64,000 nucleotides of DNA from the NCBI RefSeq assembly GCF_000014145.1, contig NC_008255.1, positions 1,551,501 to 1,615,500 of the forward strand, read 5' to 3'. This DNA comes from Cytophaga hutchinsonii ATCC 33406. GTDB lineage: Bacteria; Bacteroidota; Bacteroidia; Cytophagales; Cytophagaceae. The number at the start of each line of letters is the position of its first letter. The first letter of the stretch is position 1. The notes beneath the pieces were generated by a model. The model did no database searches. It had not been told where the DNA came from and saw nothing but the letters and a program-made list of their open reading frames with translations. The position numbers were made by a program, and so were the translations under genes. Below, piece after piece: positions 1-64,000 of this stretch.

Positions 1-3000
1 TCCTGTATTTTTTATAGTGAATGTATACAATGAAGTAGAAGTGTTCATCAAATTAGAACCGATATTGATCGTTGCTCCGTCATTCTCAACGATGGCAGAT
101 GTACTGGTTAAAACCTGAATAACAGATACTGGTGCCGGCGCATTCACGGTTAATGTCTGTGTAACAGCAGGAGCGGCGTTGTAAGTAGTGTTTCCAGCCT
201 GGTTTGCTGTAATTACGGCAGTACCTGCACCAACGATAGTAACCACACCAGCGGAAGTAACCGTTGCTACGGCAGGGTTGCTGCTTGTGTACGTTACGGC
301 TAAACCGGAAGAAGCCGTTGCGGTTAAGCTGAAGCTGGCATCACCAACTGTTTTAGCCGGAATTGTTCCGAATGTAATTGTCTGGTTTGTTTTAGCAGGT
401 GTATTTACCGTTAATGTCTGCGTAACAGCAGGAGTGGCGTTGTAAGTAGCGTTTCCAGCCTGGTTGGCTGTAATAACCGTAGTGCCTGCACCAACAATAG
501 TAACCACACCGGCAGCAGTAACGGTTGCTACCGCAGGGTTGCTGCTTGTGTACGTTACGGCTAAACCGGAAGAAGCCGTTGCGGTTAAGGTAAAGCTTGC
601 ATCACCAACCGTTTTAGCCGGAAGAGTTCCGAAGGTAATTGTCTGGTTTGTTTTAGCAGGTGTATTTACCGTTAATGTCTGCGTAACAGCAGGAGCGGCG
701 TTGTAAGTAGCGTTTCCAGCCTGGTTGGCTGTAATAACCGTAGTGCCTGCACCAACAATAGTAACCACACCGGCAGCAGTAACGGTTGCTACCGCAGGGT
801 TGCTGCTTGTGTACGTTACGGCTAAACCTGAAGAAGCCGTTGCGGTTAAGGTAAAGCTGGCATCACCAACCGTTTTAGCCGGAATTGTTCCGAAGGTAAT
901 TGTCTGGTTTGCTTTGCCAACGGTTAATGTCTGCGTAACAGCAGGAGCGGCGTTGTAAGTAGCGTTTCCAGCCTGGTTTGCTGTAATCACGGTAGTACCT
1001 GCACCAACGATGGTAACCACACCGGCAGCAGTAACCGTTGCTACCGCAGGGTTGCTGCTTGTGTACGTTACGGCTAAGCCGGAAGAAGCGGTAGCTGCCA
1101 ACGTAAAGTCTGCATCACCAACTATTTTAGCCGGAAGTGTTGCGAATGTAATGGTCTGGTTTGCTTTGCCAACGGTTAATGTTTGCGGTACAGCAGTTGC
1201 AGCATTGTAGTTTGCATTACCTGCCTGGTTTGCTGTAATTACGGTAGTACCTGCACCAACGATGGTAACCACACCGGCAGTAGTAACAGTTGCTACCGCA
1301 GGGTTGCTGCTTGTATAGGTAACGGCTAAGCCGGAAGAAGCTGTTGCTGCTAACGTAAAGTCTGCATCACCAACTGTTTTAGCCGGAAGTGTTGCGAATG
1401 TAATGGTCTGGTTTGCTTTGCCAACGGTTAATGTTTGCGGTACAGCAGTTGCAGCATTGTAGTTTGTATTACCTGCCTGATTTGCTGTAATCACGGTAGT
1501 GCCTGCACCAACGATTGTAACCACACCGGCAGCAGTAACCGTTGCTACGGCCGGGTTGCTGCTTGTATAGGTTACGGCTAAACCGGAAGAAGCCGTTGCG
1601 GTTAAGCTGAAGCTGGCATCACCAACTGTTTTAGCCGGAATTGTTCCGAATGTAATTGTCTGGTTTGTTTTAGCAGGTGTATTTACCGTTAATGTCTGCG
1701 TAACAGCAGGAGCAGCGTTGTAGTTTGCATTACCTGTCTGGTTTGCTGTAATCACGGTAGTACCTGCATCAACGATGGTAACCACACCGGCAGCAGTAAC
1801 CGTTGCTACCGCAGGGTTGCTGCTTGTATACGTTACGGCTAAACCGGAAGAAGCTGTTGCGGTTAAGCTGAAGCTGGCATCACCAACTGTTTTAGCCGGA
1901 AGTGTTCCGAATGTAATGGTCTGGTTTGCTTTGCCAACGGTTAATGTTTGCGGTACAGCAGTTGCAGCATTGTAGTTTGCATTTCCTGCCTGGTTTGCTG
2001 TAATTACGGTAGTACCTGCACCAACGATGGTAACCACACCGGCAGCAGTAACCGTTGCTACCGCAGGGTTGCTGCTTGTGTACGTTACGGCTAAGCCGGA
2101 AGAAGCGGTAGCTGCCAACGTAAAGTCTGCATCACCAACTATTTTAGCCGGAAGTGTTGCGAATGTAATGGTCTGGTTTGCTTTGCCAACGGTTAATGTT
2201 TGCGGTACAGCAGTTGCAGCATTGTAGTTTGTATTACCTGCCTGGTTTGCTGTAATTACGGTAGTACCTGCACCAACGATGGTAACCACACCGGCAGCAG
2301 TAACCGTTGCTACCGCAGGGTTGCTGCTTGTGTACGTTACGGCTAAGCCGGAAGAAGCGGTAGCTGCCAACGTAAAGTCTGCATCACCAACTATTTTAGC
2401 CGGAAGTGTTGCGAATGTAATGGTCTGGTTTGCTTTGCCAACGGTTAATGTTTGCGGTACAGCAGTTGCAGCATTGTAGTTTGCATTACCTGCCTGGTTT
2501 GCTGTAATTACGGTAGTACCTGCACCAACGATGGTAACCACACCGGCAGTAGTAACAGTTGCTACCGCAGGGTTGCTGCTTGTATAGGTAACGGCTAAGC
2601 CGGAAGAAGCTGTTGCTGCTAACGTAAAGTCTGCATCACCAACTGTTTTAGCCGGAAGTGTTGCGAATGTAATGGTCTGGTTTGCTTTGCCAACGGTTAA
2701 TGTTTGCGGTACAGCAGTTGCAGCATTGTAGTTTGTATTACCTGCCTGATTTGCTGTAATCACGGTAGTGCCTGCACCAACGATTGTAACCACACCGGCA
2801 GCAGTAACAGTTGCTACCGCAGGGTTGCTGCTTGTATAGGTTACGGCTAAGCCGGAAGAAGCGGTAGCTGCCAACGTGAAAGGTGCGTCTCCGTAAACTT
2901 TAGCTGGTAAGGCTCCGAAGGTAATTGTCTGTGCTGATTTACTGGCTTTGCAATTCGGGAAGGCGGCATTTACAATCGCGTATACGGGTGTTCTTGCACA

Positions 3001-5646
3001 ACCTGAACCGGATTGTATTTTTATATCGAAGATACCCGGGAAGGAGTTTGCCATGTCATCACGTGTATCATCTGTAATGTCCATTACACCGGCAGCATCC
3101 ATGGTACTGAAGTTTGCACCGGAAGCAAACCATACAATTGCGTTACCGCCATTTGGTGTTAGGGTATAATTTCCTGCACCCGGGATAGAAATTGCTGTCG
3201 GGAAATTCAACGTATAAAATGTATTGAACGGAGAGCCACTTTGTGTGCCTGTGCAAGGAACAGAAGAGGATGTGTATGTTCCGATTTTGGTACCATCTTT
3301 TGACAGATCAAATGTCGCAAATACATTATCGCTCGAACCGCAACTATATACATACGGTAATATTTTCAGCTGTGTAATAGTGAATGCTTTTGACGCGGTG
3401 AATTTCATACCCACGTTACCGCCATTTGTTCCTCCTGATAAGGGATTAGATGCGGAAGAAGGCCCGGCAGTAACGCTTACAGAACTTCCATCCTGTACAT
3501 AATAGGTTGTTGACGCCGTTACAGAAGGACTGTAGCTGGTTCCGGTTGTTAGTAATGTACCTCCCGTAGCTGCTGTATACCATTGGTAAGGACCGCCGCT
3601 GCCTGTTATGGTTAATGCCGCTGTACCTGCTGCACAAAGTGTGTCATTTCCGGCAACGGGCAGAGAAGACGTAACAATCACACTGCTGGTTGTAGACGTA
3701 CAGCCGGATGCACTTAATGTTCCCACGTAGGTGCCTGCAGAAGATACTTCTAATGTTTTAGCGGTTGCACCAACAAGCACAACATTGTTTTTCTTCCATT
3801 GGTAGGTATAACCCGTGCCTGTTGCACCGATATCTAATGTTGCGGTAGCCGGGTTACATAACTGAACTCCGGATCCAAGGCTGAATGCAGGTAATGTAGC
3901 TGTAATTATTATTTCATCCTGTGTAGACCATTTGCCTGCAGAATCAAGTACTACTACATAGGTACCTGCAGCTGTTGCCGTATATGTATTAGCTGTTGTT
4001 GAAGCAGCCTGTACAACTACATTATCTTTTTTCCATGTAAATGTTTTTTTAGTATCCGTTGCAATACCCGAATTCAGTACTATACTCCCGGTACCACACA
4101 ACGATTTGTCTGCGCCTAAATTTGGAGAAGGGTGTTGAGATACGGGTGCTAAAACAGAGTTAAGGTAAGCGAGTACACCTACCAGACAGGCATTGTAATC
4201 AATACCACCTTCTGTGTGCTGATAGTTTACAACATTGTCACTGAAAGAAGATGCGTTTCTTGAGCCGCCAACCATTAACCCAAACTGTTGATTTTTTGCT
4301 GGAATGGTCATTGTAGCTTTTACAGCATCGGATGGATTATTATCCCGCAGGTAAACATTTCTATGGTGCGGGAATTTTGGAGATTTTGTTCCGAAGCCGA
4401 CAATAAATGATTGGTTACTTGAGTTTTTTCCAAGTAAGTAATCAATGTTGTCATAAATATATTTATGGGGAGTAGCATCAGTTCCATATAATTTTTGCCA
4501 TAAGGCAACGATGAATGCAGTGTTTGCATTGTATCGGGTCGGTCCCCAGGTTGTATTACCGCCGTTAAACTGACCGTCTCCCTGTACATTGCCTAAATAA
4601 TTACTTGTTACAATCGTGTTTAAAACCCCTTTAGCACTTGTATTTCCTAATAAAGCCTGATTGTAAATGGCAATATCTCCGTTATTTGAATAATCAAATC
4701 CATACGTGTTACCAGTAATGTTTGCAGAACCGGATGCTGCTATTGTAAACGATAATGCTTCTGTTTTATAAGCAGCCGTATTGGTTGCCCAGAATAATTC
4801 GGCACACATAGAAGAGTAATCATCTCTCCAGTTGCTGTTGGCAGGATAAAAACCACCATCCGGAGAACCTATTGTACCTGGGTGTGCCTTCGCGTAATCA
4901 TAGGCATATTTTGCATGCTCCAGGCATAAGTCTGCGTACGCTGCATCGTATTGTCTATATAATCTGGACATTAAAGCTAATGTTGCTCCGCAGAAAGAAG
5001 GCATGGAAGCATCACTGGGGTTTTTATAAACAACTCTTGGTTCTCCGCCATTCCCAACAGATTCTGTCTGCATTTGTACGGCTGTTTCCCAAAGCATGTG
5101 ATCGGGCCCACCCTGACCGACCTGATAATAGAAGGTTGTAGAGTTTTTTGCACACTTAATAAAATAATCTGTAGCATGTTTTACTTCATCCAGAATGTCT
5201 GGTATGCCGTTTGGCGAGTGGCCTGTTCCTTCCCAGTTCCAGCTGTTTGCTGTTTTATATCCTTGGTAGTCATAGGCATAATAATCACCGTACCCGGTTG
5301 GGAATTCAGCATAACCTTTCAAAAGCATGTAGGCAGAATAATATTCCGTCTGACCAAATTTTACATGATCTCCACAATCAAACCAACCTCCACTCAAATC
5401 ATAACCTGCATCACCATCCTGTAAAAAGGATTTTCCTCTTAATGAAGCATTAACTCCGGAAGGAAGGTGATTGTATAATAACCAGTTATTGTCGCCTGCA
5501 CGCTGACCACCATAAAAACGGGTAGTCATCCACAACGCTTTTTTGTATTCAGCTGGGGTAAAATAAGGTGTCTGAGCACTTAAATGCGTTGAAAGGAAGA
5601 ATAAACCTGCACAGATAATGATTAAGTTCCTGATCTTTTGATTCAT
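1..5646 (-). CDS. GH9 cellulase with Ig-like repeats, partial (C-terminus beyond left edge)
   Basis: Secreted endoglucanase-type glycoside hydrolase family 9 enzyme, expected to cut beta-1,4-glucan. The frame is open from the ATG at 5646 to the window edge, giving 1,882 residues with no stop. Residues 1 to about 24 form a signal peptide ending LSAQ. The GH9 domain covers about 25-500: the WFDCGDHVKFG motif gives the probable base Asp90/Asp93, FPHHRN is the GH9 His signature, and HTEGGIDYNA gives the probable acid Glu479. Next come Ig-like domains (about 505-720) and a beta-rich domain ending FPNCK near residue 900. Eleven 84-87 residue Ig-like repeats follow (147-2931), then the start of a probable choice-of-anchor D domain. 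It is paralogous to the gene at 6122-9058 over the first ~900 residues. Whether it ends in a T9SS sorting domain cannot be seen. Confidence in GH9 is very high. Confidence 0.95.
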   Translation of the reverse strand, partial: MNQKIRNLIIICAGLFFLSTHLSAQTPYFTPAEYKKALWMTTRFYGGQRAGDNNWLLYNHLPSGVNASLRGKSFLQDGDAGYDLSGGWFDCGDHVKFGQTEYYSAYMLLKGYAEFPTGYGDYYAYDYQGYKTANSWNWEGTGHSPNGIPDILDEVKHATDYFIKCAKNSTTFYYQVGQGGPDHMLWETAVQMQTESVGNGGEPRVVYKNPSDASMPSFCGATLALMSRLYRQYDAAYADLCLEHAKYAYDYAKAHPGTIGSPDGGFYPANSNWRDDYSSMCAELFWATNTAAYKTEALSFTIAASGSANITGNTYGFDYSNNGDIAIYNQALLGNTSAKGVLNTIVTSNYLGNVQGDGQFNGGNTTWGPTRYNANTAFIVALWQKLYGTDATPHKYIYDNIDYLLGKNSSNQSFIVGFGTKSPKFPHHRNVYLRDNNPSDAVKATMTIPAKNQQFGLMVGGSRNASSFSDNVVNYQHTEGGIDYNACLVGVLAYLNSVLAPVSQHPSPNLGADKSLCGTGSIVLNSGIATDTKKTFTWKKDNVVVQAASTTANTYTATAAGTYVVVLDSAGKWSTQDEIIITATLPAFSLGSGVQLCNPATATLDIGATGTGYTYQWKKNNVVLVGATAKTLEVSSAGTYVGTLSASGCTSTTSSVIVTSSLPVAGNDTLCAAGTAALTITGSGGPYQWYTAATGGTLLTTGTSYSPSVTASTTYYVQDGSSVSVTAGPSSASNPLSGGTNGGNVGMKFTASKAFTITQLKILPYVYSCGSSDNVFATFDLSKDGTKIGTYTSSSVPCTGTQSGSPFNTFYTLNFPTAISIPGAGNYTLTPNGGNAIVWFASGANFSTMDAAGVMDITDDTRDDMANSFPGIFDIKIQSGSGCARTPVYAIVNAAFPNCKASKSAQTITFGALPAKVYGDAPFTLAATASSGLAVTYTSSNPAVATVTAAGVVTIVGAGTTVITANQAGNTNYNAATAVPQTLTVGKANQTITFATLPAKTVGDADFTLAATASSGLAVTYTSSNPAVATVTTAGVVTIVGAGTTVITANQAGNANYNAATAVPQTLTVGKANQTITFATLPAKIVGDADFTLAATASSGLAVTYTSSNPAVATVTAAGVVTIVGAGTTVITANQAGNTNYNAATAVPQTLTVGKANQTITFATLPAKIVGDADFTLAATASSGLAVTYTSSNPAVATVTAAGVVTIVGAGTTVITANQAGNANYNAATAVPQTLTVGKANQTITFGTLPAKTVGDASFSLTATASSGLAVTYTSSNPAVATVTAAGVVTIVDAGTTVITANQTGNANYNAAPAVTQTLTVNTPAKTNQTITFGTIPAKTVGDASFSLTATASSGLAVTYTSSNPAVATVTAAGVVTIVGAGTTVITANQAGNTNYNAATAVPQTLTVGKANQTITFATLPAKTVGDADFTLAATASSGLAVTYTSSNPAVATVTTAGVVTIVGAGTTVITANQAGNANYNAATAVPQTLTVGKANQTITFATLPAKIVGDADFTLAATASSGLAVTYTSSNPAVATVTAAGVVTIVGAGTTVITANQAGNATYNAAPAVTQTLTVGKANQTITFGTIPAKTVGDASFTLTATASSGLAVTYTSSNPAVATVTAAGVVTIVGAGTTVITANQAGNATYNAAPAVTQTLTVNTPAKTNQTITFGTLPAKTVGDASFTLTATASSGLAVTYTSSNPAVATVTAAGVVTIVGAGTTVITANQAGNATYNATPAVTQTLTVNTPAKTNQTITFGTIPAKTVGDASFSLTATASSGLAVTYTSSNPAVATVTSAGVVTIVGAGTAVITANQAGNTTYNAAPAVTQTLTVNAPAPVSVIQVLTSTSAIVENDGATINIGSNLMNTSTSLYTFTIKNTG
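147..2931 (-). repeat. Eleven tandem Ig-like coding repeats (252/261 bp)
   Basis: Eleven in-frame units inside the GH9 gene, each beginning QTITF and ending near NYNAA..QTLTV. The landmark GTTGCTGCTTGT (plus strand) recurs near 275, 536, 797, 1049, 1301, 1554, 1815, 2067, 2319, 2571 and 2824. Units are 84 residues, or 87 where the junction reads NTPAKTNQ instead of GKANQ. Units starting near 1010, 2027 and 2279 give identical 66-residue translations on the opposite strand. Such repeats usually act as spacers between the catalytic domain and the C-terminal anchoring region. Confidence 0.93.
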
Positions 5647-5690
5647 ACAAAATGGAGGATTGTAAATAAAGTATGCTAATTAGTTTATTA

Positions 5691-5718
5691 TTAATACGGA
5701 AAATTGCAAATAGTAACT
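5691..5718 (-). promoter_or_regulatory. Candidate promoter/leader element shared by both GH9 genes
   Basis: On the minus strand AGTTACTATTTGC lies about 60-72 bases before the ATG, followed by a CGTATTAA element. The same arrangement precedes the second GH9 gene at 9098-9126. The TAnnnTTTG core is close to the Bacteroidota -7 box (TAnnTTTG) but has one extra base, and no clear -33 TTG was found, so this is a comparative suggestion only. Confidence 0.35.
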
Positions 5719-6034
5719 TTCTAATATTATTTTAAATTTAACTAATTATTACTTTCTGAAATAGTTAAAAAATAGACTTAAGATACATTGAACAGGATTT
5801 GTTTAAGGTATTTTATAGAGGAAAAATACTATTATTTTATTCCTGAAGGCGTACATTAAAAAATGCTTTGTTTTGATTATCAGATAGTTTTAGTGATAAG
5901 TTATACTGTTTTTTGTTAACGCCACAGCTATGGTATGGATAAAAAGAAAAAATAATGTTCAAACATTTATGTTTTTTAAGGCATTATCTTACCTGCGTGT
6001 TAACATATGTTCGTAAAAAGATGATTTTCATCTT
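5719..6034. other. A/T-rich intergenic spacer between the two GH9 genes
   Basis: No convincing reading frame, RNA gene or repeat was seen. It separates the terminator of the upstream GH9 gene from the promoter region of the downstream one, so the two genes are probably transcribed separately. Confidence 0.5.
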
Positions 6035-6090
6035 ATAAAAAAAGCAGTTTTGCAGCCGTCTGATTTGATATAACGACTGCAAAACTGCTT
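6035..6090 (-). terminator. Rho-independent terminator of GH9 gene 2
   Basis: Perfect 14-bp stem AAGCAGTTTTGCAG / CTGCAAAACTGCTT (6042-6055 with 6077-6090), followed on the minus strand by a run of T. It lies 32 bases beyond the stop of the 6122-9058 gene. Confidence 0.85.
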
Positions 6091-6121
6091 GTATACGTTT
6101 GTTAATATAAACTCCTGCTTA

Positions 6122-9058
6122 TTAGTATTTAATGATATTCATCGTTTGAATGGTTAATCCATCCTGACTCATTATCACATAGTACATGCCTGGTTTTAAA
6201 TGCTGTCCAAAATTCAATTCCGTGATATTTGAGAAGGATTCAACAGCCTGGCCCAGTGCATTCATAATGGTTATATCAACTGTAGATGGACTTGTCAACC
6301 TGAATGTTTCGTTTGACGGGTTTGGATAAATGTTGTATCCTTTTGCCTGTGCAGATGTATTAATATCCGTAGTTATTTTACATGACGGATAATTGGAATT
6401 TACTACAGCGTATACAGGAGTTCTTGCACAACCAGATCCGGATAGAATTTTTATGTCGTAAATTCCAGGGAATGAATTTGGCTGATAGGTACTTGTAGGT
6501 CCTGTAACATCAATGACTCCACTAACATCCATCGTTGTATAATCGGCACCGCCACTATACCATACTAATTGATTACCCGCACTTGGTGTTAATGTATAAG
6601 AACCGGCAGCAGGAATATTTATTGCTGTAGGGAAGTTTAATGTATAAGGAGTAAAAGTTGTTCCGGATTGTGTACCTGTACAAACAACAGATGAAGAGGT
6701 GTATGAAGCAAGTTTCGTTGTTCCCTGGAAAAGATCGAAGGTAACAAATACATTTTCTCCGTTACAGCTGTACACATAAGGTAATACTTTTAACTGTGTA
6801 ATCGTAAACGCTTTTGCAGCTGTAAAGGTAATGCCGATTGAGCCTGCATTTTGAGGACCTGTGAAGCCTGTATTGCTTGGTACTGCTGTAACATTTACGG
6901 AACCGCCATCCTGTACATAATAGGTTGTAACAGGAGCAGATACGGCTGGTTTGTACGTAGTACCTGTTGTAAGTAATGTGCCGTTGGTTGCTGCAGTATA
7001 CCATTGATATGGACCGCCGCTTCCGCTGATGCTAAGGTTTGCTATTCCTGCACTGCAAAGGGTATCGTTGCCTGCATTAGGCAGAAGCGATGTAATAGTT
7101 ACACTTCCTGAAGTAGAAGGACAGCCTGTTGCGCTTAATATACCAATATACGTTCCGGATTTATGTACCACCAACGTTTTAGACGTTTCTCCCAATAACA
7201 CAACGTTATTCTTTTTCCATTGATACGTATAGCCTGTTCCTGAAGCGCCGATATCTAATGTTGCCGTTGCAGGGTTGCACAATTGTTTTGTTGCTCCAAG
7301 ATTAACTGCCGGAAGAGTAGAGGTAATAACAATTTCGTCCTGAGTAGACCAGATGCCTAGTGAGTCAAGAATACAGGTATATGTACCGGCTGAAGTTACG
7401 GTAAGTGTTTTAGCTGTTTTTGAAGCTGCCTGTACAATCGTAGTGCCGTTTTTCCAGGTATATGTTTTGATATTGTCAACGTTTACATTTGAATTTAACA
7501 CAATACTTGTTTTGCCGCATAGAGACTGGTCGGCGCCAAGGCTTGGCGTAGAGTGTGTAACGACAGGGCTGAGTACGGAATTGATGTAGGCTAATACACC
7601 AACCAGGCAAGCATTGTAATCAATACCGCCTTCTGTATGTGTATAGGTTTCAAGATTGTCATTAAAGGAACCGGCATTTCTTGTACCGCCTACCATTAAG
7701 CCAAATTGCTGATTTTTTGCAGGTATTGCCAGGCTGTTTACCGGCGTGTTTGCATCACTTAAATAAACATTTCTATGGTGTGGGTGCGCAGGAGATTTTG
7801 TTCCGAAACCAACAACAAATGATTGGTTGCTGGAGTTTTTTCCTAAAATATAATCGATGTTGTCATAAATGTATTTATTAGGAGTAGCGCTTGTACCATA
7901 TAGTTTTTGCCATAAAGCCACAATGAAAGCGGTGTTGGCATTATAACGCAGCGGCCCCCAGCTGGTATTGCCATCATTAAACTGACCATCACTTCGGGTA
8001 TTATTTAAATAAAAAGAATTTACAATTGAATTTAGTACATCTTTTGCATATGTATTGCCTAGTAATGCCTGGTTATAAATTGCAATATCACCATTGTTTG
8101 AATAATCAAACCCGTAATTTTTTCCATAAATGTCAGCTCCTTGGCCCGGAGCGGTACTTATTGAAAAGCTTAGCGCTTCTGTTTTATAGGAGGCGGTGTT
8201 TGTAGCCCAGAATAATTCTGCACACATTGTTGAATAATCATCCTTGTAATTATCGTTTGCAGCATAAAAGCTTCCATCAGGTGAACCAACAGTGGAAGTT
8301 TTTGTTTTTGCATAGTCATAAGCATATTTTGCATGCACAAGACATAAATCGGCATAAGCGGCATCATATGGTCTGTATAAACGCGACATTAATGCTAAGG
8401 TAGCACCGCAAAAAGAAGGCATGGAAGCATCGTTCGGGTTTTTATAGGTAGCACGTGTCTGTCCGCCGTTTGCAACAGATAACGTCTGCATTTTTACTGC
8501 TGTTACCCATTGTTTGTGATCCGGATCACCCTGGCCAACCTGGTAATAAAAAGTTGTTGCATCTTTGGCGCATTTGATGAAAAAATCGGTTGCATGTTTG
8601 ACTTCATCTAAAATGTCCGGAATCCCATTAGGTGCGTGTCCTGTTCCTTCAAAAGACCAGCTGCCGGATGTTTTATATCCTTGATAGTCGTATGCATAAT
8701 AGTCACCATAACCAGCCGGAAATTCTGCATATCCTTTTAACAACATGTAAGCTGAATAGAATTCTGTTTGCCCGAATTTTACGTGATCACCGCAATCATG
8801 CCATCCGCCGGAAAGATCGTAGGTGCCGTCTTTATCTGCTATAAATGCTTTACCTCTCAACGAAGCATCCACACCTGATGGTAAATGGTTATATAATAGC
8901 CAGTTATTATCGCCGGAACGTTGACCGCCGTAAAAACGTGTAGTCATCCAGAGTGCTTTTTTATACTCTGTACTGGTAAAGTAAGGGGTTTGACTGAATA
9001 ATTGATGGGTAAATACGATTAAGTAAGCAAAAAGCAGGAGACTGGTTTTTTTAATCAT
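6122..9058 (-). CDS. GH9 cellulase with Ig-like domains and T9SS sorting domain
   Basis: Secreted family 9 glycoside hydrolase of 978 residues, predicted to cleave beta-1,4-glucan outside the cell. Residues 1 to about 23 are a signal peptide (ends FSQ). The GH9 domain is about 24-495: WHDCGDHVKFG supplies Asp88/Asp91 (probable base), HPHHR starts at His425 (family signature) and HTEGG supplies Glu476 (probable acid). Two or three Ig-like domains follow, then a beta-rich domain with the CARTPVY motif. The last ~70 residues begin YNIYPNPSNETF and end MNIIKY, the type A sorting domain read by the type IX secretion system. Its first ~900 residues are closely paralogous to the gene at 1-5646, but it lacks the eleven-repeat array. 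It has its own terminator. Function is inferred from family; substrate preference cannot be read from sequence. Confidence 0.96.
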   Translation of the reverse strand: MIKKTSLLLFAYLIVFTHQLFSQTPYFTSTEYKKALWMTTRFYGGQRSGDNNWLLYNHLPSGVDASLRGKAFIADKDGTYDLSGGWHDCGDHVKFGQTEFYSAYMLLKGYAEFPAGYGDYYAYDYQGYKTSGSWSFEGTGHAPNGIPDILDEVKHATDFFIKCAKDATTFYYQVGQGDPDHKQWVTAVKMQTLSVANGGQTRATYKNPNDASMPSFCGATLALMSRLYRPYDAAYADLCLVHAKYAYDYAKTKTSTVGSPDGSFYAANDNYKDDYSTMCAELFWATNTASYKTEALSFSISTAPGQGADIYGKNYGFDYSNNGDIAIYNQALLGNTYAKDVLNSIVNSFYLNNTRSDGQFNDGNTSWGPLRYNANTAFIVALWQKLYGTSATPNKYIYDNIDYILGKNSSNQSFVVGFGTKSPAHPHHRNVYLSDANTPVNSLAIPAKNQQFGLMVGGTRNAGSFNDNLETYTHTEGGIDYNACLVGVLAYINSVLSPVVTHSTPSLGADQSLCGKTSIVLNSNVNVDNIKTYTWKNGTTIVQAASKTAKTLTVTSAGTYTCILDSLGIWSTQDEIVITSTLPAVNLGATKQLCNPATATLDIGASGTGYTYQWKKNNVVLLGETSKTLVVHKSGTYIGILSATGCPSTSGSVTITSLLPNAGNDTLCSAGIANLSISGSGGPYQWYTAATNGTLLTTGTTYKPAVSAPVTTYYVQDGGSVNVTAVPSNTGFTGPQNAGSIGITFTAAKAFTITQLKVLPYVYSCNGENVFVTFDLFQGTTKLASYTSSSVVCTGTQSGTTFTPYTLNFPTAINIPAAGSYTLTPSAGNQLVWYSGGADYTTMDVSGVIDVTGPTSTYQPNSFPGIYDIKILSGSGCARTPVYAVVNSNYPSCKITTDINTSAQAKGYNIYPNPSNETFRLTSPSTVDITIMNALGQAVESFSNITELNFGQHLKPGMYYVIMSQDGLTIQTMNIIKY

Positions 9059-9097
9059 GATAGAAATGGTACTTTTTATGTAAACGTTATTTGTTAT

Positions 9098-9126
9098 TTA
9101 ATACGCAATAAGGAGCAATTGTAACT
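9098..9126 (-). promoter_or_regulatory. Candidate promoter/leader element, GH9 gene 2
   Basis: Minus-strand AGTTACAATTGC followed by a CGTATTAA element, 40-68 bases before the ATG. It matches the arrangement upstream of the other GH9 gene. TACAATTG is one mismatch from the Bacteroidota -7 box TAnnTTTG. The rest of the gap 9059-9412 is A/T-rich with nothing else recognised. Confidence 0.35.
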
Positions 9127-9412
9127 ATTTAATTTAAAATTAAATTTAAATAATTTGCCTTCAATAATCGGATAAACTGTCAGGTTTTCTATACATTTTA
9201 CAACCTTGTCAATTTTGCATTATATTCCTTTTAAATATAGAATTATCAGGATAATGCACTTTTTTGTATGGAATCAATTATCAGAAGATAAGTCTCCCAA
9301 AAAATATACGTAAAATTACGATAGTATTCTTACATTAGTAAAATAATACAATTTTTAGCATCTATATTTAGACATAGTTAAATAATATGTATTTCACTAA
9401 ATTGTATTGATT

Positions 9413-10033
9413 ATGGAATATAATAGCTTTAAAATTATGCTCGAATACGACAAAAAGATCGCAAATATTGAAAGTAAGGTTAAATATTTAGAGTCTATTT
9501 TAGATAGTATTGATATTTCTAATGTTGATAAGTTAGATAAAAAGTTCTTAGATTATAAAAATAGTACTGTTTATAAGGAGTACGACGATAAAGGTTTTGA
9601 AAATTTATCGGTTGACAAAACAAATTTATTTCTCAAAATTATTATCGAAAGTATGCCTTTTCCTGTATTCATTAAAGATGAAAATAGTACATATCAGGTT
9701 GTAAATGCACTTGAAGCAAAACTTTTTGAGGTTCCGGAGGAAGAAATAATCGGTAAAAATGATGCGCATTTTATAAAAGATGAAGACGAATTATCGCTTA
9801 TTAAAGAAACGGATGAAAAGGTATTAAAAACCAAAAATGCAATTGAACTTCCTGAGCAAAGTTTTTCATTGCCTAACGGTTCTTCTTATTCTTTTAAAAC
9901 ACATAAAATTCCATTTTTTAACCCCATTACCGGCCAGACGAACATTTTGGGCTTTTCAATGGATGTAACGGATTCTATTCAGTTAAATCACCTGAAAAAA
10001 ATTGTACTCATGTGCAGCAATCCTATTCTATAA
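9413..10033 (+). CDS. Stand-alone PAS domain protein
   Basis: A 206-residue protein with an N-terminal coiled-coil-like stretch (about 10-60) and one PAS domain (about 75-190). The start of the PAS domain reads SMPFPVFIKDEN, followed by VPEEEIIGKND and ending in ILGFSMDVTD. PAS domains bind small ligands or cofactors and sense redox, light or metabolites. No kinase, cyclase or HTH domain follows: the frame stops about 20 residues after the PAS domain, where a histidine-kinase linker normally continues. It could be a free-standing sensor or the remnant of a longer sensor kinase. ATG at 9413 is preferred over an in-frame TTG at 9407. A strong terminator follows directly. Confidence 0.8.
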   Translation: MEYNSFKIMLEYDKKIANIESKVKYLESILDSIDISNVDKLDKKFLDYKNSTVYKEYDDKGFENLSVDKTNLFLKIIIESMPFPVFIKDENSTYQVVNALEAKLFEVPEEEIIGKNDAHFIKDEDELSLIKETDEKVLKTKNAIELPEQSFSLPNGSSYSFKTHKIPFFNPITGQTNILGFSMDVTDSIQLNHLKKIVLMCSNPIL

Positions 10034-10051
10034 ATTCAGAAGTATCGTATA

Positions 10052-10096
10052 GAAAAGGCCCATAAAAATTTAATTTTTATGGGCCTTTTCTTTTTT
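10052..10096 (+). terminator. Terminator after the PAS gene (bidirectional)
   Basis: Perfect 19-bp stem (10052-10070 with 10072-10090) containing AAAAGGCCCATAAAAATT, then CTTTTTT. It sits between convergent genes and probably also ends the U32 gene. Confidence 0.9.
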
Positions 10097-10111
10097 GCTT
10101 TATAACAGGAA

Positions 10112-11977
10112 TTAATAATCATCTTCATCAAAAACGAGATCGGCATCCTTTTCCCAGATCTCCATTTCACAAGGTTTACAATTGAATTTAAGTTTGTATT
10201 CATTTTCACCATGCTTTAATACTAAAGGCTCGACAACTTTTTCGCCCATGGTGTCGCGCTGATAGCGTGCACATTTGCCTAATTCATATTTTACGCAGTA
10301 TTTGGTTGTCATTACACGTGCCTTGCCCGGGTCCCATTGTAATTCAAATGCTTTTTCAATTTCAGTAACACCATGTCTGTGGTAAAATGTCCTGGCCATT
10401 TTATTGGATACATTATACATGAAATCGAGTTTTTCTACCGGATATGGATGATCCGTTTTTTTGATTTGATATTCTTTACGATTGTATGAAGCAACACGTA
10501 CATCAATCAGTTCTTCTAATACAATTCTTCTGATCTCATTTATTTTTGAAATAGGCAGAAACCAATTTGCTGAAAGCGTTACGTCCAGCTTGTCAACGAT
10601 AAACGGTGTATTTCCTGTTTTAGCCAGATTTTTTTTAATGTTGTCTATAACGCCGTCGCCATTTTTGCTTAATTCCTTCTGAACGTCAAGTGTTGAAATA
10701 CTTTCATGTCCGTCTTCATCAATTGCTTTAAGCTGGAAACCTTCAGGTACTTCACTGAATAGCAGCGATACGCCGATCTTACGGATCGCACTGTCTTCCC
10801 GTTCAACCAATTTATTGAATTCCGCATCGGCATTCCGGTAAATCATTGTGCCGACTTTAATTGGCTTAAAGGTATTTGGAATAACTACATTATTGGTGAT
10901 TGTATTTATTTGCGCGCCATCGGCTTCACCGGCTTCATTTATGAAATATAAACCATCCCCATTGTTTAGTTTATCTGAATTTTCAATGACGTAACCGTTA
11001 TGTTTTACTTCAATAACTTTACCGATTACTTGTCCCTGAGATTTTGGTGTGTCCCATGAGCCGATCCGCTCTGTTCTTTTGTTTACAAAATAGTCGGTAT
11101 AACCTCTGTTGAAGCTGCGATCCATTTCAGCATCAAAATTGTAGAATGTGCGCCCGGAGGAAGCTTTTTCAAAACGTTCGTTATTTTCAAGGAACGCATC
11201 CAGCTTTTTGCGCAGGTAGGATACATTGTTTTTTACATAGACAATATCCTTCAAACGGCCTTCAATTTTAAACGAAGTAATACCAGCTTCAATGAGATTT
11301 GGTAATTGATCGCTTAAGTCAAGATCTTTGATAGATAATAAATGGCTGTTTGCAATAAGTGTTTTACCTGTACCATCAATCAGGTTATAAGGCAAGCGGC
11401 AGTTTTGTGCACACGAGCCGCGGTTAGCACTGCGCTCTCCGCCGGCAATACTCATGTAGCAATTGCCGCTGAAGGATACACATAAGGCTCCGGAAACAAA
11501 AAATTCCAGTTCAACATCCGTTGCTTCAGCAATGTCTCTGATCTGATCTAAATTTAATTCGCGTGCCAGCACGGCGCGTTTCATGCCGGCATCTGCCAGA
11601 AACTTTACATGTTTCGGATCGCGGTTATTGGCTTGTGTACTGGCATGGATCACAATAGGAGGGATGTTCATTTCCATAATGGCCATGTCCTGAATGATCA
11701 ATGCATCTACACCAATATGATACAGCTCGTGAATGAGTTTTTCACAGGTGTCTAGTTCGTTGTCGTATAAAATAGTGTTTAATACTACAAATACCTGAGC
11801 TTTGAATAAGTGTGCGTAACGCACAAGCTCTGCTATGTCTTCAACCGGATTGGTTGCATTGGTTCGTGCTCCGAATTGAGGTGCGCCAATATATACAGCA
11901 TCTGCTCCGGCATTGATAGCTGCCATTCCTTGATATAGGTTTTTGGCAGGAGCAAGTATTTCAACTTTCTTTTTCAT
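10112..11977 (-). CDS. rlhA: U32 family protein, RlhA-like (23S rRNA hydroxylation)
   Basis: Peptidase-U32-family protein of 621 residues. It opens VEILAPAKN and contains the family iron-sulfur cysteine set CVSFSGNC ... GSCAQNC (about residues 160-195). Despite the family name, characterised members such as RlhA, TrhP and UbiU/UbiV are Fe-S proteins in prephenate-dependent RNA or ubiquinone hydroxylation. The long C-terminal extension (collagenase-like plus DUF3656-type region, with a late CVKYELGKC..CKPCE cysteine cluster) matches the RlhA (YdcP) size class rather than the shorter TrhP. ATG at 11977 is used; an upstream in-frame TTG at 11998 is unlikely. The exact substrate is inferred, so the symbol is tentative. 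Confidence 0.83.
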   Translation of the reverse strand: MKKKVEILAPAKNLYQGMAAINAGADAVYIGAPQFGARTNATNPVEDIAELVRYAHLFKAQVFVVLNTILYDNELDTCEKLIHELYHIGVDALIIQDMAIMEMNIPPIVIHASTQANNRDPKHVKFLADAGMKRAVLARELNLDQIRDIAEATDVELEFFVSGALCVSFSGNCYMSIAGGERSANRGSCAQNCRLPYNLIDGTGKTLIANSHLLSIKDLDLSDQLPNLIEAGITSFKIEGRLKDIVYVKNNVSYLRKKLDAFLENNERFEKASSGRTFYNFDAEMDRSFNRGYTDYFVNKRTERIGSWDTPKSQGQVIGKVIEVKHNGYVIENSDKLNNGDGLYFINEAGEADGAQINTITNNVVIPNTFKPIKVGTMIYRNADAEFNKLVEREDSAIRKIGVSLLFSEVPEGFQLKAIDEDGHESISTLDVQKELSKNGDGVIDNIKKNLAKTGNTPFIVDKLDVTLSANWFLPISKINEIRRIVLEELIDVRVASYNRKEYQIKKTDHPYPVEKLDFMYNVSNKMARTFYHRHGVTEIEKAFELQWDPGKARVMTTKYCVKYELGKCARYQRDTMGEKVVEPLVLKHGENEYKLKFNCKPCEMEIWEKDADLVFDEDDY

Positions 11978-12027
11978 AGGATGTGCAAAGTTCCGCAATT
12001 ATTTACGGGTTTACAAGCCTTTAACAA

Positions 12028-12057
12028 AACAGCCCATGGTTTAAACCATGGGCTGTT
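12028..12057 (-). terminator. Palindromic terminator after the phnA-like gene
   Basis: A perfect 30-bp palindrome, arms AACAGCCCATGGTTT and its complement with no spacer, starting one base past the stop codon at 12059. A moderately T-rich tract follows on the minus strand. Confidence 0.65.
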
Positions 12058-12058
12058 G

Positions 12059-12403
12059 TTACGCCTTCCGCACAAATTCAGACTTTAAGGCCATGGCACC
12101 AAAACCATCTACCTTGCAATCAATATTGTGATCGCCGTCTGTTAAGCGTATATTTTTAACTTTTGTACCGGCTTTTATTGCTTTGGGTGCACCTTTCACC
12201 GGCAGGTCTTTTATGATTACAACCGTGTCGCCATCTTGCAGTACATTTCCATTGGAATCCTTAATAATCATATCTGTATGTAATGCCTCTTCAATATCAG
12301 AAGGGTTCCATTCATAATTACATTCCGGACATACCAGTAACGAATCCACTTCGTAAGCATAAGACGATTTACATGCAGGACAGGGAGGAGTAATATCAGA
12401 CAT
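12059..12403 (-). CDS. phnA: PhnA/YjdM-like zinc-ribbon protein
   Basis: A 114-residue protein with an N-terminal zinc ribbon (CPACKSS ... CPECNYEW, about residues 8-31) followed by the compact PhnA domain ([31 protein letters not shown]). This matches the full length of the PhnA/YjdM family. In spite of the historical name, the family is not shown to be required for phosphonate breakdown, so cellular function is unknown. It is a single-gene unit with its own palindromic terminator. ATG start at 12403. Confidence 0.88.
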
Positions 12404-12615
12404 AGTATGTGGTTAAGTTTCAAACTCAAATATACTAAAAACCCGGGTTACTTGCCTGAAAGGGGGGGCTGACAAACATCTAATAGGTGTTTTTACGGTA
12501 ATTAAAAGTTGTATTTATACTTCATAAGGCTGATGCTCAGAATATCTACGTGAAAATCGCGGTATTAGTGTGCGGATAAAAATGTATCTTGCACGTCTAA
12601 TTTTATGTATTGAAT

Positions 12616-13119
12616 ATGTATCGCATAGAACGAAAACAACAATTTCCTGTAAGTGTGGAAGAATTATGGAATTTTTTTTCGGTTCCATGTAATTTTGAAA
12701 AAATAACACCACCTTCCTTGGGTTTCAATATCGTTTCCGGAGGAAATTGGCCTATGTATGTCGGCATGACAATAACCTATACGGTTAGTTCCGTTTTTAA
12801 TCTTCCATTCACCTGGGTAAATGAAATCACACAGGTAGAAGAACGGAAATCTTTTGTAGATAAACAGCGTTCGGGGCCTTATGCATATTGGAATCACGAA
12901 CATTATTTTAATACTATTCCAAATGGTGTTGAGATGATCGATATTCTGGAATATAAAATGCCGTTGGGTTTGTTAGGTAGTCTGGTACACCCTTTTTCAC
13001 TAAAAGGGAAAATTGAAAAAATATTTCAATACAGAAGCGGGAAACTCGAAGAATTATTTGGTGTATATACAGCGCCGGGTGTTATTCAGGATCTATTAAG
13101 TAAAAATCATAGAGATTGA
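12616..13119 (+). CDS. SRPBCC-fold (START/Bet v1-like) protein
   Basis: A 167-residue protein with the pattern of SRPBCC ligand-binding proteins. The N-terminus reads MYRIERKQQFPVSVEELW, then FFSVPCNFEKITPP, a central beta-sheet (FTWVNEITQVEE ... YAYWNHEHYF) and a C-terminal helix (IFQYRSGKLEELFG). This is the polyketide cyclase/dehydrase-like branch, which binds hydrophobic ligands or lipids; no ligand can be assigned. ATG at 12616 is preferred over the TTG at 12610. Confidence 0.8.
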   Translation: MYRIERKQQFPVSVEELWNFFSVPCNFEKITPPSLGFNIVSGGNWPMYVGMTITYTVSSVFNLPFTWVNEITQVEERKSFVDKQRSGPYAYWNHEHYFNTIPNGVEMIDILEYKMPLGLLGSLVHPFSLKGKIEKIFQYRSGKLEELFGVYTAPGVIQDLLSKNHRD

Positions 13120-13150
13120 TATGTGTTAATGCAACAATCAATCTCTATGA
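13107..13150. terminator. Hairpin between convergent SRPBCC and aldolase genes
   Basis: 14-bp perfect stem TCATAGAGATTGAT / ATCAATCTCTATGA (13107-13120, 13137-13150). The left arm includes the SRPBCC stop codon. T-rich sequence follows on both sides, so it is probably a bidirectional terminator. Confidence 0.65.
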
Positions 13151-13167
13151 CAAATACGTTTCTTTTT

Positions 13168-14058
13168 TTATGTAATCGATGCGTTGTATATCCCATCAAT
13201 AGCTTTCGATAGTACAGTTGAGAATTGTTCTGTTGTTTGGTCAACTCTCAGATCATCCAGCAATGCTCTTGAAAAACTTGCAATGACGTTTTTATTATTT
13301 GCCAGCAAGTTTGTCGCTTTTTCAAAATCATATCCGCCCGATAAAGCAACAACACGTACTACCTGAGGATGCGTTGTTAAATCGCTATAGAAATTATTTT
13401 CTGCTGGAAGGGTTAATTTCAGCATTACGTTTTGATTCGCTGTAAGCTTGTTTAATTGTTCCAGTAAGGCTGCTTTTAATGTTGCTTCAATTTCTTTTTT
13501 ATCTGCAGCATGAATATCTACTTCGGGCTCAATAATTGGTACCAGGCCATTTTCAATAATGATACGGGCAAATTCAAACTGCTGCTGCACAACAGCTGCA
13601 ATGCCTGCCTGATTGTTTGCAAAAATGACGGAACGCATTTTTGTGCCAAATACTCCCTTGCTTTTTGCATCCTGAATGATACCGGCAAGGTTTGGGATTG
13701 GTTTCATTAATTGCACATCGTTCTTTTTTTCTTCCAGCCCTTTATCAATCTTTAAGAAAGGAACGATGTGTTTCTTCCACAAATACTCGGTCGTTGGCAT
13801 ACCTTCAACCTTGGCGTTTAATGTTTTTTCAAATAGAATAACGCCTAAGATTTTATCTCCAGTGAAGGATTTATCTGTCAGTACACGTGACCGCATGGCA
13901 TGAATAAGACCATACATTTCGTCTTCGTTTTTATACGCATTTTCCTGTATGCCATATCCGGTTAATGCTTTAGGCGTACTGCCGCCACTTTGGTCCAATG
14001 CTGCAATAAAGCCTTTGTCCTGCTTCATGCGTCTAAGTTGCTGTTCAAATATTGTCAT
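13168..14058 (-). CDS. fda: Class I fructose-bisphosphate aldolase
   Basis: Cytoplasmic glycolytic/gluconeogenic enzyme that interconverts fructose-1,6-bisphosphate with dihydroxyacetone phosphate and glyceraldehyde-3-phosphate. Its 296 residues match the short Staphylococcus-type class I enzymes. The N-terminus has GFIAALDQSGGSTPKAL, MLKLTLP carries the likely Schiff-base Lys214, VEVDIHA-type acidic segments are present (EPEVDIH) and SFSRALLDDLR lies near the C-terminus. No metal-binding class II motifs are seen. It is monocistronic, convergent with the SRPBCC gene. Confidence 0.93.
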   Translation of the reverse strand: MTIFEQQLRRMKQDKGFIAALDQSGGSTPKALTGYGIQENAYKNEDEMYGLIHAMRSRVLTDKSFTGDKILGVILFEKTLNAKVEGMPTTEYLWKKHIVPFLKIDKGLEEKKNDVQLMKPIPNLAGIIQDAKSKGVFGTKMRSVIFANNQAGIAAVVQQQFEFARIIIENGLVPIIEPEVDIHAADKKEIEATLKAALLEQLNKLTANQNVMLKLTLPAENNFYSDLTTHPQVVRVVALSGGYDFEKATNLLANNKNVIASFSRALLDDLRVDQTTEQFSTVLSKAIDGIYNASIT

Positions 14059-14128
14059 GACTGTCGTTTTGATTCAATGTTACTAAATATAAAAATCTTT
14101 TTTCAATAGAAGAAAGGATAACGTTGAA

Positions 14129-14779
14129 TTATGGTTGTGTATAATTGGTCCAGTTTTCTTCCTGGATATTATATGTATGCTGCATGATGTAAGGAACAAA
14201 CAGCGTTGCTTCCGGATCAGACGGATCACTTTTTAACGATTCTTCCACCGCATGCCGGGCTTTTTGATTGGCATCTAATGCCTCCTGTTTCTGTTCGGCA
14301 ACATATAAAAACCAACTGTATTTATCCCACGCCCGGTAATTATATTGGTTTGTGTTTTCGTTCAAAACAGTATTTAAGTTGAAGAAGTAGTAGATCCTGT
14401 ATGATGGTGTATAAGACAATACAATTAACGCAGACATGTATGTAAATAGAAGGATGTGCCGAACTGAAATGGTTGTTTTGTTTGTTCTAAGTAAAATGAT
14501 ATACGCAAGGGCAGTACAGACTGCAACAGCAAATACTGCCTGGGCAAAAGGCCAGTACATAAAACGGAACATAAAGTAGGCTGTCCAGATTAAAATATTC
14601 AGATGAAAAAGAGATTCTGCAAGGTTTTCTTTTACATTGTTTGCAAGGAAAATGATAGTATAAATAAGTAACAATATTACCCCTAATAAGATCAACGGAC
14701 CTGAAAACGGATAGTGCATAAGTTTAAAAATGAAGCTGGCGCCGATTAATGTCCAGGAAGTTATGCGTAATGATTTCAT
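14129..14779 (-). CDS. Multi-pass membrane protein, unknown
   Basis: A 216-residue protein with about five or six hydrophobic segments in the first 130 residues, then a soluble tail with a TPR-like helical pair (WFLYVAEQKQEALDANQKARHAVEESLKSDP). The first segment, SFIFKLMHYPFSGPLILLG, resembles the membrane motif of GldL and other Bacteroidota membrane proteins (F-K-x-M-H-x-P), but the rest does not look like GldL. Function is unknown. The ATG at 14777-14779 is the only good start. It precedes the acyltransferase gene on the same strand with a short gap, but nothing more ties them together. Confidence 0.7.
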   Translation of the reverse strand: MKSLRITSWTLIGASFIFKLMHYPFSGPLILLGVILLLIYTIIFLANNVKENLAESLFHLNILIWTAYFMFRFMYWPFAQAVFAVAVCTALAYIILLRTNKTTISVRHILLFTYMSALIVLSYTPSYRIYYFFNLNTVLNENTNQYNYRAWDKYSWFLYVAEQKQEALDANQKARHAVEESLKSDPSDPEATLFVPYIMQHTYNIQEENWTNYTQP

Positions 14780-14831
14780 AAAGGTGTTGTAAGTATTGTA
14801 ATGTTACGGATTTATTATGCGTGTTATCTTT

Positions 14832-15902
14832 TCAGGATGTTTTTATATGCCGGGTGTTATTCTGTTGAATAAACACAGCACGCAATTTTTCTTTCATTTT
14901 CCTCGAGTAAGGCTGCTCTATTTTGTAGGTTATAAATGTTGCTAATCCAATAATAACAGGCAGGTCAATACATATACATACAATCCAGAAATTTATTCCG
15001 AAGACATTATTGAATATAGGAATGATAAAAAACAGAGAGACACATTGATGTATCAGATACAAGGCAAATGAAATATTGCCTAAAAACAGCGTTACTTTAT
15101 TTACCAGAAAGGACAATTTTTTATTCACGAATAAGATGAAAAGAATGAAATAAAAACACAACATGCATGTATACGCGGCCTGATTTATGAAAAGTACGGA
15201 TCTTCCTGCATGCGAAAAAAGTACGAGCTGACATAATAAACAAAATGTAAGCAACGAATAATTTAGAAGCAGGCTATTCTTATTTGTATAGATGTTATAG
15301 AAAATTATGCCGGCTAAAAATAACGGCAGAAAACTCAATAAAGGTATCCAGCTGATAATTTCTATTATCGGTTTGATCGTATAATATTCACCAGTTACAG
15401 TTATACAGCATAGGGTAACAGCTACGTGTATTACATATTTTATTGATTTTAATTTAAACAATATTAAAATAAAGATATAAAAAAGCATTTCAATAATCAT
15501 AGTCCAGTAAGGGCCGTCTATATCTTCAATTCCCAGATAAAATTGAAACATAGTAAGATTTCCTATGAATTGGATAAAAGATGCTGCGGGATGAAACGTG
15601 CCCTTGTAAATGTAATATGTACTTAACAGGATAAATGTAAAAGATACACATGCCCAATACGTTGGGTATAACCTGCTGGCTCTGTTTATTACAAAATCAA
15701 CTCCCCTTGATATTTTTTGCAGGCTCATGAATATTACAAAACCACTGATCATAAAAAACAGATCAACGCCTGTTGTACCCAATTTGAAAAAAGAATTATA
15801 TTCAGTTCTGTTAAGTGTAAAATGAAAAAAAATAACGAGTAACGCCGCAATACCTCTTAACGCATCTAACTCTTCTAATCTGTTTGGCTTATTTAAATAC
15901 AT
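14832..15902 (-). CDS. Acyltransferase 3 (OafA-like) membrane protein
   Basis: A 356-residue integral membrane O-acyltransferase of the acyltransferase 3 family, which moves acetyl or other acyl groups onto polysaccharides or lipids. The N-terminus has ELDALRGIAALLVIFFHF (conserved R and the H after helix 1), followed by TTGVDLFFMISGFVIF and about ten hydrophobic helices. The basic C-terminal tail (YSRKMKEKLRAVF) follows the last helix. ATG at 15902 matches family starts; a TTG 30 bases upstream also keeps the frame. Acceptor is unknown. Confidence 0.88.
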   Translation of the reverse strand: MYLNKPNRLEELDALRGIAALLVIFFHFTLNRTEYNSFFKLGTTGVDLFFMISGFVIFMSLQKISRGVDFVINRASRLYPTYWACVSFTFILLSTYYIYKGTFHPAASFIQFIGNLTMFQFYLGIEDIDGPYWTMIIEMLFYIFILILFKLKSIKYVIHVAVTLCCITVTGEYYTIKPIIEIISWIPLLSFLPLFLAGIIFYNIYTNKNSLLLNYSLLTFCLLCQLVLFSHAGRSVLFINQAAYTCMLCFYFILFILFVNKKLSFLVNKVTLFLGNISFALYLIHQCVSLFFIIPIFNNVFGINFWIVCICIDLPVIIGLATFITYKIEQPYSRKMKEKLRAVFIQQNNTRHIKTS

Positions 15903-15980
15903 ATGGATATTGAAAGCGTAGGGAAGATTCAATATTTATTAATATAATGTATAAATCGTTTTTTGTATTGGTTTGATTTT

Positions 15981-16454
15981 TTACTTTTTTAATACGATTT
16001 CAGCTTTCATTATTTTCAATGTTGGATTTTCTGAGGATACAAGTATTGCTTTGAATGTGTACTTGCCATCACCATCTATTGTTATTTCAGAATTTTTACC
16101 TGCAAAACTCCAGTTGGTTTTTCCCATTAAAGTAGTTTTTACCTCCCCAAGTGTAATATTCTTTTCCGTCGGATCAATTTCCAGGTTACCCAGGTTTTCG
16201 CCGTCTTTTAATAGCTGCATTCTGAATCGCAGTTCTGCATTACCCTCATACTCCATATCCATGTCTGACCAGATGGAAATTTTTTCACCGTTTTTAAGAT
16301 CCAGTGAAGTTTCTTTAATAATTAAATTGCTGTCTGTACTTACCTGATTAACGGGTATTCGCCCTATTTCTTTTCCTGTTAAGGCATCACAACCTGACAA
16401 TAAAGATGTACATACTATAACTGTAAGAGTTAAAATAAAAAAAGATTTTTTCAT
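15981..16454 (-). CDS. Small lipoprotein, unknown
   Basis: A 157-residue predicted lipoprotein: MKKSFFILTL, hydrophobic core, then lipobox LLSGC with the lipidated Cys near residue 22. The mature part is beta-strand-rich (NGEKISIWSDMDMEYEG, ITIDGDGKYTFKAIL, KIMKAEIVLKK) and looks like a single beta-sandwich. No known domain was recognised. An in-frame ATG four codons upstream (16466) could also be used; the one chosen gives the more typical signal peptide. Confidence 0.72.
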   Translation of the reverse strand: MKKSFFILTLTVIVCTSLLSGCDALTGKEIGRIPVNQVSTDSNLIIKETSLDLKNGEKISIWSDMDMEYEGNAELRFRMQLLKDGENLGNLEIDPTEKNITLGEVKTTLMGKTNWSFAGKNSEITIDGDGKYTFKAILVSSENPTLKIMKAEIVLKK

Positions 16455-16500
16455 CGTGTTCAGCATTTATATAAAAACAGATATTTATGTATGGATTAAA

Positions 16501-16546
16501 TAATAAGTCCTGCAGCACCTAAACCACAGGACTTATTATTTTTTTT
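16501..16546 (-). terminator. Hairpin terminator after glgB
   Basis: 12-bp stem TAATAAGTCCTG / CAGGACTTATTA (16501-16512 with 16527-16538). An eight-T run follows on the plus side and weaker T-rich sequence on the minus side. It lies 69 bases past the glgB stop. Confidence 0.65.
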
Positions 16547-16614
16547 CTGATCATTCGATTTTTATACGTAGAGCAGCTACTAAACAGTTGATCATATTTC
16601 AGAGAATGATTCAA

Positions 16615-18633
16615 TTATTCTGATGCTTCTTTCCGTTGAAAAACCAGCACACTTCTGTTTGGCGTATAGATGCTCAACTGACCTTCTGTGTTGGTATGGT
16701 ATTCAAGTGTGTCATCTACACGGCCGTGACCGCCGAAACGTGTGTCGTCGCTATTTAATACGATCTCAAATGTACCCGGTGCGAATGATTTGAATTTATA
16801 ATCAAATACCGAATTGCTTACACTGAAATTGAATACAAAGATCATATTATTGCGTTCGAAGATAATCACTTTGTTGTGGTCGTCCATATTCAATTGCTGT
16901 GCAGGTTCTGCTGCAAGCAATCGTGTTTTACGTACCAGACGCATCATCGCTTCATCAAATGCTCCTAAGTATTGATATTTCAATTTAGGATTATCTACCA
17001 GCGACCACTGGCGGCGGGCGTATTGGTAACTCCAGCCGTTTCCTTCCCTTGGAAAATCAATCCATTCCGGATGCCCGAATTCATTGCCCATAAAGTTTAA
17101 ATACCCTTCGCCGCCCAGGGCAAACGTAAATAAACGCAGCAGCTTATGTATCGCAATGCCGCGGTCAATCACCGGATTGGGATCATCTACCTGCATGTGG
17201 AAATACATTTCCTTGTCCATTAACCAGAAGGCAATGGTTTTGTCGCCAACCATTGCCTGGTCATGCGACTCTGCATAGGCAATTGTTTTTTCTTTGTAGC
17301 GTCGATTCGTTAACGTGCTCCACATTTCATAGATGTTCCATTGCTCATCCTGCAAATGTTTTAAATACTTGATCCAGAAATCAGGTATACCCATTGCCAA
17401 ACGGTAATCGAAACCAACACCGCCATCTCGTATGGAGCGTGATAAGCCCGGCATACCGCTTACATCTTCAGCAATCGTAATGGAATCTTTTAAATACCTA
17501 TGGGTTACCTCGTTGGCTAATTGTAAATACGTAACGGCATCAAAATCCACACCGCCTTTAAAATAGGTGTCGTAGCTGTCAAATGTTTTCATGCCGTGAT
17601 CAAAATACAGCATCGAAGTAACACCATCAAAGCGGAAACCATCAAAGTGATATTCTTCCAGCCAGTAACGTAGGTTTGATAGCAGAAAGCGTTTTACTTC
17701 AAGCTTGCCGTAATCAAATAGTTTAGAATCCCAGCCCGTATGATACCCTCTGTCGCCCGGATGGAAGTATTGATGATCGCTGCCATCAAATTCATTCAGG
17801 CCTTCAGACAGATTTTTTACGGCATGTGAATGCACAACGTCCATGATTACTGCCAGTCCGAATTTATGTGCACGATCTACCAGGTATTTCAGATCTTCAG
17901 GCGTGCCGAAGCGGGAAGAAGGAGCAAAGAAATTGGAAACGTGATAACCAAATGAACCATAATACGGGTGTTCCATAACAGCCATCAGCTGAATGCTGTT
18001 ATAGCCCATCTGACGGATGCGGGGAACAATCTTATCCGCAAATTCTCTGTACGTACCAACACCTTCTTTCTCCTGCGCCATCCCTACGTGTGCTTCGTAG
18101 ATAATCGGATTTTTGATCTTGCGCAAATTGAAATCGCGGTCTGTCCATTCAAAAGGTTTTTGCGGGAACCAAAGCTGTCCGGAGAAGTCTGTTGTTTCAG
18201 TATCCTGTACAACGCGGGTTATGTATGCCGGAATACGGTCGTGTGTGCCATTGGCACCTACAATCTGTACTTTAATTTTACTTTTATGAACAAAACGTTT
18301 TTGATACAGATCGTATGGAAGGAAGATCTGCCACACACCAAATTCATTGCGTGTCAACGGATGTGAACGTCTGTCCCAATCGTTGAAGTCACCTGTAAGG
18401 TATACTTCATAGGCTTCAGGAGCCCATTCTCTGTAATACCAGCCGCGCTCGTCCTCATCGAAATTTATGCCATAGTATTTATGTCCTGTGGCAAATGTCA
18501 ACAGGTCTCCGTAATGTTCTTTAATTTCTTTTACTGCGCGTTTATACCGGATAATGCGATCTTGAATTTCAGCTTCATAGGGCTCCAGCCATGGGTCGTC
18601 TTCAATTAGGGCGATTCCTTTTTTCTCTTTCAT
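16615..18633 (-). CDS. glgB: 1,4-alpha-glucan branching enzyme
   Basis: Makes alpha-1,6 branches in glycogen by cutting and transferring alpha-1,4 chains. Its 672 residues have a CBM48-type N-terminal domain (about 60-160; WYYREWAPEAYEVYLTGDFNDW), a GH13 TIM barrel and a C-terminal beta domain. Catalytic residues are visible: nucleophile Asp336 in GFRFDGVTS, acid/base Glu389 in ITIAEDVSG and transition-state Asp458 in YAESHDQAM. The length and the motifs VMEHPYYGSFGYHV and NEFGHPEWIDFPREGN match the eukaryotic-type (GH13_8) branching enzymes rather than the E. coli type. No other glycogen genes are adjacent, so it stands alone here. Confidence 0.94.
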   Translation of the reverse strand: MKEKKGIALIEDDPWLEPYEAEIQDRIIRYKRAVKEIKEHYGDLLTFATGHKYYGINFDEDERGWYYREWAPEAYEVYLTGDFNDWDRRSHPLTRNEFGVWQIFLPYDLYQKRFVHKSKIKVQIVGANGTHDRIPAYITRVVQDTETTDFSGQLWFPQKPFEWTDRDFNLRKIKNPIIYEAHVGMAQEKEGVGTYREFADKIVPRIRQMGYNSIQLMAVMEHPYYGSFGYHVSNFFAPSSRFGTPEDLKYLVDRAHKFGLAVIMDVVHSHAVKNLSEGLNEFDGSDHQYFHPGDRGYHTGWDSKLFDYGKLEVKRFLLSNLRYWLEEYHFDGFRFDGVTSMLYFDHGMKTFDSYDTYFKGGVDFDAVTYLQLANEVTHRYLKDSITIAEDVSGMPGLSRSIRDGGVGFDYRLAMGIPDFWIKYLKHLQDEQWNIYEMWSTLTNRRYKEKTIAYAESHDQAMVGDKTIAFWLMDKEMYFHMQVDDPNPVIDRGIAIHKLLRLFTFALGGEGYLNFMGNEFGHPEWIDFPREGNGWSYQYARRQWSLVDNPKLKYQYLGAFDEAMMRLVRKTRLLAAEPAQQLNMDDHNKVIIFERNNMIFVFNFSVSNSVFDYKFKSFAPGTFEIVLNSDDTRFGGHGRVDDTLEYHTNTEGQLSIYTPNRSVLVFQRKEASE

Positions 18634-18884
18634 GTGTAATTCGATTTCTTCGCGTAAAAATTTTTATAAGACGGTTGTTTAATAAAAACCGGTTCTTTTA
18701 GAATAATTAATGTATTTACGGTACAGGCAAGTAAATATACGCCCTACTAAAATAAATTTTTAATGGCTAAGTAGCTAGTAAAAAGTAAAAATGTGTATAG
18801 GTATTTGGAAGGTGCATGGGTGTGTCGTGTAACGCACTCATCTTTTGGTGCTTGACAGTGTTCAATACAAAGGTTTGGAATAAT
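18634..18884. other. Intergenic region upstream of glgB
   Basis: About 250 A/T-rich bases that should hold the glgB promoter. No clear -7/-33 pair, RNA or gene was recognised. Confidence 0.4.
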
Positions 18885-18920
18885 AAAAAAGCGAATAATA
18901 TACATTTGATATTATTCGCT
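18885..18920 (-). terminator. Terminator of the 83-residue gene
   Basis: Perfect 12-bp stem AGCGAATAATAT / ATATTATTCGCT (18890-18901, 18909-18920) followed on the minus strand by six T. It lies just downstream of the stop at 18931. Confidence 0.85.
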
Positions 18921-18930
18921 TTATCGAAGA

Positions 18931-19182
18931 TTATGATATTGTTCCTTTCTTGCCTTTTTCAACACTTCTATGTATGTGTTCAAACAAATAGATTCGCTGC
19001 AATTCATGGGGAGAATATTTGTTTTTTTCTTTAGGCGTATATTCTTCCGTTGGATTCTGTGGTGATATTTTCGATGGTAATAATGTATCAATATGATTCA
19101 CCAGAACAACGTTGAACAGGAAGAATACAACGGTGATAGAAAAAAACAAAAGCCCTACGGTATGGAGTAATTTCTTTTTCAT
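18931..19182 (-). CDS. Small single-pass membrane protein, unknown
   Basis: An 83-residue protein with one N-terminal hydrophobic helix (LLFFSITVVFFLFNVVLV) and a charged soluble tail (TEEYTPKEKNKYSPHELQRI). Unusually for this window it has a good Shine-Dalgarno sequence (AAAGGAGA) 7-8 bases before the ATG. It is flanked by its own downstream terminator and the upstream gene's terminator, which supports a real, independently expressed gene. No family recognised. Confidence 0.7.
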   Translation of the reverse strand: MKKKLLHTVGLLFFSITVVFFLFNVVLVNHIDTLLPSKISPQNPTEEYTPKEKNKYSPHELQRIYLFEHIHRSVEKGKKGTIS

Positions 19183-19220
19183 AATCAGTCTCCTTTCTTT
19201 TGTATGTTTCTATATAAACG

Positions 19221-19260
19221 AAAAAATGCCTCTATTAGTTTTATTACTAACAGAGGCATT
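19221..19260 (-). terminator. Terminator after the mpl-exonuclease operon
   Basis: Stem of about 15 bp (AATGCCTCTGTTAGT against ACTAATAGAGGCATT on the minus strand, one mismatch) followed by TTTTTT. Confidence 0.85.
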
Positions 19261-19305
19261 GTGTTATGTAGGATGAAATGTACGTTTAAACGAATTAAAC
19301 GTACA

Positions 19306-20157
19306 TTATTTTAATCCACCAAAGTTTTTTAATTTGATCTGTGTAAGCTTTTTCTTGGTATCCTGCGGAAAATCACCTTTCATGATCCAGTCATAATACA
19401 TCGGATCTTTCACCAATGTATCCTTTACTTTCATGCCTTTGTATTTGCCAAAATTGAATAGTTCTTCACCTTTGTCACTCATGATCATACGGCCTGCCAG
19501 ATCAACCATATTGCCTACTGAAAAATCATGCAGCACCTGCATATCATTTTTAATCGGAATACTTACTTTACCTTCTGCATCTTTTATTTGCTTGTCTGCA
19601 TACCGTTCAATCTGTGCTTTTAAAATGTAATACGTTGCAAGTGTATCCGCTTCTGCACTGTGTGCGTTTTCAAGGTCTTTGTTGCAATAAAATTTATAGG
19701 CGGCACCAAGTGTTCGCGGTTCCATTAAATGGAAGATGCGCTGCGAATCCACTAACTTCCTTTTTGTAATATCGAATTCAATTCCCGCTCTGAAAAATTC
19801 TTCAATTAATAAAGGTATATCAAACCGAATGCTGTTAAACCCTCCCAGATCACAGTCTTTCATGAACTGATTGATCTGATGTGCAATTTCCGTAAACGTA
19901 GGTTTGTCGGCAACATCTTTGTCATAAATACCATGTATGGCGCTCGATTGATCAGGGATCGGCATGCCGGGGTTTACACGGAATGTTTTTACTTCAACCT
20001 TTTCATCCGGAGGAGAAACCCGAACAATACAAATCTCAATAATTCGATCCGTAGAAATGTTTACACCTGTTGTTTCTAAATCAAAGAATGCAATAGGTTT
20101 GTTTATTTTCATTTTAAATGCATTTGCGGCATCGAAAAGCGGGAGTTGATCGGTCAT
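19306..20157 (-). CDS. DnaQ-like 3'-5' exonuclease with DUF3820 tail
   Basis: A 283-residue DEDDh exonuclease. FFDLETTG (about 23-30) supplies the first acidic pair, GGFNSIRFDIPLL the second, and HSAEADT (about 166-172) the catalytic His and last Asp. The C-terminal ~55 residues (FNFGKYKGMKVKDTL ... YYDWIMKGDFPQDTK) form a DUF3820-type module often attached to such nucleases. It may act in proofreading, repair or RNA trimming; there is no polymerase domain. The start ATG overlaps the mpl stop by one base (TAATG), so the two are translationally coupled. Confidence 0.88.
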   Translation of the reverse strand: MTDQLPLFDAANAFKMKINKPIAFFDLETTGVNISTDRIIEICIVRVSPPDEKVEVKTFRVNPGMPIPDQSSAIHGIYDKDVADKPTFTEIAHQINQFMKDCDLGGFNSIRFDIPLLIEEFFRAGIEFDITKRKLVDSQRIFHLMEPRTLGAAYKFYCNKDLENAHSAEADTLATYYILKAQIERYADKQIKDAEGKVSIPIKNDMQVLHDFSVGNMVDLAGRMIMSDKGEELFNFGKYKGMKVKDTLVKDPMYYDWIMKGDFPQDTKKKLTQIKLKNFGGLK

Positions 20158-21533
20158 TATGCGTGTTGATTCAATACGTGTGATGTTAATTTTTTTAAGT
20201 CAATACCTCCAAAATTTCCGGAACTCATCAATAATAAATTACTGTGTTTCCAGTCGTGTGAAAATAGAAATTCTTCAAGTTTTTTGCTGTCCGTAAAAAC
20301 GTTCAATTTAGGATTGTCAAATGCTTCAATGATATCGGCTTCCGTAATTTCTTCTAACCGTTTATGTTTAACTGTTTCCGGATTGAAATAAACGATTGGT
20401 TCATCCGGAGCTTTGTATGTGTCTTTGTATTGAGAAAGAAACTCTTTGTTTAAACTGCTGAATGTATGCAGTTCAAGTACGGCAATAAGTTTACGGTCTG
20501 AAAACTGTTTTTTTACAGCTTTAGATGTTGCCTTTAATTTTGAGGGAGCATGTGCAAAATCTTTGAACACAACATTATGTTTGCCTCTGCCCAATATTTC
20601 AAGACGGTTTGCTGCACCTTTAAATGTTTTGATTGCATCATAGAACATCGCTTCCGTAATACCTATTTTTAAGCACACATTTTTCGCAGCATTAATGTTT
20701 TTAAGATTGTGTTTTCCGAAAACTTCCAGTTCAATTTTGCCTTTATCTGTAAGCAGGTACGTAATGCCGTTTACAATCTCATGCTTCGGTGCAGAATAAC
20801 CGATTGCCTGTACATCCGGTCTTGGTTTATCTGCCACTAAAGTTGCCAGGTCGTCTGATTCACTGTAGATCAGAATGCCGCCTTTGGGAGTTGAATCGGC
20901 AAAGGCATCAAACTGTTTAACATATTCCTCAAATGTAGGGTATACATTGATGTGATCCCAGGCAACGCCGCTGATCAAACCGATGTGGTGATGATAGTGC
21001 AGGAATTTTGGTGTCAGATCCAGCGGTGATGTTAAATATTCATCTCCTTCAATAATGATGATCGGGGCATCGTCTGTGATCTGAACCATTGTTTCAAAGC
21101 CATCTAATTTTGCACCTACCAGGTAATCAAACTTGCGCTTGTGTGTTTTGAGTACATGCATAATCATTGCGGTGATCGTTGTTTTACCATGACTACCCGC
21201 AATTACAATGCGTTGTTTGTCTTTTGACTGTTCGTATATGTATTCCGGGAAAGAATATATTTTAATTCCCAGTTCACGTGCTTTCTGTAATTCCGGATTG
21301 TCATTGCGTGCATGCATACCTAAAATAACCGCATCCAAGTCTGTTGTTATTTTCTCCGGAAACCAACCCATTTCTGCAGGCAGTAAATTGTACGCTGCCA
21401 ACCGTGTTCTGGAAGGTTCAAAAATTTCATCGTCTGAACCGCTTACCAAATATCCTTTATGGTGTAGGGCTAATGCCAGATTATGCATAACTGCACCACC
21501 AATTGCAATGAAATGAACCTTGTTGTTTGCCAT
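20157..21533 (-). CDS. mpl: UDP-MurNAc tripeptide ligase (Mpl-like)
   Basis: Cytoplasmic Mur ligase of 458 residues. It is predicted to reattach recovered L-Ala-gamma-D-Glu-meso-DAP to UDP-N-acetylmuramic acid in cell-wall recycling. The N-terminal Rossmann domain is MurC-like (VHFIAIGGAVMHNLALAL), then the ATP-binding P-loop AGSHGKTTITAM (about 113-124), the central IIEGDEYLTSPLDL and the C-terminal domain (ANRLEILGRG, DFAHAPSKLKAT). The GGAVMHNLA and GDEY signatures separate Mpl from MurC. It heads a two-gene operon with the exonuclease and is divergent from dnaB. Confidence 0.9.
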   Translation of the reverse strand: MANNKVHFIAIGGAVMHNLALALHHKGYLVSGSDDEIFEPSRTRLAAYNLLPAEMGWFPEKITTDLDAVILGMHARNDNPELQKARELGIKIYSFPEYIYEQSKDKQRIVIAGSHGKTTITAMIMHVLKTHKRKFDYLVGAKLDGFETMVQITDDAPIIIIEGDEYLTSPLDLTPKFLHYHHHIGLISGVAWDHINVYPTFEEYVKQFDAFADSTPKGGILIYSESDDLATLVADKPRPDVQAIGYSAPKHEIVNGITYLLTDKGKIELEVFGKHNLKNINAAKNVCLKIGITEAMFYDAIKTFKGAANRLEILGRGKHNVVFKDFAHAPSKLKATSKAVKKQFSDRKLIAVLELHTFSSLNKEFLSQYKDTYKAPDEPIVYFNPETVKHKRLEEITEADIIEAFDNPKLNVFTDSKKLEEFLFSHDWKHSNLLLMSSGNFGGIDLKKLTSHVLNQHA

Positions 21534-21609
21534 TTTAACGTATAGTAATCCAACAAAAATAGAAGAATTCGGGATAAAATTATCAAAGTGGATAAAGGAA
21601 AACGAGTAG

Positions 21610-21708
21610 TGTTGATAAGTATCGTTTTATAGGGGAATTTTTCATCAATCCTTTTGTATTAATGGGATAGAGCACTGTTGATAATTTGTTAACACCAGGT
21701 TATCAACT
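21610..21708. promoter_or_regulatory. Cluster of DnaA-box-like 9-mers upstream of dnaB
   Basis: Three copies of TTATCAAC(A/T) lie in the mpl-dnaB divergent gap: 21610-21618 and 21676-21684 on the minus strand and 21700-21708 on the plus strand. Each is one or two mismatches from the DnaA box TTATCCACA. They could bind DnaA at the dnaB promoter; a replication origin is possible but not supported by other evidence here. Confidence 0.3.
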
Positions 21709-21769
21709 TGTGTGTTCTATAATAAAAATCAAATCCTTTTCAATAGATAATTAGAGGTATATTTGAAGT

Positions 21770-23311
21770 ATGGAGTTTGGAAAATCGAGGACAAAAGCTA
21801 CAGGGTTTGTAGCAAAAAATACTATAGCATCGGATCTGTTAGCCGGAATGGGAAAGCTCCCGCCGCAGGCCATTGAAGTGGAAGAGGCTGTATTGGGGGC
21901 ATTATTGCTGGAGAAAGATGCGTTGACTTCAGTAATTGATATTTTAAAACCTGAAAGTTTTTACAAAGAAGCACATCAGAAAATATATTTAGCTGTTCTG
22001 GAATTGTTTGACCGTTCGGAACCGGTCGATCTGATTACTGTTGTAAATCAGCTGCGTTCAAAAGCGGAGCTGGAATTTGTCGGCGGTGCGTATTACATTA
22101 CGGAATTGACAACAAAGGTCAGTTCGGCAGCCAACATTGAATTTCACGCGCGTATCGTTTCAGAACAATCGATCAAACGTAATCTGATTACGATTGCTTC
22201 TAAAATTCACAAAGACGCCTATGAAGATACTACAGACGTTTTTGATTTATTAGATAAAACAGAAAAGGACCTGTACGAAGTTTCTGAAGCCAACATCCGT
22301 AAGAATTATTCTGAAATGAGAAGTTTGATCGGACAGGCATTGAAAGAGCTGGCAGAAAAGAAAGACCAGGCGGATGGATTAACAGGCGTACCAAGCGGTA
22401 TGTCTGATCTGGACCGTGTTACGTCTGGTTTTCAAAAAAGTGATCTGATCATCATTGCTGCCCGTCCGGGTATGGGAAAGACAGCCTTTGTCTTGTCTGC
22501 CATGCGCAATGCAGCAGTTGATTTTAAGAAACCTATTGCCTTATTCTCTTTGGAGATGTCGGCTGTTCAGCTTGTGAATCGTTTAATTGCTTCTGAAGCT
22601 GAACTGGATAGTTATAAAATTAAAACAGGTAAGCTGGAAGAATACGAATGGCAGCAATTGCACAGTAAAATTTCTCCATTAACTTCTGCTCCTATATACA
22701 TTGATGATACACCGGGTTTATCGATCCGGGAACTGCGTACCAAAGCGCGCCGCTTGAAATCGCGTAATGATATTCAGATGATCATCATTGATTACCTGCA
22801 GCTGATGTCTGCTGATACAAGTAACAAAGGCGGCGGCGGTAACCGTGAACAGGAAATCTCTGCGATCTCGCGTGCATTAAAAGGATTGGCCAAAGAACTG
22901 GAAGTGCCTGTAATTGCGCTTTCTCAGTTGAGTCGTGCGGTTGAATCCAGAGGAGGAGATAAACGTCCGCAGCTTTCAGATTTACGTGAATCTGGTGCGA
23001 TTGAACAGGATGCGGATATTGTAATGTTCCTGTACCGTCCGGAATACTATAAAATCGAACAGGATGAAGAAGGAAATCCGACAGCAGGTACAGGTGAAGT
23101 AATTATTGCCAAACACCGTAACGGTTCGCTGGAAACAGTTAAACTGAAATACATCGGTAAGTTTACGAAATTCGCCGATCTTGGCGGAGATTTCATTGAT
23201 ATGGATAGCAATAACTGGAGCGGAGATCAGAATAAATTCTTCGGCGGACAAACGCTGGGCAGTAAGGTCAACGACTTCGGCGGCGACGACGACGGGCCGG
23301 CACCGTTTTAG
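21770..23311 (+). CDS. dnaB: Replicative DNA helicase
   Basis: Hexameric 5'-3' helicase that opens the replication fork. Its 513 residues have the N-terminal DnaB domain (about 30-135; LPPQAIEVEEAVLGALLLE), a linker, and the RecA-like helicase domain. Walker A is ARPGMGKT (Lys237), IIIDYLQLM is Walker B, and LSRAVESRGGDKRPQLSDLRESGAIEQDAD is the DnaB signature region (given here only as landmarks LSRAVE and SDLRES). The C-terminal tail is acidic and glycine-rich (GGDDDGPAPF). No intein was found at the P-loop, a common insertion site in dnaB. TATATTTG, a match to the Bacteroidota -7 box, sits five bases before the ATG. Confidence 0.97.
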   Translation: MEFGKSRTKATGFVAKNTIASDLLAGMGKLPPQAIEVEEAVLGALLLEKDALTSVIDILKPESFYKEAHQKIYLAVLELFDRSEPVDLITVVNQLRSKAELEFVGGAYYITELTTKVSSAANIEFHARIVSEQSIKRNLITIASKIHKDAYEDTTDVFDLLDKTEKDLYEVSEANIRKNYSEMRSLIGQALKELAEKKDQADGLTGVPSGMSDLDRVTSGFQKSDLIIIAARPGMGKTAFVLSAMRNAAVDFKKPIALFSLEMSAVQLVNRLIASEAELDSYKIKTGKLEEYEWQQLHSKISPLTSAPIYIDDTPGLSIRELRTKARRLKSRNDIQMIIIDYLQLMSADTSNKGGGGNREQEISAISRALKGLAKELEVPVIALSQLSRAVESRGGDKRPQLSDLRESGAIEQDADIVMFLYRPEYYKIEQDEEGNPTAGTGEVIIAKHRNGSLETVKLKYIGKFTKFADLGGDFIDMDSNNWSGDQNKFFGGQTLGSKVNDFGGDDDGPAPF

Positions 23312-23366
23312 AATACAGATGTGACCTTTGGGTTATCAAGTATTAACGACTGTTACGATTTTTATA

Positions 23367-23427
23367 ATTGAATAAAAAGTAAAAACAATTCATGTATTTT
23401 AGAATTGTTTTTTACTTTTTATTCAAT
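23367..23427 (+). terminator. Terminator-like long inverted repeat after dnaB
   Basis: About 25-bp stem with one bulge: ATTGAATAAAAAGTAAAAA.. (23367-23391) pairs with 23402-23427, which ends TTTTTTACTTTTTATTCAAT. It ends six bases before the RAYT start codon, so it may also mark that element's left boundary. Confidence 0.65.
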
Positions 23428-23432
23428 CTATT

Positions 23433-24209
23433 ATGACTTTTTACAATAAAAACTCTCACAACAGAAAAAGCATTCGCCTGAAAGGGCGTGATTATTCAAA
23501 ACCAGATCTGTATTTTATTACCATCTGTTGCCAGGACCGTATTTCACGTTTTGGTGAGATCATATATGATGAAATGATTTTAAATCAATTGGGAATCATT
23601 GCGTATAATGAATGGATGAAATTGCCAAAACGATACATGAATGTTGAATTGGACGTTTTTCAAATAATGCCCGACCACATACACGCAATCGTTTCGTTAA
23701 CCAACGTAGGGGCGACCCTTGCGGTCGCCCGTGATAATACAACGGTCGCTGATAATATAATGGTCGCAGGTGATACAACGATCGCCGGTGATAATACAAC
23801 GGTCGCCCCTGATCATACAACGATCGCCGGTGATAATACAATGATCACCCCTGATAATACAACGGTCGCCGGTGATAATACAATGGTGACCAGTGATGGT
23901 ACACGGGCCGGTAATCATCAAACACATGTTCATGATTTGACCGGGCAACCGCAAGGGTTGCCCCTACAGTTTTCGCAACACAAGGCAACGGTAGGTTCAA
24001 TTATTGGTGGGTATAAATCAATTGTTTCAAATGAAATTTTAAAAATATATAAATCTCAAAATGAAATAATGGGAAAATTATGGCAACGGAATTATTATGA
24101 ACATATTATTCGTAATCATGAATCGTATATAAATATTTCCAATTATATTATTGACAACCCCAAACGTTGGAATGAAAACCGTAGGGGCGACCCTTGCGGT
24201 CGCCCGTGA
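23433..24209 (+). CDS. REP-associated tyrosine transposase (RAYT) with internal REP cassette
   Basis: Y1-type (IS200-like) transposase family protein of 258 residues. The N-terminal part (about 1-90) carries the HUH motif PDHIHAIV with His82 and His84. The C-terminal part (about 180-250) has IIGGYKSIVSNEI and WQRNYYEHIIRN..YIIDNP, both typical of RAYTs. Between them lies an in-frame insert of 262 bases: a REP palindrome, about eight copies of a 21-bp minisatellite coding for D-N-T-T-V-A-(G/P/R), a 48-bp linker and an inverted REP. The stop codon is provided by the next REP (..RRGDPCGRP). RAYTs nick single-stranded REP hairpins and spread REP sequences. Whether this interrupted protein is active is unknown. 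Confidence 0.82.
   Translation: MTFYNKNSHNRKSIRLKGRDYSKPDLYFITICCQDRISRFGEIIYDEMILNQLGIIAYNEWMKLPKRYMNVELDVFQIMPDHIHAIVSLTNVGATLAVARDNTTVADNIMVAGDTTIAGDNTTVAPDHTTIAGDNTMITPDNTTVAGDNTMVTSDGTRAGNHQTHVHDLTGQPQGLPLQFSQHKATVGSIIGGYKSIVSNEILKIYKSQNEIMGKLWQRNYYEHIIRNHESYINISNYIIDNPKRWNENRRGDPCGRP
23706..23730 (+). repeat. REP palindrome, copy 1
   Basis: Stem GGGCGACC / GGTCGCCC around CTTGC, preceded by GTAG. Read in frame as VGATLAVA inside the RAYT gene. Confidence 0.85.
23731..23894 (+). repeat. 21-bp minisatellite array A (about 8 units)
   Basis: Units vary around GATAATACAACGGTCGCCGGT. The second half of each unit (ACGGTCGCC) matches the right arm of the REP, so the array probably grew from REP sequence. 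Confidence 0.85.
23943..23967 (-). repeat. Inverted REP palindrome, copy 1
   Basis: Stem GGGCAACC / GGTTGCCC, reverse orientation to the REP at 23706. The G-C pair of the REP stem is replaced by A-T with the matching change in the other arm. Confidence 0.85.
24181..24205 (+). repeat. REP palindrome, copy 2
   Basis: Identical to copy 1. Here it is read in the RAYT frame as RRGDPCGR, and the stop TGA follows at 24207-24209. Confidence 0.85.
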
Positions 24210-24333
24210 TCATACAACGGTCGCCCATGATAATACAACGGTCGCCGGTGATGATACAACGGTCGCCCGTGATAATACAATGATCACCCCTGATAATACA
24301 ACGATCGCCGGTGATAATACAATGGTGACCAGT
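24206..24333 (+). repeat. 21-bp minisatellite array B (about 6 units)
   Basis: Same unit type as array A but 36 bp shorter. Confidence 0.82.
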
Positions 24334-24381
24334 GATGGTACACGGGCCGGTAATCATCAAACACATGTTCACGATTTGACC

Positions 24382-24406
24382 GGGCAACCGCAAGGGTTGC
24401 CCCTAC
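24382..24406 (-). repeat. Inverted REP palindrome, copy 2
   Basis: Identical to the inverted REP at 23943-23967. Confidence 0.85.
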
Positions 24407-24648
24407 AGTTTTCGCAACACAATGCAACGGTAGGTTCAATTATTGGTGGGTATAAATCAATTGTTTCAAATGAAATTTTAAAAATATATAAATCTCAAAA
24501 TGAAATAATGGGAAAATTATGGCAACGGAATTATTATGAACATATCATTCGTAATCATGAATCGTATATAAATATTTCCAATTATATTATTGACAACCCC
24601 AAACGTTGGAATGAAAACCGTAGGGGCGACCCTTGCGGTCGCCCGTGA
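24407..24648 (+). pseudogene. Orphan RAYT C-terminal module, copy B
   Basis: A 213-bp duplicate (24407-24619) of the RAYT 3' end with only a few base changes, followed by REP copy 3, which supplies the TGA. The frame is open from 24151 through array B, but there is no N-terminal HUH domain, so it cannot be a complete transposase. It could be a decayed duplicate or a non-autonomous module. Confidence 0.7.
24620..24644 (+). repeat. REP palindrome, copy 3
   Basis: Identical to copies 1 and 2. Confidence 0.85.
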
Positions 24649-24793
24649 TAATACAATGGTGACCAGTGATAATACAACGGTCGCCCGTGATGATACAACG
24701 GTCGCCCATGATCATACAACGGTCGCCGGTGATAATACAATGGTCGCCCGTGATAATACAAAAAACATCCCTGGTAATACACCTGTGACCGAT
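24645..24793 (+). repeat. 21-bp minisatellite array C (about 7 units)
   Basis: Same unit type, 149 bp, with a diverged end (AAAAAACATCCC, GTAATACACCTG). Confidence 0.8.
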
Positions 24794-24841
24794 GATGGTA
24801 CACCTGTAGGTAATCATCAAACGCATGTTCACGATTTGACC

Positions 24842-24866
24842 GGGCAACCGCAAGGGTTGCCCCTAC
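24842..24866 (-). repeat. Inverted REP palindrome, copy 3
   Basis: Identical to inverted copies 1 and 2. Confidence 0.85.
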
Positions 24867-25108
24867 AGTTTTCGCAACACAAGGCAACGATAGGTTCAAT
24901 TATTGGTGGGTATAAATCAATTGTTTCAAATGAAATTTTAAAAATATATAAATCCAAAAATGAAATAATGGGAAAATTATGGCAACGGAATTATTATGAA
25001 CATATCATTCGTAATCATGAATCATATATGAATATTTCCAATTATATCATTGATAACCCCAAACGCTGGAATGAAAAACGTAGGGGCGACCCTTGCGGTC
25101 GCCCCTGA
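24867..25108 (+). pseudogene. Orphan RAYT C-terminal module, copy C
   Basis: Third 213-bp copy (24867-25079) of the RAYT 3' end, again without stops and without the HUH domain. The frame is open from 24590 through array C. It ends at TGA 25106-25108, just after REP copy 4. Confidence 0.7.
25080..25104 (+). repeat. REP palindrome, copy 4
   Basis: Identical stem. It is followed by only one or two minisatellite units. Confidence 0.85.
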
Positions 25109-25175
25109 TAATACAATGGTGACCAGTGATGGTACACGGGCCGGTAATCATCAAACACATGTTCACGATTGGACA

Positions 25176-25199
25176 GGGCAACAGCAAGGGTTGCCCTAC
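25176..25199 (-). repeat. Degenerate inverted REP, copy 4
   Basis: GGGCAACAGCAAGGGTTGCCC: one C-to-A change breaks the stem and one C is lost before CTAC. It marks the right end of the composite element. Confidence 0.75.
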
Positions 25200-25234
25200 A
25201 GTTTCGCATTGTATTCGATGATACATTTAATTAT

Positions 25235-25531
25235 TTAAATAAATGCCTGCAGCGTCTTGCTCAGTTTGCCTTCGTCCATATAGCCGGAGCTGCGCCAGAC
25301 AATTTTTCCCTGTTTAAATAAGATCATGGTTGGTACACCTTTTACCTGGTAGGCTTGTGCCGCCGCTGTATTTTTATCTACATCTACTTTAACCACTTTC
25401 AACCGTTCATTAAATGTACCTGCAACCTTTTCGATAACAGGAGCAAGCTGTTTACACGGACCGCACCAGGTAGCATGAAAATCTACCAATACCGGTTTGT
25501 CAGAATTTATCAGTTCTTTAAATGAAGCCAT
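25235..25531 (-). CDS. trxA: Thioredoxin
   Basis: A 98-residue thiol-disulfide reductase with the full thioredoxin fold. The active site ATWCGPC has Cys23 and Cys26, and the cis-proline is in VKGVPTMILF. There is no signal peptide, so it is cytoplasmic. It is the last gene of a minus-strand cluster after the MBL-rhodanese fusion and the small broken gene, which suggests a role in reducing persulfides made by the rhodanese, though it may simply be a general thioredoxin. No terminator was seen; transcription would run into the RAYT repeats in antisense. Confidence 0.93.
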   Translation of the reverse strand: MASFKELINSDKPVLVDFHATWCGPCKQLAPVIEKVAGTFNERLKVVKVDVDKNTAAAQAYQVKGVPTMILFKQGKIVWRSSGYMDEGKLSKTLQAFI

Positions 25532-25542
25532 AGCCGTATTTG

Positions 25543-25731
25543 TTACTTAGTTGAAAATGTATGTACGAATAAACCTCCCATAACAGCACCATGTGCTGTG
25601 GTATGATACCATATAGATTGGTTCATACCATGCCCATTGCTGCAGCCGATAAACTTTCAATAAATGAAACCTCCGGCCGCCCCAAGACCAGCACCGATTA
25701 CAGACAGAGGTACTGTTTTTAAAACAGACAT
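25543..25731 (-). pseudogene. DUF6132-like small membrane protein interrupted by TGA
   Basis: On the minus strand, ATG at 25731 opens a frame of 62 codons with a single internal TGA at codon 25. Before it: a glycine-rich membrane helix (VIGAGLGAAGGFIY). After it: KFIGCSNGHGM..., then HGAVMGGLFVH, and TAA at 25543. The layout (glycine-rich helix, FxGC-S-G, second helix with GA.MGGL) resembles the small DUF6132 proteins found beside sulfurtransferase genes in Bacteroidota. The TGA is one base from TGG (Trp) at an aromatic position. It lies 6 bases after the MBL-rhodanese stop and 12 before the thioredoxin start, so it belongs to that operon. Confidence 0.6.
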
Positions 25732-25736
25732 TTCAG

Positions 25737-27155
25737 TTATTTTACTTTCATAAATGAAAAGAATGCATTTAACCAGCGCTTTTTAGTCGGTTCCATTGCC
25801 GCTTTTATAGCACCGTATCCACCTGAAACATCAATAACGTTGGAAATGTTCCGTGATTTCAAAATTGATTCTGTTATTACAGAACGATATCCGCCGGCAC
25901 AATGTACATAATAGGTTTTGTTTTTATCCAATGTTGTTATCCAGTCGTTGATGTAATCAAGTGGTAAATGTTGGGCAGCATTCAGATGACCTTTTTCATA
26001 TTCATCTGCTTTACGTACATCAAGAATGTTGATGTTTTCATCAAGCTTTTCTACAAGCTCAGCTGCAGAAATAGTTTCAATATTTTCTTCAGGTTTGTTC
26101 GCTTTTTGCCAGGAATTATAACCATCTTTTAAATAACCGATGACTTGATCTACACCCACACGTGCCAATCGGATAATGGTTTCTTCTTCTTTACCCGGAT
26201 CAGTAATTATTAATATGGGTTTATCACTATTGGTAAGTAACGTGCCGGCCCATGGCGCAAGCTGACCATTCAATCCGATATTAATAGAACCAGGAATAAA
26301 ACCTTTTTTAAATTCTTTTGCATCACGTGTATCCAGCAGTACTGCATATGTCTGTCTTTGTAGATTTTCAAACGACTGAACATCGAACGCAATGCTTCCT
26401 TGCTTAATTAATTCCGAAACGCTGCCTGGACCTTCTTTATTTAATAAGGCATTCATATTAAAATAAGATGGCGCGGGCTGCAGATCATCCAATACTTGTT
26501 TAATAAATGTCTCTTTATCGGCCGCTTTCAATGCATAATTTTTTTGTTTCTGACTGCCTAATGTATCAAATGTTTCTTTGCTTAAATTTTTACCACAGGC
26601 AGAACCTGCGCCGTGTGCAGGATAAATAGTTATAGCATCCGGTAGAGGTTTAATTTTTTCCTCTAAAGAATCATAAAGCATACCTGCCAGATCTTCCTTT
26701 GTCAGATCGCTTTTAATCGCCAGGTCTGGTCGCCCAACATCACCAATAAACAAGGTGTCTCCGGTAAATAATGCATGTTTATTGCCGTCTTCATCGTATA
26801 ACAGATAACAGCTTGATTCCTGTGTATGGCCAGGTGTGTGGAGTACTTGAAGGGTAATTTTGCCAATAGATATTTTTTCTCCATCATACGCAATGTGGCT
26901 ATTGAACGTTGTTTCAGCCTTAGGGCCATAAACGATGGTTGCACCTGTTGCCTCAGCAAGGTCTAGGTGGCCTGAAACAAAGTCTGCATGAAAGTGTGTC
27001 TCGAAAATATATTTCAATGTAACGTTATTACGTTCTATCTTTTGTACATACGTTTGAATGTCACGTAAGGGATCAATGATGATTGCTTCACCTTCTGATT
27101 CGATGTAATAAGCAGCTTCCGCTAAACAGCCGGTATATAATTGTTCAATTTTCAT
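25737..27155 (-). CDS. MBL-fold persulfide dioxygenase/two-rhodanese fusion
   Basis: A 472-residue cytoplasmic enzyme. The N-terminal metallo-beta-lactamase domain (about 1-240) has THFHADFVSGH (metal ligands His54, His56, Asp58), HTPGHTQ and FTGDTLFIGDVGRPD, as in ETHE1-type persulfide dioxygenases. Two rhodanese domains follow. The first (about 265-355) lacks the active-site Cys: the loop reads ITDPGKEEE. The second (about 365-460) has HCAGGYRS with catalytic Cys419. Such fusions oxidise glutathione persulfide and move sulfane sulfur. It heads a three-gene unit with the small DUF6132-like gene and thioredoxin. Confidence 0.92.
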   Translation of the reverse strand: MKIEQLYTGCLAEAAYYIESEGEAIIIDPLRDIQTYVQKIERNNVTLKYIFETHFHADFVSGHLDLAEATGATIVYGPKAETTFNSHIAYDGEKISIGKITLQVLHTPGHTQESSCYLLYDEDGNKHALFTGDTLFIGDVGRPDLAIKSDLTKEDLAGMLYDSLEEKIKPLPDAITIYPAHGAGSACGKNLSKETFDTLGSQKQKNYALKAADKETFIKQVLDDLQPAPSYFNMNALLNKEGPGSVSELIKQGSIAFDVQSFENLQRQTYAVLLDTRDAKEFKKGFIPGSINIGLNGQLAPWAGTLLTNSDKPILIITDPGKEEETIIRLARVGVDQVIGYLKDGYNSWQKANKPEENIETISAAELVEKLDENINILDVRKADEYEKGHLNAAQHLPLDYINDWITTLDKNKTYYVHCAGGYRSVITESILKSRNISNVIDVSGGYGAIKAAMEPTKKRWLNAFFSFMKVK

Positions 27156-27743
27156 GAGTTAATTAAATAGCTTTAAACAGGATCTTTTTTAATTGGTAAT
27201 TTACATACGTAGAGCACACCTTCTGAAGGTATGAGTAAATTGATCCAATGCAATTAAAGGATATAAATTAATGTTTAGCATACCACCAGCATTATATTGT
27301 TGCCAGGTTTGGTATGCACATGTTAAGCCATGTATACGATTAAGGTACACATTATTTTAATGATTTCCAGCAGTGCTTGTATCAATCGGTTTCTACATAT
27401 ATGCATTATCATAAAGTAAACATACGATGTACGCAGATTTTGAATAAATATTTAATCAGAGTTGTTTACATTTTGAAAGGAAGCTTCTGGTAATTCTATG
27501 AAACGGGAACGATGGGAGAGCAGCCTGTCAGTTAATTTCTTTCCGGCTGGAACGTGTTTTTTGCATCGCTTATTCATGTTTTAAGGAATCATTTTGTCAA
27601 AATAAGTCTTACTTAAAAAAATGGCTTATATTTACTATACGCTAACTGTATGTAATTGTGTGGATGTTTGTGACTTGCAATTATATATGGCGGTTAGCTC
27701 TGTCAGGGATATATTTTTATAGAGAGAAATAATAAAGCATTGT
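27156..27743. other. 588-bp intergenic region, divergent promoters
   Basis: Separates the divergent MBL-rhodanese and histidine-kinase genes. Apart from one possible 41-codon minus-strand frame (27452-27577) no gene, RNA or repeat was recognised. ACCTTCTGAAGGT near 27219-27231 is a short palindrome of unknown meaning. Confidence 0.4.
27452..27577 (-). CDS. Possible 41-residue basic peptide
   Basis: ATG at 27577, TAA at 27452. The sequence begins MNKRCKKHVPAGKK and is Lys/Arg-rich in its first half. No ribosome-binding site or family recognised; it may be chance. Confidence 0.2.
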   Translation of the reverse strand: MNKRCKKHVPAGKKLTDRLLSHRSRFIELPEASFQNVNNSD

Positions 27744-28919
27744 ATGAATGGTTTTGACGGACTTCAGGAAGAAGAATCTTCAGATTTGAAATCAATTCAA
27801 AAAGAATTGGCCATACTTAAATTAAAATTATCAGAACAGGAAAGTTTGTTTAACAGCATCACAGAAAACACGCTTGCCGGATACTGGATCTGGGATATTC
27901 CATTGAATACCATGTTTATCAGTGCACACTTGAAATCCATGCTGGGTTATGCAGATCATGAACTGGAGAATTCACCGGAAACAATTAACATGCTTATGCA
28001 CCCTTCTGATTTACCGGCTACCTATGCTTTGCTGAGTAAACATGTTGAGTCGGATGGTAAAGTTCCCTTTGAAATTGAAGTGCGCTATAAACACAAGAAC
28101 GGATCTATTGTTTGGGTGATCTGTTCGGGTAATATTGTTACGCGGGACGAAAATGGTAAACCTTCTAAAATGATTGGTTGCCACCTGGATAATACAGAAT
28201 TAAAAAAAGCACAGGGTGTTCAGAAATATACAGAAGAGCTTGAACGCAAAAATGTTGAAATGGAACAGTTTGCGTATGTTGCTTCTCATGATCTGCAGGA
28301 ACCCTTAAATACCATACAGGGTTTTATAGCCCTATTGTCAGCTAAACTTGAGGATGCGCCCGATCCGGATGTTACACAATACCTGCATTATATTAACCAG
28401 AGTACACTTAGAATGACAAACCTTATCAAAGGGTTGCTGGAATACTCCCGTATCGGTAAAAATGTAGTTATGTCTAAAATCGATTGCAACCAGGTTATTA
28501 CTGATGTGTTGATGGATCTGCACATACAGGTTGAAGAAACTCAGGCCGATATTGAGGTTACACCATTGCCTTTTGTTATGGGCTATGATATTGAACTGAG
28601 AATATTATTTCAGAACCTGATCAGTAATGCATTAAAATTTTCAGTTAGGCGTCCTGTTATTAAGATTTACTCTGTTGTTGAAGGTGGTTATTTTAAATTT
28701 TCTGTAGCGGATAATGGTATTGGAATTGATCCGCAATTCAGAGAGAAAATTTTCAAACTCTATCAGCAATTACATCCTAAGTCAACGTATGAAGGCAATG
28801 GATTGGGGCTTGCTCAATGTTTTAAAATTGTTACTGAATTACATAGCGGTTCTATATGGGTTGAGTCGAATGAGAAGGAAGGAAGTATTTTTCATTTTAC
28901 TATACCTTATAATGCATAA
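27744..28919 (+). CDS. PAS sensor histidine kinase
   Basis: A 391-residue soluble two-component kinase. A coiled coil (about 15-40) leads into a PAS_3-type domain (about 45-150; WDIPLNTMFIS, then the PAC-like EIEVRYKHKNGSIVWV), then a HisKA domain with phospho-acceptor His182 in SHDLQEPL. The ATPase domain shows NLISNALKFS (N box), VADNGIGI (G1) and GNGLGLA (G2). No transmembrane segments, so it senses a cytoplasmic signal. The stop codon overlaps the response regulator start by one base (TAATG), which makes these a coupled pair. DLQEPL H-boxes are typical of phytochrome-like Bacteroidota kinases. Confidence 0.92.
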   Translation: MNGFDGLQEEESSDLKSIQKELAILKLKLSEQESLFNSITENTLAGYWIWDIPLNTMFISAHLKSMLGYADHELENSPETINMLMHPSDLPATYALLSKHVESDGKVPFEIEVRYKHKNGSIVWVICSGNIVTRDENGKPSKMIGCHLDNTELKKAQGVQKYTEELERKNVEMEQFAYVASHDLQEPLNTIQGFIALLSAKLEDAPDPDVTQYLHYINQSTLRMTNLIKGLLEYSRIGKNVVMSKIDCNQVITDVLMDLHIQVEETQADIEVTPLPFVMGYDIELRILFQNLISNALKFSVRRPVIKIYSVVEGGYFKFSVADNGIGIDPQFREKIFKLYQQLHPKSTYEGNGLGLAQCFKIVTELHSGSIWVESNEKEGSIFHFTIPYNA

Positions 28920-29329
28920 TGGCAGATACTCGAAAAATTGATTCGGTGCTTTTAATCGATGATGATGATATTGTAAATTTTCTGAATACCACCATTATCA
29001 GGATGACACATCGGGTAGAAGAGATACAATCAGTAACATCAGGAAATGCCGCCATTAATAAGCTGAACGAACTTTATGCAGCCGGCAGATGGCCCTCAAT
29101 TATATGCATTGATATTAATATGCCGGGAATAAATGGTTGGGAGCTTATTGATCTGTTTAAACAACACTTTCAGCCGATGAAAAATAAAAGTATTGTATGT
29201 TTATTATCCAGTTCGCTGGATCCGCGTGATCAGGCAAAAGCGGAAGCTTCAGATTGGGTAGATTATTACGTCTCAAAGCCTCTTACAGCAAATGCATTAA
29301 ATAATTTATATAATAAAGTGCTCAACTGA
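28919..29329 (+). CDS. Single-domain response regulator
   Basis: A 136-residue receiver domain with no output domain. LIDDDDIVNFL supplies the acidic pocket, CIDINMPG holds phospho-acceptor Asp65, LLSSS the conserved Ser/Thr, and YVSKPLT the conserved Lys120. Starts at the ATG overlapping the kinase stop, so it is the cognate partner. Lacking DNA-binding or enzymatic output, it probably works by protein contacts or in a phosphorelay. The hairpin downstream may terminate it. Confidence 0.92.
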   Translation: MADTRKIDSVLLIDDDDIVNFLNTTIIRMTHRVEEIQSVTSGNAAINKLNELYAAGRWPSIICIDINMPGINGWELIDLFKQHFQPMKNKSIVCLLSSSLDPRDQAKAEASDWVDYYVSKPLTANALNNLYNKVLN

Positions 29330-29343
29330 TTTTTTGCATTTGC

Positions 29344-29397
29344 AAAAAAAATGAGCCGGCAGAATTGACAACGTACGTTGCCAATTCTGCCGGCTCA
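29344..29397 (-). terminator. Terminator after the SPFH gene (bidirectional)
   Basis: Stem of about 22 bp with one mismatch. Arms TGAGCCGGCAGAATTG (29352-29367) and its complement (29382-29397), then an inner CAACG/CGTTG. Followed on the minus strand by seven T. It also lies just after the response regulator. Confidence 0.88.
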
Positions 29398-29420
29398 TTC
29401 ATGTTATTTATCAGATGGTG

Positions 29421-30344
29421 TTATTTCGTTTCCTGAAGTTTAGAAACGGCCATCATTTGATTCAATGTTTTATGCATGCCATCTGTTGATCCATCTAAGA
29501 AAATAACATTTCCCTTTCCATGTTCAGCAAAATGTTTGATTGACTCCGTCCATAAAGAGAACATCAGGTAAGATGAATCCAGCTGCGCTTCAGACATTTC
29601 TCTTGCCGCCTGAGCCATACCCTTAGCTACTTCTTCTCGGAACAATGCAATACCCTGGCCGCGTTGAATAGCCGCTTCTTTTTCAGCAATTGCCGAAATT
29701 TTTATAGCATTACCTTCCGCTTCCGCCGCTTTTGTTTTTGTAATTAACAAGGCTTGTCCTTCGTTCTCAGCCGCAGCTTTCAGGTTGTTGGATGCTACTA
29801 CTTTAGCCATGGATTTTATGATTTCTTCATCAAACATAATGTCGTTTAATTGAATGTCAATCATGTGATAGCCCCATTCCTCTAATGTAGCGTCCAGATG
29901 CATCTTTACTTCTTCAATAATTTCTGTCCTGAGACTTAATATTTCTGCCTGCTTTTTTGTTGCAACAAAACTACGTATTGTACCTTCAATGGTACGGATC
30001 AGTGCCTGCATGAAACTTGATTCATCAACGAATTTAAAGGCAACGTTTTTAATGGTAGACTCAGATTGGTTGATCACAGCATACAGCATCATTGCTTTGA
30101 AATAAACGTTTGCCTGATCCTGTGTTACGGCCTGGAATTCAATTTCTACAGATCTGTTCTGAATAGAGATCCTTTTATATACCGTTTCAATAAAAGGGAT
30201 TCTAAAACTTAATCCCGGTTCAATCACTCTTCTGTATTTTCCGAATACAGTTATGATAGCAACATAACCTTGTTTAACAGTAACAAATCCGGAAAGAATG
30301 ATAAGAAAAAAGAGTACTCCTAAAACAATAAATACAATATTCAT
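29421..30344 (-). CDS. SPFH/Band 7 membrane-anchored protein
   Basis: A 307-residue stomatin/prohibitin-type protein. One N-terminal membrane helix (about 2-22; VFIVLGVLFFLIILSGF) is followed by the Band 7 domain (about 24-200; VKQGYVAIITVFGKYRRVIEPGL) and an Ala/Glu-rich helical region (KAAAENEGQALLITKTKAAEAEGNAIK). Such proteins make ring-shaped membrane scaffolds that organise microdomains and regulate proteases. It lacks the NfeD partner often seen beside bacterial stomatins. Monocistronic. Confidence 0.9.
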   Translation of the reverse strand: MNIVFIVLGVLFFLIILSGFVTVKQGYVAIITVFGKYRRVIEPGLSFRIPFIETVYKRISIQNRSVEIEFQAVTQDQANVYFKAMMLYAVINQSESTIKNVAFKFVDESSFMQALIRTIEGTIRSFVATKKQAEILSLRTEIIEEVKMHLDATLEEWGYHMIDIQLNDIMFDEEIIKSMAKVVASNNLKAAAENEGQALLITKTKAAEAEGNAIKISAIAEKEAAIQRGQGIALFREEVAKGMAQAAREMSEAQLDSSYLMFSLWTESIKHFAEHGKGNVIFLDGSTDGMHKTLNQMMAVSKLQETK

Positions 30345-30520
30345 ACAAGTAGGGTTAAGTGTGTAAAAGGTTAAATGGTTTTTGAAATCAAGGGGTGCTT
30401 TTTAATAAAAAATGTGGCTGCTACATATTTGTTTTTTTTAGTTAATCGGTAAATATATACGTACGCAGAGTGGCAAAGTTCGAGCCAGCTTTCACATTCT
30501 TAAAAAAATAACAGATCGAA

Positions 30521-30838
30521 TTACATCAGATCAATCTCCAGATTTTGTTTTGCATTTTTTAATTCAGCAAGTGTTTTCATTTCGTTTAAAGATGCAGCAA
30601 GTGAAATTCCGGTATCATATATTTCCAGTGCTTTTTCATAAGAACCTTTTTCAGCAAAGAATTCTGCGGCCTGATAATACGTAGCGAGATAATCGGGAAA
30701 AGAAGTGAGTAGGTTGTCAAACGTTTTACCGGTTTCAGCATGATCCGTTTTTTTATATTCCAACGCAATTCCATACAGCAAAAACGGGTCGTTGGGCTGT
30801 TCTTTATGCAATTCCAATAAGTAGTCTAACCGATTCAT
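30521..30838 (-). CDS. TPR-repeat small protein
   Basis: A 105-residue all-helical protein with about two TPR-like pairs (PFLLYGIALEYKKTD, YLATYYQAAEFFAEKGSYEKALEIYDTGI). TPRs mediate protein contacts; the partner is unknown. It stands alone, 176 bases upstream of the SPFH gene on the same strand, divergent from etfB. Confidence 0.82.
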   Translation of the reverse strand: MNRLDYLLELHKEQPNDPFLLYGIALEYKKTDHAETGKTFDNLLTSFPDYLATYYQAAEFFAEKGSYEKALEIYDTGISLAASLNEMKTLAELKNAKQNLEIDLM

Positions 30839-31006
30839 TAAATAATTGTCATTTTTTGATAAAAAATGTAACTTTTAAGTATATAATAGAGTTAAATATA
30901 ATAAATTGAATTGTGTTCATTCAATGTACCGTCCAATCAATAAAACAGTAAAGTTTCGGTAAGAGACGGTTGCCGATTTATTTATCATTAAATATACATA
31001 TAACCG

Positions 31007-31738
31007 ATGAAAATTTTAGTTTGTATCACGCATGTGCCCGACACCACTTCTAAAATTACGTTTGCAGACAACAAATTTAATACAGCAGGTGTTCAGTTTA
31101 TCATCGGTCCGTACGATGAATACGCGCTCTCAAGAGCCGTTGAATTAAAAGAGCAGTCAGGAGGTACAGTAACAGTACTGAATGTTGGCGATGCAGAAAC
31201 GGAACCTACCATTCGCAAAGCATTAGCGATTGGCGCTGATGACGCCATCCGCATCAATGCAGTTCCTAAAGACGCTGGTTTTGTTGCTGCGCAGATTGCA
31301 GCGGTAGCAAAGAGCGGCGGATATGATTTGATTTTAATGGGTCGTGAGTCTATTGATTATAATGGAGGTTTGGTTCATGGTTTGGTTGCTGATGCATTAG
31401 GTATGCCTTGTGTTACACCAATCATGAAACTGGATATTGAAAACGGTGTAGCTAAAATGACACGTGAAATAGAAGGCGGTAAGGAATCTGTTGAATGTGC
31501 TTTGCCGTTTGTAGCGGGTTGCCAGGAGCCGATCGCAGAATGGAAAATTCCAAACATGCGCGGTATCATGTCCGCACGTACCAAACCGTTGAATGTAGTG
31601 GAACCGGTTGTTGTTGCTGACGATGTAGTATATGGCACGTTTTCATTGCCGGCTCCTAAAGGTGCTTGTAAAATGATTGATGCAGCTAATCCGGAAGAGC
31701 TTCTTACGTTATTACGCAACGAAGCAAAAGTACTTTAA
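31007..31738 (+). CDS. etfB: Electron transfer flavoprotein beta subunit
   Basis: Cytoplasmic ETF beta subunit, 243 residues, which binds AMP and pairs with EtfA to carry electrons from acyl-CoA dehydrogenases to the quinone pool. It starts MKILVCITHVPDT; the ESIDYNGGLV and RGIMSARTKPL segments are typical. The etfA start follows 29 bases after its stop, so the two form an operon. Confidence 0.95.
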   Translation: MKILVCITHVPDTTSKITFADNKFNTAGVQFIIGPYDEYALSRAVELKEQSGGTVTVLNVGDAETEPTIRKALAIGADDAIRINAVPKDAGFVAAQIAAVAKSGGYDLILMGRESIDYNGGLVHGLVADALGMPCVTPIMKLDIENGVAKMTREIEGGKESVECALPFVAGCQEPIAEWKIPNMRGIMSARTKPLNVVEPVVVADDVVYGTFSLPAPKGACKMIDAANPEELLTLLRNEAKVL

Positions 31739-31767
31739 TTCTTGTTTTACATTATTGAGAAAAGATT

Positions 31768-32733
31768 ATGTCAGTATTAATATATGTTGAGTCTAATGGC
31801 TCAGAAATAAAAAAATCTTCCATGGATGCTGTTGCTTACGGCACTCAGGTTGCTTCTAAACTTGGCGGTTCTGCTATAGTTGTGGCAATCGGTAATATTC
31901 CTCAGGAGCAATTAACGGCATTGGGTAATTTCGGTGCTTCAAAAGTATTGCACGTAACAGGAGATGCATTTAATCAGAATGCACCGTTAGCATCTGCAGC
32001 TGCTGTTGTTGAAGCTGCTAAGAAAGCGGGTGCAAAAGTAATTGTCTTGCCTAAATCTACCCTTGTTGATTCTTTTGCACCTAAATTAGCTTCTCAGTTA
32101 AAAGCCGGTGTTGTAACTAATGTTACTGAATTGCCGGATACAAGTGCAGGTTTCCAGGTAAAACGTTCAATTTTTACCGGAAAAGCTTTTGCGACGGTTT
32201 CGATCAATACAGATATTAAAGTTATCACCTTGGCTAAAAATGCTTACCAGGGAACAGAGACAGGCGGAACAGCTGCAGTAGAAGCATTATCTGTATCATT
32301 AACAGATGCAGATACAAAGGTTAAAACTACAAATGTGGAAAAAATGTCCGGAGAGCTTTTGTTGACGGAAGCAGAGATTGTTGTATCGGGTGGCAGAGGC
32401 TTAAAAGGCCCCGAAAACTGGGGTGTTTTGCTTGATTTGGCAAAAGCATTGGGAGCAGCAACAGGATGTTCTAAACCGGTTTCTGATATGGATTGGAGAC
32501 CTCACCACGAACACGTTGGTCAAACAGGTGTAAAAGTAGCGCCGAATTTATATATTGCAGTCGGAATTTCAGGAGCGATCCAACATTTGGCAGGGGTGAA
32601 CTCATCCAAATGTATTGTTGTCATCAATAAAGATCCTGAAGCACCTTTCTTTAAGGCTGCAGACTATGGCATTGTAGGTGACTTATTCGAAGTATTACCG
32701 AAATTGACTGAAGCTGCTAAATTGCTTAAATAA
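31768..32733 (+). CDS. etfA: Electron transfer flavoprotein alpha subunit
   Basis: ETF alpha subunit, 321 residues. The N-terminal domain is adenine-nucleotide-hydrolase-like. The C-terminal FAD-binding domain has VVSGGRGLKGPENW, SKPVSDMDWRPHHEHVGQTG and AVGISGAIQHLAG, the flavin-contacting motifs of the family. It works as a heterodimer with EtfB. Followed 13 bases later by the bifunctional nuclease gene. Confidence 0.95.
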   Translation: MSVLIYVESNGSEIKKSSMDAVAYGTQVASKLGGSAIVVAIGNIPQEQLTALGNFGASKVLHVTGDAFNQNAPLASAAAVVEAAKKAGAKVIVLPKSTLVDSFAPKLASQLKAGVVTNVTELPDTSAGFQVKRSIFTGKAFATVSINTDIKVITLAKNAYQGTETGGTAAVEALSVSLTDADTKVKTTNVEKMSGELLLTEAEIVVSGGRGLKGPENWGVLLDLAKALGAATGCSKPVSDMDWRPHHEHVGQTGVKVAPNLYIAVGISGAIQHLAGVNSSKCIVVINKDPEAPFFKAADYGIVGDLFEVLPKLTEAAKLLK

Positions 32734-32746
32734 GCACATCAGTAGA

Positions 32747-33379
32747 GTGGAGAAAATTAGATTAGAAATTATAGGTTTGTCGTCCAGTCAATCGCAAACA
32801 GGCTCGTTTGCTTTGGTATTAGGAGAAGTGAATGGTAACAGACGGTTACCGATTATTATTGGAATGTTTGAAGCGCAAGCAATTGCTATTGAAATCGAAA
32901 AGGTAATACCTAATCGGCCAATGACACACGATTTATTTAAATCGTTTGCCTTGTCATTCCATTTTATCGTCGAAGAGATTGTAATTTCAGATCTGAAAGA
33001 AGGTGTTTTCTTTGCTAAAATTATCTGCTCAGACGGAATTAAAAATATCGAGATCGATGCACGTCCTTCTGATGCGATTGCTATAGGTTTGCGTTTTGAT
33101 GTTCCGATTTATTCATATGAAACCATTATGTCTGAAGCAGGTATTGTGCTGAACGACGATATGGATGATATGGATGAAGATGAGGATGAAGACGACGAAG
33201 ATAAGCTTGAAGAAGCAACAATAAGTTCTGCTAAAGCGGATTCGAGTTTTTCAGGAAGAGAAGACCAGATAAAGAATATGTCTCTTGATCAGCTTCAGGC
33301 AATGCTTGATGAAGCAATTGAAAAAGAAGATTATGAAAAAGCTGCCCGCGTGCGCGATGAAATGAATAAACGTAATTGA
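32747..33379 (+). CDS. Bifunctional nuclease domain protein with UVR motif
   Basis: A 210-residue protein: an N-terminal BFN/DUF151 domain (about 1-135; RRLPIIIGMFEAQAIAIE, RPSDAIAIGLRF), an acidic linker (DDMDDMDEDEDEDD) and a C-terminal UVR motif (DQLQAMLDEAIEKEDYEKAA) like that in UvrB/UvrC. Plant BFN homologues have RNase and DNase activity; the bacterial role is not settled. The start is a GTG at 32747, since no ATG lies near the conserved N-terminus. Third gene of the etfBA operon, ended by a strong terminator. Confidence 0.88.
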   Translation: MEKIRLEIIGLSSSQSQTGSFALVLGEVNGNRRLPIIIGMFEAQAIAIEIEKVIPNRPMTHDLFKSFALSFHFIVEEIVISDLKEGVFFAKIICSDGIKNIEIDARPSDAIAIGLRFDVPIYSYETIMSEAGIVLNDDMDDMDEDEDEDDEDKLEEATISSAKADSSFSGREDQIKNMSLDQLQAMLDEAIEKEDYEKAARVRDEMNKRN

Positions 33380-33402
33380 TTTCTTCAATATAATGAACAC
33401 AA

Positions 33403-33442
33403 AAAGAAAGCCCTTAAGAGTAATATCTTAAGGGCTTTCTTT
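33403..33442 (+). terminator. Terminator of the etfBA operon
   Basis: Perfect 17-bp stem AAAGAAAGCCCTTAAGA (33403-33419) with 33426-33442, ending in a T-rich arm. Confidence 0.9.
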
Positions 33443-33470
33443 TATATCTGGCGCTGATTTTATAGACATA

Positions 33471-33504
33471 AAAAAGAGTGGTATGTATTTGTACCACTCT
33501 TTTT
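33471..33504 (-). terminator. Terminator of the histone H1-like gene
   Basis: 13-bp perfect stem AAAAAGAGTGGTA / TACCACTCTTTTT. On the minus strand the right arm ends in T. Confidence 0.8.
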
Positions 33505-33524
33505 ATGTGATTAAATGGTAATTC

Positions 33525-34127
33525 TTAGAAAATAGAATTGTCATTTGGAGAGAATAAATCACCTTGAGGTGTTTCATCCTCATCTTCTTTTGGAGTCTCT
33601 ACTGGAGCTGTGTAAGAAAGAATTTCTACTTCCTCATCTTTTTCAACTTCTGGTTTAGCTGCCGGTTTTTTAGGCGCTGCTTTTTTCTTAGGCGCTGTTG
33701 CCTTTTTCGCTACTGCTTTTGAAGGAGCTGCTTTCTTTGCCGGAGCTGATTTCTTAGCTGCCGATTTCTTAGCCGGAGCTGTTTTTTTAGCAACCGCTTT
33801 TTTAACTGCTTTCTTAGCAGGCGCTGCTTTTTTAGCAACCGCTTTTACTGCTTTCTTAGCTGCCTTTTTAGCTGGAGCTGCTTTTTTAACTGCTTTCTTA
33901 ACGGCCTTTTTAACCGCTTTCTTAGCAGGTGCTGCTTTTTTAGCAACTTTCTTAACTGCTTTCTTAACTGCTTTTTTAGGAGCTGCTTTCTTCGCAGTAG
34001 TTACTTTTTTAACAACTTTTTTCGCTGCCTTTTTAACTTTCGCAGCTACTTTTTTTACAGCTTTTTCTGCTTTTTTAAGAGTCTTCTTAACAGAAGATTT
34101 CTCTGCTTTTTTTACTTTTTTTGCCAT
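33525..34127 (-). CDS. Histone H1-like Lys/Ala-rich protein
   Basis: A 200-residue low-complexity protein. Residues 1 to about 155 are almost only Lys, Ala, Val and Pro, in repeats such as KKAAPAKKAVKKA, like the C-terminal tail of eukaryotic histone H1 and bacterial Hc1/BpH1-type proteins. The last ~45 residues are acidic (EVEKDEEVEILSY, PKEDEDETPQGDLF). It probably binds DNA and compacts the nucleoid; the acidic tail may moderate that. The nucleotide repeats make it prone to length change. Confidence 0.85.
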   Translation of the reverse strand: MAKKVKKAEKSSVKKTLKKAEKAVKKVAAKVKKAAKKVVKKVTTAKKAAPKKAVKKAVKKVAKKAAPAKKAVKKAVKKAVKKAAPAKKAAKKAVKAVAKKAAPAKKAVKKAVAKKTAPAKKSAAKKSAPAKKAAPSKAVAKKATAPKKKAAPKKPAAKPEVEKDEEVEILSYTAPVETPKEDEDETPQGDLFSPNDNSIF

Positions 34128-34438
34128 GGTACGTCAGTGATATAAAAATGTTCTCTTTTGACTAAAGTTAATTTATAACCCTAAAATAAAAAAAATGTTT
34201 TATATTAAAATTTGTTCGACATAAATTTTATGAAATAATTGAAAGTATTTTCTATCGTTGATGTAAAAGATATTGATCATCGTACATCTTTACCAGTGAA
34301 TTCGAGAACTCTTTCAACAACAGTTGAGTCAATTCCTGTATCCGTTACAACAGCAGTAAGAAGAAGCCGGCTTGTTCGATTATCTGTATATGAGTAGTGC
34401 CAGAGCCGAAAGCGCTGGTTGAATGATAAAGATTAATT
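34128..34438. other. 311-bp intergenic region with possible gene remnant
   Basis: Upstream of both the histone-like gene and dacB. On the minus strand 34277-34432 is an open stretch with no start codon, ending in TGA, whose translation looks protein-like (TSRLLLTAVVTDTGIDSTVV, then ERVLEFTGKDVR). It could be the tail of a lost gene or chance. Confidence 0.3.
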
Positions 34439-35890
34439 ATGAAAATATTGCTTAAGAAGTCTGTTCCGTTGTTGTATATATTATTTTTCCTCACGTCTTT
34501 GGTACAGGCTCAGGTAAGCTGGAACAGTCAGCTAAAGCCTATTTTGGAAGATAGCTTGCTTAAGCGCGCACAAGTGGGCATCTCTATCCGGGATATAACT
34601 GCCAATACATTGGTATTTGAAAAGAATGCACAGCAGGCCTTTACTCCGGCATCAAATCTGAAAATTGTAACAACTGCCGCCGCACTGGAATTGCTAGGAA
34701 GCGATTACCGGTTTGTGACAAAGGTCTTATATACCGGAAATATTGAAGCGGGTAATTTTAGTGGTACCTTATATGTTAAGGGCAGCGGTGATCCGACTCT
34801 GGGTTCCGATAAGATGACCGCTGCTGGCAGCTATCAGACACTGGTGCGCAATTGGGTGACAGCGCTGAAGAATAAAGGCATTACAGCCTTTACAGGCAAT
34901 CTGGTTATTGATCCGACACATTTTGGCTACAATGCTATCCCGAACGATTACACCTGGGGTGACATCGGGAACTATTATGGAGCAGGGAGCTATGGATTAA
35001 ACATCAATGAAAATCAGAATGTGATTGCTATTAAGCCCGGGACTTCTTTAGGCAGCATTACAACCATACTAAGCATTACACCCAAAGACACATCCTGCGT
35101 GTATGTAAATCATGTTAAAACAGGTGCAGCGGGTTCAGGAGATCAGTCCATTGTATATTCCTCTCCGTATAATCCTTTCGTTTACATTGAAGGCACCGTG
35201 CCTGCCGGTAGCACATACAATGTTAAAGCAAGTATTTCTGACCCTGCACGCCTGCTGGGTCAATTACTGACTAAAGAAATGGCTGTACAGGGTATTCAAT
35301 GGAAAGGAGAGATGCGGGTACTTACGCAGGATGATACGATTCCTGATACAACAAATTGGATTACACTTCTGGAACAGCGTTCACCTAGGCTAAAGGAAAT
35401 TGCTGTGTATACAAATCTGGTCAGCAATAATCTCTATGCAGAATGTCTGTTAAAAGAAATTGCGTTTAATAAAACAGGTATTGGCTCAACGGAACTTGGC
35501 GCAGCAGCAGTTAAAAAGTACTTAAAGAAAATCGGAGTGGATACTTCGGGTTTGGTTCTGCGCGATGGTTCAGGCATGTCGCCCTTCAATTCTATATCAC
35601 CCAACCAGCTTACAAGTCTGTTGGCGAAACAACAGGCCAATACCGTGTTTGTAGGTTGTCTGCCAACAGCGGGTAAAGAAGGTACTGTAGCACATATCTG
35701 TAAAGAAAGCGGCGGTAAGATACGGGTTAAAAGCGGAACCATGAACGGCACTACCTGTTACAGCGGATATGTTACGGCTGCTTCAGGTAAAGTATATGCG
35801 GTATCGCTTATGGTAAATAAACACGAAGCTAAAAATAGAACGATTCAGCGTGTGCTTGAAAAAGTACTGCTTAAAGTGGCAGAGAATTAA
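34439..35890 (+). CDS. dacB: D-alanyl-D-alanine carboxypeptidase/endopeptidase (PBP4 type)
   Basis: Penicillin-binding protein of peptidase family S13, 483 residues, which trims or cuts peptide bridges in periplasmic peptidoglycan. The signal peptide ends around LVQAQ (about 25). Catalytic motifs: SNLK with Ser72 and Lys75 (from PASNLKIV), SNN (LVSNNLYAE) and KSGT (RVKSGTMNGT). The domain insert between motifs one and two typical of PBP4 is present. No lipobox. Confidence 0.93.
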   Translation: MKILLKKSVPLLYILFFLTSLVQAQVSWNSQLKPILEDSLLKRAQVGISIRDITANTLVFEKNAQQAFTPASNLKIVTTAAALELLGSDYRFVTKVLYTGNIEAGNFSGTLYVKGSGDPTLGSDKMTAAGSYQTLVRNWVTALKNKGITAFTGNLVIDPTHFGYNAIPNDYTWGDIGNYYGAGSYGLNINENQNVIAIKPGTSLGSITTILSITPKDTSCVYVNHVKTGAAGSGDQSIVYSSPYNPFVYIEGTVPAGSTYNVKASISDPARLLGQLLTKEMAVQGIQWKGEMRVLTQDDTIPDTTNWITLLEQRSPRLKEIAVYTNLVSNNLYAECLLKEIAFNKTGIGSTELGAAAVKKYLKKIGVDTSGLVLRDGSGMSPFNSISPNQLTSLLAKQQANTVFVGCLPTAGKEGTVAHICKESGGKIRVKSGTMNGTTCYSGYVTAASGKVYAVSLMVNKHEAKNRTIQRVLEKVLLKVAEN

Positions 35891-35903
35891 AAAAAAGTGC
35901 CGG

Positions 35904-36611
35904 TTATTTAAACCTGCATTTTTTCTTTGTGCAGGTTTCGCCTACCACGCAATTGCTGCAGACAACAAAAATATTTTCGGCAAACTTTTGACTTACACTG
36001 CATCTTTTGCCTTTGATTTCAATTTCCATTAACGAGTCGTATTCCTGCTTGGCTAAGACCTTAATTTCTGTATTCAGCGCCAGACCTATTTTTACTACAT
36101 ACTGTAAAAAAGAAGAGGAATTATCTTTTACTGCGACCATGCGGCAGGTTGTGTCAACATCTATTTCCGACAGGGTATTTGTAAACTGAATTTTAATTTC
36201 ACCACTGGAAGTAGGTATAACATCACCATGCGGGTCTAATGTTGGGTGCCCCAGAAACTTATCTAATTTTTCAATGAGTTTGGCGGATTGAATATGTTCC
36301 AGCTGTTCCGCAACTTCATGTATCTCATCCCAGGTGAATTCCAGCTTTTGAAATAAAAATGTTTCCCAAAGCCTGTGTTTACGTAAGATATCCGTGCCAT
36401 ATTTTTTCCCTTTAGACGTCAAAAAGATCTTTCCATATTTTTCGTATGAAACCAGGTTTTTATCCTTAAGCTTTTTAAGCATATCTGTTACCGTTGCCGG
36501 TTTTACCGATAGCAATGCTGCAAGCTCGTTTGTTCCGGCTCCTTCATTTTCTTCCTGGAGGGTGATTTTCAATAAAGCTTTGAGGTAATTCTCTTCGGTA
36601 TAGGATAGCAT
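35904..36611 (-). CDS. DtxR/MntR-family metal-dependent repressor
   Basis: A 235-residue regulator. N-terminal winged helix (about 1-65; TNELAALLSVKPATVTDMLKKLKDKNLV), dimerisation and metal-binding domain (about 66-145; HRLWETFLFQKLEF, EHIQSAKLIEKLDKFLGHP), and a C-terminal FeoA/SH3-like domain. The final residues have a Cys-rich tail (CSNCVVGETCTKKKC), unusual for the family. With Mn2+ or Fe2+ bound it should repress metal uptake. It is divergent from the TonB receptor, and a palindromic operator lies between them; a TerC gene lies beyond the receptor. Mn rather than Fe is suggested by the TerC neighbour only. Confidence 0.9.
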   Translation of the reverse strand: MLSYTEENYLKALLKITLQEENEGAGTNELAALLSVKPATVTDMLKKLKDKNLVSYEKYGKIFLTSKGKKYGTDILRKHRLWETFLFQKLEFTWDEIHEVAEQLEHIQSAKLIEKLDKFLGHPTLDPHGDVIPTSSGEIKIQFTNTLSEIDVDTTCRMVAVKDNSSSFLQYVVKIGLALNTEIKVLAKQEYDSLMEIEIKGKRCSVSQKFAENIFVVCSNCVVGETCTKKKCRFK

Positions 36612-36648
36612 AGTTATACAAATATATAAAAAATATGTAATAATAATT

Positions 36649-36664
36649 GTTAGGTAAGTCTAAC
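36649..36664. promoter_or_regulatory. Candidate DtxR/MntR operator
   Basis: GTTAGGTAAGTCTAAC has inverted GTTAG/CTAAC arms and resembles MntR/DtxR boxes (TTAGGTTA..CTAA). It sits 38 bases before the repressor start and 40 before the TonB receptor start, so it could control both. Confidence 0.6.
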
Positions 36665-36703
36665 TTTTATAATATTGTAACCATAACTAAAATATTAGAT
36701 TAG

Positions 36704-39163
36704 GTGAACATTCGGATTGGTATATTAATGGTATTGTGGTTTTTCTTCTCAGCTGGAACAATTGTAAACGCTCAAACGTCAGGTATTCGCGGAAGAGTTA
36801 AGGCAGATAGTGTATCTGTAGAATATGCGTATGTACTGCTTAAGGAAACACCATTTGGTACAGTTACAGATTCTCTCGGTAATTACAGACTTGATGGTGT
36901 TCCCGCCGGAACATATATCGTTCAGGTACATTGTACCGGATATCAAAAGACGGAACGTAAAATTGTATTACTGGATAATATTGTTGTTTTAAATTTCAAT
37001 CTGAAAGAAGATGAAAATACAAACGATATTGTAATCACAGGTGTTACGCGGGCAACACTGATCAGTGAAAATCCGGTATCAATTGTTTCTGTTTCGCCGC
37101 AGCAAATGGATCAGACAGTTGAAAGTAATGTGGTAGATGCATTGGTGAAAAACGCGCCCGGTGTTACCGCATTAAAGACTGGTCCCAACGTATCCAAACC
37201 ATTTATCCGTGGTCTGGGATACAACCGTGTGTTAACGTTATACGATGGTGTAAGGCAGGAAGGTCAGCAATGGGGTGATGAACATGGGCTTGAAGTAGAT
37301 GCCTACAACATACATAAAGCAGAGGTTATTAAAGGGCCGGCAAGTTTAATGTATGGTTCAGATGCTTTAGCTGGGGTGGTGAGTTTTATGCCCTATATCC
37401 CAGACCAGAATGATAGCACGCTGCACGGAAAATTCACTTCTGAATACCAAACCAACAACAACCTTATTGGTAACGGATTACAGCTTACATATAGCACCGC
37501 GCATTGGGTAGCTGCTGTTCGTGGCTCTTATCGCGCGGCAAAAAATTATCGCAACCAATATGATGGCAGGGTTTACAATACAGGTTTTGATGAAAAAAAT
37601 GTTTCAGCCTTGCTTGGCTATAAGAATAGCCGAGGCTATTCACATATGAATATTACGCTGTATGATAACCTTCAGGGGATTCCCGATGGCAGCCGGGATT
37701 CTCTATCACGGAAATTTACCAAACAGGTGTATGAAGGAGCAGTAGACGACATTGCCAATCGTCCTGTAGTATCCGATAAAGAACTGAATGCCTATAAGCT
37801 TTCGCCTTTGCATCAGCACATTCAGCATTACCGCATCTACAACCACAGCTTTTACCGCTTGGGAAGGAGTGATCTGGATCTCTTATTGGCATTTCAGCAA
37901 AATATACGTAGAGAATACAATCACCCAACGCTGCCTCAGCAGGCAGGTTTGTTTGTGCGGCTCAACACCATTAATTACAGCCTGAGATATAACGCACCTG
38001 CATTTAAGAATATTGAAACATCCGTTGGTGTAAATGGTATGTCACAAAATAACATCAGTAAAGATGCGACCGATTTTCCCATTCCTGATTATTCTTTATT
38101 TGATATCGGTTCGTATCTGTATCTGAAATGGAAGCAGAACAAAACTACTATTAGTGGAGGCATACGCTATGATACGCGTAAATTGCACTGGAATGATGTG
38201 TATGTCAAATCAAATCCTGATACCGGGTTTGATTATATTTCAACGGATACAACGAATGCGTATTTGCAGTATCCGGCCTTCAATAAAACGTTTTCAGGCA
38301 TCTCTGCTAGTATTGGTTTAACACATAAGTTATCTAAAAAAATAAACCTTAAAGTGAATATTGCCCGCGGATACCGCGCTCCAAGCATTACAGAACTTTC
38401 GTCAAATGGACTTGATCCGGGCGCACACATTGTGTATTTGGGAGATCGAAGTTTCAAACCTGAATTTTCATTACAGGAAGATATTGGGATAACAGGGGAG
38501 TTTAAAGATCTCTCTTTGTCGGCAAGCATCTTTAATAATACTATTCAGAACTACATCTATCTCACGAAACTTTTTGATGCAAACAATGATCCGATTGTAG
38601 ACGATCAGGGCAATAAAACCTATCAATACAAGCAGGCGCTTGCAGCCTTATATGGGTTTGAAGCAACACTCAATATTCATCCGGAACGTATGAAAGGTTT
38701 TCTCTTTGAAAATGCTTTTGTATTGACCTATGGCTTTAACAGAGATGCCATTTACAAAGGACAGGGTGTGAATGGAGAGTATCTGCCGTTTATTCCTCCG
38801 ATGAAATTGTACAGCAGTATGTCGGATAAAATTCAAACACGGTCACAGCTTTTTACATCAGTTACCCCGCGTATTGAACTGGAAGTAACAGGTTCACAAA
38901 ACAGATATTTAAGCCTGGCAGAAACGGAAACATTCACCAAAGGATATGCCTTGCTGAACATTGGTATTTCAACAGACATCGCGTATGCAAAGAACAATAC
39001 CATGCAGCTGTATGTTCAGGTAAATAATCTGTTAAACACAAGCTATCAGTCTAATATGAACCGGTTAAAGTATTTTGAATATTATTCACAAACGCCGAAT
39101 GGCCGCACAGGTATTTATAATATGGGAAGAAATATAGCTGTAAAACTGGTTGTGAATTTTTAA
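36704..39163 (+). CDS. TonB-dependent outer-membrane receptor
   Basis: An 819-residue outer-membrane transporter that uses TonB energy to import a large or scarce ligand. Signal peptide (ends NAQT, about 25), N-terminal carboxypeptidase-regulatory-like beta-sandwich (about 28-110; GIRGRVKADSVSVEYAYV), plug domain (about 130-235; VDALVKNAPGVTALKTG, ASLMYGSDALAGVV) and a 22-strand barrel ending in the aromatic IAVKLVVNF. Start is GTG at 36704, giving a charged N-region; ATG at 36728 is an alternative. The metal-type operator just upstream suggests a metal or siderophore/haem ligand. Confidence 0.92.
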   Translation: MNIRIGILMVLWFFFSAGTIVNAQTSGIRGRVKADSVSVEYAYVLLKETPFGTVTDSLGNYRLDGVPAGTYIVQVHCTGYQKTERKIVLLDNIVVLNFNLKEDENTNDIVITGVTRATLISENPVSIVSVSPQQMDQTVESNVVDALVKNAPGVTALKTGPNVSKPFIRGLGYNRVLTLYDGVRQEGQQWGDEHGLEVDAYNIHKAEVIKGPASLMYGSDALAGVVSFMPYIPDQNDSTLHGKFTSEYQTNNNLIGNGLQLTYSTAHWVAAVRGSYRAAKNYRNQYDGRVYNTGFDEKNVSALLGYKNSRGYSHMNITLYDNLQGIPDGSRDSLSRKFTKQVYEGAVDDIANRPVVSDKELNAYKLSPLHQHIQHYRIYNHSFYRLGRSDLDLLLAFQQNIRREYNHPTLPQQAGLFVRLNTINYSLRYNAPAFKNIETSVGVNGMSQNNISKDATDFPIPDYSLFDIGSYLYLKWKQNKTTISGGIRYDTRKLHWNDVYVKSNPDTGFDYISTDTTNAYLQYPAFNKTFSGISASIGLTHKLSKKINLKVNIARGYRAPSITELSSNGLDPGAHIVYLGDRSFKPEFSLQEDIGITGEFKDLSLSASIFNNTIQNYIYLTKLFDANNDPIVDDQGNKTYQYKQALAALYGFEATLNIHPERMKGFLFENAFVLTYGFNRDAIYKGQGVNGEYLPFIPPMKLYSSMSDKIQTRSQLFTSVTPRIELEVTGSQNRYLSLAETETFTKGYALLNIGISTDIAYAKNNTMQLYVQVNNLLNTSYQSNMNRLKYFEYYSQTPNGRTGIYNMGRNIAVKLVVNF

Positions 39164-39177
39164 CGGAATGCATTTAT

Positions 39178-39216
39178 ATAAAAAAGGCTTGCTATAAAAT
39201 AGCAAGCCTTTTTTAT
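39178..39216. terminator. Bidirectional terminator, TonB receptor / TerC
   Basis: Perfect stem of about 16 bp with arms ATAAAAAAGGCTTGCT and AGCAAGCCTTTTTTAT around ATAAAAT, T-rich on both strands, between convergent genes. Confidence 0.9.
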
Positions 39217-39226
39217 AAATGATGAA

Positions 39227-40162
39227 TTAGAAATTTAGTTTTTCATTTTCTTTTTTCGGGAATAACCAGGAAGCCAATACAGAAAGACCCAAAGAAAGCA
39301 CAACAAAAGATAATGCATATTTATGCGGAATCTCATACCAGGAGTGGATCAATAGTTTTACTCCAACAAAAGATAAAATTACAGCAAGTCCGTAATTGAT
39401 ATAATGGAATAACTTCATAACACTTGAAAGTGCAAAGTAAAGAGAACGTAAACCTAACAAAGCAAATACGTTTGATGTATATACAATAAACGTATCCGTT
39501 GTTATACCAAGGATTGTAGGGATGGAATCTACAGCAAAAACAACATCTGTACTTTCAACAATCAGCACAACAATAAAAAGGGGCGTGGCATATAAGATAC
39601 CTTCTTTGCGGACAAAGAATTTATCTCCTTCATACGTCTTTGTTACGCGGATAAATTTATTGGTAAGTTTTAAAATAATATTGTTCTCCGGGTCAATCTC
39701 GTCGTCGTCGCTGGAGAACAGCATTTTTACACCTGTATACACCAGGAATATTCCTAAAATATATAAAAGCCAGTCAAAGTGTTCGATCAGTTCAATTCCA
39801 ACAACAATAAATAACGCTCTTAAAACAAGGGCGCCAATAATTCCCCAGAATAATACTTTACGCTGATACTCAGAAGGTACCCTGAAATAGCTGAAGATAA
39901 GCATGAATACAAATAAGTTATCTACGCTTAAGGATTCCTCAATGATATAACCTGTAAAAAAGAGTTCTGCAGCTTCGCGGCCTTTCCAGTAATATACGAA
40001 TATATTAAAGGCCATAGCCAATCCAACCCAGAATGCGCTCCATTGTAAAGCCGATTTTGTTGTAACGACTTTATTTCCTTTATTAAAAACGAATAAATCT
40101 AACGTGAGTAGCGTTAAAATACTAACATTAAAAATGATCCAAAATGAAGCTTCGTTGTTCAT
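39227..40162 (-). CDS. TerC/Alx-family membrane protein
   Basis: A 311-residue inner-membrane protein with about eight to nine helices. Family signatures: FTGYIIEESLSVDNLFVF (acidic membrane motif, Glu and Asp), and the second-half counterpart LIVESTDVVFAVDSIPTIL. TerC/Alx proteins export Mn2+ or take part in metal loading of exported proteins. No yybP-ykoY-type manganese riboswitch was recognised in its short leader. Its position next to the DtxR/MntR-type repressor and TonB receptor fits a metal-balance cluster, though it is convergent rather than in one operon. Confidence 0.92.
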   Translation of the reverse strand: MNNEASFWIIFNVSILTLLTLDLFVFNKGNKVVTTKSALQWSAFWVGLAMAFNIFVYYWKGREAAELFFTGYIIEESLSVDNLFVFMLIFSYFRVPSEYQRKVLFWGIIGALVLRALFIVVGIELIEHFDWLLYILGIFLVYTGVKMLFSSDDDEIDPENNIILKLTNKFIRVTKTYEGDKFFVRKEGILYATPLFIVVLIVESTDVVFAVDSIPTILGITTDTFIVYTSNVFALLGLRSLYFALSSVMKLFHYINYGLAVILSFVGVKLLIHSWYEIPHKYALSFVVLSLGLSVLASWLFPKKENEKLNF

Positions 40163-40256
40163 ATATAAATTAAGGCCATGCCTGGTAAACCAACTACAAT
40201 TATACTCTATTAATTTCTACCTACCATATAAATACGAAAAAAAAAGCAAAATAGAT

Positions 40257-40922
40257 TCAACGGTCAGAATTTGAATCAGTTGTAATTTCTGCTGCTTTTT
40301 TAGCCCGATTACGCTCTTTTATATAGGTAACAACTACAGGTATCCAGGTTATAATGATGATGCCAAGAATTATATGTTCCAGATAATCTTTTGATTCCGG
40401 AACAACCTGTCCTAATAAGTAGCCGCCGTAAACAAGGCTCACCACCCAAAGTGTTCCGCCAATGATGTTATAAAGCAGGAATTTACCGTACGGATACCGG
40501 ACGATACCAGAGAAAATTGGCGCAAAGGTACGGATAATAGGAAGGAAACGGGCCATGATTAAGGCTACGGCACCGTAACGGATAAAGAATGCTTCAGCAG
40601 CAAACATGTATTTTTTCTTAAAGAAAAGGGAATCATCTTTGGTAAAGAGCCTGCTTCCTGTTTTTTCCCCGAAAAAATATCCGAATAAACTGCCCAGATA
40701 GGCGGCTATGGAAATACTGATCAGCAGGGTTACAATAGGCACATCAAACTTACCTGTAGAAGACAATAAGCCGGTCGTAAACAACAAGGTATCGCCTGGT
40801 AAAAAGAAACCAAAGAATACGCCGTTTTCCGCAAAAATGATAAGGAGGATTAAAAATAATCCTCCTGTTTTAATGATTACCTCTGGATTGGTAATGTTAT
40901 GGTATAATTCGAAAATGTCCAT
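40257..40922 (-). CDS. DedA-family membrane protein
   Basis: A 221-residue DedA (VTT/SNARE-associated) inner-membrane protein, a family linked to undecaprenyl-phosphate flipping and membrane potential. Signature motifs: FAENGVFFGFFLPGDTLLF, FIRYGAVALIMARFLPIIRTFAPI (re-entrant loop with the conserved E/F-x-R-x3-P pattern) and YGKFLLYNIIGGTLWV. The start is immediately after the nuoN stop, so it is co-transcribed with complex I as the last gene of the nuo operon. Confidence 0.92.
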   Translation of the reverse strand: MDIFELYHNITNPEVIIKTGGLFLILLIIFAENGVFFGFFLPGDTLLFTTGLLSSTGKFDVPIVTLLISISIAAYLGSLFGYFFGEKTGSRLFTKDDSLFFKKKYMFAAEAFFIRYGAVALIMARFLPIIRTFAPIFSGIVRYPYGKFLLYNIIGGTLWVVSLVYGGYLLGQVVPESKDYLEHIILGIIIITWIPVVVTYIKERNRAKKAAEITTDSNSDR

Positions 40923-42296
40923 CTATATATTCATTCCTATTTGCAACAAGATATCCGGAAACAGACCAATCAGTACAACAAGTGCTGACATAATCGCAAG
41001 GATAACTGAAGTAAATCCGAATGCTGGGTTAGTTAATGTTGAAACTTCTTCACCGCTATACATAGCAATAATGGTTTTGAAGTAATAATACACACTGATT
41101 AATGAACCCAATATAGCAATTAAAACTAAGTAAATGTTACCCGCATGGATTACTTCGGTGAATAAATAAAATTTACCGAAAAAACCTGCTGCCGGAGGAA
41201 TACCTGCTAAGGAAATTAAAGATAAAGATAATACAAATGCTAAGAATGGATTTGATTTACCTAAGCCGCTGAAATTTTCAACACGTGCATCACCTTTTGA
41301 TTTTTCTACTACCTGAACAATATAAATAGCAATCAGGTTGGCTATTGCATAACCTGCTAAATAAACGAACAAAGATGTTTTAGCACTAATCGTTAAAATA
41401 GGGAAGACCATTAACATATAACCGGCCTGTGAAACCCCTGAAAATGCAAGCATACGTTTAACATTATCCTGGTAAGAAGCTGCTATGTTTCCTACTACAA
41501 TTGTCAGCGCAGACAAACCTATTAAAGTATGAGATAAATAGGTAGGTACAGATTCAAAGATACTGTCCAGCATAAGGTAGAAGGCACCAAAAGCAGCAAC
41601 CTTAACAAAGGTAGACATGAAAGCTGTAATGAATGTTGGTGCACCGCTGTATACATCCGGCACCCAGAAATGGAATGGTACCGCTGATACTTTAAAGGCA
41701 AACGCAATGGAAAGCAATGTAATCCCGATAAAGAATAACGGATCAGCAGAAGCAGTTTTTTCAATGGTTGCAAAATCAAATGATCCTGTAGCTCCGTAGA
41801 TCAATGCGATACCTAATAACATGATACCCGTTGCAAATGAACCGAGGATAAAATATTTAATGGATGATTCAACAGAGTGCAGATCTTTTTTTCTGCTTCC
41901 GGCCAATATATATAATGGGATGGAAAGAATTTCAACACCCAGAAAAAGCATGGACATGTTGCTGAACGAAACCAGTACCAACCCACCAACTGTTGAAAAT
42001 AAAATCAATGCATAATGATCTCCCTGATTGAATTCACCTGAGCTGTAAGAAGAGCGGAAAAGGATAAACCAGAATAGCGTTATTGTGATCAGTAAAGAAC
42101 CGAATGCTACTGAGTAGTTATTGTGTACTAACATACCATAGTGTGTTTCCGGATTATTCCAGAATGTACAGGCATTGTAACCAAGTATTCCAATCAATGA
42201 AATAAGTATGATCGGGTAAATCAATTTCTTTAGACCAATGAATTCAGACATCATTGATAAAATACCTAATACAGATATAAGAATTATTGCGTTCAT
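40923..42296 (-). CDS. nuoN: NADH-quinone oxidoreductase subunit N
   Basis: Antiporter-like membrane subunit of complex I, 457 residues and about 14 helices. Conserved proton-channel lysines are in FAFKVSAVPFHFWVPDVYSGAP and NVKRMLAFSGVSQAGYML. Pumps protons with NuoL and NuoM. Last nuo gene; 19 bases separate it from nuoM. Confidence 0.95.
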   Translation of the reverse strand: MNAIILISVLGILSMMSEFIGLKKLIYPIILISLIGILGYNACTFWNNPETHYGMLVHNNYSVAFGSLLITITLFWFILFRSSYSSGEFNQGDHYALILFSTVGGLVLVSFSNMSMLFLGVEILSIPLYILAGSRKKDLHSVESSIKYFILGSFATGIMLLGIALIYGATGSFDFATIEKTASADPLFFIGITLLSIAFAFKVSAVPFHFWVPDVYSGAPTFITAFMSTFVKVAAFGAFYLMLDSIFESVPTYLSHTLIGLSALTIVVGNIAASYQDNVKRMLAFSGVSQAGYMLMVFPILTISAKTSLFVYLAGYAIANLIAIYIVQVVEKSKGDARVENFSGLGKSNPFLAFVLSLSLISLAGIPPAAGFFGKFYLFTEVIHAGNIYLVLIAILGSLISVYYYFKTIIAMYSGEEVSTLTNPAFGFTSVILAIMSALVVLIGLFPDILLQIGMNI

Positions 42297-42315
42297 ATTC
42301 CTTTTAATGTTCTAC

Positions 42316-43779
42316 TTAGTTTGCAACAGGGATTGAATTATGTACCGAATGTAAAATTCCATTTACAGCTGGTTCCGTTAAATCTAAAATCAGATTCGGG
42401 AACAAACCAAGTACGAAAATTACGATCACTATTGGTATTAAAATGCTTTTTTCAAGGAGTGTTAAATCAACTACACCGTCGTATTCAGACCGTGCTTCAC
42501 CAAGCATGATTTTCTGATACGAGCTTAACATATAAACAGCTCCCAGGATAATGGTTATACCTGCAACTGCAGCCAGATACGGATTGATATTAAAAATACC
42601 GACAAATAATAAGAATTCGCCAACGAAACCATTTGTTGAAGGAAGCGCAATACTTGCCATCATGATCACCACAAAGAATACGGCGAACTGCGGCATCTGA
42701 TTTCTTAACCCGCCAAGTTTAGCTATTTCTAATGTTCCGGTACGGTTTAATAAAATTTCAACTACAAATAAAATTCCGACAACGTTTACACCGTGCGCCA
42801 GCATTTGTGCAATCACACCTTGTAAACCCTCAACTGAATTTGTGAATAAACCTGCTGCGATCAAACCAACGTGTGCAATCGATACATAAGCAATAAGCGT
42901 TTTGTAGTTTGATTGTTTAATAGCAATAATGGATGCATAGATAATACCGATTATGGCAAGTAACATCGCTAACCAGCCCCAGTCCATTAATGCCGTAGGA
43001 AGCACAGGTAAGATCCAGCGGATCACGCCATAAATACCCATTTTTAACATGATACCGCTTAATAACATGGTACCTGCTACTGGTGCACTTGTATAGGTAG
43101 ACGGCTGCCAGGTATGGAGCGGGAATACAGGCATCTTAATACCAAACGCTAAAAACAGCGCAGCGAATATCCATACCTGTTCGCAGGTAGTTAAAGATGT
43201 ATTGTAGATGTTTTCCATTGCAAATGATTTTACCGGAGCAACGGAATACAAATAGATAATTGCCGCCAGCATAATCAAGCTACCAAACAATGTGTAAATG
43301 AAAAATTTAAACGTTACAAATTTACGGTTTTCATCACCCCACAATAAACAGATGAAGTAGATAGGTATTAATGCTAATTCCCAGAAAATGTAGAAAAGAA
43401 ATAAATCTTTTGATGTGAATACACCAATCAATGCAGACTGCATAATAAGTGCCAGCACATAAAAGCCTTTTTTATTTTTTAATGAACCGGATAAAGAAGC
43501 CAGCAATATAAGCGGTAATAAGAAGGTGGTTAATAAAACCAATGCCAGACTTATACCATCCATACCCACGGCATAATTAATATTTAATGTGCTGATCCAT
43601 GGCAGAACTATTTCATAGTTCCAGCCTGCTGCTGCATCAAAATTAACGTAAGCGAAAATGCCTAATGCAAATTCAATAAGAGTTGCTATAATCCCTATTG
43701 CCGGAGCCATACGTTGACCAGCAATAAATACGATTAATGCTGCAACAAGAGGGAAGAATATTAAAAGCGTCGTAATCAT
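42316..43779 (-). CDS. nuoM: NADH-quinone oxidoreductase subunit M
   Basis: Antiporter-like membrane subunit of complex I, 487 residues, about 14 helices. Family marks are FLFYIFWELALIPIYFI with the key Glu, GIKMPVFPLHTWQPSTYTSAPVAG, and the Lys in QSNYKTLIAYVSIAHVG. Part of the proton-pumping arm. Confidence 0.96.
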   Translation of the reverse strand: MITTLLIFFPLVAALIVFIAGQRMAPAIGIIATLIEFALGIFAYVNFDAAAGWNYEIVLPWISTLNINYAVGMDGISLALVLLTTFLLPLILLASLSGSLKNKKGFYVLALIMQSALIGVFTSKDLFLFYIFWELALIPIYFICLLWGDENRKFVTFKFFIYTLFGSLIMLAAIIYLYSVAPVKSFAMENIYNTSLTTCEQVWIFAALFLAFGIKMPVFPLHTWQPSTYTSAPVAGTMLLSGIMLKMGIYGVIRWILPVLPTALMDWGWLAMLLAIIGIIYASIIAIKQSNYKTLIAYVSIAHVGLIAAGLFTNSVEGLQGVIAQMLAHGVNVVGILFVVEILLNRTGTLEIAKLGGLRNQMPQFAVFFVVIMMASIALPSTNGFVGEFLLFVGIFNINPYLAAVAGITIILGAVYMLSSYQKIMLGEARSEYDGVVDLTLLEKSILIPIVIVIFVLGLFPNLILDLTEPAVNGILHSVHNSIPVAN

Positions 43780-43793
43780 GTCTGACAGATGTA

Positions 43794-45704
43794 TTACAGT
43801 ACTAAGTTGATAAATAAGATAACTACAATTCCAATCACCATAAAGATGGCGTATGTGTTTACATCACCAGACTGGATATAACGAATTGTTTTGCCGCTCC
43901 ACTGAACAGATTTTCCGGAGAAGTTTACAATCCTGTCAATGAATTGTTTTTCAATGAACGTACTTGTAAAATCAGATAAGAAAGCAATCGGTTTTACAAT
44001 GATGGTATCATATAGCTCATCTACATAGAACTTATTGTATGAAAGTTTATCGATAAATGAAAGCTCGGCTTCAGACGATGGCGGTAATGTCTTTTTAGAA
44101 ACATATAACACATATGTTGTTATGATAACCAACACAACCAATACCAATGCAGAACCCATAAGTACGAATTCAGTTTCAGCTGAAAGGTGAGAGGCTGCTG
44201 GCAAAGCAATGTTTGCACCAGCTAAATAATGGCTGAACCAGTTGCTGCCTTCGTGTACAAATACGTGCGGGATTTCAATGAAACCACTTACTACTGTCAG
44301 TAATGCCAGCACCATCAATGGGATTGTCATTAACAACGGAGACTCATGCAGATGTTCTTTCTGATGCGTTGTTCCTCTGAATTCACCGAAGAATGTAAGG
44401 AATAACATTCTGAACATATAGAATGTAGTTAACAAGGCAGCGAAAACACCTAAGCCCCATTTAAGCGGACTGGATTCAAACGCTAAAGCAAGGATCGCAT
44501 CTTTTGAGAAGAAACCTGCAAGCGGAGGAATACCGGCAATCGCTAATGTTGCAATGATGAATGTGATAAAGGTGATCGGGAGTTTTTTCATTAAACCACC
44601 CATCTTACGGATATCCTGCTCGCCGCCCATTGCGTGAATAACACTGCCCGCACCCAAGAATAACAATGCCTTGAAGAAAGCATGTGTTGTTACATGGAAT
44701 ACACCCGCAGAATAACCTCCAAGGCCAATAGCCATAAACATGAAACCTAACTGACTCACGGTTGAATACGCCAATACCTTTTTGATATCGGTTTGTGTTA
44801 AACCAATTAACGCGGCTAAAATCGCAGTACCTGTACCAACTACATAAATAATATCTAACGTGCATGGTGCCATGCTGTACAGAATGTTTGAGCGGGCAAT
44901 CATGTAGATACCTGCAGTAACCATGGTAGCCGCGTGGATCAATGCTGAAACAGGAGTAGGGCCTGCCATCGCATCCGGTAACCAGGTATAAAGCGGGATC
45001 TGAGCACTTTTACCCATCGCACCTACAAATAATAACATCGTGATTGCGAAAATAATACCGGATGGTTCATTCGGATTTATAATCTTTAATGCCTGATCAA
45101 AAACTACGCTGTATTCAAGACTTTTGAACTGGTTGTAGATTAAAAGCATACCAAGCAGGAATCCCAGATCTCCGATACGGTTCATGATAAAAGCTTTTTT
45201 AGCCGCATCATTGTATGCCTGATTTTTAAACCAGAACCCGATCAGTAAATAGGAGCAAAGACCTACGCCTTCCCAGCCGGTAAACATCACTACATAGTTT
45301 GACCCCATTACCAGCAAAAGCATGGAGAATACAAACAAATTCAGGTAAGAGAAATAGCGTGTCACACCTTCATCGTCGTGCATGTAGCTGATTGAATACA
45401 CATGTATTAAAAAGCCAACACCCGTAATGATCGACATAAACCAAACAGATAGATTATCTATCTGAAAAGATAACGCAAGCTTCAGATCACCAACATGAAT
45501 CCAGTCAAATACGGTTACAGTAGTAGCTGTTAAATCGCCGCCTGCAGCTTTGCATAACAATGTTAAAACAATAGCAAATGAACCTAACATCATTGCACTG
45601 GCAATATAGCCGGAAGCAGATTTAGGTATGTGTTTATTAAATAAGCTTAATATCAGAAAGCCAAGTAGAGGTAGCGCTGGTATTAGCCAAACAAATTCCA
45701 TCAT
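43794..45704 (-). CDS. nuoL: NADH-quinone oxidoreductase subunit L
   Basis: Largest antiporter-like membrane subunit of complex I, 636 residues. VMFTGWEGVGLCSYLLIGFW, GKSAQIPLYTWLPDAMAGPTPVSALIHAATMV and DIKKVLAYSTVSQLGFM are the family's signature segments. The C-terminal part carries the lateral helix and final membrane anchor that braces NuoM and NuoN. 14 bases from nuoM. Confidence 0.96.
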   Translation of the reverse strand: MMEFVWLIPALPLLGFLILSLFNKHIPKSASGYIASAMMLGSFAIVLTLLCKAAGGDLTATTVTVFDWIHVGDLKLALSFQIDNLSVWFMSIITGVGFLIHVYSISYMHDDEGVTRYFSYLNLFVFSMLLLVMGSNYVVMFTGWEGVGLCSYLLIGFWFKNQAYNDAAKKAFIMNRIGDLGFLLGMLLIYNQFKSLEYSVVFDQALKIINPNEPSGIIFAITMLLFVGAMGKSAQIPLYTWLPDAMAGPTPVSALIHAATMVTAGIYMIARSNILYSMAPCTLDIIYVVGTGTAILAALIGLTQTDIKKVLAYSTVSQLGFMFMAIGLGGYSAGVFHVTTHAFFKALLFLGAGSVIHAMGGEQDIRKMGGLMKKLPITFITFIIATLAIAGIPPLAGFFSKDAILALAFESSPLKWGLGVFAALLTTFYMFRMLFLTFFGEFRGTTHQKEHLHESPLLMTIPLMVLALLTVVSGFIEIPHVFVHEGSNWFSHYLAGANIALPAASHLSAETEFVLMGSALVLVVLVIITTYVLYVSKKTLPPSSEAELSFIDKLSYNKFYVDELYDTIIVKPIAFLSDFTSTFIEKQFIDRIVNFSGKSVQWSGKTIRYIQSGDVNTYAIFMVIGIVVILFINLVL

Positions 45705-45723
45705 GATACAATTATACTTTTAA

Positions 45724-46017
45724 TTACCACTTGAGTTTCTTTAAACTATCAATATTGATTGATCCAAGGTGTCTGAATATCATGACAAGGATCGCTAAAC
45801 CAATAGTGATTTCTGCGGCTGCAACAGCCATGATAAAGAATACAAACACCTGACCGGACTGGTCATTGTGCAATGCAGAAAAATAAACCATCAATAAGTT
45901 TACAGAATTCAACATTAACTCGATGCACATGAACATGACCAGTATGTTTCTCCGGTACAATACGCCAAAAGCACCCAAAGAAAATAGTATGCTACAAAGG
46001 ATTAAATATTCAGACAT
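45724..46017 (-). CDS. nuoK: NADH-quinone oxidoreductase subunit K
   Basis: A 97-residue, three-helix membrane subunit of complex I. The conserved Glu residues sit in LVMFMCIELMLNSVNLLMV and AAAEITIGLAILV, part of the central charged path of the proton pump. Ordinary length. Confidence 0.95.
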   Translation of the reverse strand: MSEYLILCSILFSLGAFGVLYRRNILVMFMCIELMLNSVNLLMVYFSALHNDQSGQVFVFFIMAVAAAEITIGLAILVMIFRHLGSINIDSLKKLKW

Positions 46018-46029
46018 AACGTTTAGTTA

Positions 46030-46539
46030 TTAATAATCTTTTAAATCTTTTTTACCCAACATTACTGCACCGATCATGGCAGAAAGGAATAATACAGATG
46101 TGATTTCAAAAGGGAGGATAAATTGATTGAATAAAATTTTACCCAATTCCTGCGCACTGCCGAAGTTGTGATCAAGCTTTGACATATCAATGCTTCCTAC
46201 CTGATATCCTTTTAGCAGATAAACCAGAGAGATCAATAATAAGCCGCCCGAAACACATGCAGCCAGTTTACTAAGGAACGGTTTATTCGGCTGAGCCGCC
46301 GCATCGTTTAAGTTCAGCATCATGATTACAAACAGGAACAATACCATGATGGCTCCGGCGTAAACAATGATATTAACGACTGCTAAAAAGTCCGCAGATA
46401 ACAATAGCATATGACCGGTAATACAGCAAAATGTAATTACCAATGACAATACGCTATATACAGGATTTTTAGAAAGGATCACGAACAATGCACTGCATAG
46501 CGTAATTCCAGATAAGATATAAAATAAGATATTACCCAT
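46030..46539 (-). CDS. nuoJ: NADH-quinone oxidoreductase subunit J
   Basis: A 169-residue membrane subunit of complex I with five helices. NPVYSVLSLV near the N-terminus and FLAVVNIIVYAGAIMVLFLFVIMML (conserved Tyr and Gly of helix 3) identify it. 12 bases from nuoK. Confidence 0.94.
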   Translation of the reverse strand: MGNILFYILSGITLCSALFVILSKNPVYSVLSLVITFCCITGHMLLLSADFLAVVNIIVYAGAIMVLFLFVIMMLNLNDAAAQPNKPFLSKLAACVSGGLLLISLVYLLKGYQVGSIDMSKLDHNFGSAQELGKILFNQFILPFEITSVLFLSAMIGAVMLGKKDLKDY

Positions 46540-46557
46540 TGTGATTTCTGTGAATGC

Positions 46558-47085
46558 TTATTTTTTATATGGTTTGTAAGTCTTAGGATGGGCACTGGTT
46601 CCCAGTGGCTGTACCAGTTTATCTTTACCATAGATAAAGTCCTTGCGGTTGTATTGCGCAGGCACTAATTCTTCCGTAAGGTAAACGGCATCCTTCGGAC
46701 AAGCTTCTTCGCATAAGCCACAGAAGATACATCTCAGCATGTTGATCTCATACAAAGAAGCATATTTTTCTTCTTTGTATAAATGCTCTTCGCCTTTTTT
46801 ACGTTCATCGGCAATGATCGTAATTGCTTCTGCCGGACAAGATACGGCACATAACCCGCAGGCTGTGCAGTTTTCTCTTCCTTGTTCGTCTCTTTTCAGA
46901 ATATGCTTGCCTCTGTATACAAAAGCAAATTCACGTTGTACTTCCGGATACTGAATAGTAGCCTTCTTTTTAAAAAGGTGGGAAAGCGTAATCATCATTC
47001 CGCTTACGATGGAAGGGATATATATCCTTTCCATGAAGGTCATCTTTTTATCTACAACTACTTTGGATCTGTTTGTTAATTGCAT
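46558..47085 (-). CDS. nuoI: NADH-quinone oxidoreductase subunit I
   Basis: Peripheral-arm ferredoxin-like subunit of complex I, 175 residues, carrying two [4Fe-4S] clusters (N6a, N6b). The two binding motifs are CTACGLCAVSCP and CIFCGLCEEACP. It passes electrons towards NuoB. ATG at 47085. Confidence 0.96.
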   Translation of the reverse strand: MQLTNRSKVVVDKKMTFMERIYIPSIVSGMMITLSHLFKKKATIQYPEVQREFAFVYRGKHILKRDEQGRENCTACGLCAVSCPAEAITIIADERKKGEEHLYKEEKYASLYEINMLRCIFCGLCEEACPKDAVYLTEELVPAQYNRKDFIYGKDKLVQPLGTSAHPKTYKPYKK

Positions 47086-47096
47086 GGCTTTTTAAC

Positions 47097-48125
47097 TTAG
47101 AATAACAATATACATGCACCAGTAATAATAATATTTATGATAGCCATCGGAATCATAATCTTCCAACCAAGATTCATTAGCTGATCATAACGGAAACGTG
47201 GTAATGTCCATCTAACCCACATGAATAAGAATATGAATAAGACGATTTTTGTAAAGAAGAACAGCGTACCTAAAATGGTTACTGTATTCTGATCTAAACC
47301 AAGTGTTTCGATATACGGAATATCATACCCGCCGAAGTAGAATGCACTCATTACGGCAGAAGAGATAAACATGTTGATGTATTCTGCGAATAAGTACAAC
47401 CCTAATTTCATGGATGAATATTCTGTATGATATCCGCCGATAAGTTCCGCTTCACATTCAGGTAAGTCAAATGGAGTTCTGTTGCATTCTGCGAATGAAC
47501 ATACCATAAAGATGAAGAAACCCAATGGCTGATAAACAATGTTCCACCAATCTGTTGTCTGCTGCTGAACAATTTCACCGATACTTAATGTTCCTGTTGT
47601 CATTACTAAAGCAATGATGGATAAACCCATTGCAATTTCATAACTGATCATTTGAGAAGAAGCCCGTATAGCACCCATTAAAGAGAACTTATTATTAGAA
47701 GCCCAGCCACCGATCATTACACCGTATACACCAATCGATACAACAGCGAAAATATAAAGCACACCAATATTGATGTCTGTTACCTGCAGCGCTATCTGAT
47801 CGCCGCCGATCTCCAGATAACTTCCCCATGGAATAACCGCTCCTGTTAAACAGGCAGTCATCATGGCAATAGAAGGCCCAAGGATAAACAGTGCTTTGTT
47901 TGCAGAAGAAGGAATAATCTCTTCTTTCATAAAGAATTTAACACCATCTGCCAACGGCTGTAGCAAACCAAATGGCCCCGCTCTATTCGGGCCGATACGG
48001 TCCTGAAGTAACGCTGAAACTTTACGTTCTGCGTATGTACTGTACATTGCTATTACCAGCGATATGGTAAAAACGGCAGTAACAATGATTGTTTTTTCAA
48101 GTAAAAACTCAACGGGTATTTCCAT
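47097..48125 (-). CDS. nuoH: NADH-quinone oxidoreductase subunit H
   Basis: Membrane subunit of complex I that forms the quinone chamber with NuoB and NuoD; 342 residues, eight helices. Markers are YAERKVSALLQDRIGPNRAGP, MIGGWASNNKFSLMGAIRASSQMISYE and FDLPECEAELIGGYHTEYSSMK. The start overlaps the end of nuoG by 17 bases, implying coupled translation. Confidence 0.96.
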   Translation of the reverse strand: MEIPVEFLLEKTIIVTAVFTISLVIAMYSTYAERKVSALLQDRIGPNRAGPFGLLQPLADGVKFFMKEEIIPSSANKALFILGPSIAMMTACLTGAVIPWGSYLEIGGDQIALQVTDINIGVLYIFAVVSIGVYGVMIGGWASNNKFSLMGAIRASSQMISYEIAMGLSIIALVMTTGTLSIGEIVQQQTTDWWNIVYQPLGFFIFMVCSFAECNRTPFDLPECEAELIGGYHTEYSSMKLGLYLFAEYINMFISSAVMSAFYFGGYDIPYIETLGLDQNTVTILGTLFFFTKIVLFIFLFMWVRWTLPRFRYDQLMNLGWKIMIPMAIINIIITGACILLF

Positions 48126-49080
48126 ATCCTATTTTCTTCGGTGCTTCAACTTTAATTCCTTTTTGATATTTATTCAATGAAATAACGGAATGGCGATCGA
48201 TTGCTCTCGGCCCGTCAATTACCCAATCAGTGATTTTTTTATGTTCGAAACGGCAGTCGTTACAGATCCATTCCTCCAGTTCGCCATATTTATCTTTCCG
48301 GCCTGTAACACGGTATACTTCATTGTCGCTTAACCATACAGTTGTTTTACCACTGCACTTCGGACAATCTCTGTGCGCTTCCATTGGTTTCACAAACCAC
48401 ACACGTGATTTGAAACGGAATGTTTTATCTGTTAATGCGCCAACCGGACATACATCAATAACGTTTCCGGAGAAATCATTATCAATTACATTTTCAATAT
48501 AAGTAGAGATCTCAGCTTTGTCGCCACGGAACATGATACCATGTACACGCTTATCTGTGATCTGATCTGCAGTAAACACACAACGGTAGCAAAGAATGCA
48601 GCGTGTCATATGTAACTGGATCTTGTCGCCGATATCAATGCGGTCAAATTTTCTGCGTTCCTCTTCGTAGCGGGAACGTGCAGCTCCGTGTTCGTAAGAT
48701 AAATCCTGTAAGTGACATTCACCTGCCTGATCACATACCGGGCAATCCAGCGGGTGGTTGATCAATAAGAATTCGACCACACTTTTACGTGCTTCAATTA
48801 CTTTAGGTGATGTTAAGTTTTTTACTACCATCCCATCCATGATAGGAGTAGAGCAGGATGCAACCAACTTAGGCATCGGACGCGGATCTTTTTCAGATCC
48901 TTGAGAAACTTCAACCAGACATGTTCTGCATTTACCACCGCTCCCTTTTAGTTTGGAGTAGTAGCACATGGCAGGAGGAACAAGCGAACCGCCAAGTTGT
49001 CTGGCAGCATTCAGGATTGTTGTTCCCGGCGCTACTTCGGTTGTTTCTCCGTCTATTGTTATTTTGAACAGTTGTGACAT
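48109..49080 (-). CDS. nuoG: NADH-quinone oxidoreductase subunit G, short form
   Basis: Peripheral-arm Fe-S subunit of complex I, only 323 residues against about 700-900 in E. coli or Thermus. The N-terminal [2Fe-2S] ferredoxin domain (CYYSKLKGSGGKCRTCLVE, shown as the spaced Cys set C-x10-C-x2-C), the His-Cys [4Fe-4S] segment (HPLDCPVCDQAGEC), the RCILCYRCV cluster and a DCPKCSG/CNDC zinc-like cluster are all kept. The large molybdopterin-oxidoreductase domain is missing. The short form is common in Bacteroidota, so it is probably functional rather than truncated by mutation. Confidence 0.93.
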   Translation of the reverse strand: MSQLFKITIDGETTEVAPGTTILNAARQLGGSLVPPAMCYYSKLKGSGGKCRTCLVEVSQGSEKDPRPMPKLVASCSTPIMDGMVVKNLTSPKVIEARKSVVEFLLINHPLDCPVCDQAGECHLQDLSYEHGAARSRYEEERRKFDRIDIGDKIQLHMTRCILCYRCVFTADQITDKRVHGIMFRGDKAEISTYIENVIDNDFSGNVIDVCPVGALTDKTFRFKSRVWFVKPMEAHRDCPKCSGKTTVWLSDNEVYRVTGRKDKYGELEEWICNDCRFEHKKITDWVIDGPRAIDRHSVISLNKYQKGIKVEAPKKIGYGNTR

Positions 49081-49094
49081 AATGTGAGCCTCGA

Positions 49095-50441
49095 TTAAAC
49101 TGTTACAGTTTTATAATTTGGAAGATGTGCCTTACGGCTGTCTTTTACTAAACTAGCGTGTGTAACGTGATATTCAAATTCATCGCGGAAGTGACGGATA
49201 GCAGCAGCTACAGGCCATGCCGCAGCATCACCCAACGGACAGATGGTATTTCCTTCAATTTTTGAAGCAATTTCAACCAATAGGTCGATATCATGCATGT
49301 GACCATGACCGAATTCTAAACGGTGCAGGACTTTTTCCATCCATCCTGTGCCTTCGCGGCAAGGGCTGCACTGTCCACATGATTCATGGTGATAGAAGCG
49401 AGCCAGTGTCCATGTGTTATGAACGATACATGTGGTTTCATCCATAGCGATAAATCCGCCTGAACCTAACATCGTACCGGTTGCAAAACCTCCGTCTGAT
49501 AACGATTCATAGCTCATTAAACGTGCTTCACCGGCAGCGTTTCGCATGAATAATTCAGCAGGAAGAATCGGTACCGAAGAACCTCCGGCAATCACGGCTT
49601 TCAATTCGTGACCTTTGCGGATACCGCCGCAATATTCATCTGAATTTAAAAACTCATCAACAGGTAACCCCAGGTCAATTTCATAAACACCAGGTCTGTT
49701 TAAATGACCACAAGCTGAAATTAATTTAGTACCGGTACTTTTTCCAATCCCTAACTTTGCGTACTCATCACCACCCATATTAATGATCGGCGTTACGGTA
49801 GCAAGTGTCTCAACATTGTTTACAACCGTAGGGCAGTTGTAAAGACCAGAGATGGCAGGGAAGGGAGGTTTGATACGCGGGTTTCCACGCTTACCTTCCA
49901 GTGATTCGATCAATGCCGTTTCTTCACCGCAGATATACGCGCCGCCACCATTATTTACATAGATCTCAAGATCAAATCCCGAACCTAAAATATTTTTACC
50001 AAGGAAGCCGGCGTTCTTGGCTTCAGCGATTGCTTTTTCAAGAATACCAACGATCCATTTATATTCACCACGGATGTAGATGTAGGTACTGTTAGAACCA
50101 AGGGAATAACTGGATACAATCAATCCTTCAATTAAAATATGAGGATTTTTTTCCATCAGGTATCTGTCCTTGAATGTGCCCGGCTCGCTTTCATCGGCGT
50201 TACATACCAGGTATCTCGGGTTATTGGATTTGCGGTCCAGGAAACTCCATTTCATACCTGTAGGGAAACCGGCGCCACCACGGCCACGAAGTCCGGACTT
50301 CTTAACCTCCTCCATAACATCGTCAGGAGACATTGTCTTTAAAGCCTTTTCTACTGCTCTGTAACCACCCTTCGAACGATACACCTCATAGGTTTCGATT
50401 CCGGGTACATTGATGTGTTCAAGTAGTAATTTTGTAGCCAT
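49095..50441 (-). CDS. nuoF: NADH-quinone oxidoreductase subunit F
   Basis: NADH-oxidising, FMN-binding subunit of complex I, 448 residues. NADH/FMN glycine-rich segments GLRGRGGAGFPTGMKW and GGAYICGEETALIESLEG are intact, and CGQCSPCREG plus the later Cys binds the N3 [4Fe-4S] cluster. It pairs with NuoE. Its ATG overlaps the nuoE stop by one base. Confidence 0.96.
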   Translation of the reverse strand: MATKLLLEHINVPGIETYEVYRSKGGYRAVEKALKTMSPDDVMEEVKKSGLRGRGGAGFPTGMKWSFLDRKSNNPRYLVCNADESEPGTFKDRYLMEKNPHILIEGLIVSSYSLGSNSTYIYIRGEYKWIVGILEKAIAEAKNAGFLGKNILGSGFDLEIYVNNGGGAYICGEETALIESLEGKRGNPRIKPPFPAISGLYNCPTVVNNVETLATVTPIINMGGDEYAKLGIGKSTGTKLISACGHLNRPGVYEIDLGLPVDEFLNSDEYCGGIRKGHELKAVIAGGSSVPILPAELFMRNAAGEARLMSYESLSDGGFATGTMLGSGGFIAMDETTCIVHNTWTLARFYHHESCGQCSPCREGTGWMEKVLHRLEFGHGHMHDIDLLVEIASKIEGNTICPLGDAAAWPVAAAIRHFRDEFEYHVTHASLVKDSRKAHLPNYKTVTV

Positions 50442-50974
50442 TAGATTGCGTATTTTTTAAATGGATCAAAATCCGGCTGACCGAATACTTCGATGATTTT
50501 ATCAATCTTTTCTTTCGTCAGATTTTCGTAATAATAGGTTCCGATCTGAGCCATTGGAGCTGTACCGCATGAACCCATGCATTCTACCGCTTTAATGGTG
50601 AATCTGCCATCAGCACTTGTCTGATTCAGTTTAATTCCAAGTTTGTCTTCCGTATATTCGATCAGTTCCTCAACACCGTTTAGGCAGCACGGCCCTGTCT
50701 GACAAAATTCAAACATGCACTTGCCAACCGGCTTTAAGTTGTACATGGAGTAGAACGAAGCTACTTCATATACTTCAATCGGAGTGATATCTAAAAGGGA
50801 AGCAACATAATCCATAAGCGGGGCAGGAAGCCAGCCGCCTAACTCATCCTGTGCCATATGCAACACGGGCAATAACGCTGATTTTTGTCTGCCTTCCGGA
50901 TAACGTGCTTTCATCTCCTGAATTTTTTTCAGGCTTGCTTCAGAAAACTGGAATTGCTGTTGTGTTTGTTCCAT
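50441..50974 (-). CDS. nuoE: NADH-quinone oxidoreductase subunit E
   Basis: Peripheral-arm subunit of complex I, 177 residues, with a thioredoxin-like fold holding one [2Fe-2S] cluster. The four ligands are in CQTGPCCLNG and CMGSCGTAP. The N-terminal helical part (KSALLPVLHMAQDELGGWLP) contacts NuoF. Stop shared with the nuoF start (TAATG). Confidence 0.96.
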   Translation of the reverse strand: MEQTQQQFQFSEASLKKIQEMKARYPEGRQKSALLPVLHMAQDELGGWLPAPLMDYVASLLDITPIEVYEVASFYSMYNLKPVGKCMFEFCQTGPCCLNGVEELIEYTEDKLGIKLNQTSADGRFTIKAVECMGSCGTAPMAQIGTYYYENLTKEKIDKIIEVFGQPDFDPFKKYAI

Positions 50975-50986
50975 CCGTTTATATAA

Positions 50987-52207
50987 TTAAGCGTCCATTT
51001 CACCTGCAATCAGGTTCAGACTACTCATTGTAACTACTGCATCAGAAATTAATTGACCTTTGATCATTTCAGGATATGCCTGGTAATAGATAAAGCAAGG
51101 TCTGCGGAAGTGTAAGCGGTAAGGTGTCCTACCGCCATCGCTTACTAAATAATAGCCTAATTCACCATTGGCTCCTTCAATCGAATGGTACACTTCACCT
51201 TTCGGAATTTCAGTTTCACCCATTACAATTTTAAAGTGGTAGATCAATGCTTCCATCTGTGAATACACATCTTCTTTGGGAGGAAGATAAAAGTCCGGCA
51301 CTTCAGCATGGAATACGCCTTTGGGTAACGCTTTGATTTTTTCCATCGCCTGACGGATGATGCTTAAGCTTTCCCACATTTCTTTGTTACGAACCATGAA
51401 GCGGTCGTATGTATCACCATTGATACCAATAGGTATTGTAAAATCAAAGTCCTGATACGAGCTGTATGGTGAGGTAACGCGTACATCGTAATCAACACCT
51501 GCGGCACGTAAGTTCGGGCCTGTGAAGCCGTAGTTTAAGGCACGTTCAGCCGTGATGCCACCGGTACCGATTGTTCTGTCCATGAAAATCCGGTTTCTGT
51601 TAAACAGGTTTTCAAATTCAGTCAATACAGCAGGGTAGTCTGCCAGGAACTTATCTATTTTGCGCATTGCGATGTCGTTGAAATCTCTTTCAAAGCCACC
51701 AATACGACCCATGTTTGTTGTTAAACGTGCACCACAGATCTCTTCAAATATTTCATAGATCTGCTCACGTGATTGCATAATGTATAGGAAACCGGTGAAG
51801 GCTCCGGCATCAACACCTAAGATCGAATTACAGATCAGGTGATCCGCAATACGTGATAATTCCATAATTACCACCCGCATGTATTCTACGCGTTTAGGTA
51901 ATTCAATACCTGCAAGCTTTTCAACCGTCATGTGCCAGCCCATGTTGTTCAATGGAGCCGAGCAATAATTCATACGATCGGTAAGCGTTGTGATCTGATA
52001 GAATGCCCTGCGTTCTGCAATCTTTTCAAATGCTCTGTGAATATAACCAACTGTTGGTACTGCATCAACAATGCGTTCACCATCCATTTTTAGAATATTC
52101 TGAAATACGCCGTGTGTGGCAGGGTGGGTAGGACCTAAATTTAACGTAGTTAAATGGTCATTATCCATGTGGTCGATTTCCTGCTTATTTCCGCCTGTAG
52201 TGATCAT
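50987..52207 (-). CDS. nuoD: NADH-quinone oxidoreductase subunit D
   Basis: 49-kDa-type subunit of complex I, 406 residues, related to hydrogenase large subunits. It lines the quinone site with NuoB. LNLGPTHPATHGVFQ near the N-terminus holds the quinone-contacting His. NuoC and NuoD are separate genes here, not the NuoCD fusion of enterics. 11 bases from nuoC. Confidence 0.96.
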   Translation of the reverse strand: MITTGGNKQEIDHMDNDHLTTLNLGPTHPATHGVFQNILKMDGERIVDAVPTVGYIHRAFEKIAERRAFYQITTLTDRMNYCSAPLNNMGWHMTVEKLAGIELPKRVEYMRVVIMELSRIADHLICNSILGVDAGAFTGFLYIMQSREQIYEIFEEICGARLTTNMGRIGGFERDFNDIAMRKIDKFLADYPAVLTEFENLFNRNRIFMDRTIGTGGITAERALNYGFTGPNLRAAGVDYDVRVTSPYSSYQDFDFTIPIGINGDTYDRFMVRNKEMWESLSIIRQAMEKIKALPKGVFHAEVPDFYLPPKEDVYSQMEALIYHFKIVMGETEIPKGEVYHSIEGANGELGYYLVSDGGRTPYRLHFRRPCFIYYQAYPEMIKGQLISDAVVTMSSLNLIAGEMDA

Positions 52208-52218
52208 GTGTATATCAA

Positions 52219-52722
52219 TTATCTACCAAAGAAAGAATCATCTTTATCGTGACGTGTTGGATCTTCCAACGCGTATTCTTTTCTCATCGGGTGGTATCCT
52301 AAATCATCTACATTTAAAATGCGGATCAGATTTGGGTGACCGGTGAATATAATCCCGAAGAAATCATAGGTCTCTCTTTCCATCCAGTTTGCTGCCTGAA
52401 AAAGCGTTGTTGCCGAATCAATATACGGATCTGCTTTAGGAAAGAATGCTTTTACGCGGATACGGATATTCTCAGGTAAATTATGCAGGTGGTAAACAAC
52501 ACCTAATAAATCTTCGCCCTGAGGATAATGAACACCCGTAAGGTCAGTTAAAAAAGTAAAACCTAAGGATGCTTCACTGTAAAGAAAATTCAACACATTC
52601 ATGTTGTAGCTTCTTTCAATAGTAATGGTAAGCATACCATACGATTCCTCTGTAGAAATTATTTTATCGCCGAAACGATTGATAAGAGAATCTATGATGT
52701 GTTGATTTGTAAGTGTTCCCAT
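52219..52722 (-). CDS. nuoC: NADH-quinone oxidoreductase subunit C
   Basis: 30-kDa-type peripheral subunit of complex I, 167 residues. AANWMERETYDFFGIIFTGHP is the family signature, and the C-terminal HPMRKEYALEDPTRHD is typical. The frame is open further upstream to 52827, but that would overlap nuoB by about 90 bases; ATG at 52722, 13 bases after the nuoB stop, fits the operon spacing. Confidence 0.93.
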   Translation of the reverse strand: MGTLTNQHIIDSLINRFGDKIISTEESYGMLTITIERSYNMNVLNFLYSEASLGFTFLTDLTGVHYPQGEDLLGVVYHLHNLPENIRIRVKAFFPKADPYIDSATTLFQAANWMERETYDFFGIIFTGHPNLIRILNVDDLGYHPMRKEYALEDPTRHDKDDSFFGR

Positions 52723-52735
52723 GGAAGTGCTTGAA

Positions 52736-53281
52736 TTATTCTTCAATCTCGTATTTAGCAAGTAATGCTTTGTATTCAGGAGATTCGCGTCTGCGAAGTG
52801 ATTCCGTTGATGCCAGATCCTGCACACGCATTAAGCCTTGTATAATCTGTTCAGGACGTGGGGGACAGCCCGGAACATACACATCCACCGGAATAATTCT
52901 GTCGATGCCCTGAAGTACGCTGTAGGTGTCGAAGATACCACCGCTTGATGCACAGGCACCAACCGCTACAACCCATTTTGGTTCTGCCATCTGTTCGTAC
53001 ACATGACGAAGTACCGGACCCATTTTTTTTGCAATGGTTCCCATTACTAACAAGACATCCGCCTGACGGGGAGAGAAGCTTGGACGTTCAGCACCAAAAC
53101 GCGCAATGTCGTATGTAGATGCCATTGTAGCCATGAATTCAATTCCGCAACAAGACGTTGCAAACGGTAGCGGCCACAAAGAGTTTTTCCGTGCTAAACC
53201 GATTACTGAATCTAATGATGTGGCAAAGAAACCCGGACCTTCCAGTCCGTCTGGTTTTTCTTCTATTTTTATATCACTCAT
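52736..53281 (-). CDS. nuoB: NADH-quinone oxidoreductase subunit B
   Basis: PSST-type subunit of complex I, 181 residues, binding the terminal [4Fe-4S] cluster N2 beside the quinone site. The adjacent cysteines are in ATSCCGIEF, and the other ligands in [11 protein letters not shown] and [11 protein letters not shown]. It passes electrons to quinone with NuoD. Confidence 0.96.
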
Positions 53282-53341
53282 ATTCTGGATGCGTTTGGGT
53301 CTATTTTACCTACTTAAACAAACAATTGAATAAAAAGGTTG

Positions 53342-53722
53342 TTATTCCCAATCTAAAGCTTTTTTCTTGATAACGTAGATGAATCCAATTAATAACGAAG
53401 TCATAAACAGAAGCATTTTTACAAAACCTTCCCATTTATTAACAGCTTCAGCGAAATAATTAAAGTTTACAGCCCATGGATAGAAGAAAATTACTTCCAC
53501 ATCAAACAGTACAAACAAGGTTGCTACTAAAAAATATTTGATGGAGAACTGTACCCGGGCATTGCCTACCGGATCTAAACCTGATTCAAAGGCATCTAAT
53601 TTCTTTTTTGATTTTACTTTTGGACCTAATAACCAGCTTGATAATAAGGTTACAGAAATAAAACCAAGAGTCACCATTAATTGAATGGCGATAGGAAGAT
53701 ATTCAGCGTATTTATTGTTCAT
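53342..53722 (-). CDS. nuoA: NADH-quinone oxidoreductase subunit A
   Basis: First gene of the nuo operon: a 126-residue, three-helix membrane subunit of complex I. KLDAFESGLDPVGNARVQFSIKYFL holds the conserved Glu/Ser loop, and FVLFDVEVIFFYPWA the second-helix acidic residues. The promoter should lie in 53723-54009, where TATTTTTG (minus strand, 53767-53774) matches the Bacteroidota -7 box without a well-spaced -33 box. Confidence 0.95.
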   Translation of the reverse strand: MNNKYAEYLPIAIQLMVTLGFISVTLLSSWLLGPKVKSKKKLDAFESGLDPVGNARVQFSIKYFLVATLFVLFDVEVIFFYPWAVNFNYFAEAVNKWEGFVKMLLFMTSLLIGFIYVIKKKALDWE

Positions 53723-54009
53723 AAGAAGTTGGGCCTGATACTATACTTCTACATATAATAATCCATCAAAAATATGTAAATTCAGTCAAAAAAAAAGGTT
53801 TTTAGCTTATTTATAATGTTTCTAAACGTCAATGTTTATAACCCTCGGTTTTCATACATATTGGTAAAAAACTGTTTTTATTCTGTGCTGAATTATCTGC
53901 GTTCTAGCCTTATTTTATGAATGGGATACATATAAAGTAATCCATTAAAATTGTATATTTGTATTAAACATCTTAATTGGTTGTAACATAACAGCCTATT
54001 AATACTTCA

Positions 54010-55314
54010 ATGATCTTATTCTATATTTGCGTTACCCTTTTTCTCGTTATTTTAAATGGTTTTTTTGTTGCCGCCGAATTTGCCATTGTAAAAGTCCGTT
54101 CCTCACAACTGGAAGTTAAAGCTGCAACGGGCAACTCCCGGGCGCAGGTTTCTTTAACGATTCTTGAAAATTTAGATGCCTATTTATCTGCTACTCAATT
54201 TGGTATTACTTTAGCCAGTCTCGGATTAGGCTGGGCAGGAGAGCGGGTTGTAATGCCTTTGGTGCTGATTGTGTTTGACCTGATGTCAATTTCATTGCCG
54301 GAATTATACATGCATGAAATTTCGATTGTTATCTCATTTACATTCATAACAATCATGCACATTGTTTTTGGGGAGCTTGCCCCTAAGTCAATTGCTATTC
54401 AGCGTGCAGAAGATGTTACATTAGCCATCGCCTATCCATTAAAAGCTTTTTATCTGATTTTCAAACCATTTATCTTTTTATTAAATGGCTTTGCTACATT
54501 CATCCTTAAGATCTCCGGATTCGCCAGTGTTGGAGAAAAAGAACTGCATTCAGCGGAAGAACTTGAATTACTTATTGATCAGGGGAAAATGAGTGGTGCA
54601 TTGAATCCAAATGAGCATCAGCTTATTAAAAATGTCTTCGGCTTTATTGATGTTACCGTTCGCCAGGTTATGACGCCGCGTACCAGCATCAACGCAATTG
54701 ATATTGATCTGCCGTTGGAATATGTGTTGAATAAAATAGTAAATGAAGGGTATTCAAGGCTACCTGTATATAAAGACAACATCGATAATATAATAGGTAT
54801 TTTATATACCAAAGATCTGTTGAAGATGATGAATAAAGGGGAACAGATTAAGCTGCAGTCAGCCATGCGGCAGCCATACTTTGTTCCTGAAACAAAAAAA
54901 ATAAATGAACTGCTCAAAAATCTTCAGGCTAAGCATTTACACATGGCTATTATTATAGATGAGTTTGGTGGTGTATCCGGAATCACTACCATTGAGGATA
55001 TCATTGAAGAACTGGTCGGTGAAATTCAGGATGAGCATGATGATGAAGCACCTGTTGTAGAACAGGTTTCAGCGAATGAGTTTGTGGTAAATGCGCTCGC
55101 AAACATACAGGATGTGAATGAATGGTTACCTGTTCCGTTACCCGAAGGACCTGAATACGATACCTTAGCCGGCTTACTCATTAAGATCTTTACACGGATT
55201 CCGGATTTAAGTGAAAAACTAACGTTTGAAGGATATCAATTCACAATTTTGAAGAAAAATAAACAAAGCATTTTACTGGTTAAAGTCCATAAACTGGAAG
55301 AAGAAGCGCAATAA
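54010..55314 (+). CDS. CNNM/CBS-domain membrane protein (CorC-HlyC family)
   Basis: A 434-residue membrane protein with an N-terminal CNNM domain (about 1-190, three to four helices; FFVAAEFAIVKVRSSQLE, ITLASLGLGWAGE, FGELAPKSIAIQRA), a CBS pair (about 210-340; VRQVMTPRTSINAI, EFGGVSGITTIEDIIEELVGEI) and a CorC/HlyC C-terminal domain (about 350-430). The family covers Mg2+/Co2+ export proteins and, in Bacteroidota, GldE of the gliding machinery; this copy cannot be assigned to GldE from sequence alone. A TATATTTG -7-like box lies at 53954-53961. Confidence 0.9.
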   Translation: MILFYICVTLFLVILNGFFVAAEFAIVKVRSSQLEVKAATGNSRAQVSLTILENLDAYLSATQFGITLASLGLGWAGERVVMPLVLIVFDLMSISLPELYMHEISIVISFTFITIMHIVFGELAPKSIAIQRAEDVTLAIAYPLKAFYLIFKPFIFLLNGFATFILKISGFASVGEKELHSAEELELLIDQGKMSGALNPNEHQLIKNVFGFIDVTVRQVMTPRTSINAIDIDLPLEYVLNKIVNEGYSRLPVYKDNIDNIIGILYTKDLLKMMNKGEQIKLQSAMRQPYFVPETKKINELLKNLQAKHLHMAIIIDEFGGVSGITTIEDIIEELVGEIQDEHDDEAPVVEQVSANEFVVNALANIQDVNEWLPVPLPEGPEYDTLAGLLIKIFTRIPDLSEKLTFEGYQFTILKKNKQSILLVKVHKLEEEAQ

Positions 55315-55341
55315 ACGCAAAATTATACTAAATAATTACTC

Positions 55342-55372
55342 AATGAGATAGTATTTAACTATCTCATTTTTA
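55342..55372 (+). terminator. Terminator after the CNNM/CBS gene
   Basis: 11-bp perfect stem AATGAGATAGT / ACTATCTCATT followed by TTTTATTT. Confidence 0.85.
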
Positions 55373-55492
55373 TTTGATTATGAAATATTGTATTTTTTTA
55401 CTAAAAAATAGTACTGTAATATTATCATAATTAAACTTCTTTTTATTATATTCGTATAGGTTAAAGGTTGAATATTTAAACAGAAATTGTAG

Positions 55493-55975
55493 ATGGTAAA
55501 GAATTTTGTAGCCTTCGGAATACTATTAAGTGTATTTTTATCTTCAAGTTCATTTGTATCAAACAACCCCACAATTAATAAGAAGGGGACATTTACATAT
55601 TATATCAATGGGAAACCATTTGTTATAGAAGGTATAACCGGCAGCTATAGAAAAATAACCGGTGGTGAATATCAACTTTCTTTTAGCAATGACCGTTTCA
55701 TAAAATTCACCTTTATGAATCCCGTACAACAATCTAAAATAGATTTATCTCAGCAGAGCAGAGCTGCTTATATCCGATACGAAGATCCTTCAACCAGCTT
55801 AATTGGAAAACCTTCAACAGGTTATGTTCAGTTAGATAAGATCGACGAAAACAATAAAGTTGTATCCGGCACATTTGAAATGGCATTACGTGTAGTAATG
55901 AATGACGGTACCATTAAAAATATTACTGTCTCTGAAGGCAGACTAAACGAGATTCCGATTGTATACAAACAATAA
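55493..55975 (+). CDS. Secreted DUF6252-like small protein
   Basis: A 160-residue protein with a signal peptide (VAFGILLSVFLSSSSFV, about 1-25) and a beta-rich mature part. GTFTYYINGKPFVIEG at the start and GYVQLDKIDENNKVVSGTFEMAL near the end follow the pattern of DUF6252-type Bacteroidota envelope proteins. The function is unknown, and the family match is from memory. No lipobox Cys. Monocistronic, with a strong terminator. Confidence 0.72.
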   Translation: MVKNFVAFGILLSVFLSSSSFVSNNPTINKKGTFTYYINGKPFVIEGITGSYRKITGGEYQLSFSNDRFIKFTFMNPVQQSKIDLSQQSRAAYIRYEDPSTSLIGKPSTGYVQLDKIDENNKVVSGTFEMALRVVMNDGTIKNITVSEGRLNEIPIVYKQ

Positions 55976-56008
55976 AAAATATTTTTAAAAATTAACCGTA
56001 TAATATAG

Positions 56009-56044
56009 AAGTCCTCATGCTGATAAGCGTGAGGACTTTTTTAT
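56009..56044 (+). terminator. Terminator after the secreted small protein
   Basis: 12-bp stem AAGTCCTCATGC / GCGTGAGGACTT (one G-T pair) then TTTTTT. Confidence 0.88.
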
Positions 56045-56216
56045 TTAAGTAAAACTTGTTAGATGTACACTGACAAATACTATTATTATTCCGATGTACT
56101 GTATAAGTATATATTGAAAGCATTTTGACACCATGGGGGCCAAATGCCTATAGAAAAAATAATATTGCGCGTATTTTTTTAATTCAATCTTAGCCATAGC
56201 GCAATCTTTTTATTTG

Positions 56217-56603
56217 TTACTTTAAACTCTGGTCTCCCGCAGAAAATAAAAAACCAATCGGAGTATCTATATCATACAGCCACTCATAACCTTTTGACTC
56301 TTTGTTGCAGAAAGGTTCCAGCAGTCTGACCATATTTTTATATCCCGCAGTTGTAAGGTCGCAATAGAGATGCTTGCCAACAACCTCTTCAATACCCAGA
56401 TCTTCTGCTGCGATTCGTAGCGTAAACAAACAGTTGACAGATTCAACAAAATCTAATGTATGTACATCCAGCGCTTTCTTTTCAGTCAGTACAACTTGTT
56501 GTACAGCATCTCTGAAAGCACGTGCCTGCGCGGAATTAAAGTCTGATAAACGAACGGCATGTTCATCAAATTCATTGATCTGATATAGAAATTCCAATTT
56601 CAT
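56217..56603 (-). CDS. Conserved-looking hypothetical protein
   Basis: A 128-residue soluble protein without signal peptide or membrane segment, starting MKLEFLYQINEFDEHAVRL. It reads as alternating strand and helix (LDVHTLDFVESVNCLFTLRI, HLYCDLTTAGYKNMVRLLEPF). No family recognised. Normal codon use for the window supports it as real. It follows hldD on the same strand behind a repeat/hairpin tract at 56616-56700. Confidence 0.65.
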   Translation of the reverse strand: MKLEFLYQINEFDEHAVRLSDFNSAQARAFRDAVQQVVLTEKKALDVHTLDFVESVNCLFTLRIAAEDLGIEEVVGKHLYCDLTTAGYKNMVRLLEPFCNKESKGYEWLYDIDTPIGFLFSAGDQSLK

Positions 56604-56615
56604 AGGTGTATGGAC

Positions 56616-56666
56616 GTATTGCTATACGCCCGGATTAAGATGTATTGCATACGCCCAGATTAAGAT
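56616..56666. repeat. Two tandem 25-26 bp repeats beside a hairpin
   Basis: GTATTGC(T)ATACGCCC(G/A)GATTAAGAT occurs at 56616-56641 and 56642-56666, and a third start (GTATTGCATAC) runs into the hairpin at 56678-56700. Each unit carries its own small GTAT/ATAC inverted repeat. Confidence 0.8.
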
Positions 56667-56677
56667 GTATTGCATAC

Positions 56678-56700
56678 CCGGGCATATGCAATATGCCCGG
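56678..56700 (-). terminator. Hairpin abutting the hldD stop codon
   Basis: Perfect 10-bp stem CCGGGCATAT / ATATGCCCGG with a GCA loop, directly next to the stop at 56701. No T run follows, so it may be an mRNA 3'-end stabiliser or part of the neighbouring repeat rather than a classical terminator. Confidence 0.5.
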
Positions 56701-57666
56701 CTACCAGTATTTATTTGGTATCAGGTAATTTTTTACATAATCTTTAATACCTTCTTCCAGGGTATGGAATGTATCCGTATAGCCAATGCTTTTAAGTTTG
56801 CCCATATTGGCTTCTGTAAAGTATTGATATTTATCACGGATATCTATGGGCGTATCAATGAAAGAAATATTTTCCGTTACCTCCATATTTTTAAACGTAT
56901 TTTTGGCAAGATCAAGGAATGTTCTGGCTGTACCGCTTCCTAAGTTATAGATGCCGCTGTTTTTGCGGTGATTCATCAGGAAGATGATTACGTTGCAGAC
57001 ATCTTTCACATACACAAAGTCACGCATCTGTCCGCCATCTGTATATTCTGCTTTGTGTGAACGGAACAATTTCATCTTTCCGGAATTTTTTATCTGATGA
57101 AACGCATGGAAGATCACCGAAGCCATTCTGCTTTTATGATATTCATTCGGTCCGTAAACGTTAAAGAATTTTAAGCCTGCCCAGAAGAATGGTTGTTTCT
57201 CCTGTTGTAATGCCCAGATATCAAAATCATTTTTAGAATCACCATATGGATTCAATGGTTTTAATTGCGGGATTTTCTGCTCATTATCATCGTAGCCAAA
57301 CTCACCATTACCATACGTTGCAGCAGAAGAAGCATAGACAAGGGGTATCTGATACTTGATACAGGCGTTCCACATGTTTTTTGAATAGGCAACATTCAGT
57401 CTGTCAAAGATTGCTTTGTCGAATTCAGTTGTATCAGTGCGTGCGCCTATATGAAAGATGAATTCAACATGTTTGTTGTTTTTATCCAGCCAATCGAAAA
57501 AATCATCACGGTCCACATACTCCTGAATCTTTTTATTTTCCAGATTCTTTTTCTTTTCGGGATTTTCAAAATGATCTACTGCAACGATAAAATTAAAATT
57601 CAACTCATTTAAGCGTTGAATTAAGCAGCTTCCGATAAATCCAGCCGCACCTGTAACAACCATCAT
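56701..57666 (-). CDS. hldD: ADP-glyceromanno-heptose 6-epimerase
   Basis: NAD(P)-dependent short-chain epimerase of 321 residues. It converts ADP-D-glycero- to ADP-L-glycero-D-manno-heptose for the LPS inner core. The N-terminal dinucleotide motif is TGAAGFIGSCL, HIGARTDTTE is the HldD signature, and YGDSKNDFD holds the catalytic Tyr-x3-Lys. NLGSGTARTFLDLA and DIRDKYQYFTEA near the C-terminus are typical. It implies heptose-containing LPS. Divergent from the BtuF-like gene. Confidence 0.93.
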   Translation of the reverse strand: MMVVTGAAGFIGSCLIQRLNELNFNFIVAVDHFENPEKKKNLENKKIQEYVDRDDFFDWLDKNNKHVEFIFHIGARTDTTEFDKAIFDRLNVAYSKNMWNACIKYQIPLVYASSAATYGNGEFGYDDNEQKIPQLKPLNPYGDSKNDFDIWALQQEKQPFFWAGLKFFNVYGPNEYHKSRMASVIFHAFHQIKNSGKMKLFRSHKAEYTDGGQMRDFVYVKDVCNVIIFLMNHRKNSGIYNLGSGTARTFLDLAKNTFKNMEVTENISFIDTPIDIRDKYQYFTEANMGKLKSIGYTDTFHTLEEGIKDYVKNYLIPNKYW

Positions 57667-57725
57667 AAGACTTCGTGATTATATTCAAATATTTGGCTTA
57701 AATTTACTAATTATTTTCTGAACCG

Positions 57726-58601
57726 ATGAGATATTCTATTTACTTGTGCATACTTTTTGTTCTTTCAATACTATCCTGCAACTCAAAGCAGGAGGATCGT
57801 GTAATTGAATCATTCTATGTGCGTAAAGATGATCTGGGCAGGAATGTCAGCATTTCTGTCAATCCGAAAAGAATTCTGAGTCTTACACCTTCCATAACCG
57901 AATTAGTATATACGTTCTCAGATACTTCTAGATTAATAGGGCGTTCCGTATGGTGCGATTACCCGGCAGGTGTAAAAGTTATTCCTGCTGTAAACAATTA
58001 TCCATTAGATATAGAAGGCGTTGTACGTTTGAAGCCGGATTTGATTTTGGTTAAACAGGGGATGATCAGTGTACAGGAACTGGACAAGCTGGAGCAACTG
58101 CATCTGGCTGTTTATGTGCAGAAATATGATCTGCTGAATGAAATATATGCCAGCACGAAAACACTTGTTGAGATTACAAAAGGGGATTCTGCAACATATA
58201 AACATTGGCTAACATCCATGCAGTCCGATACTATGCATACATCTGTACAGCATGCGAAAACATGCCTGGCAGTTACATCTGTTTCACCTATTTATGTATT
58301 TGGTAAAACAACATTTGTTTCAGAATTGATTGAACAGGCCGGTGGTAAAAATTGTGTTGAAACCATTCAAAGTGCTTATCCGACGGTAGATGTAGAATAT
58401 ATTTTGCGGGCAAATCCGGATGTTTTTATTTTTAATTCAACCGATCAGCAGAAGCTTTTTTTTGAAACCTATCCGTTGCTTAAACAATGCAAAGGCTACA
58501 TTACGAACCAGCTGTTTGTGATCGATGATTCTATTATGAGCAGGCCGGGTATCAGACTACCGATACTTAAAGATTCACTTGTTTCCATATTATCAAAATG
58601 A
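57726..58601 (+). CDS. BtuF-like substrate-binding lipoprotein
   Basis: A 291-residue periplasmic-binding-protein of the class III (FepB/BtuF) type. The signal ends in lipobox ILSC (Cys19), so it is lipid-anchored. ILSLTPSITELVY opens the first lobe, and GRSVWCDYPAGV carries the Trp-Cys-Asp-Tyr-Pro segment seen in corrinoid-binding BtuF proteins. That suggests vitamin B12 or cobinamide, but a siderophore cannot be excluded. It overlaps the permease start by four bases (ATGA). Confidence 0.88.
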   Translation: MRYSIYLCILFVLSILSCNSKQEDRVIESFYVRKDDLGRNVSISVNPKRILSLTPSITELVYTFSDTSRLIGRSVWCDYPAGVKVIPAVNNYPLDIEGVVRLKPDLILVKQGMISVQELDKLEQLHLAVYVQKYDLLNEIYASTKTLVEITKGDSATYKHWLTSMQSDTMHTSVQHAKTCLAVTSVSPIYVFGKTTFVSELIEQAGGKNCVETIQSAYPTVDVEYILRANPDVFIFNSTDQQKLFFETYPLLKQCKGYITNQLFVIDDSIMSRPGIRLPILKDSLVSILSK

Positions 58602-59596
58602 AGCAAGCCATCCTGTACATAGCCGCACTGTTGGTTGTTGTTTTTCTGCTCGCTGCAGGAACCACGCTAGATGTAAAAACGATTCATGCATTGCCTAAAG
58701 CAATGTTTCAATTTGACAGCAGTTCTATGAACAATGTAATCTGGATCGAATTGCGTATGCCAAGATTGTTATTAGCACTTTTAACCGGATCGGCCCTGGG
58801 TTTATCCGGCTATCTGATGCAGGTACTTGTACGCAATCCATTGGCAGACCCTTATGTATTGGGCAGTTCAGCCGGAGCATCGTTGTTTGCAGCCGTATTT
58901 TATATCTGGCTGGCGCCGGGTTTCGCGAGTTTATCCGTTTTGCTTGTGTTAACATTTGCCGGAGCATTCGGTACAAATATCGTCTCGTTATTTCTTTCAA
59001 CCGTTAACGGACGGATCGTGCCATACCGGATGATACTGGTAGGTATTGCCATATCCAGTTTAGCCATTGCCTTACTTTCATTAATGCTTTATACATCCGG
59101 TGCAGACCAGTCCTGGAAAAATATTATCTTCTGGACATTCGGTTCTTTTCAAACAGCAAGCTGGGAAAAAGTTGCTGTAATGGCAGGCATTGTATCTGCG
59201 CTCATACTCCTGTCAATGCTGTTTTTCAACGCATTCCAGATCATGGAACTTGGTGAAGAAAATGCAAACAGAATAGGTGTACCCGTTCAGCGCTACCGCA
59301 TTGTATTGTTACTGCTTTCATCCATGCTTACGGGAGCGGCGGTAAGTATGGTCGGCCCCATCGGTTTTATAGGTTTGATCATGCCGCATATGGTGCGTAT
59401 TCTTTTTAACTACAGACAGACACGTGCATTCATCCTTGTACTGTGTTATTTATCAGGAGTATTTTTAATGATCTGTGAAATGCTTTCGAGTCAGTTGTTT
59501 CCGCCGCAAGGCATACCAGCCGGCATATTGATGTCCTTGATTGGTGTACCATTCTTCCTGTACTTATTGTTAAAGACCAGCGATAAAAACATCTGA
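58598..59596 (+). CDS. FecCD/BtuC-type ABC permease
   Basis: A 332-residue inner-membrane permease with about ten helices. Signatures are WIELRMPRLLLALLTGSALGLSGYLMQVLVRNPLADPYVLG, here cited only by its parts LRMPRLLLAL and NPLADPYVLG, and VGPIGFIGLIMPHMVR, the loop that contacts the ATPase. It partners with the BtuF-like lipoprotein. No ATP-binding gene follows: the next gene is the QueD-like enzyme. The ATPase must be elsewhere. Confidence 0.92.
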   Translation: MKQAILYIAALLVVVFLLAAGTTLDVKTIHALPKAMFQFDSSSMNNVIWIELRMPRLLLALLTGSALGLSGYLMQVLVRNPLADPYVLGSSAGASLFAAVFYIWLAPGFASLSVLLVLTFAGAFGTNIVSLFLSTVNGRIVPYRMILVGIAISSLAIALLSLMLYTSGADQSWKNIIFWTFGSFQTASWEKVAVMAGIVSALILLSMLFFNAFQIMELGEENANRIGVPVQRYRIVLLLLSSMLTGAAVSMVGPIGFIGLIMPHMVRILFNYRQTRAFILVLCYLSGVFLMICEMLSSQLFPPQGIPAGILMSLIGVPFFLYLLLKTSDKNI

Positions 59597-59645
59597 TATG
59601 TTAGCTACAATTGCTACCTTTGTATGAGGAAAAATCAATGCCGTT

Positions 59646-60071
59646 ATGATCATATACGTATCCAGACAAGAACATTTTAACGCAGCACACAAACTATATA
59701 ATCCGGCCTGGTCGGAGGAAAAAAATGCTGAAATGTTTGGGCCATGTGCAAATTCAAACTGGCATGGCCATAATTTTGATTTGATTGTTACAGTAAAAGG
59801 TGAGCCGAGCCCTGACACAGGGTTTGTCATTGACCTTAAAAAATTAAGCACCCTGATCCGTGAAAAAGTAACGGATAAAGTAGATCATAAAAATCTGAAT
59901 CTGGATGTAGATTTTATGATCGGAAAAATGGCCAGTACAGAAATACTGGCGTATGAATTCTGGAAGATACTTGAACCGCATATCACAACACTTTCTGATG
60001 GCAGAGGTAAGCTGCATTCAATCAAATTGTATGAAACACCACGCAACTACGTGGAATATTTCGGCGAGTAA
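59646..60071 (+). CDS. queD: QueD/6-pyruvoyl-tetrahydropterin synthase family enzyme
   Basis: A 141-residue T-fold enzyme. Zinc ligands are in HFNAAHKL (His15 region) and NWHGHNFDL (HGH), and GPCANSNWHGH supplies the catalytic Cys with the usual C-x5-HGH spacing. Either 6-carboxytetrahydropterin synthase (queuosine pathway) or a pterin synthase is possible. QueD is favoured because the pathway is widespread in Bacteroidota; no other que gene lies nearby to confirm it. Confidence 0.85.
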   Translation: MIIYVSRQEHFNAAHKLYNPAWSEEKNAEMFGPCANSNWHGHNFDLIVTVKGEPSPDTGFVIDLKKLSTLIREKVTDKVDHKNLNLDVDFMIGKMASTEILAYEFWKILEPHITTLSDGRGKLHSIKLYETPRNYVEYFGE

Positions 60072-60135
60072 GTACAAAAAATAAAGACAACAAGTTCAGG
60101 GACATATACGTATATGATCCTTTTAACCTGCTACT

Positions 60136-61272
60136 ATGAAATATTATTTAATCTGTGGTGAACGTTCCGGTGATTTACACGCATCTAATTTAATCAAGGC
60201 ATTAAAAACAAAAGATGCTGAAGCTAAAATTCGTGGGATAGGCGGCGATTTGTCGAAAGCAGCAGGTATGAAGCTTCATGCGCATTACAAAGACATTGCG
60301 TTTATGGGTTTTGTAGAAGTGTTTTTAAATCTGTTCACGATTTTTAACGTATTACGCAAAGCAAAAAAAGATATTCTAGCGTTTCAGCCGGATGCAATTA
60401 TACTGGTAGATTTTTCAGGCTTCAATATGAAGATCGCGGCGTTCTGTAAAGAAAATAATATAAAAGTATTTTATTACATTTCTCCGAAGGTATGGGCCTG
60501 GAATACCAAACGTGCGTATAAAATTAAAAAGCTGGTTGATCATATGTTTGTGATTCTTCCTTTTGAAAAAGAGTTTTTCGCAACGTATGACTACAAAGTA
60601 GATTATGTAGGCAATCCCTTGCGCGATGCCATAGCCTCATTCACTCCGAATAATAACTTCATACAGAAGCATCAGCTAAATGCAGAGAAAAAACTGGTAG
60701 CCATTCTTCCCGGCAGCCGGTTTCAGGAAGTAACCATGTTGCTGGATCGGATGGTAGAAGTCGCATTTGATTTTCCTAATATACAGTTTGTGATAGCAGC
60801 CGTTTCTAATCTGGATTCTGCTATGTACGAACCATACAAAAGACACAATGTAAAAATCGTTACCGATGAAACATATGATCTGCTGCTGCATGCTCGCGCA
60901 GCTGTAGTAGCTTCCGGTACAGCAACACTGGAAACCTGTCTGTTTAATGTACCGCAGGTTGTTTGTTACCGGTTGAATACATTATCGTATTATATTGCCA
61001 AGGCCGTATTAAGTGTGAAATATATCTCGTTGGTTAATTTAATTGTTGACAAACCGATAGTGAAAGAACTGATCCAGGGAGACTGTACCATTCAGAATAT
61101 CCGGGCCGAGCTTGAGCAGTTATTGCCGGAAACAGCTTACCGGAAAGACATGATTGCCGGTTACCACGAAGTTTCAAGCCGGGTGGGGGATACAGGTGTG
61201 TCAGAAAAAACAGCCCGCCTTATTATACAGTATCTCAAAGGCGAACCTGAATATGTGCATGAATTAAATTGA
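60136..61272 (+). CDS. lpxB: Lipid-A-disaccharide synthase
   Basis: GT19 glycosyltransferase of 378 residues that joins UDP-2,3-diacylglucosamine and lipid X to make the lipid A disaccharide at the inner membrane. GERSGDLHASNLIKAL at the N-terminus, ILVDFSGFNMKIA, YYISPKVWAW and LPGSRFQEV are the family segments. The late TATLETCLFNVPQVVCYR lines the nucleotide-sugar site. Together with hldD it points to LPS-containing outer membrane. A strong terminator follows. Confidence 0.95.
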   Translation: MKYYLICGERSGDLHASNLIKALKTKDAEAKIRGIGGDLSKAAGMKLHAHYKDIAFMGFVEVFLNLFTIFNVLRKAKKDILAFQPDAIILVDFSGFNMKIAAFCKENNIKVFYYISPKVWAWNTKRAYKIKKLVDHMFVILPFEKEFFATYDYKVDYVGNPLRDAIASFTPNNNFIQKHQLNAEKKLVAILPGSRFQEVTMLLDRMVEVAFDFPNIQFVIAAVSNLDSAMYEPYKRHNVKIVTDETYDLLLHARAAVVASGTATLETCLFNVPQVVCYRLNTLSYYIAKAVLSVKYISLVNLIVDKPIVKELIQGDCTIQNIRAELEQLLPETAYRKDMIAGYHEVSSRVGDTGVSEKTARLIIQYLKGEPEYVHELN

Positions 61273-61290
61273 AATAATGAATTAGTCATA

Positions 61291-61340
61291 AAAAGAAAAG
61301 CATCTTTGATAAAATATCAAAGATGCTTTTCTTTTTTATT
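61291..61340 (+). terminator. Terminator after lpxB
   Basis: Perfect 21-bp stem (61291-61311 with 61315-61335) containing AAAGCATCTTTGATA, ending in TTTTCTTTTTT. Confidence 0.92.
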
Positions 61341-61640
61341 TAAAACCCTTCGCCTTGGGTCACCGGCCAACTGTTAACAGCGAAGAGTTCAGGAACTGCC
61401 CCAATACTTCTATATACACAACAAAAGCTGGGACATTATGGAGAAGAAGGAAGGCCGGCAAATCAGTTGCTTATCAATACGCTTTTATATACAAAAATAT
61501 GGGCTACACATAAAGAGTTTGGTTTCTATTAAGTGATAGATTTTTAATGAAGCCTTTTATGCCTTGTGGCACACAAGAGATAATCCTTTACCCTTTGTCT
61601 GTCGCACACATACCTGAACCTCATATAGAAGATACAAGCA
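61341..61640. other. 300-bp spacer between convergent genes
   Basis: Between the lpxB terminator and the terminator of the DUF2126 gene. No open frame of note, RNA gene or repeat was recognised. Confidence 0.4.
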
Positions 61641-61690
61641 TATAAATTTAAACAGCCCAGCATTTTAATCGCGGGCTGTTTAAATTTATA
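61641..61690 (-). terminator. Terminator after the DUF2126 gene
   Basis: Perfect 18-bp stem TATAAATTTAAACAGCCC (61641-61658) with 61673-61690, 42 bases past the stop codon at 61732. Confidence 0.8.
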
Positions 61691-61731
61691 TACTCATATG
61701 AATGTTTGAATTTGCATGTAATACAGCAAAC

Positions 61732-64000
61732 CTACCTGTCCTTATTCTTTGCTTTCCAGCAAAGACGCATATCCAGTGTATTCGGATAGGCTTTATTTGT
61801 TTCGATGTTTGTTAATTCAAACTGTTTCAAACCAGGATTTATCTCAATCATATAACGGCCGATCGGTGTTGATGTAACGTAATCCGGTGCAGGGACCGGA
61901 TCCTGTGTATGCCCGTTGTCCCAGAAGCGCGATACACGCCTTGATTCCGCTTCATAGCTATTGATCGGGAAGGTATCGTAACTTCTTCCGCCCGGATGTG
62001 CGATGTGATACGTACATCCGCCAACAGATCTGCCGTTCCACGTATCAATCAGATCGAATACCAGCGGTGTATCAATCCCAATCGTCGGGTGTAGTGCGGA
62101 TGGCGGCTGCCATGCCCGGTACCGGATCCCGCATACAAACTCACCTTTTACAGGCGTTGGTTTTAACGGCACTTTGAAACCATTGCAGGCAAGCACATAC
62201 CGCGAGTCATTCATGTTGGTCAGCTTCACCTGCAGGCGCTCTAACGAGGAGTCTACATAACGCGAGGTGCCCGAGCTGGTCATTTCTTCGCCCAATACAT
62301 GCCATGGCTCAATACCCATACGGATCTGGATCTGCACGTCTTTGATGTGAACAGTTCCGTAATGCGGGAACCTGAATTCGAAGAACGGCGCCAGCCAGCT
62401 CATCTGGAATGGATATCCCGCATCATTCAGGTCACGCACAATGTCTTTCATATCCTGCTCCACAAAATGCGGCAGCATATATTTATCATGCAGCTCTGTA
62501 CCCCACGGTACAAGGTCTTTTTTATACGGCGTCTTCCAGAACCAGGCGATCAGCGTACGGATTAACAGCATCTGCACCATGCTCATCTCTTTGTGCGGCG
62601 GCATATCGAATGCTCTGAACTCGAGAATACCTAAGCGGCCGCTGGAAGAATCCGGGGAATACAATTTATCAATACATAATTCTGCTCTATGGGTGTTTCC
62701 GGTAATATCGGTCAGCAAGTGACGGAACAAACGGTCAACAAGCCAGAAGGGAATTTCATCGTGATTCGGAATCTGCGCGAAGGCAATTTCCATCTCATAT
62801 AATTTTTCATCCCGGCCTTCATCAAAGCGTGGTGCCTGGCTGGTAGGACCGATGAACGCGCCTGAAAATAAATACGAAAGGCCTGGGTGGTGTTGCCAGA
62901 ACGTTATGATACTTCTAAGCAGATCCGGTCTGCGCAGCAGCGGGCTATCGCCAGGCGTAGCACCGCCGATGGTAATGTGGTTACCGCCGCCGGTACCGGT
63001 ATGCTTGCCGTCAAGCATGAATTTCTCCGTCCCTAACCGGGTCTTAAATGCTTCCTGGTATAATACTTCCAGATTATAAGACATTTCCTTCCAGTCTTTT
63101 GCCGGATGAATATTTACTTCAATCACACCCGGATCAGGGGATACTACAAGCCGTTCAATACGATTGTCGCGTGGCGGTTCGTAGCCTTCAATGCGAACCG
63201 GGATCTGAAGTTTTTCCGCCGTCAGTTCAATCGACGTAAGCAGGTCAAGATAGTGTTCAATGTATTTAAGCGGTGGTAAGAATACATATAATATGCCATC
63301 ACGTACTTCAACACATAAAGCCGTCTTTATAAGCGGAACATAAAATAATGGCTGGGCTTCTTTTATTTCTTTTTCAATTTTTTTATGTTTCGAATGTTGC
63401 TTTTCTTCTTCAACAGCTTCATTGATTTTTCTGCGCGCGGGAGTGTCCTCATGCTCTACAATACTGCCGTAACGTGAACGTACAGTATTTGTATAATCAT
63501 TTTGCAGATAGGGAATTGTTTCAAACAGGCTGCGCTCAATTTCATAAGGCTCATATTCAGCTGCAATTTTAGAAAGCGCATCTAACGGTAATCGCAGACC
63601 AATAGGGGAGTTTCCGGGGATAAGAAATATCTCTTCACGTTTCATTCTCCACTTACCGCTTTTCCAGGAGTTCTTACTATGACTCCATTCTAATGGCAAT
63701 ACGAAACCTGCCGGTGTTTCCAGGCCTTTATCCAACAGTTGAGTTAAAGTTCTGCGCTCAATCGGATCCTTTAATGTAAAACTCATCGGATCAATATTCA
63801 CCGGGATCTTTCCTTCTGTCCACAGGAAATAAAAGATATCTTCATGTAGGGCAGAAATGTCTGAAGCCGGTACTGCAAGTGTTTTCGTCAGCTCCGTAAT
63901 AAATGCTTCGGCATCTATATGCGTATATTTTTTCTTTCCGTTTTCCAGTGCCAGTAAAGAGGTGTTCTTCCACATCGGTAAACCATCCTTGCGCCAGAAC
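61732..64000 (-). CDS. DUF2126 (transglutaminase-like family) protein, C-terminal part
   Basis: The frame is open from the right edge to a stop at 61732, about 756 residues; residues before the first Met (FWRKDGLPMW) match the family, so the start lies outside the window. The family is a very large protein with an N-terminal transglutaminase-like domain followed by DUF2126. The visible part is DUF2126: TGTGGGNHITIGGATPGDSPLLRRPDLL, LEFRAFDMPPHKEMSM, HPGGRSYDTFPINSYEAESRR, cited here only as landmarks (TGTGGGNH, EFRAFDMPPH, HPGGRSYD). Often found next to a circularly-permuted ATP-grasp partner; that partner would lie outside. The enzymatic role is not established. Confidence 0.88.
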   Translation of the reverse strand, partial: FWRKDGLPMWKNTSLLALENGKKKYTHIDAEAFITELTKTLAVPASDISALHEDIFYFLWTEGKIPVNIDPMSFTLKDPIERRTLTQLLDKGLETPAGFVLPLEWSHSKNSWKSGKWRMKREEIFLIPGNSPIGLRLPLDALSKIAAEYEPYEIERSLFETIPYLQNDYTNTVRSRYGSIVEHEDTPARRKINEAVEEEKQHSKHKKIEKEIKEAQPLFYVPLIKTALCVEVRDGILYVFLPPLKYIEHYLDLLTSIELTAEKLQIPVRIEGYEPPRDNRIERLVVSPDPGVIEVNIHPAKDWKEMSYNLEVLYQEAFKTRLGTEKFMLDGKHTGTGGGNHITIGGATPGDSPLLRRPDLLRSIITFWQHHPGLSYLFSGAFIGPTSQAPRFDEGRDEKLYEMEIAFAQIPNHDEIPFWLVDRLFRHLLTDITGNTHRAELCIDKLYSPDSSSGRLGILEFRAFDMPPHKEMSMVQMLLIRTLIAWFWKTPYKKDLVPWGTELHDKYMLPHFVEQDMKDIVRDLNDAGYPFQMSWLAPFFEFRFPHYGTVHIKDVQIQIRMGIEPWHVLGEEMTSSGTSRYVDSSLERLQVKLTNMNDSRYVLACNGFKVPLKPTPVKGEFVCGIRYRAWQPPSALHPTIGIDTPLVFDLIDTWNGRSVGGCTYHIAHPGGRSYDTFPINSYEAESRRVSRFWDNGHTQDPVPAPDYVTSTPIGRYMIEINPGLKQFELTNIETNKAYPNTLDMRLCWKAKNKDR

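What the first reader, a model, noticed from the sequence alone, without database searches (positions are those of the whole stretch)
23433..25199. A RAYT gene that carries, and is extended by, its own REP cassette
The gene at 23433 has a HUH domain (PDHIHAIV), then in frame a REP palindrome, a 21-bp coding minisatellite and an inverted REP, then the conserved RAYT C-terminus. Its stop codon comes from the next REP. The block REP-array-linker-inverted REP-C-terminus is then repeated (units 475, 439, 460 bp) and ends in a degenerate partial unit. Known RAYTs act on REP/REPIN sequences flanking or scattered away from the gene; a REPIN-like cassette inside the reading frame, amplified together with the 3' module, is not something I recall. 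It could be a self-expanding element.
Basis: partly seen in the sequence, partly recalled or inferred. Interest (0 to 1): 0.8.

Follow-up and report, generated by a model that had tools for sequence, protein, structure and literature searches.

The report
RAYT gene with tandem REPIN-and-tail repeats
A bacterial transposase-like gene carries, inside its own reading frame, the small hairpin repeat it probably acts on, and that repeat plus the end of the gene has been copied three times in a row; the built-in repeat is already known for this gene family, but the tandem copying, which we also find in five unrelated loci, seems not to have been described.

Summary
Window 23433-24209 encodes a 258-aa RAYT (TnpA_REP). 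In frame between its HUH and Tyr motifs it carries a REP, a 21-bp array and an inverted REP. The block REP-array-inverted REP-Tyr module then repeats twice more (439- and 460-bp steps) and ends in a REPIN without a module. Quentin et al. [quoted passage not shown] In my survey 91 of 132 RAYT ORFs carry one and 69 carry both orientations; shuffles of a 109-ORF subset (77 and 58 observed) gave about 1.5 and 0. The tandem amplification was not found in the papers I could search. I found it in six loci with different REPs; the tree needs six separate changes. In the five legible cases the layout is N-terminus, REPIN, Y-module, [REPIN, Y-module] x n, REPIN. Most likely mechanism: misaligned recombination or slippage between the in-gene REPIN and the 3'-flanking REPIN. 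The first copy stays intact; later copies lack starts and tend to decay. A RAYT-driven "self-expanding element" is possible but unsupported.

The parts
23433..24209 (+). RAYT / TnpA_REP gene, 258 aa, group 4 / subclass 2.4 type; HUH at P80-D-H82-I-H84, invariant Tyr Y238
23706..23730 (+). REP 1 (GTAG + 8-bp hairpin), in frame, read as VGATLAVA
23731..23942 (+). array of 21-bp (and two 18-bp) units built from the 3' half-stem of the REP plus an AT-rich linker; 0 stops in the gene's frame, 5 and 17 in the other two (counted from REP to inverted REP)
23943..23967 (-). inverted REP 1, in frame
23968..24180 (+). Y module 1 (expressed C-terminal half of the catalytic domain, with Y238)
24181..24205 (+). 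REP 2; codes most of the tail RRGDPCGRP; stop TGA at 24207-24209 lies just beyond it
24206..24406 (+). array 2 and inverted REP 2 (24382-24406, - strand)
24407..24619 (+). Y module 2, 2 differences from module 1, open frame, no evident start of its own
24620..24866 (+). REP 3, array 3, inverted REP 3 (24842-24866, - strand)
24867..25079 (+). Y module 3, 10 differences from module 1, open frame, no evident start of its own
25080..25199 (+). terminal REPIN: REP 4 (25080-25104), short array, degenerate inverted REP (about 25176-25199); no Y module follows

Best explanation
This is a REPtron: a group 4 / subclass 2.4 RAYT with its own REP family. Like most of its relatives it has a REPIN (REP-spacer-inverted REP) in frame in the loop between the HUH half and the Tyr half of the catalytic domain, and another REPIN just past its stop. 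The two REPINs are homologous and flank the 213-bp Tyr module as direct repeats. Misaligned homologous recombination, or template slippage during replication, between the in-gene and downstream REPINs duplicates [Y-module + REPIN], giving N-terminus, REPIN, Y-module, ([REPIN, Y-module] x n), REPIN, here with n = 2. The first copy stays in frame with the N-terminus, so the enzyme is unaffected; later copies are by-products that usually decay. The 21-bp minisatellite grew by slippage of the REP's 3' half-stem plus linker, as in other REPINs of this genome, but with frame-preserving lengths because it is translated. Shown: anatomy, frames, homology of units, recurrence, independent origins, terminal REPIN. 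Inferred: the crossover or slippage itself, that the protein is made and acts on this REP, and the order of duplications.
For: (1) Layout and module homology. (2) The same layout with a different REP each time: L026 (sister species; REP GTAGGGGCGTATTGCATACGCCC; 398-nt unit), L047 (another genus; GTAGAGACGCCATGCTGGCGTCTC; 389), L191 (another Bacteroidota genome; GTAGAGACACGATGCCTCGTGTCG; 335), L091 (Ca. Magnetocorallium; GTAGGGGCAGACCTATGTGTCTGCCC; 309, internally deleted module), and decayed relics in L189. (3) In the five legible cases the series ends in a REPIN without a module, as exchange between REPINs predicts. (4) The six cases need 6 changes on a 132-RAYT tree, at least 4 forced by well-supported branches. 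(5) The precondition is common: 91/132 have an internal GTAG hairpin, 69 in both orientations, 26 also have one within 150 nt of the stop; shuffle control on 109 ORFs: 77 and 58 observed against 1.5 and 0. (6) Dispersed REPINs of this genome also carry 18-21-bp half-stem arrays, and in-gene arrays keep one open frame. (7) The REPIN-encoded residues 92-180 are modelled as disordered, with the HUH core at high pLDDT around them. (8) The dnaB-trxA gap that holds the element is empty in another genus of the family, G003/L196.
Against: No intermediate or recombinant was observed; only one genome of this species was available, so unit-number polymorphism is untested. Synonymous changes are in excess between module copies (33 synonymous, 29 non-synonymous over four pairs; about 25% synonymous expected if both copies were neutral; P about 2e-6). 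By hand, a model of one live and one dead copy predicts about 38% synonymous against 53% seen, so some downstream copies may have been live for a time. Repeated exchange would give that, but so might a function. Three of the six cases fall in one family, which the model does not explain.
Confidence: 0.72

Rival explanations
1. RAYT-driven amplification: the enzyme nicks single-stranded REPs bounding the Y module and copies or pastes the block next to itself, as it is thought to do for REPINs.
For: TnpA_REP of E. coli, Stenotrophomonas and Marinomonas cleave single-stranded REP DNA near the GTAG hairpin in vitro (PMC8266576). Every unit boundary is a REP. The window's enzyme keeps HUH and Tyr.
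Against: A REPIN-bounded block pasted by a transposase should also land elsewhere; all close Y-module copies of this RAYT in the genome are at this locus. Tandem, same-orientation, in-register copies with a homologous terminal REPIN need only recombination.
Confidence: 0.15
2. Downstream modules are a reservoir of silent C-terminal cassettes that recombine into the expressed gene and diversify the Tyr half.
For: Downstream modules are open over their full length in the window (two), L026 and L191. Synonymous excess between copies.
Against: In the window the modules differ little. L047 is frame-broken, L091 internally deleted, L189 a relic; the L191 and L047 copies have each lost an invariant Trp. 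No start codon or mechanism for directed exchange was seen.
Confidence: 0.07
3. Programmed frameshifting joins the units into longer proteins with several Tyr modules.
For: The array frame of unit 2 is open upstream of the gene's stop (ORF from 24151), so the frames overlap by about 58 nt.
Against: Unit lengths of 439 and 460 are 1 mod 3, so each unit would need its own frameshift; no slippery site was looked for systematically or noted; other loci have broken units.
Confidence: 0.02
4. Assembly artefact.
For: Repeats over 200 bp can be mis-assembled.
Against: Units differ in sequence and array length; single-contig genome; the same layout occurs in five unrelated assemblies.
Confidence: 0.02

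Closest known systems
TnpA_REP subclass 2.4 (Quentin et al. 2018, PMC6006769) = RAYT group 4 of Bertels et al.
   Same: Variable insertion with short repeats between the HuH and Y halves, in-frame REPs inside the gene, flanking REPs, abundance in Bacteroidetes and Cyanobacteria, no extra C-terminal domain.
   Different: The window adds a tandem series of [REPIN + Y module] downstream; the passages of that paper that I read do not mention it (its supplementary figure S10 could not be read).
REPtrons and GTAG REPs (Di Nocera et al. 2013, PMC3733652)
   Same: GTAG at the foot of a hairpin, REPs overlapping RAYT ends and supplying stops, REPs inside coding genes.
   Different: The section on RAYT genes does not describe duplicated gene parts between REPs.
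REPINs (Bertels and Rainey 2011, PMC3116915)
   Same: Two REPs in inverted orientation as a unit, associated with a RAYT (from abstract and own knowledge).
   Different: Here the spacer is a half-stem minisatellite, the copy number is low (26 REP matches in the genome), and a REPIN sits in the gene.
Rickettsia palindromic elements (as cited in PMC3733652)
   Same: Palindromic repeats inserted in frame in coding genes.
   Different: Not linked there to a transposase that carries its own repeat; no amplification of a gene part.

Membership tests
RAYT / TnpA_REP | HUH motif and a single catalytic Tyr in a Y1 fold | tested here: met
   H82, H84 and Y238 invariant in 35 RAYTs; Foldseek to 4ER8 E 3.8e-5 and to IS608/ISDra2 transposases
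RAYT / TnpA_REP | curated family model | tested here: inconclusive
   NCBIfam REP_Tyr_transpos is the best hit, 59.3 bits, below the 80-bit cut-off; the match is split by the insert; Pfam Y1_Tnp above cut-off
RAYT / TnpA_REP | gene flanked by REPs that are also dispersed in the genome | tested here: met
   26 matches to the REP consensus, 0 in the reversed control, 7 of them at the locus
RAYT / TnpA_REP | REP binding and cleavage by the protein | not testable with these tools
   needs biochemistry
TnpA_REP subclass 2.4 / RAYT group 4 | variable insertion between beta3 and alphaC | tested here: met
   residues 92-180 lie between strand 82-89 and helix 187-208
TnpA_REP subclass 2.4 / RAYT group 4 | REP inserted in frame between HuH and Y motifs | tested here: met
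TnpA_REP subclass 2.4 / RAYT group 4 | no conserved C-terminal extension after the core | tested here: met
   the protein ends 12 residues after W246, the last invariant residue
TnpA_REP subclass 2.4 / RAYT group 4 | placement in the published subclass tree | not tested
   the published sequence set was not available
REPIN | two REPs in inverted orientation as one unit, found as a population in the genome | tested here: met
   inverted pairs at G000 3335270/3335402, 3501645/3501780, 929779/929812, 3346795/3346930; a small population
REPIN | mobility | not testable with these tools
   one genome of the species only

The most novel reading that the evidence does not exclude
The in-gene REPIN is not only a passenger of the gene. 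By giving the RAYT direct repeats around its Tyr module it makes the gene a built-in amplifier, so that group 4 RAYTs recurrently and actively (with their own nicking) throw off tandem Y modules, some of which stay exchangeable with the expressed one.
Probability: 0.13. Interest if true: 0.65.

Novelty: new variant of a known kind. Interest (0 to 1): 0.42.

Why it matters
How REPs and REPINs spread, and what RAYTs do for the cell, is open. A gene family that carries its presumed substrate inside its own reading frame, in the disordered loop between its two catalytic halves, and that in several unrelated lineages has duplicated one half between those substrates, gives natural, scorable loci. 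Unit number at these sites can be followed to ask whether the RAYT promotes rearrangement at REPs or whether ordinary recombination suffices. It also warns annotators that 'partial transposase' hits next to RAYTs may be REPIN-bounded module copies.

Tried and rejected
The antifreeze-like beta-roll match of the array (Pfam LbR_Ice_bind E 0.0013, below cut-off; PDB 3ult E 8e-4) was rejected as a chance match of a 7-residue repeat: AlphaFold gives the stretch pLDDT of about 50 with no strands. L030 (two whole RAYT genes in tandem) and L033 (a REP cluster) were set aside as different events. The AT-rich hairpin at 23367-23427 was considered as an element end but is not repeated in the genome. Paper searches for a prior description of tandem modules found none; subscription papers and supplementary files were not searchable.

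Full report
OBSERVATION. The window carries a 258-aa ORF at 23433-24209 with PDHIH and an invariant Tyr (Y238). REP 25-mers GTAGGGGCGACCCTTGCGGTCGCCC occur at 23706, 24181, 24620 and 25080, and inverted REPs (GTAGGGGCAACCCTTGCGGTTGCCC on the minus strand) at 23943, 24382 and 24842; 7 matches against 0 in shuffles. Each REP folds as GTAG plus an 8-bp hairpin (DNA parameters, z -4.7 and -3.5). Between REP and inverted REP is an array of 21-bp units (two 18-bp steps in the first array), followed after the inverted REP by a 213-bp module that encodes the C-terminal half of the catalytic domain. The block recurs at steps of 439 and 460 and ends at 25080-25199 in a REPIN that no module follows. The gene's frame runs through REP, array, inverted REP and module without a stop, while the other two frames of the first REPIN have 5 and 17 stops. 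The stop TGA (24207-24209) is just 3' of REP 2. Because units are 1 mod 3, later modules are not in frame with the gene.

IDENTITY. Pfam Y1_Tnp (above cut-off, split) and NCBIfam REP-associated tyrosine transposase (best hit, below cut-off, split) agree. An AlphaFold model from 35 aligned relatives has a confident core (block means above 88 at residues 21-89 and above 80 at 181-250) and a disordered stretch at about 92-180, which is the REPIN-encoded part. Foldseek finds IS200/IS605 transposases and the E. coli TnpA_REP-REP complex 4ER8.

GENOME. The window lies in a single 4,433,218-bp contig. The REP consensus has 26 matches, none in the reversed control; 7 are at the locus, and several of the others form inverted pairs. 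Three dispersed REP sites that I read also have tandem half-stem arrays of 18-21 bp, so the minisatellite is part of how REPINs look here, not peculiar to the gene. A second RAYT at 2608190-2608741 carries its own, different in-gene REP (GTAGGGGCGAATTGCATTCGCCC), which again is dispersed in further copies. The element sits between dnaB and trxA; in genome G003 of the same family these genes are neighbours with a few tens of nucleotides between them.

HOW COMMON. Among 132 distinct RAYT ORFs gathered from the order, the phylum and the public genomes (Bacteroidota, Chloroflexi, Deltaproteobacteria, Patescibacteria and others), 91 carry a GTAG hairpin in frame between HUH and Tyr motifs, 69 in both orientations. 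On the first 109 the counts were 77 and 58, against 1.5 and 0 in dinucleotide shuffles. The set is biased towards relatives of the query. This agrees with Quentin et al. [quoted passage not shown]).

THE TANDEM PART. Extra Y modules downstream of a RAYT occur in six loci. In the window n = 2. L026 (other species of the genus), L047 (other genus of the family), L191 (a Bacteroidota genome outside the order) and L091 (Ca. Magnetocorallium) have n = 1; L189 has decayed relics. Each of the five legible loci uses a different REP, each unit boundary is a REP, and each series ends in a REPIN without a module. A tree of the conserved core of 132 RAYTs needs six changes for the six cases, at least four forced by well-supported branches. 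The events are therefore recurrent.

MECHANISM. In-gene REPIN and 3' REPIN are direct repeats around the Y module. Misaligned exchange or slippage between them gives the observed series, including the terminal REPIN, and leaves the expressed gene intact. RAYT nicking at REPs could raise the rate, since TnpA_REP enzymes cut and join single-stranded REP DNA in vitro (PMC8266576), but nothing here requires it. Downstream modules have no evident start; L047 is frame-broken, L091 deleted, L189 a relic, and two copies have lost an invariant Trp. Against a pure 'dead copy' reading, the changes between copies are enriched for synonymous ones (33 of 62), more than one live and one dead copy would give by my hand estimate. 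Repeated exchange between positions is one explanation. This remains the open point.

LITERATURE. Four searches of the open library and the RAYT section of Di Nocera et al. 2013 (PMC3733652) show no description of tandem REPIN plus Y-module copies. Subscription papers and supplements were not available.

VERDICT. Confirmed observation; interpretation partly supported; a new variant (recurrent tandem modules) of a known kind (RAYT with internal REPs).

Noticed in passing
window 56600-56702: Intergenic REP-like element of another family (GTATTGCATACGCCC, 25-bp tandem units, then an inverted copy ending GGCTAC), again a REPIN-like element with a half-stem array as spacer.
   Followed up: partly
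L021 / G000:C1 2608190-2608741 (-): Second RAYT of the genome, with a different in-frame REP that matches a second dispersed REP family of the same genome: one RAYT, one REP type each.
   Followed up: partly
window 23367-23427: AT-rich near-perfect hairpin (19-nt perfect arms) ending a few bases before the RAYT start codon; unique in the genome; could be the dnaB terminator or affect RAYT translation.
   Followed up: partly
window 197-2882: About 10 tandem copies of a 252-bp unit (91% matches), perhaps a repetitive surface protein.
   Followed up: no
window 33765-34037: Imperfect 12-69-bp tandem repeats, probably coding for a low-complexity protein.
   Followed up: no
window 23731-23942, translated: The 7-residue repeat encoded by the array resembles the grass ice-binding beta roll (PF21300 below cut-off, PDB 3ult E 8e-4); the model is disordered there, so probably chance.
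   Followed up: yes
L030 (G057:C2 428240-429434): Two whole RAYT genes in tandem, nearly identical over the inserted REPIN and Y module.
   Followed up: no
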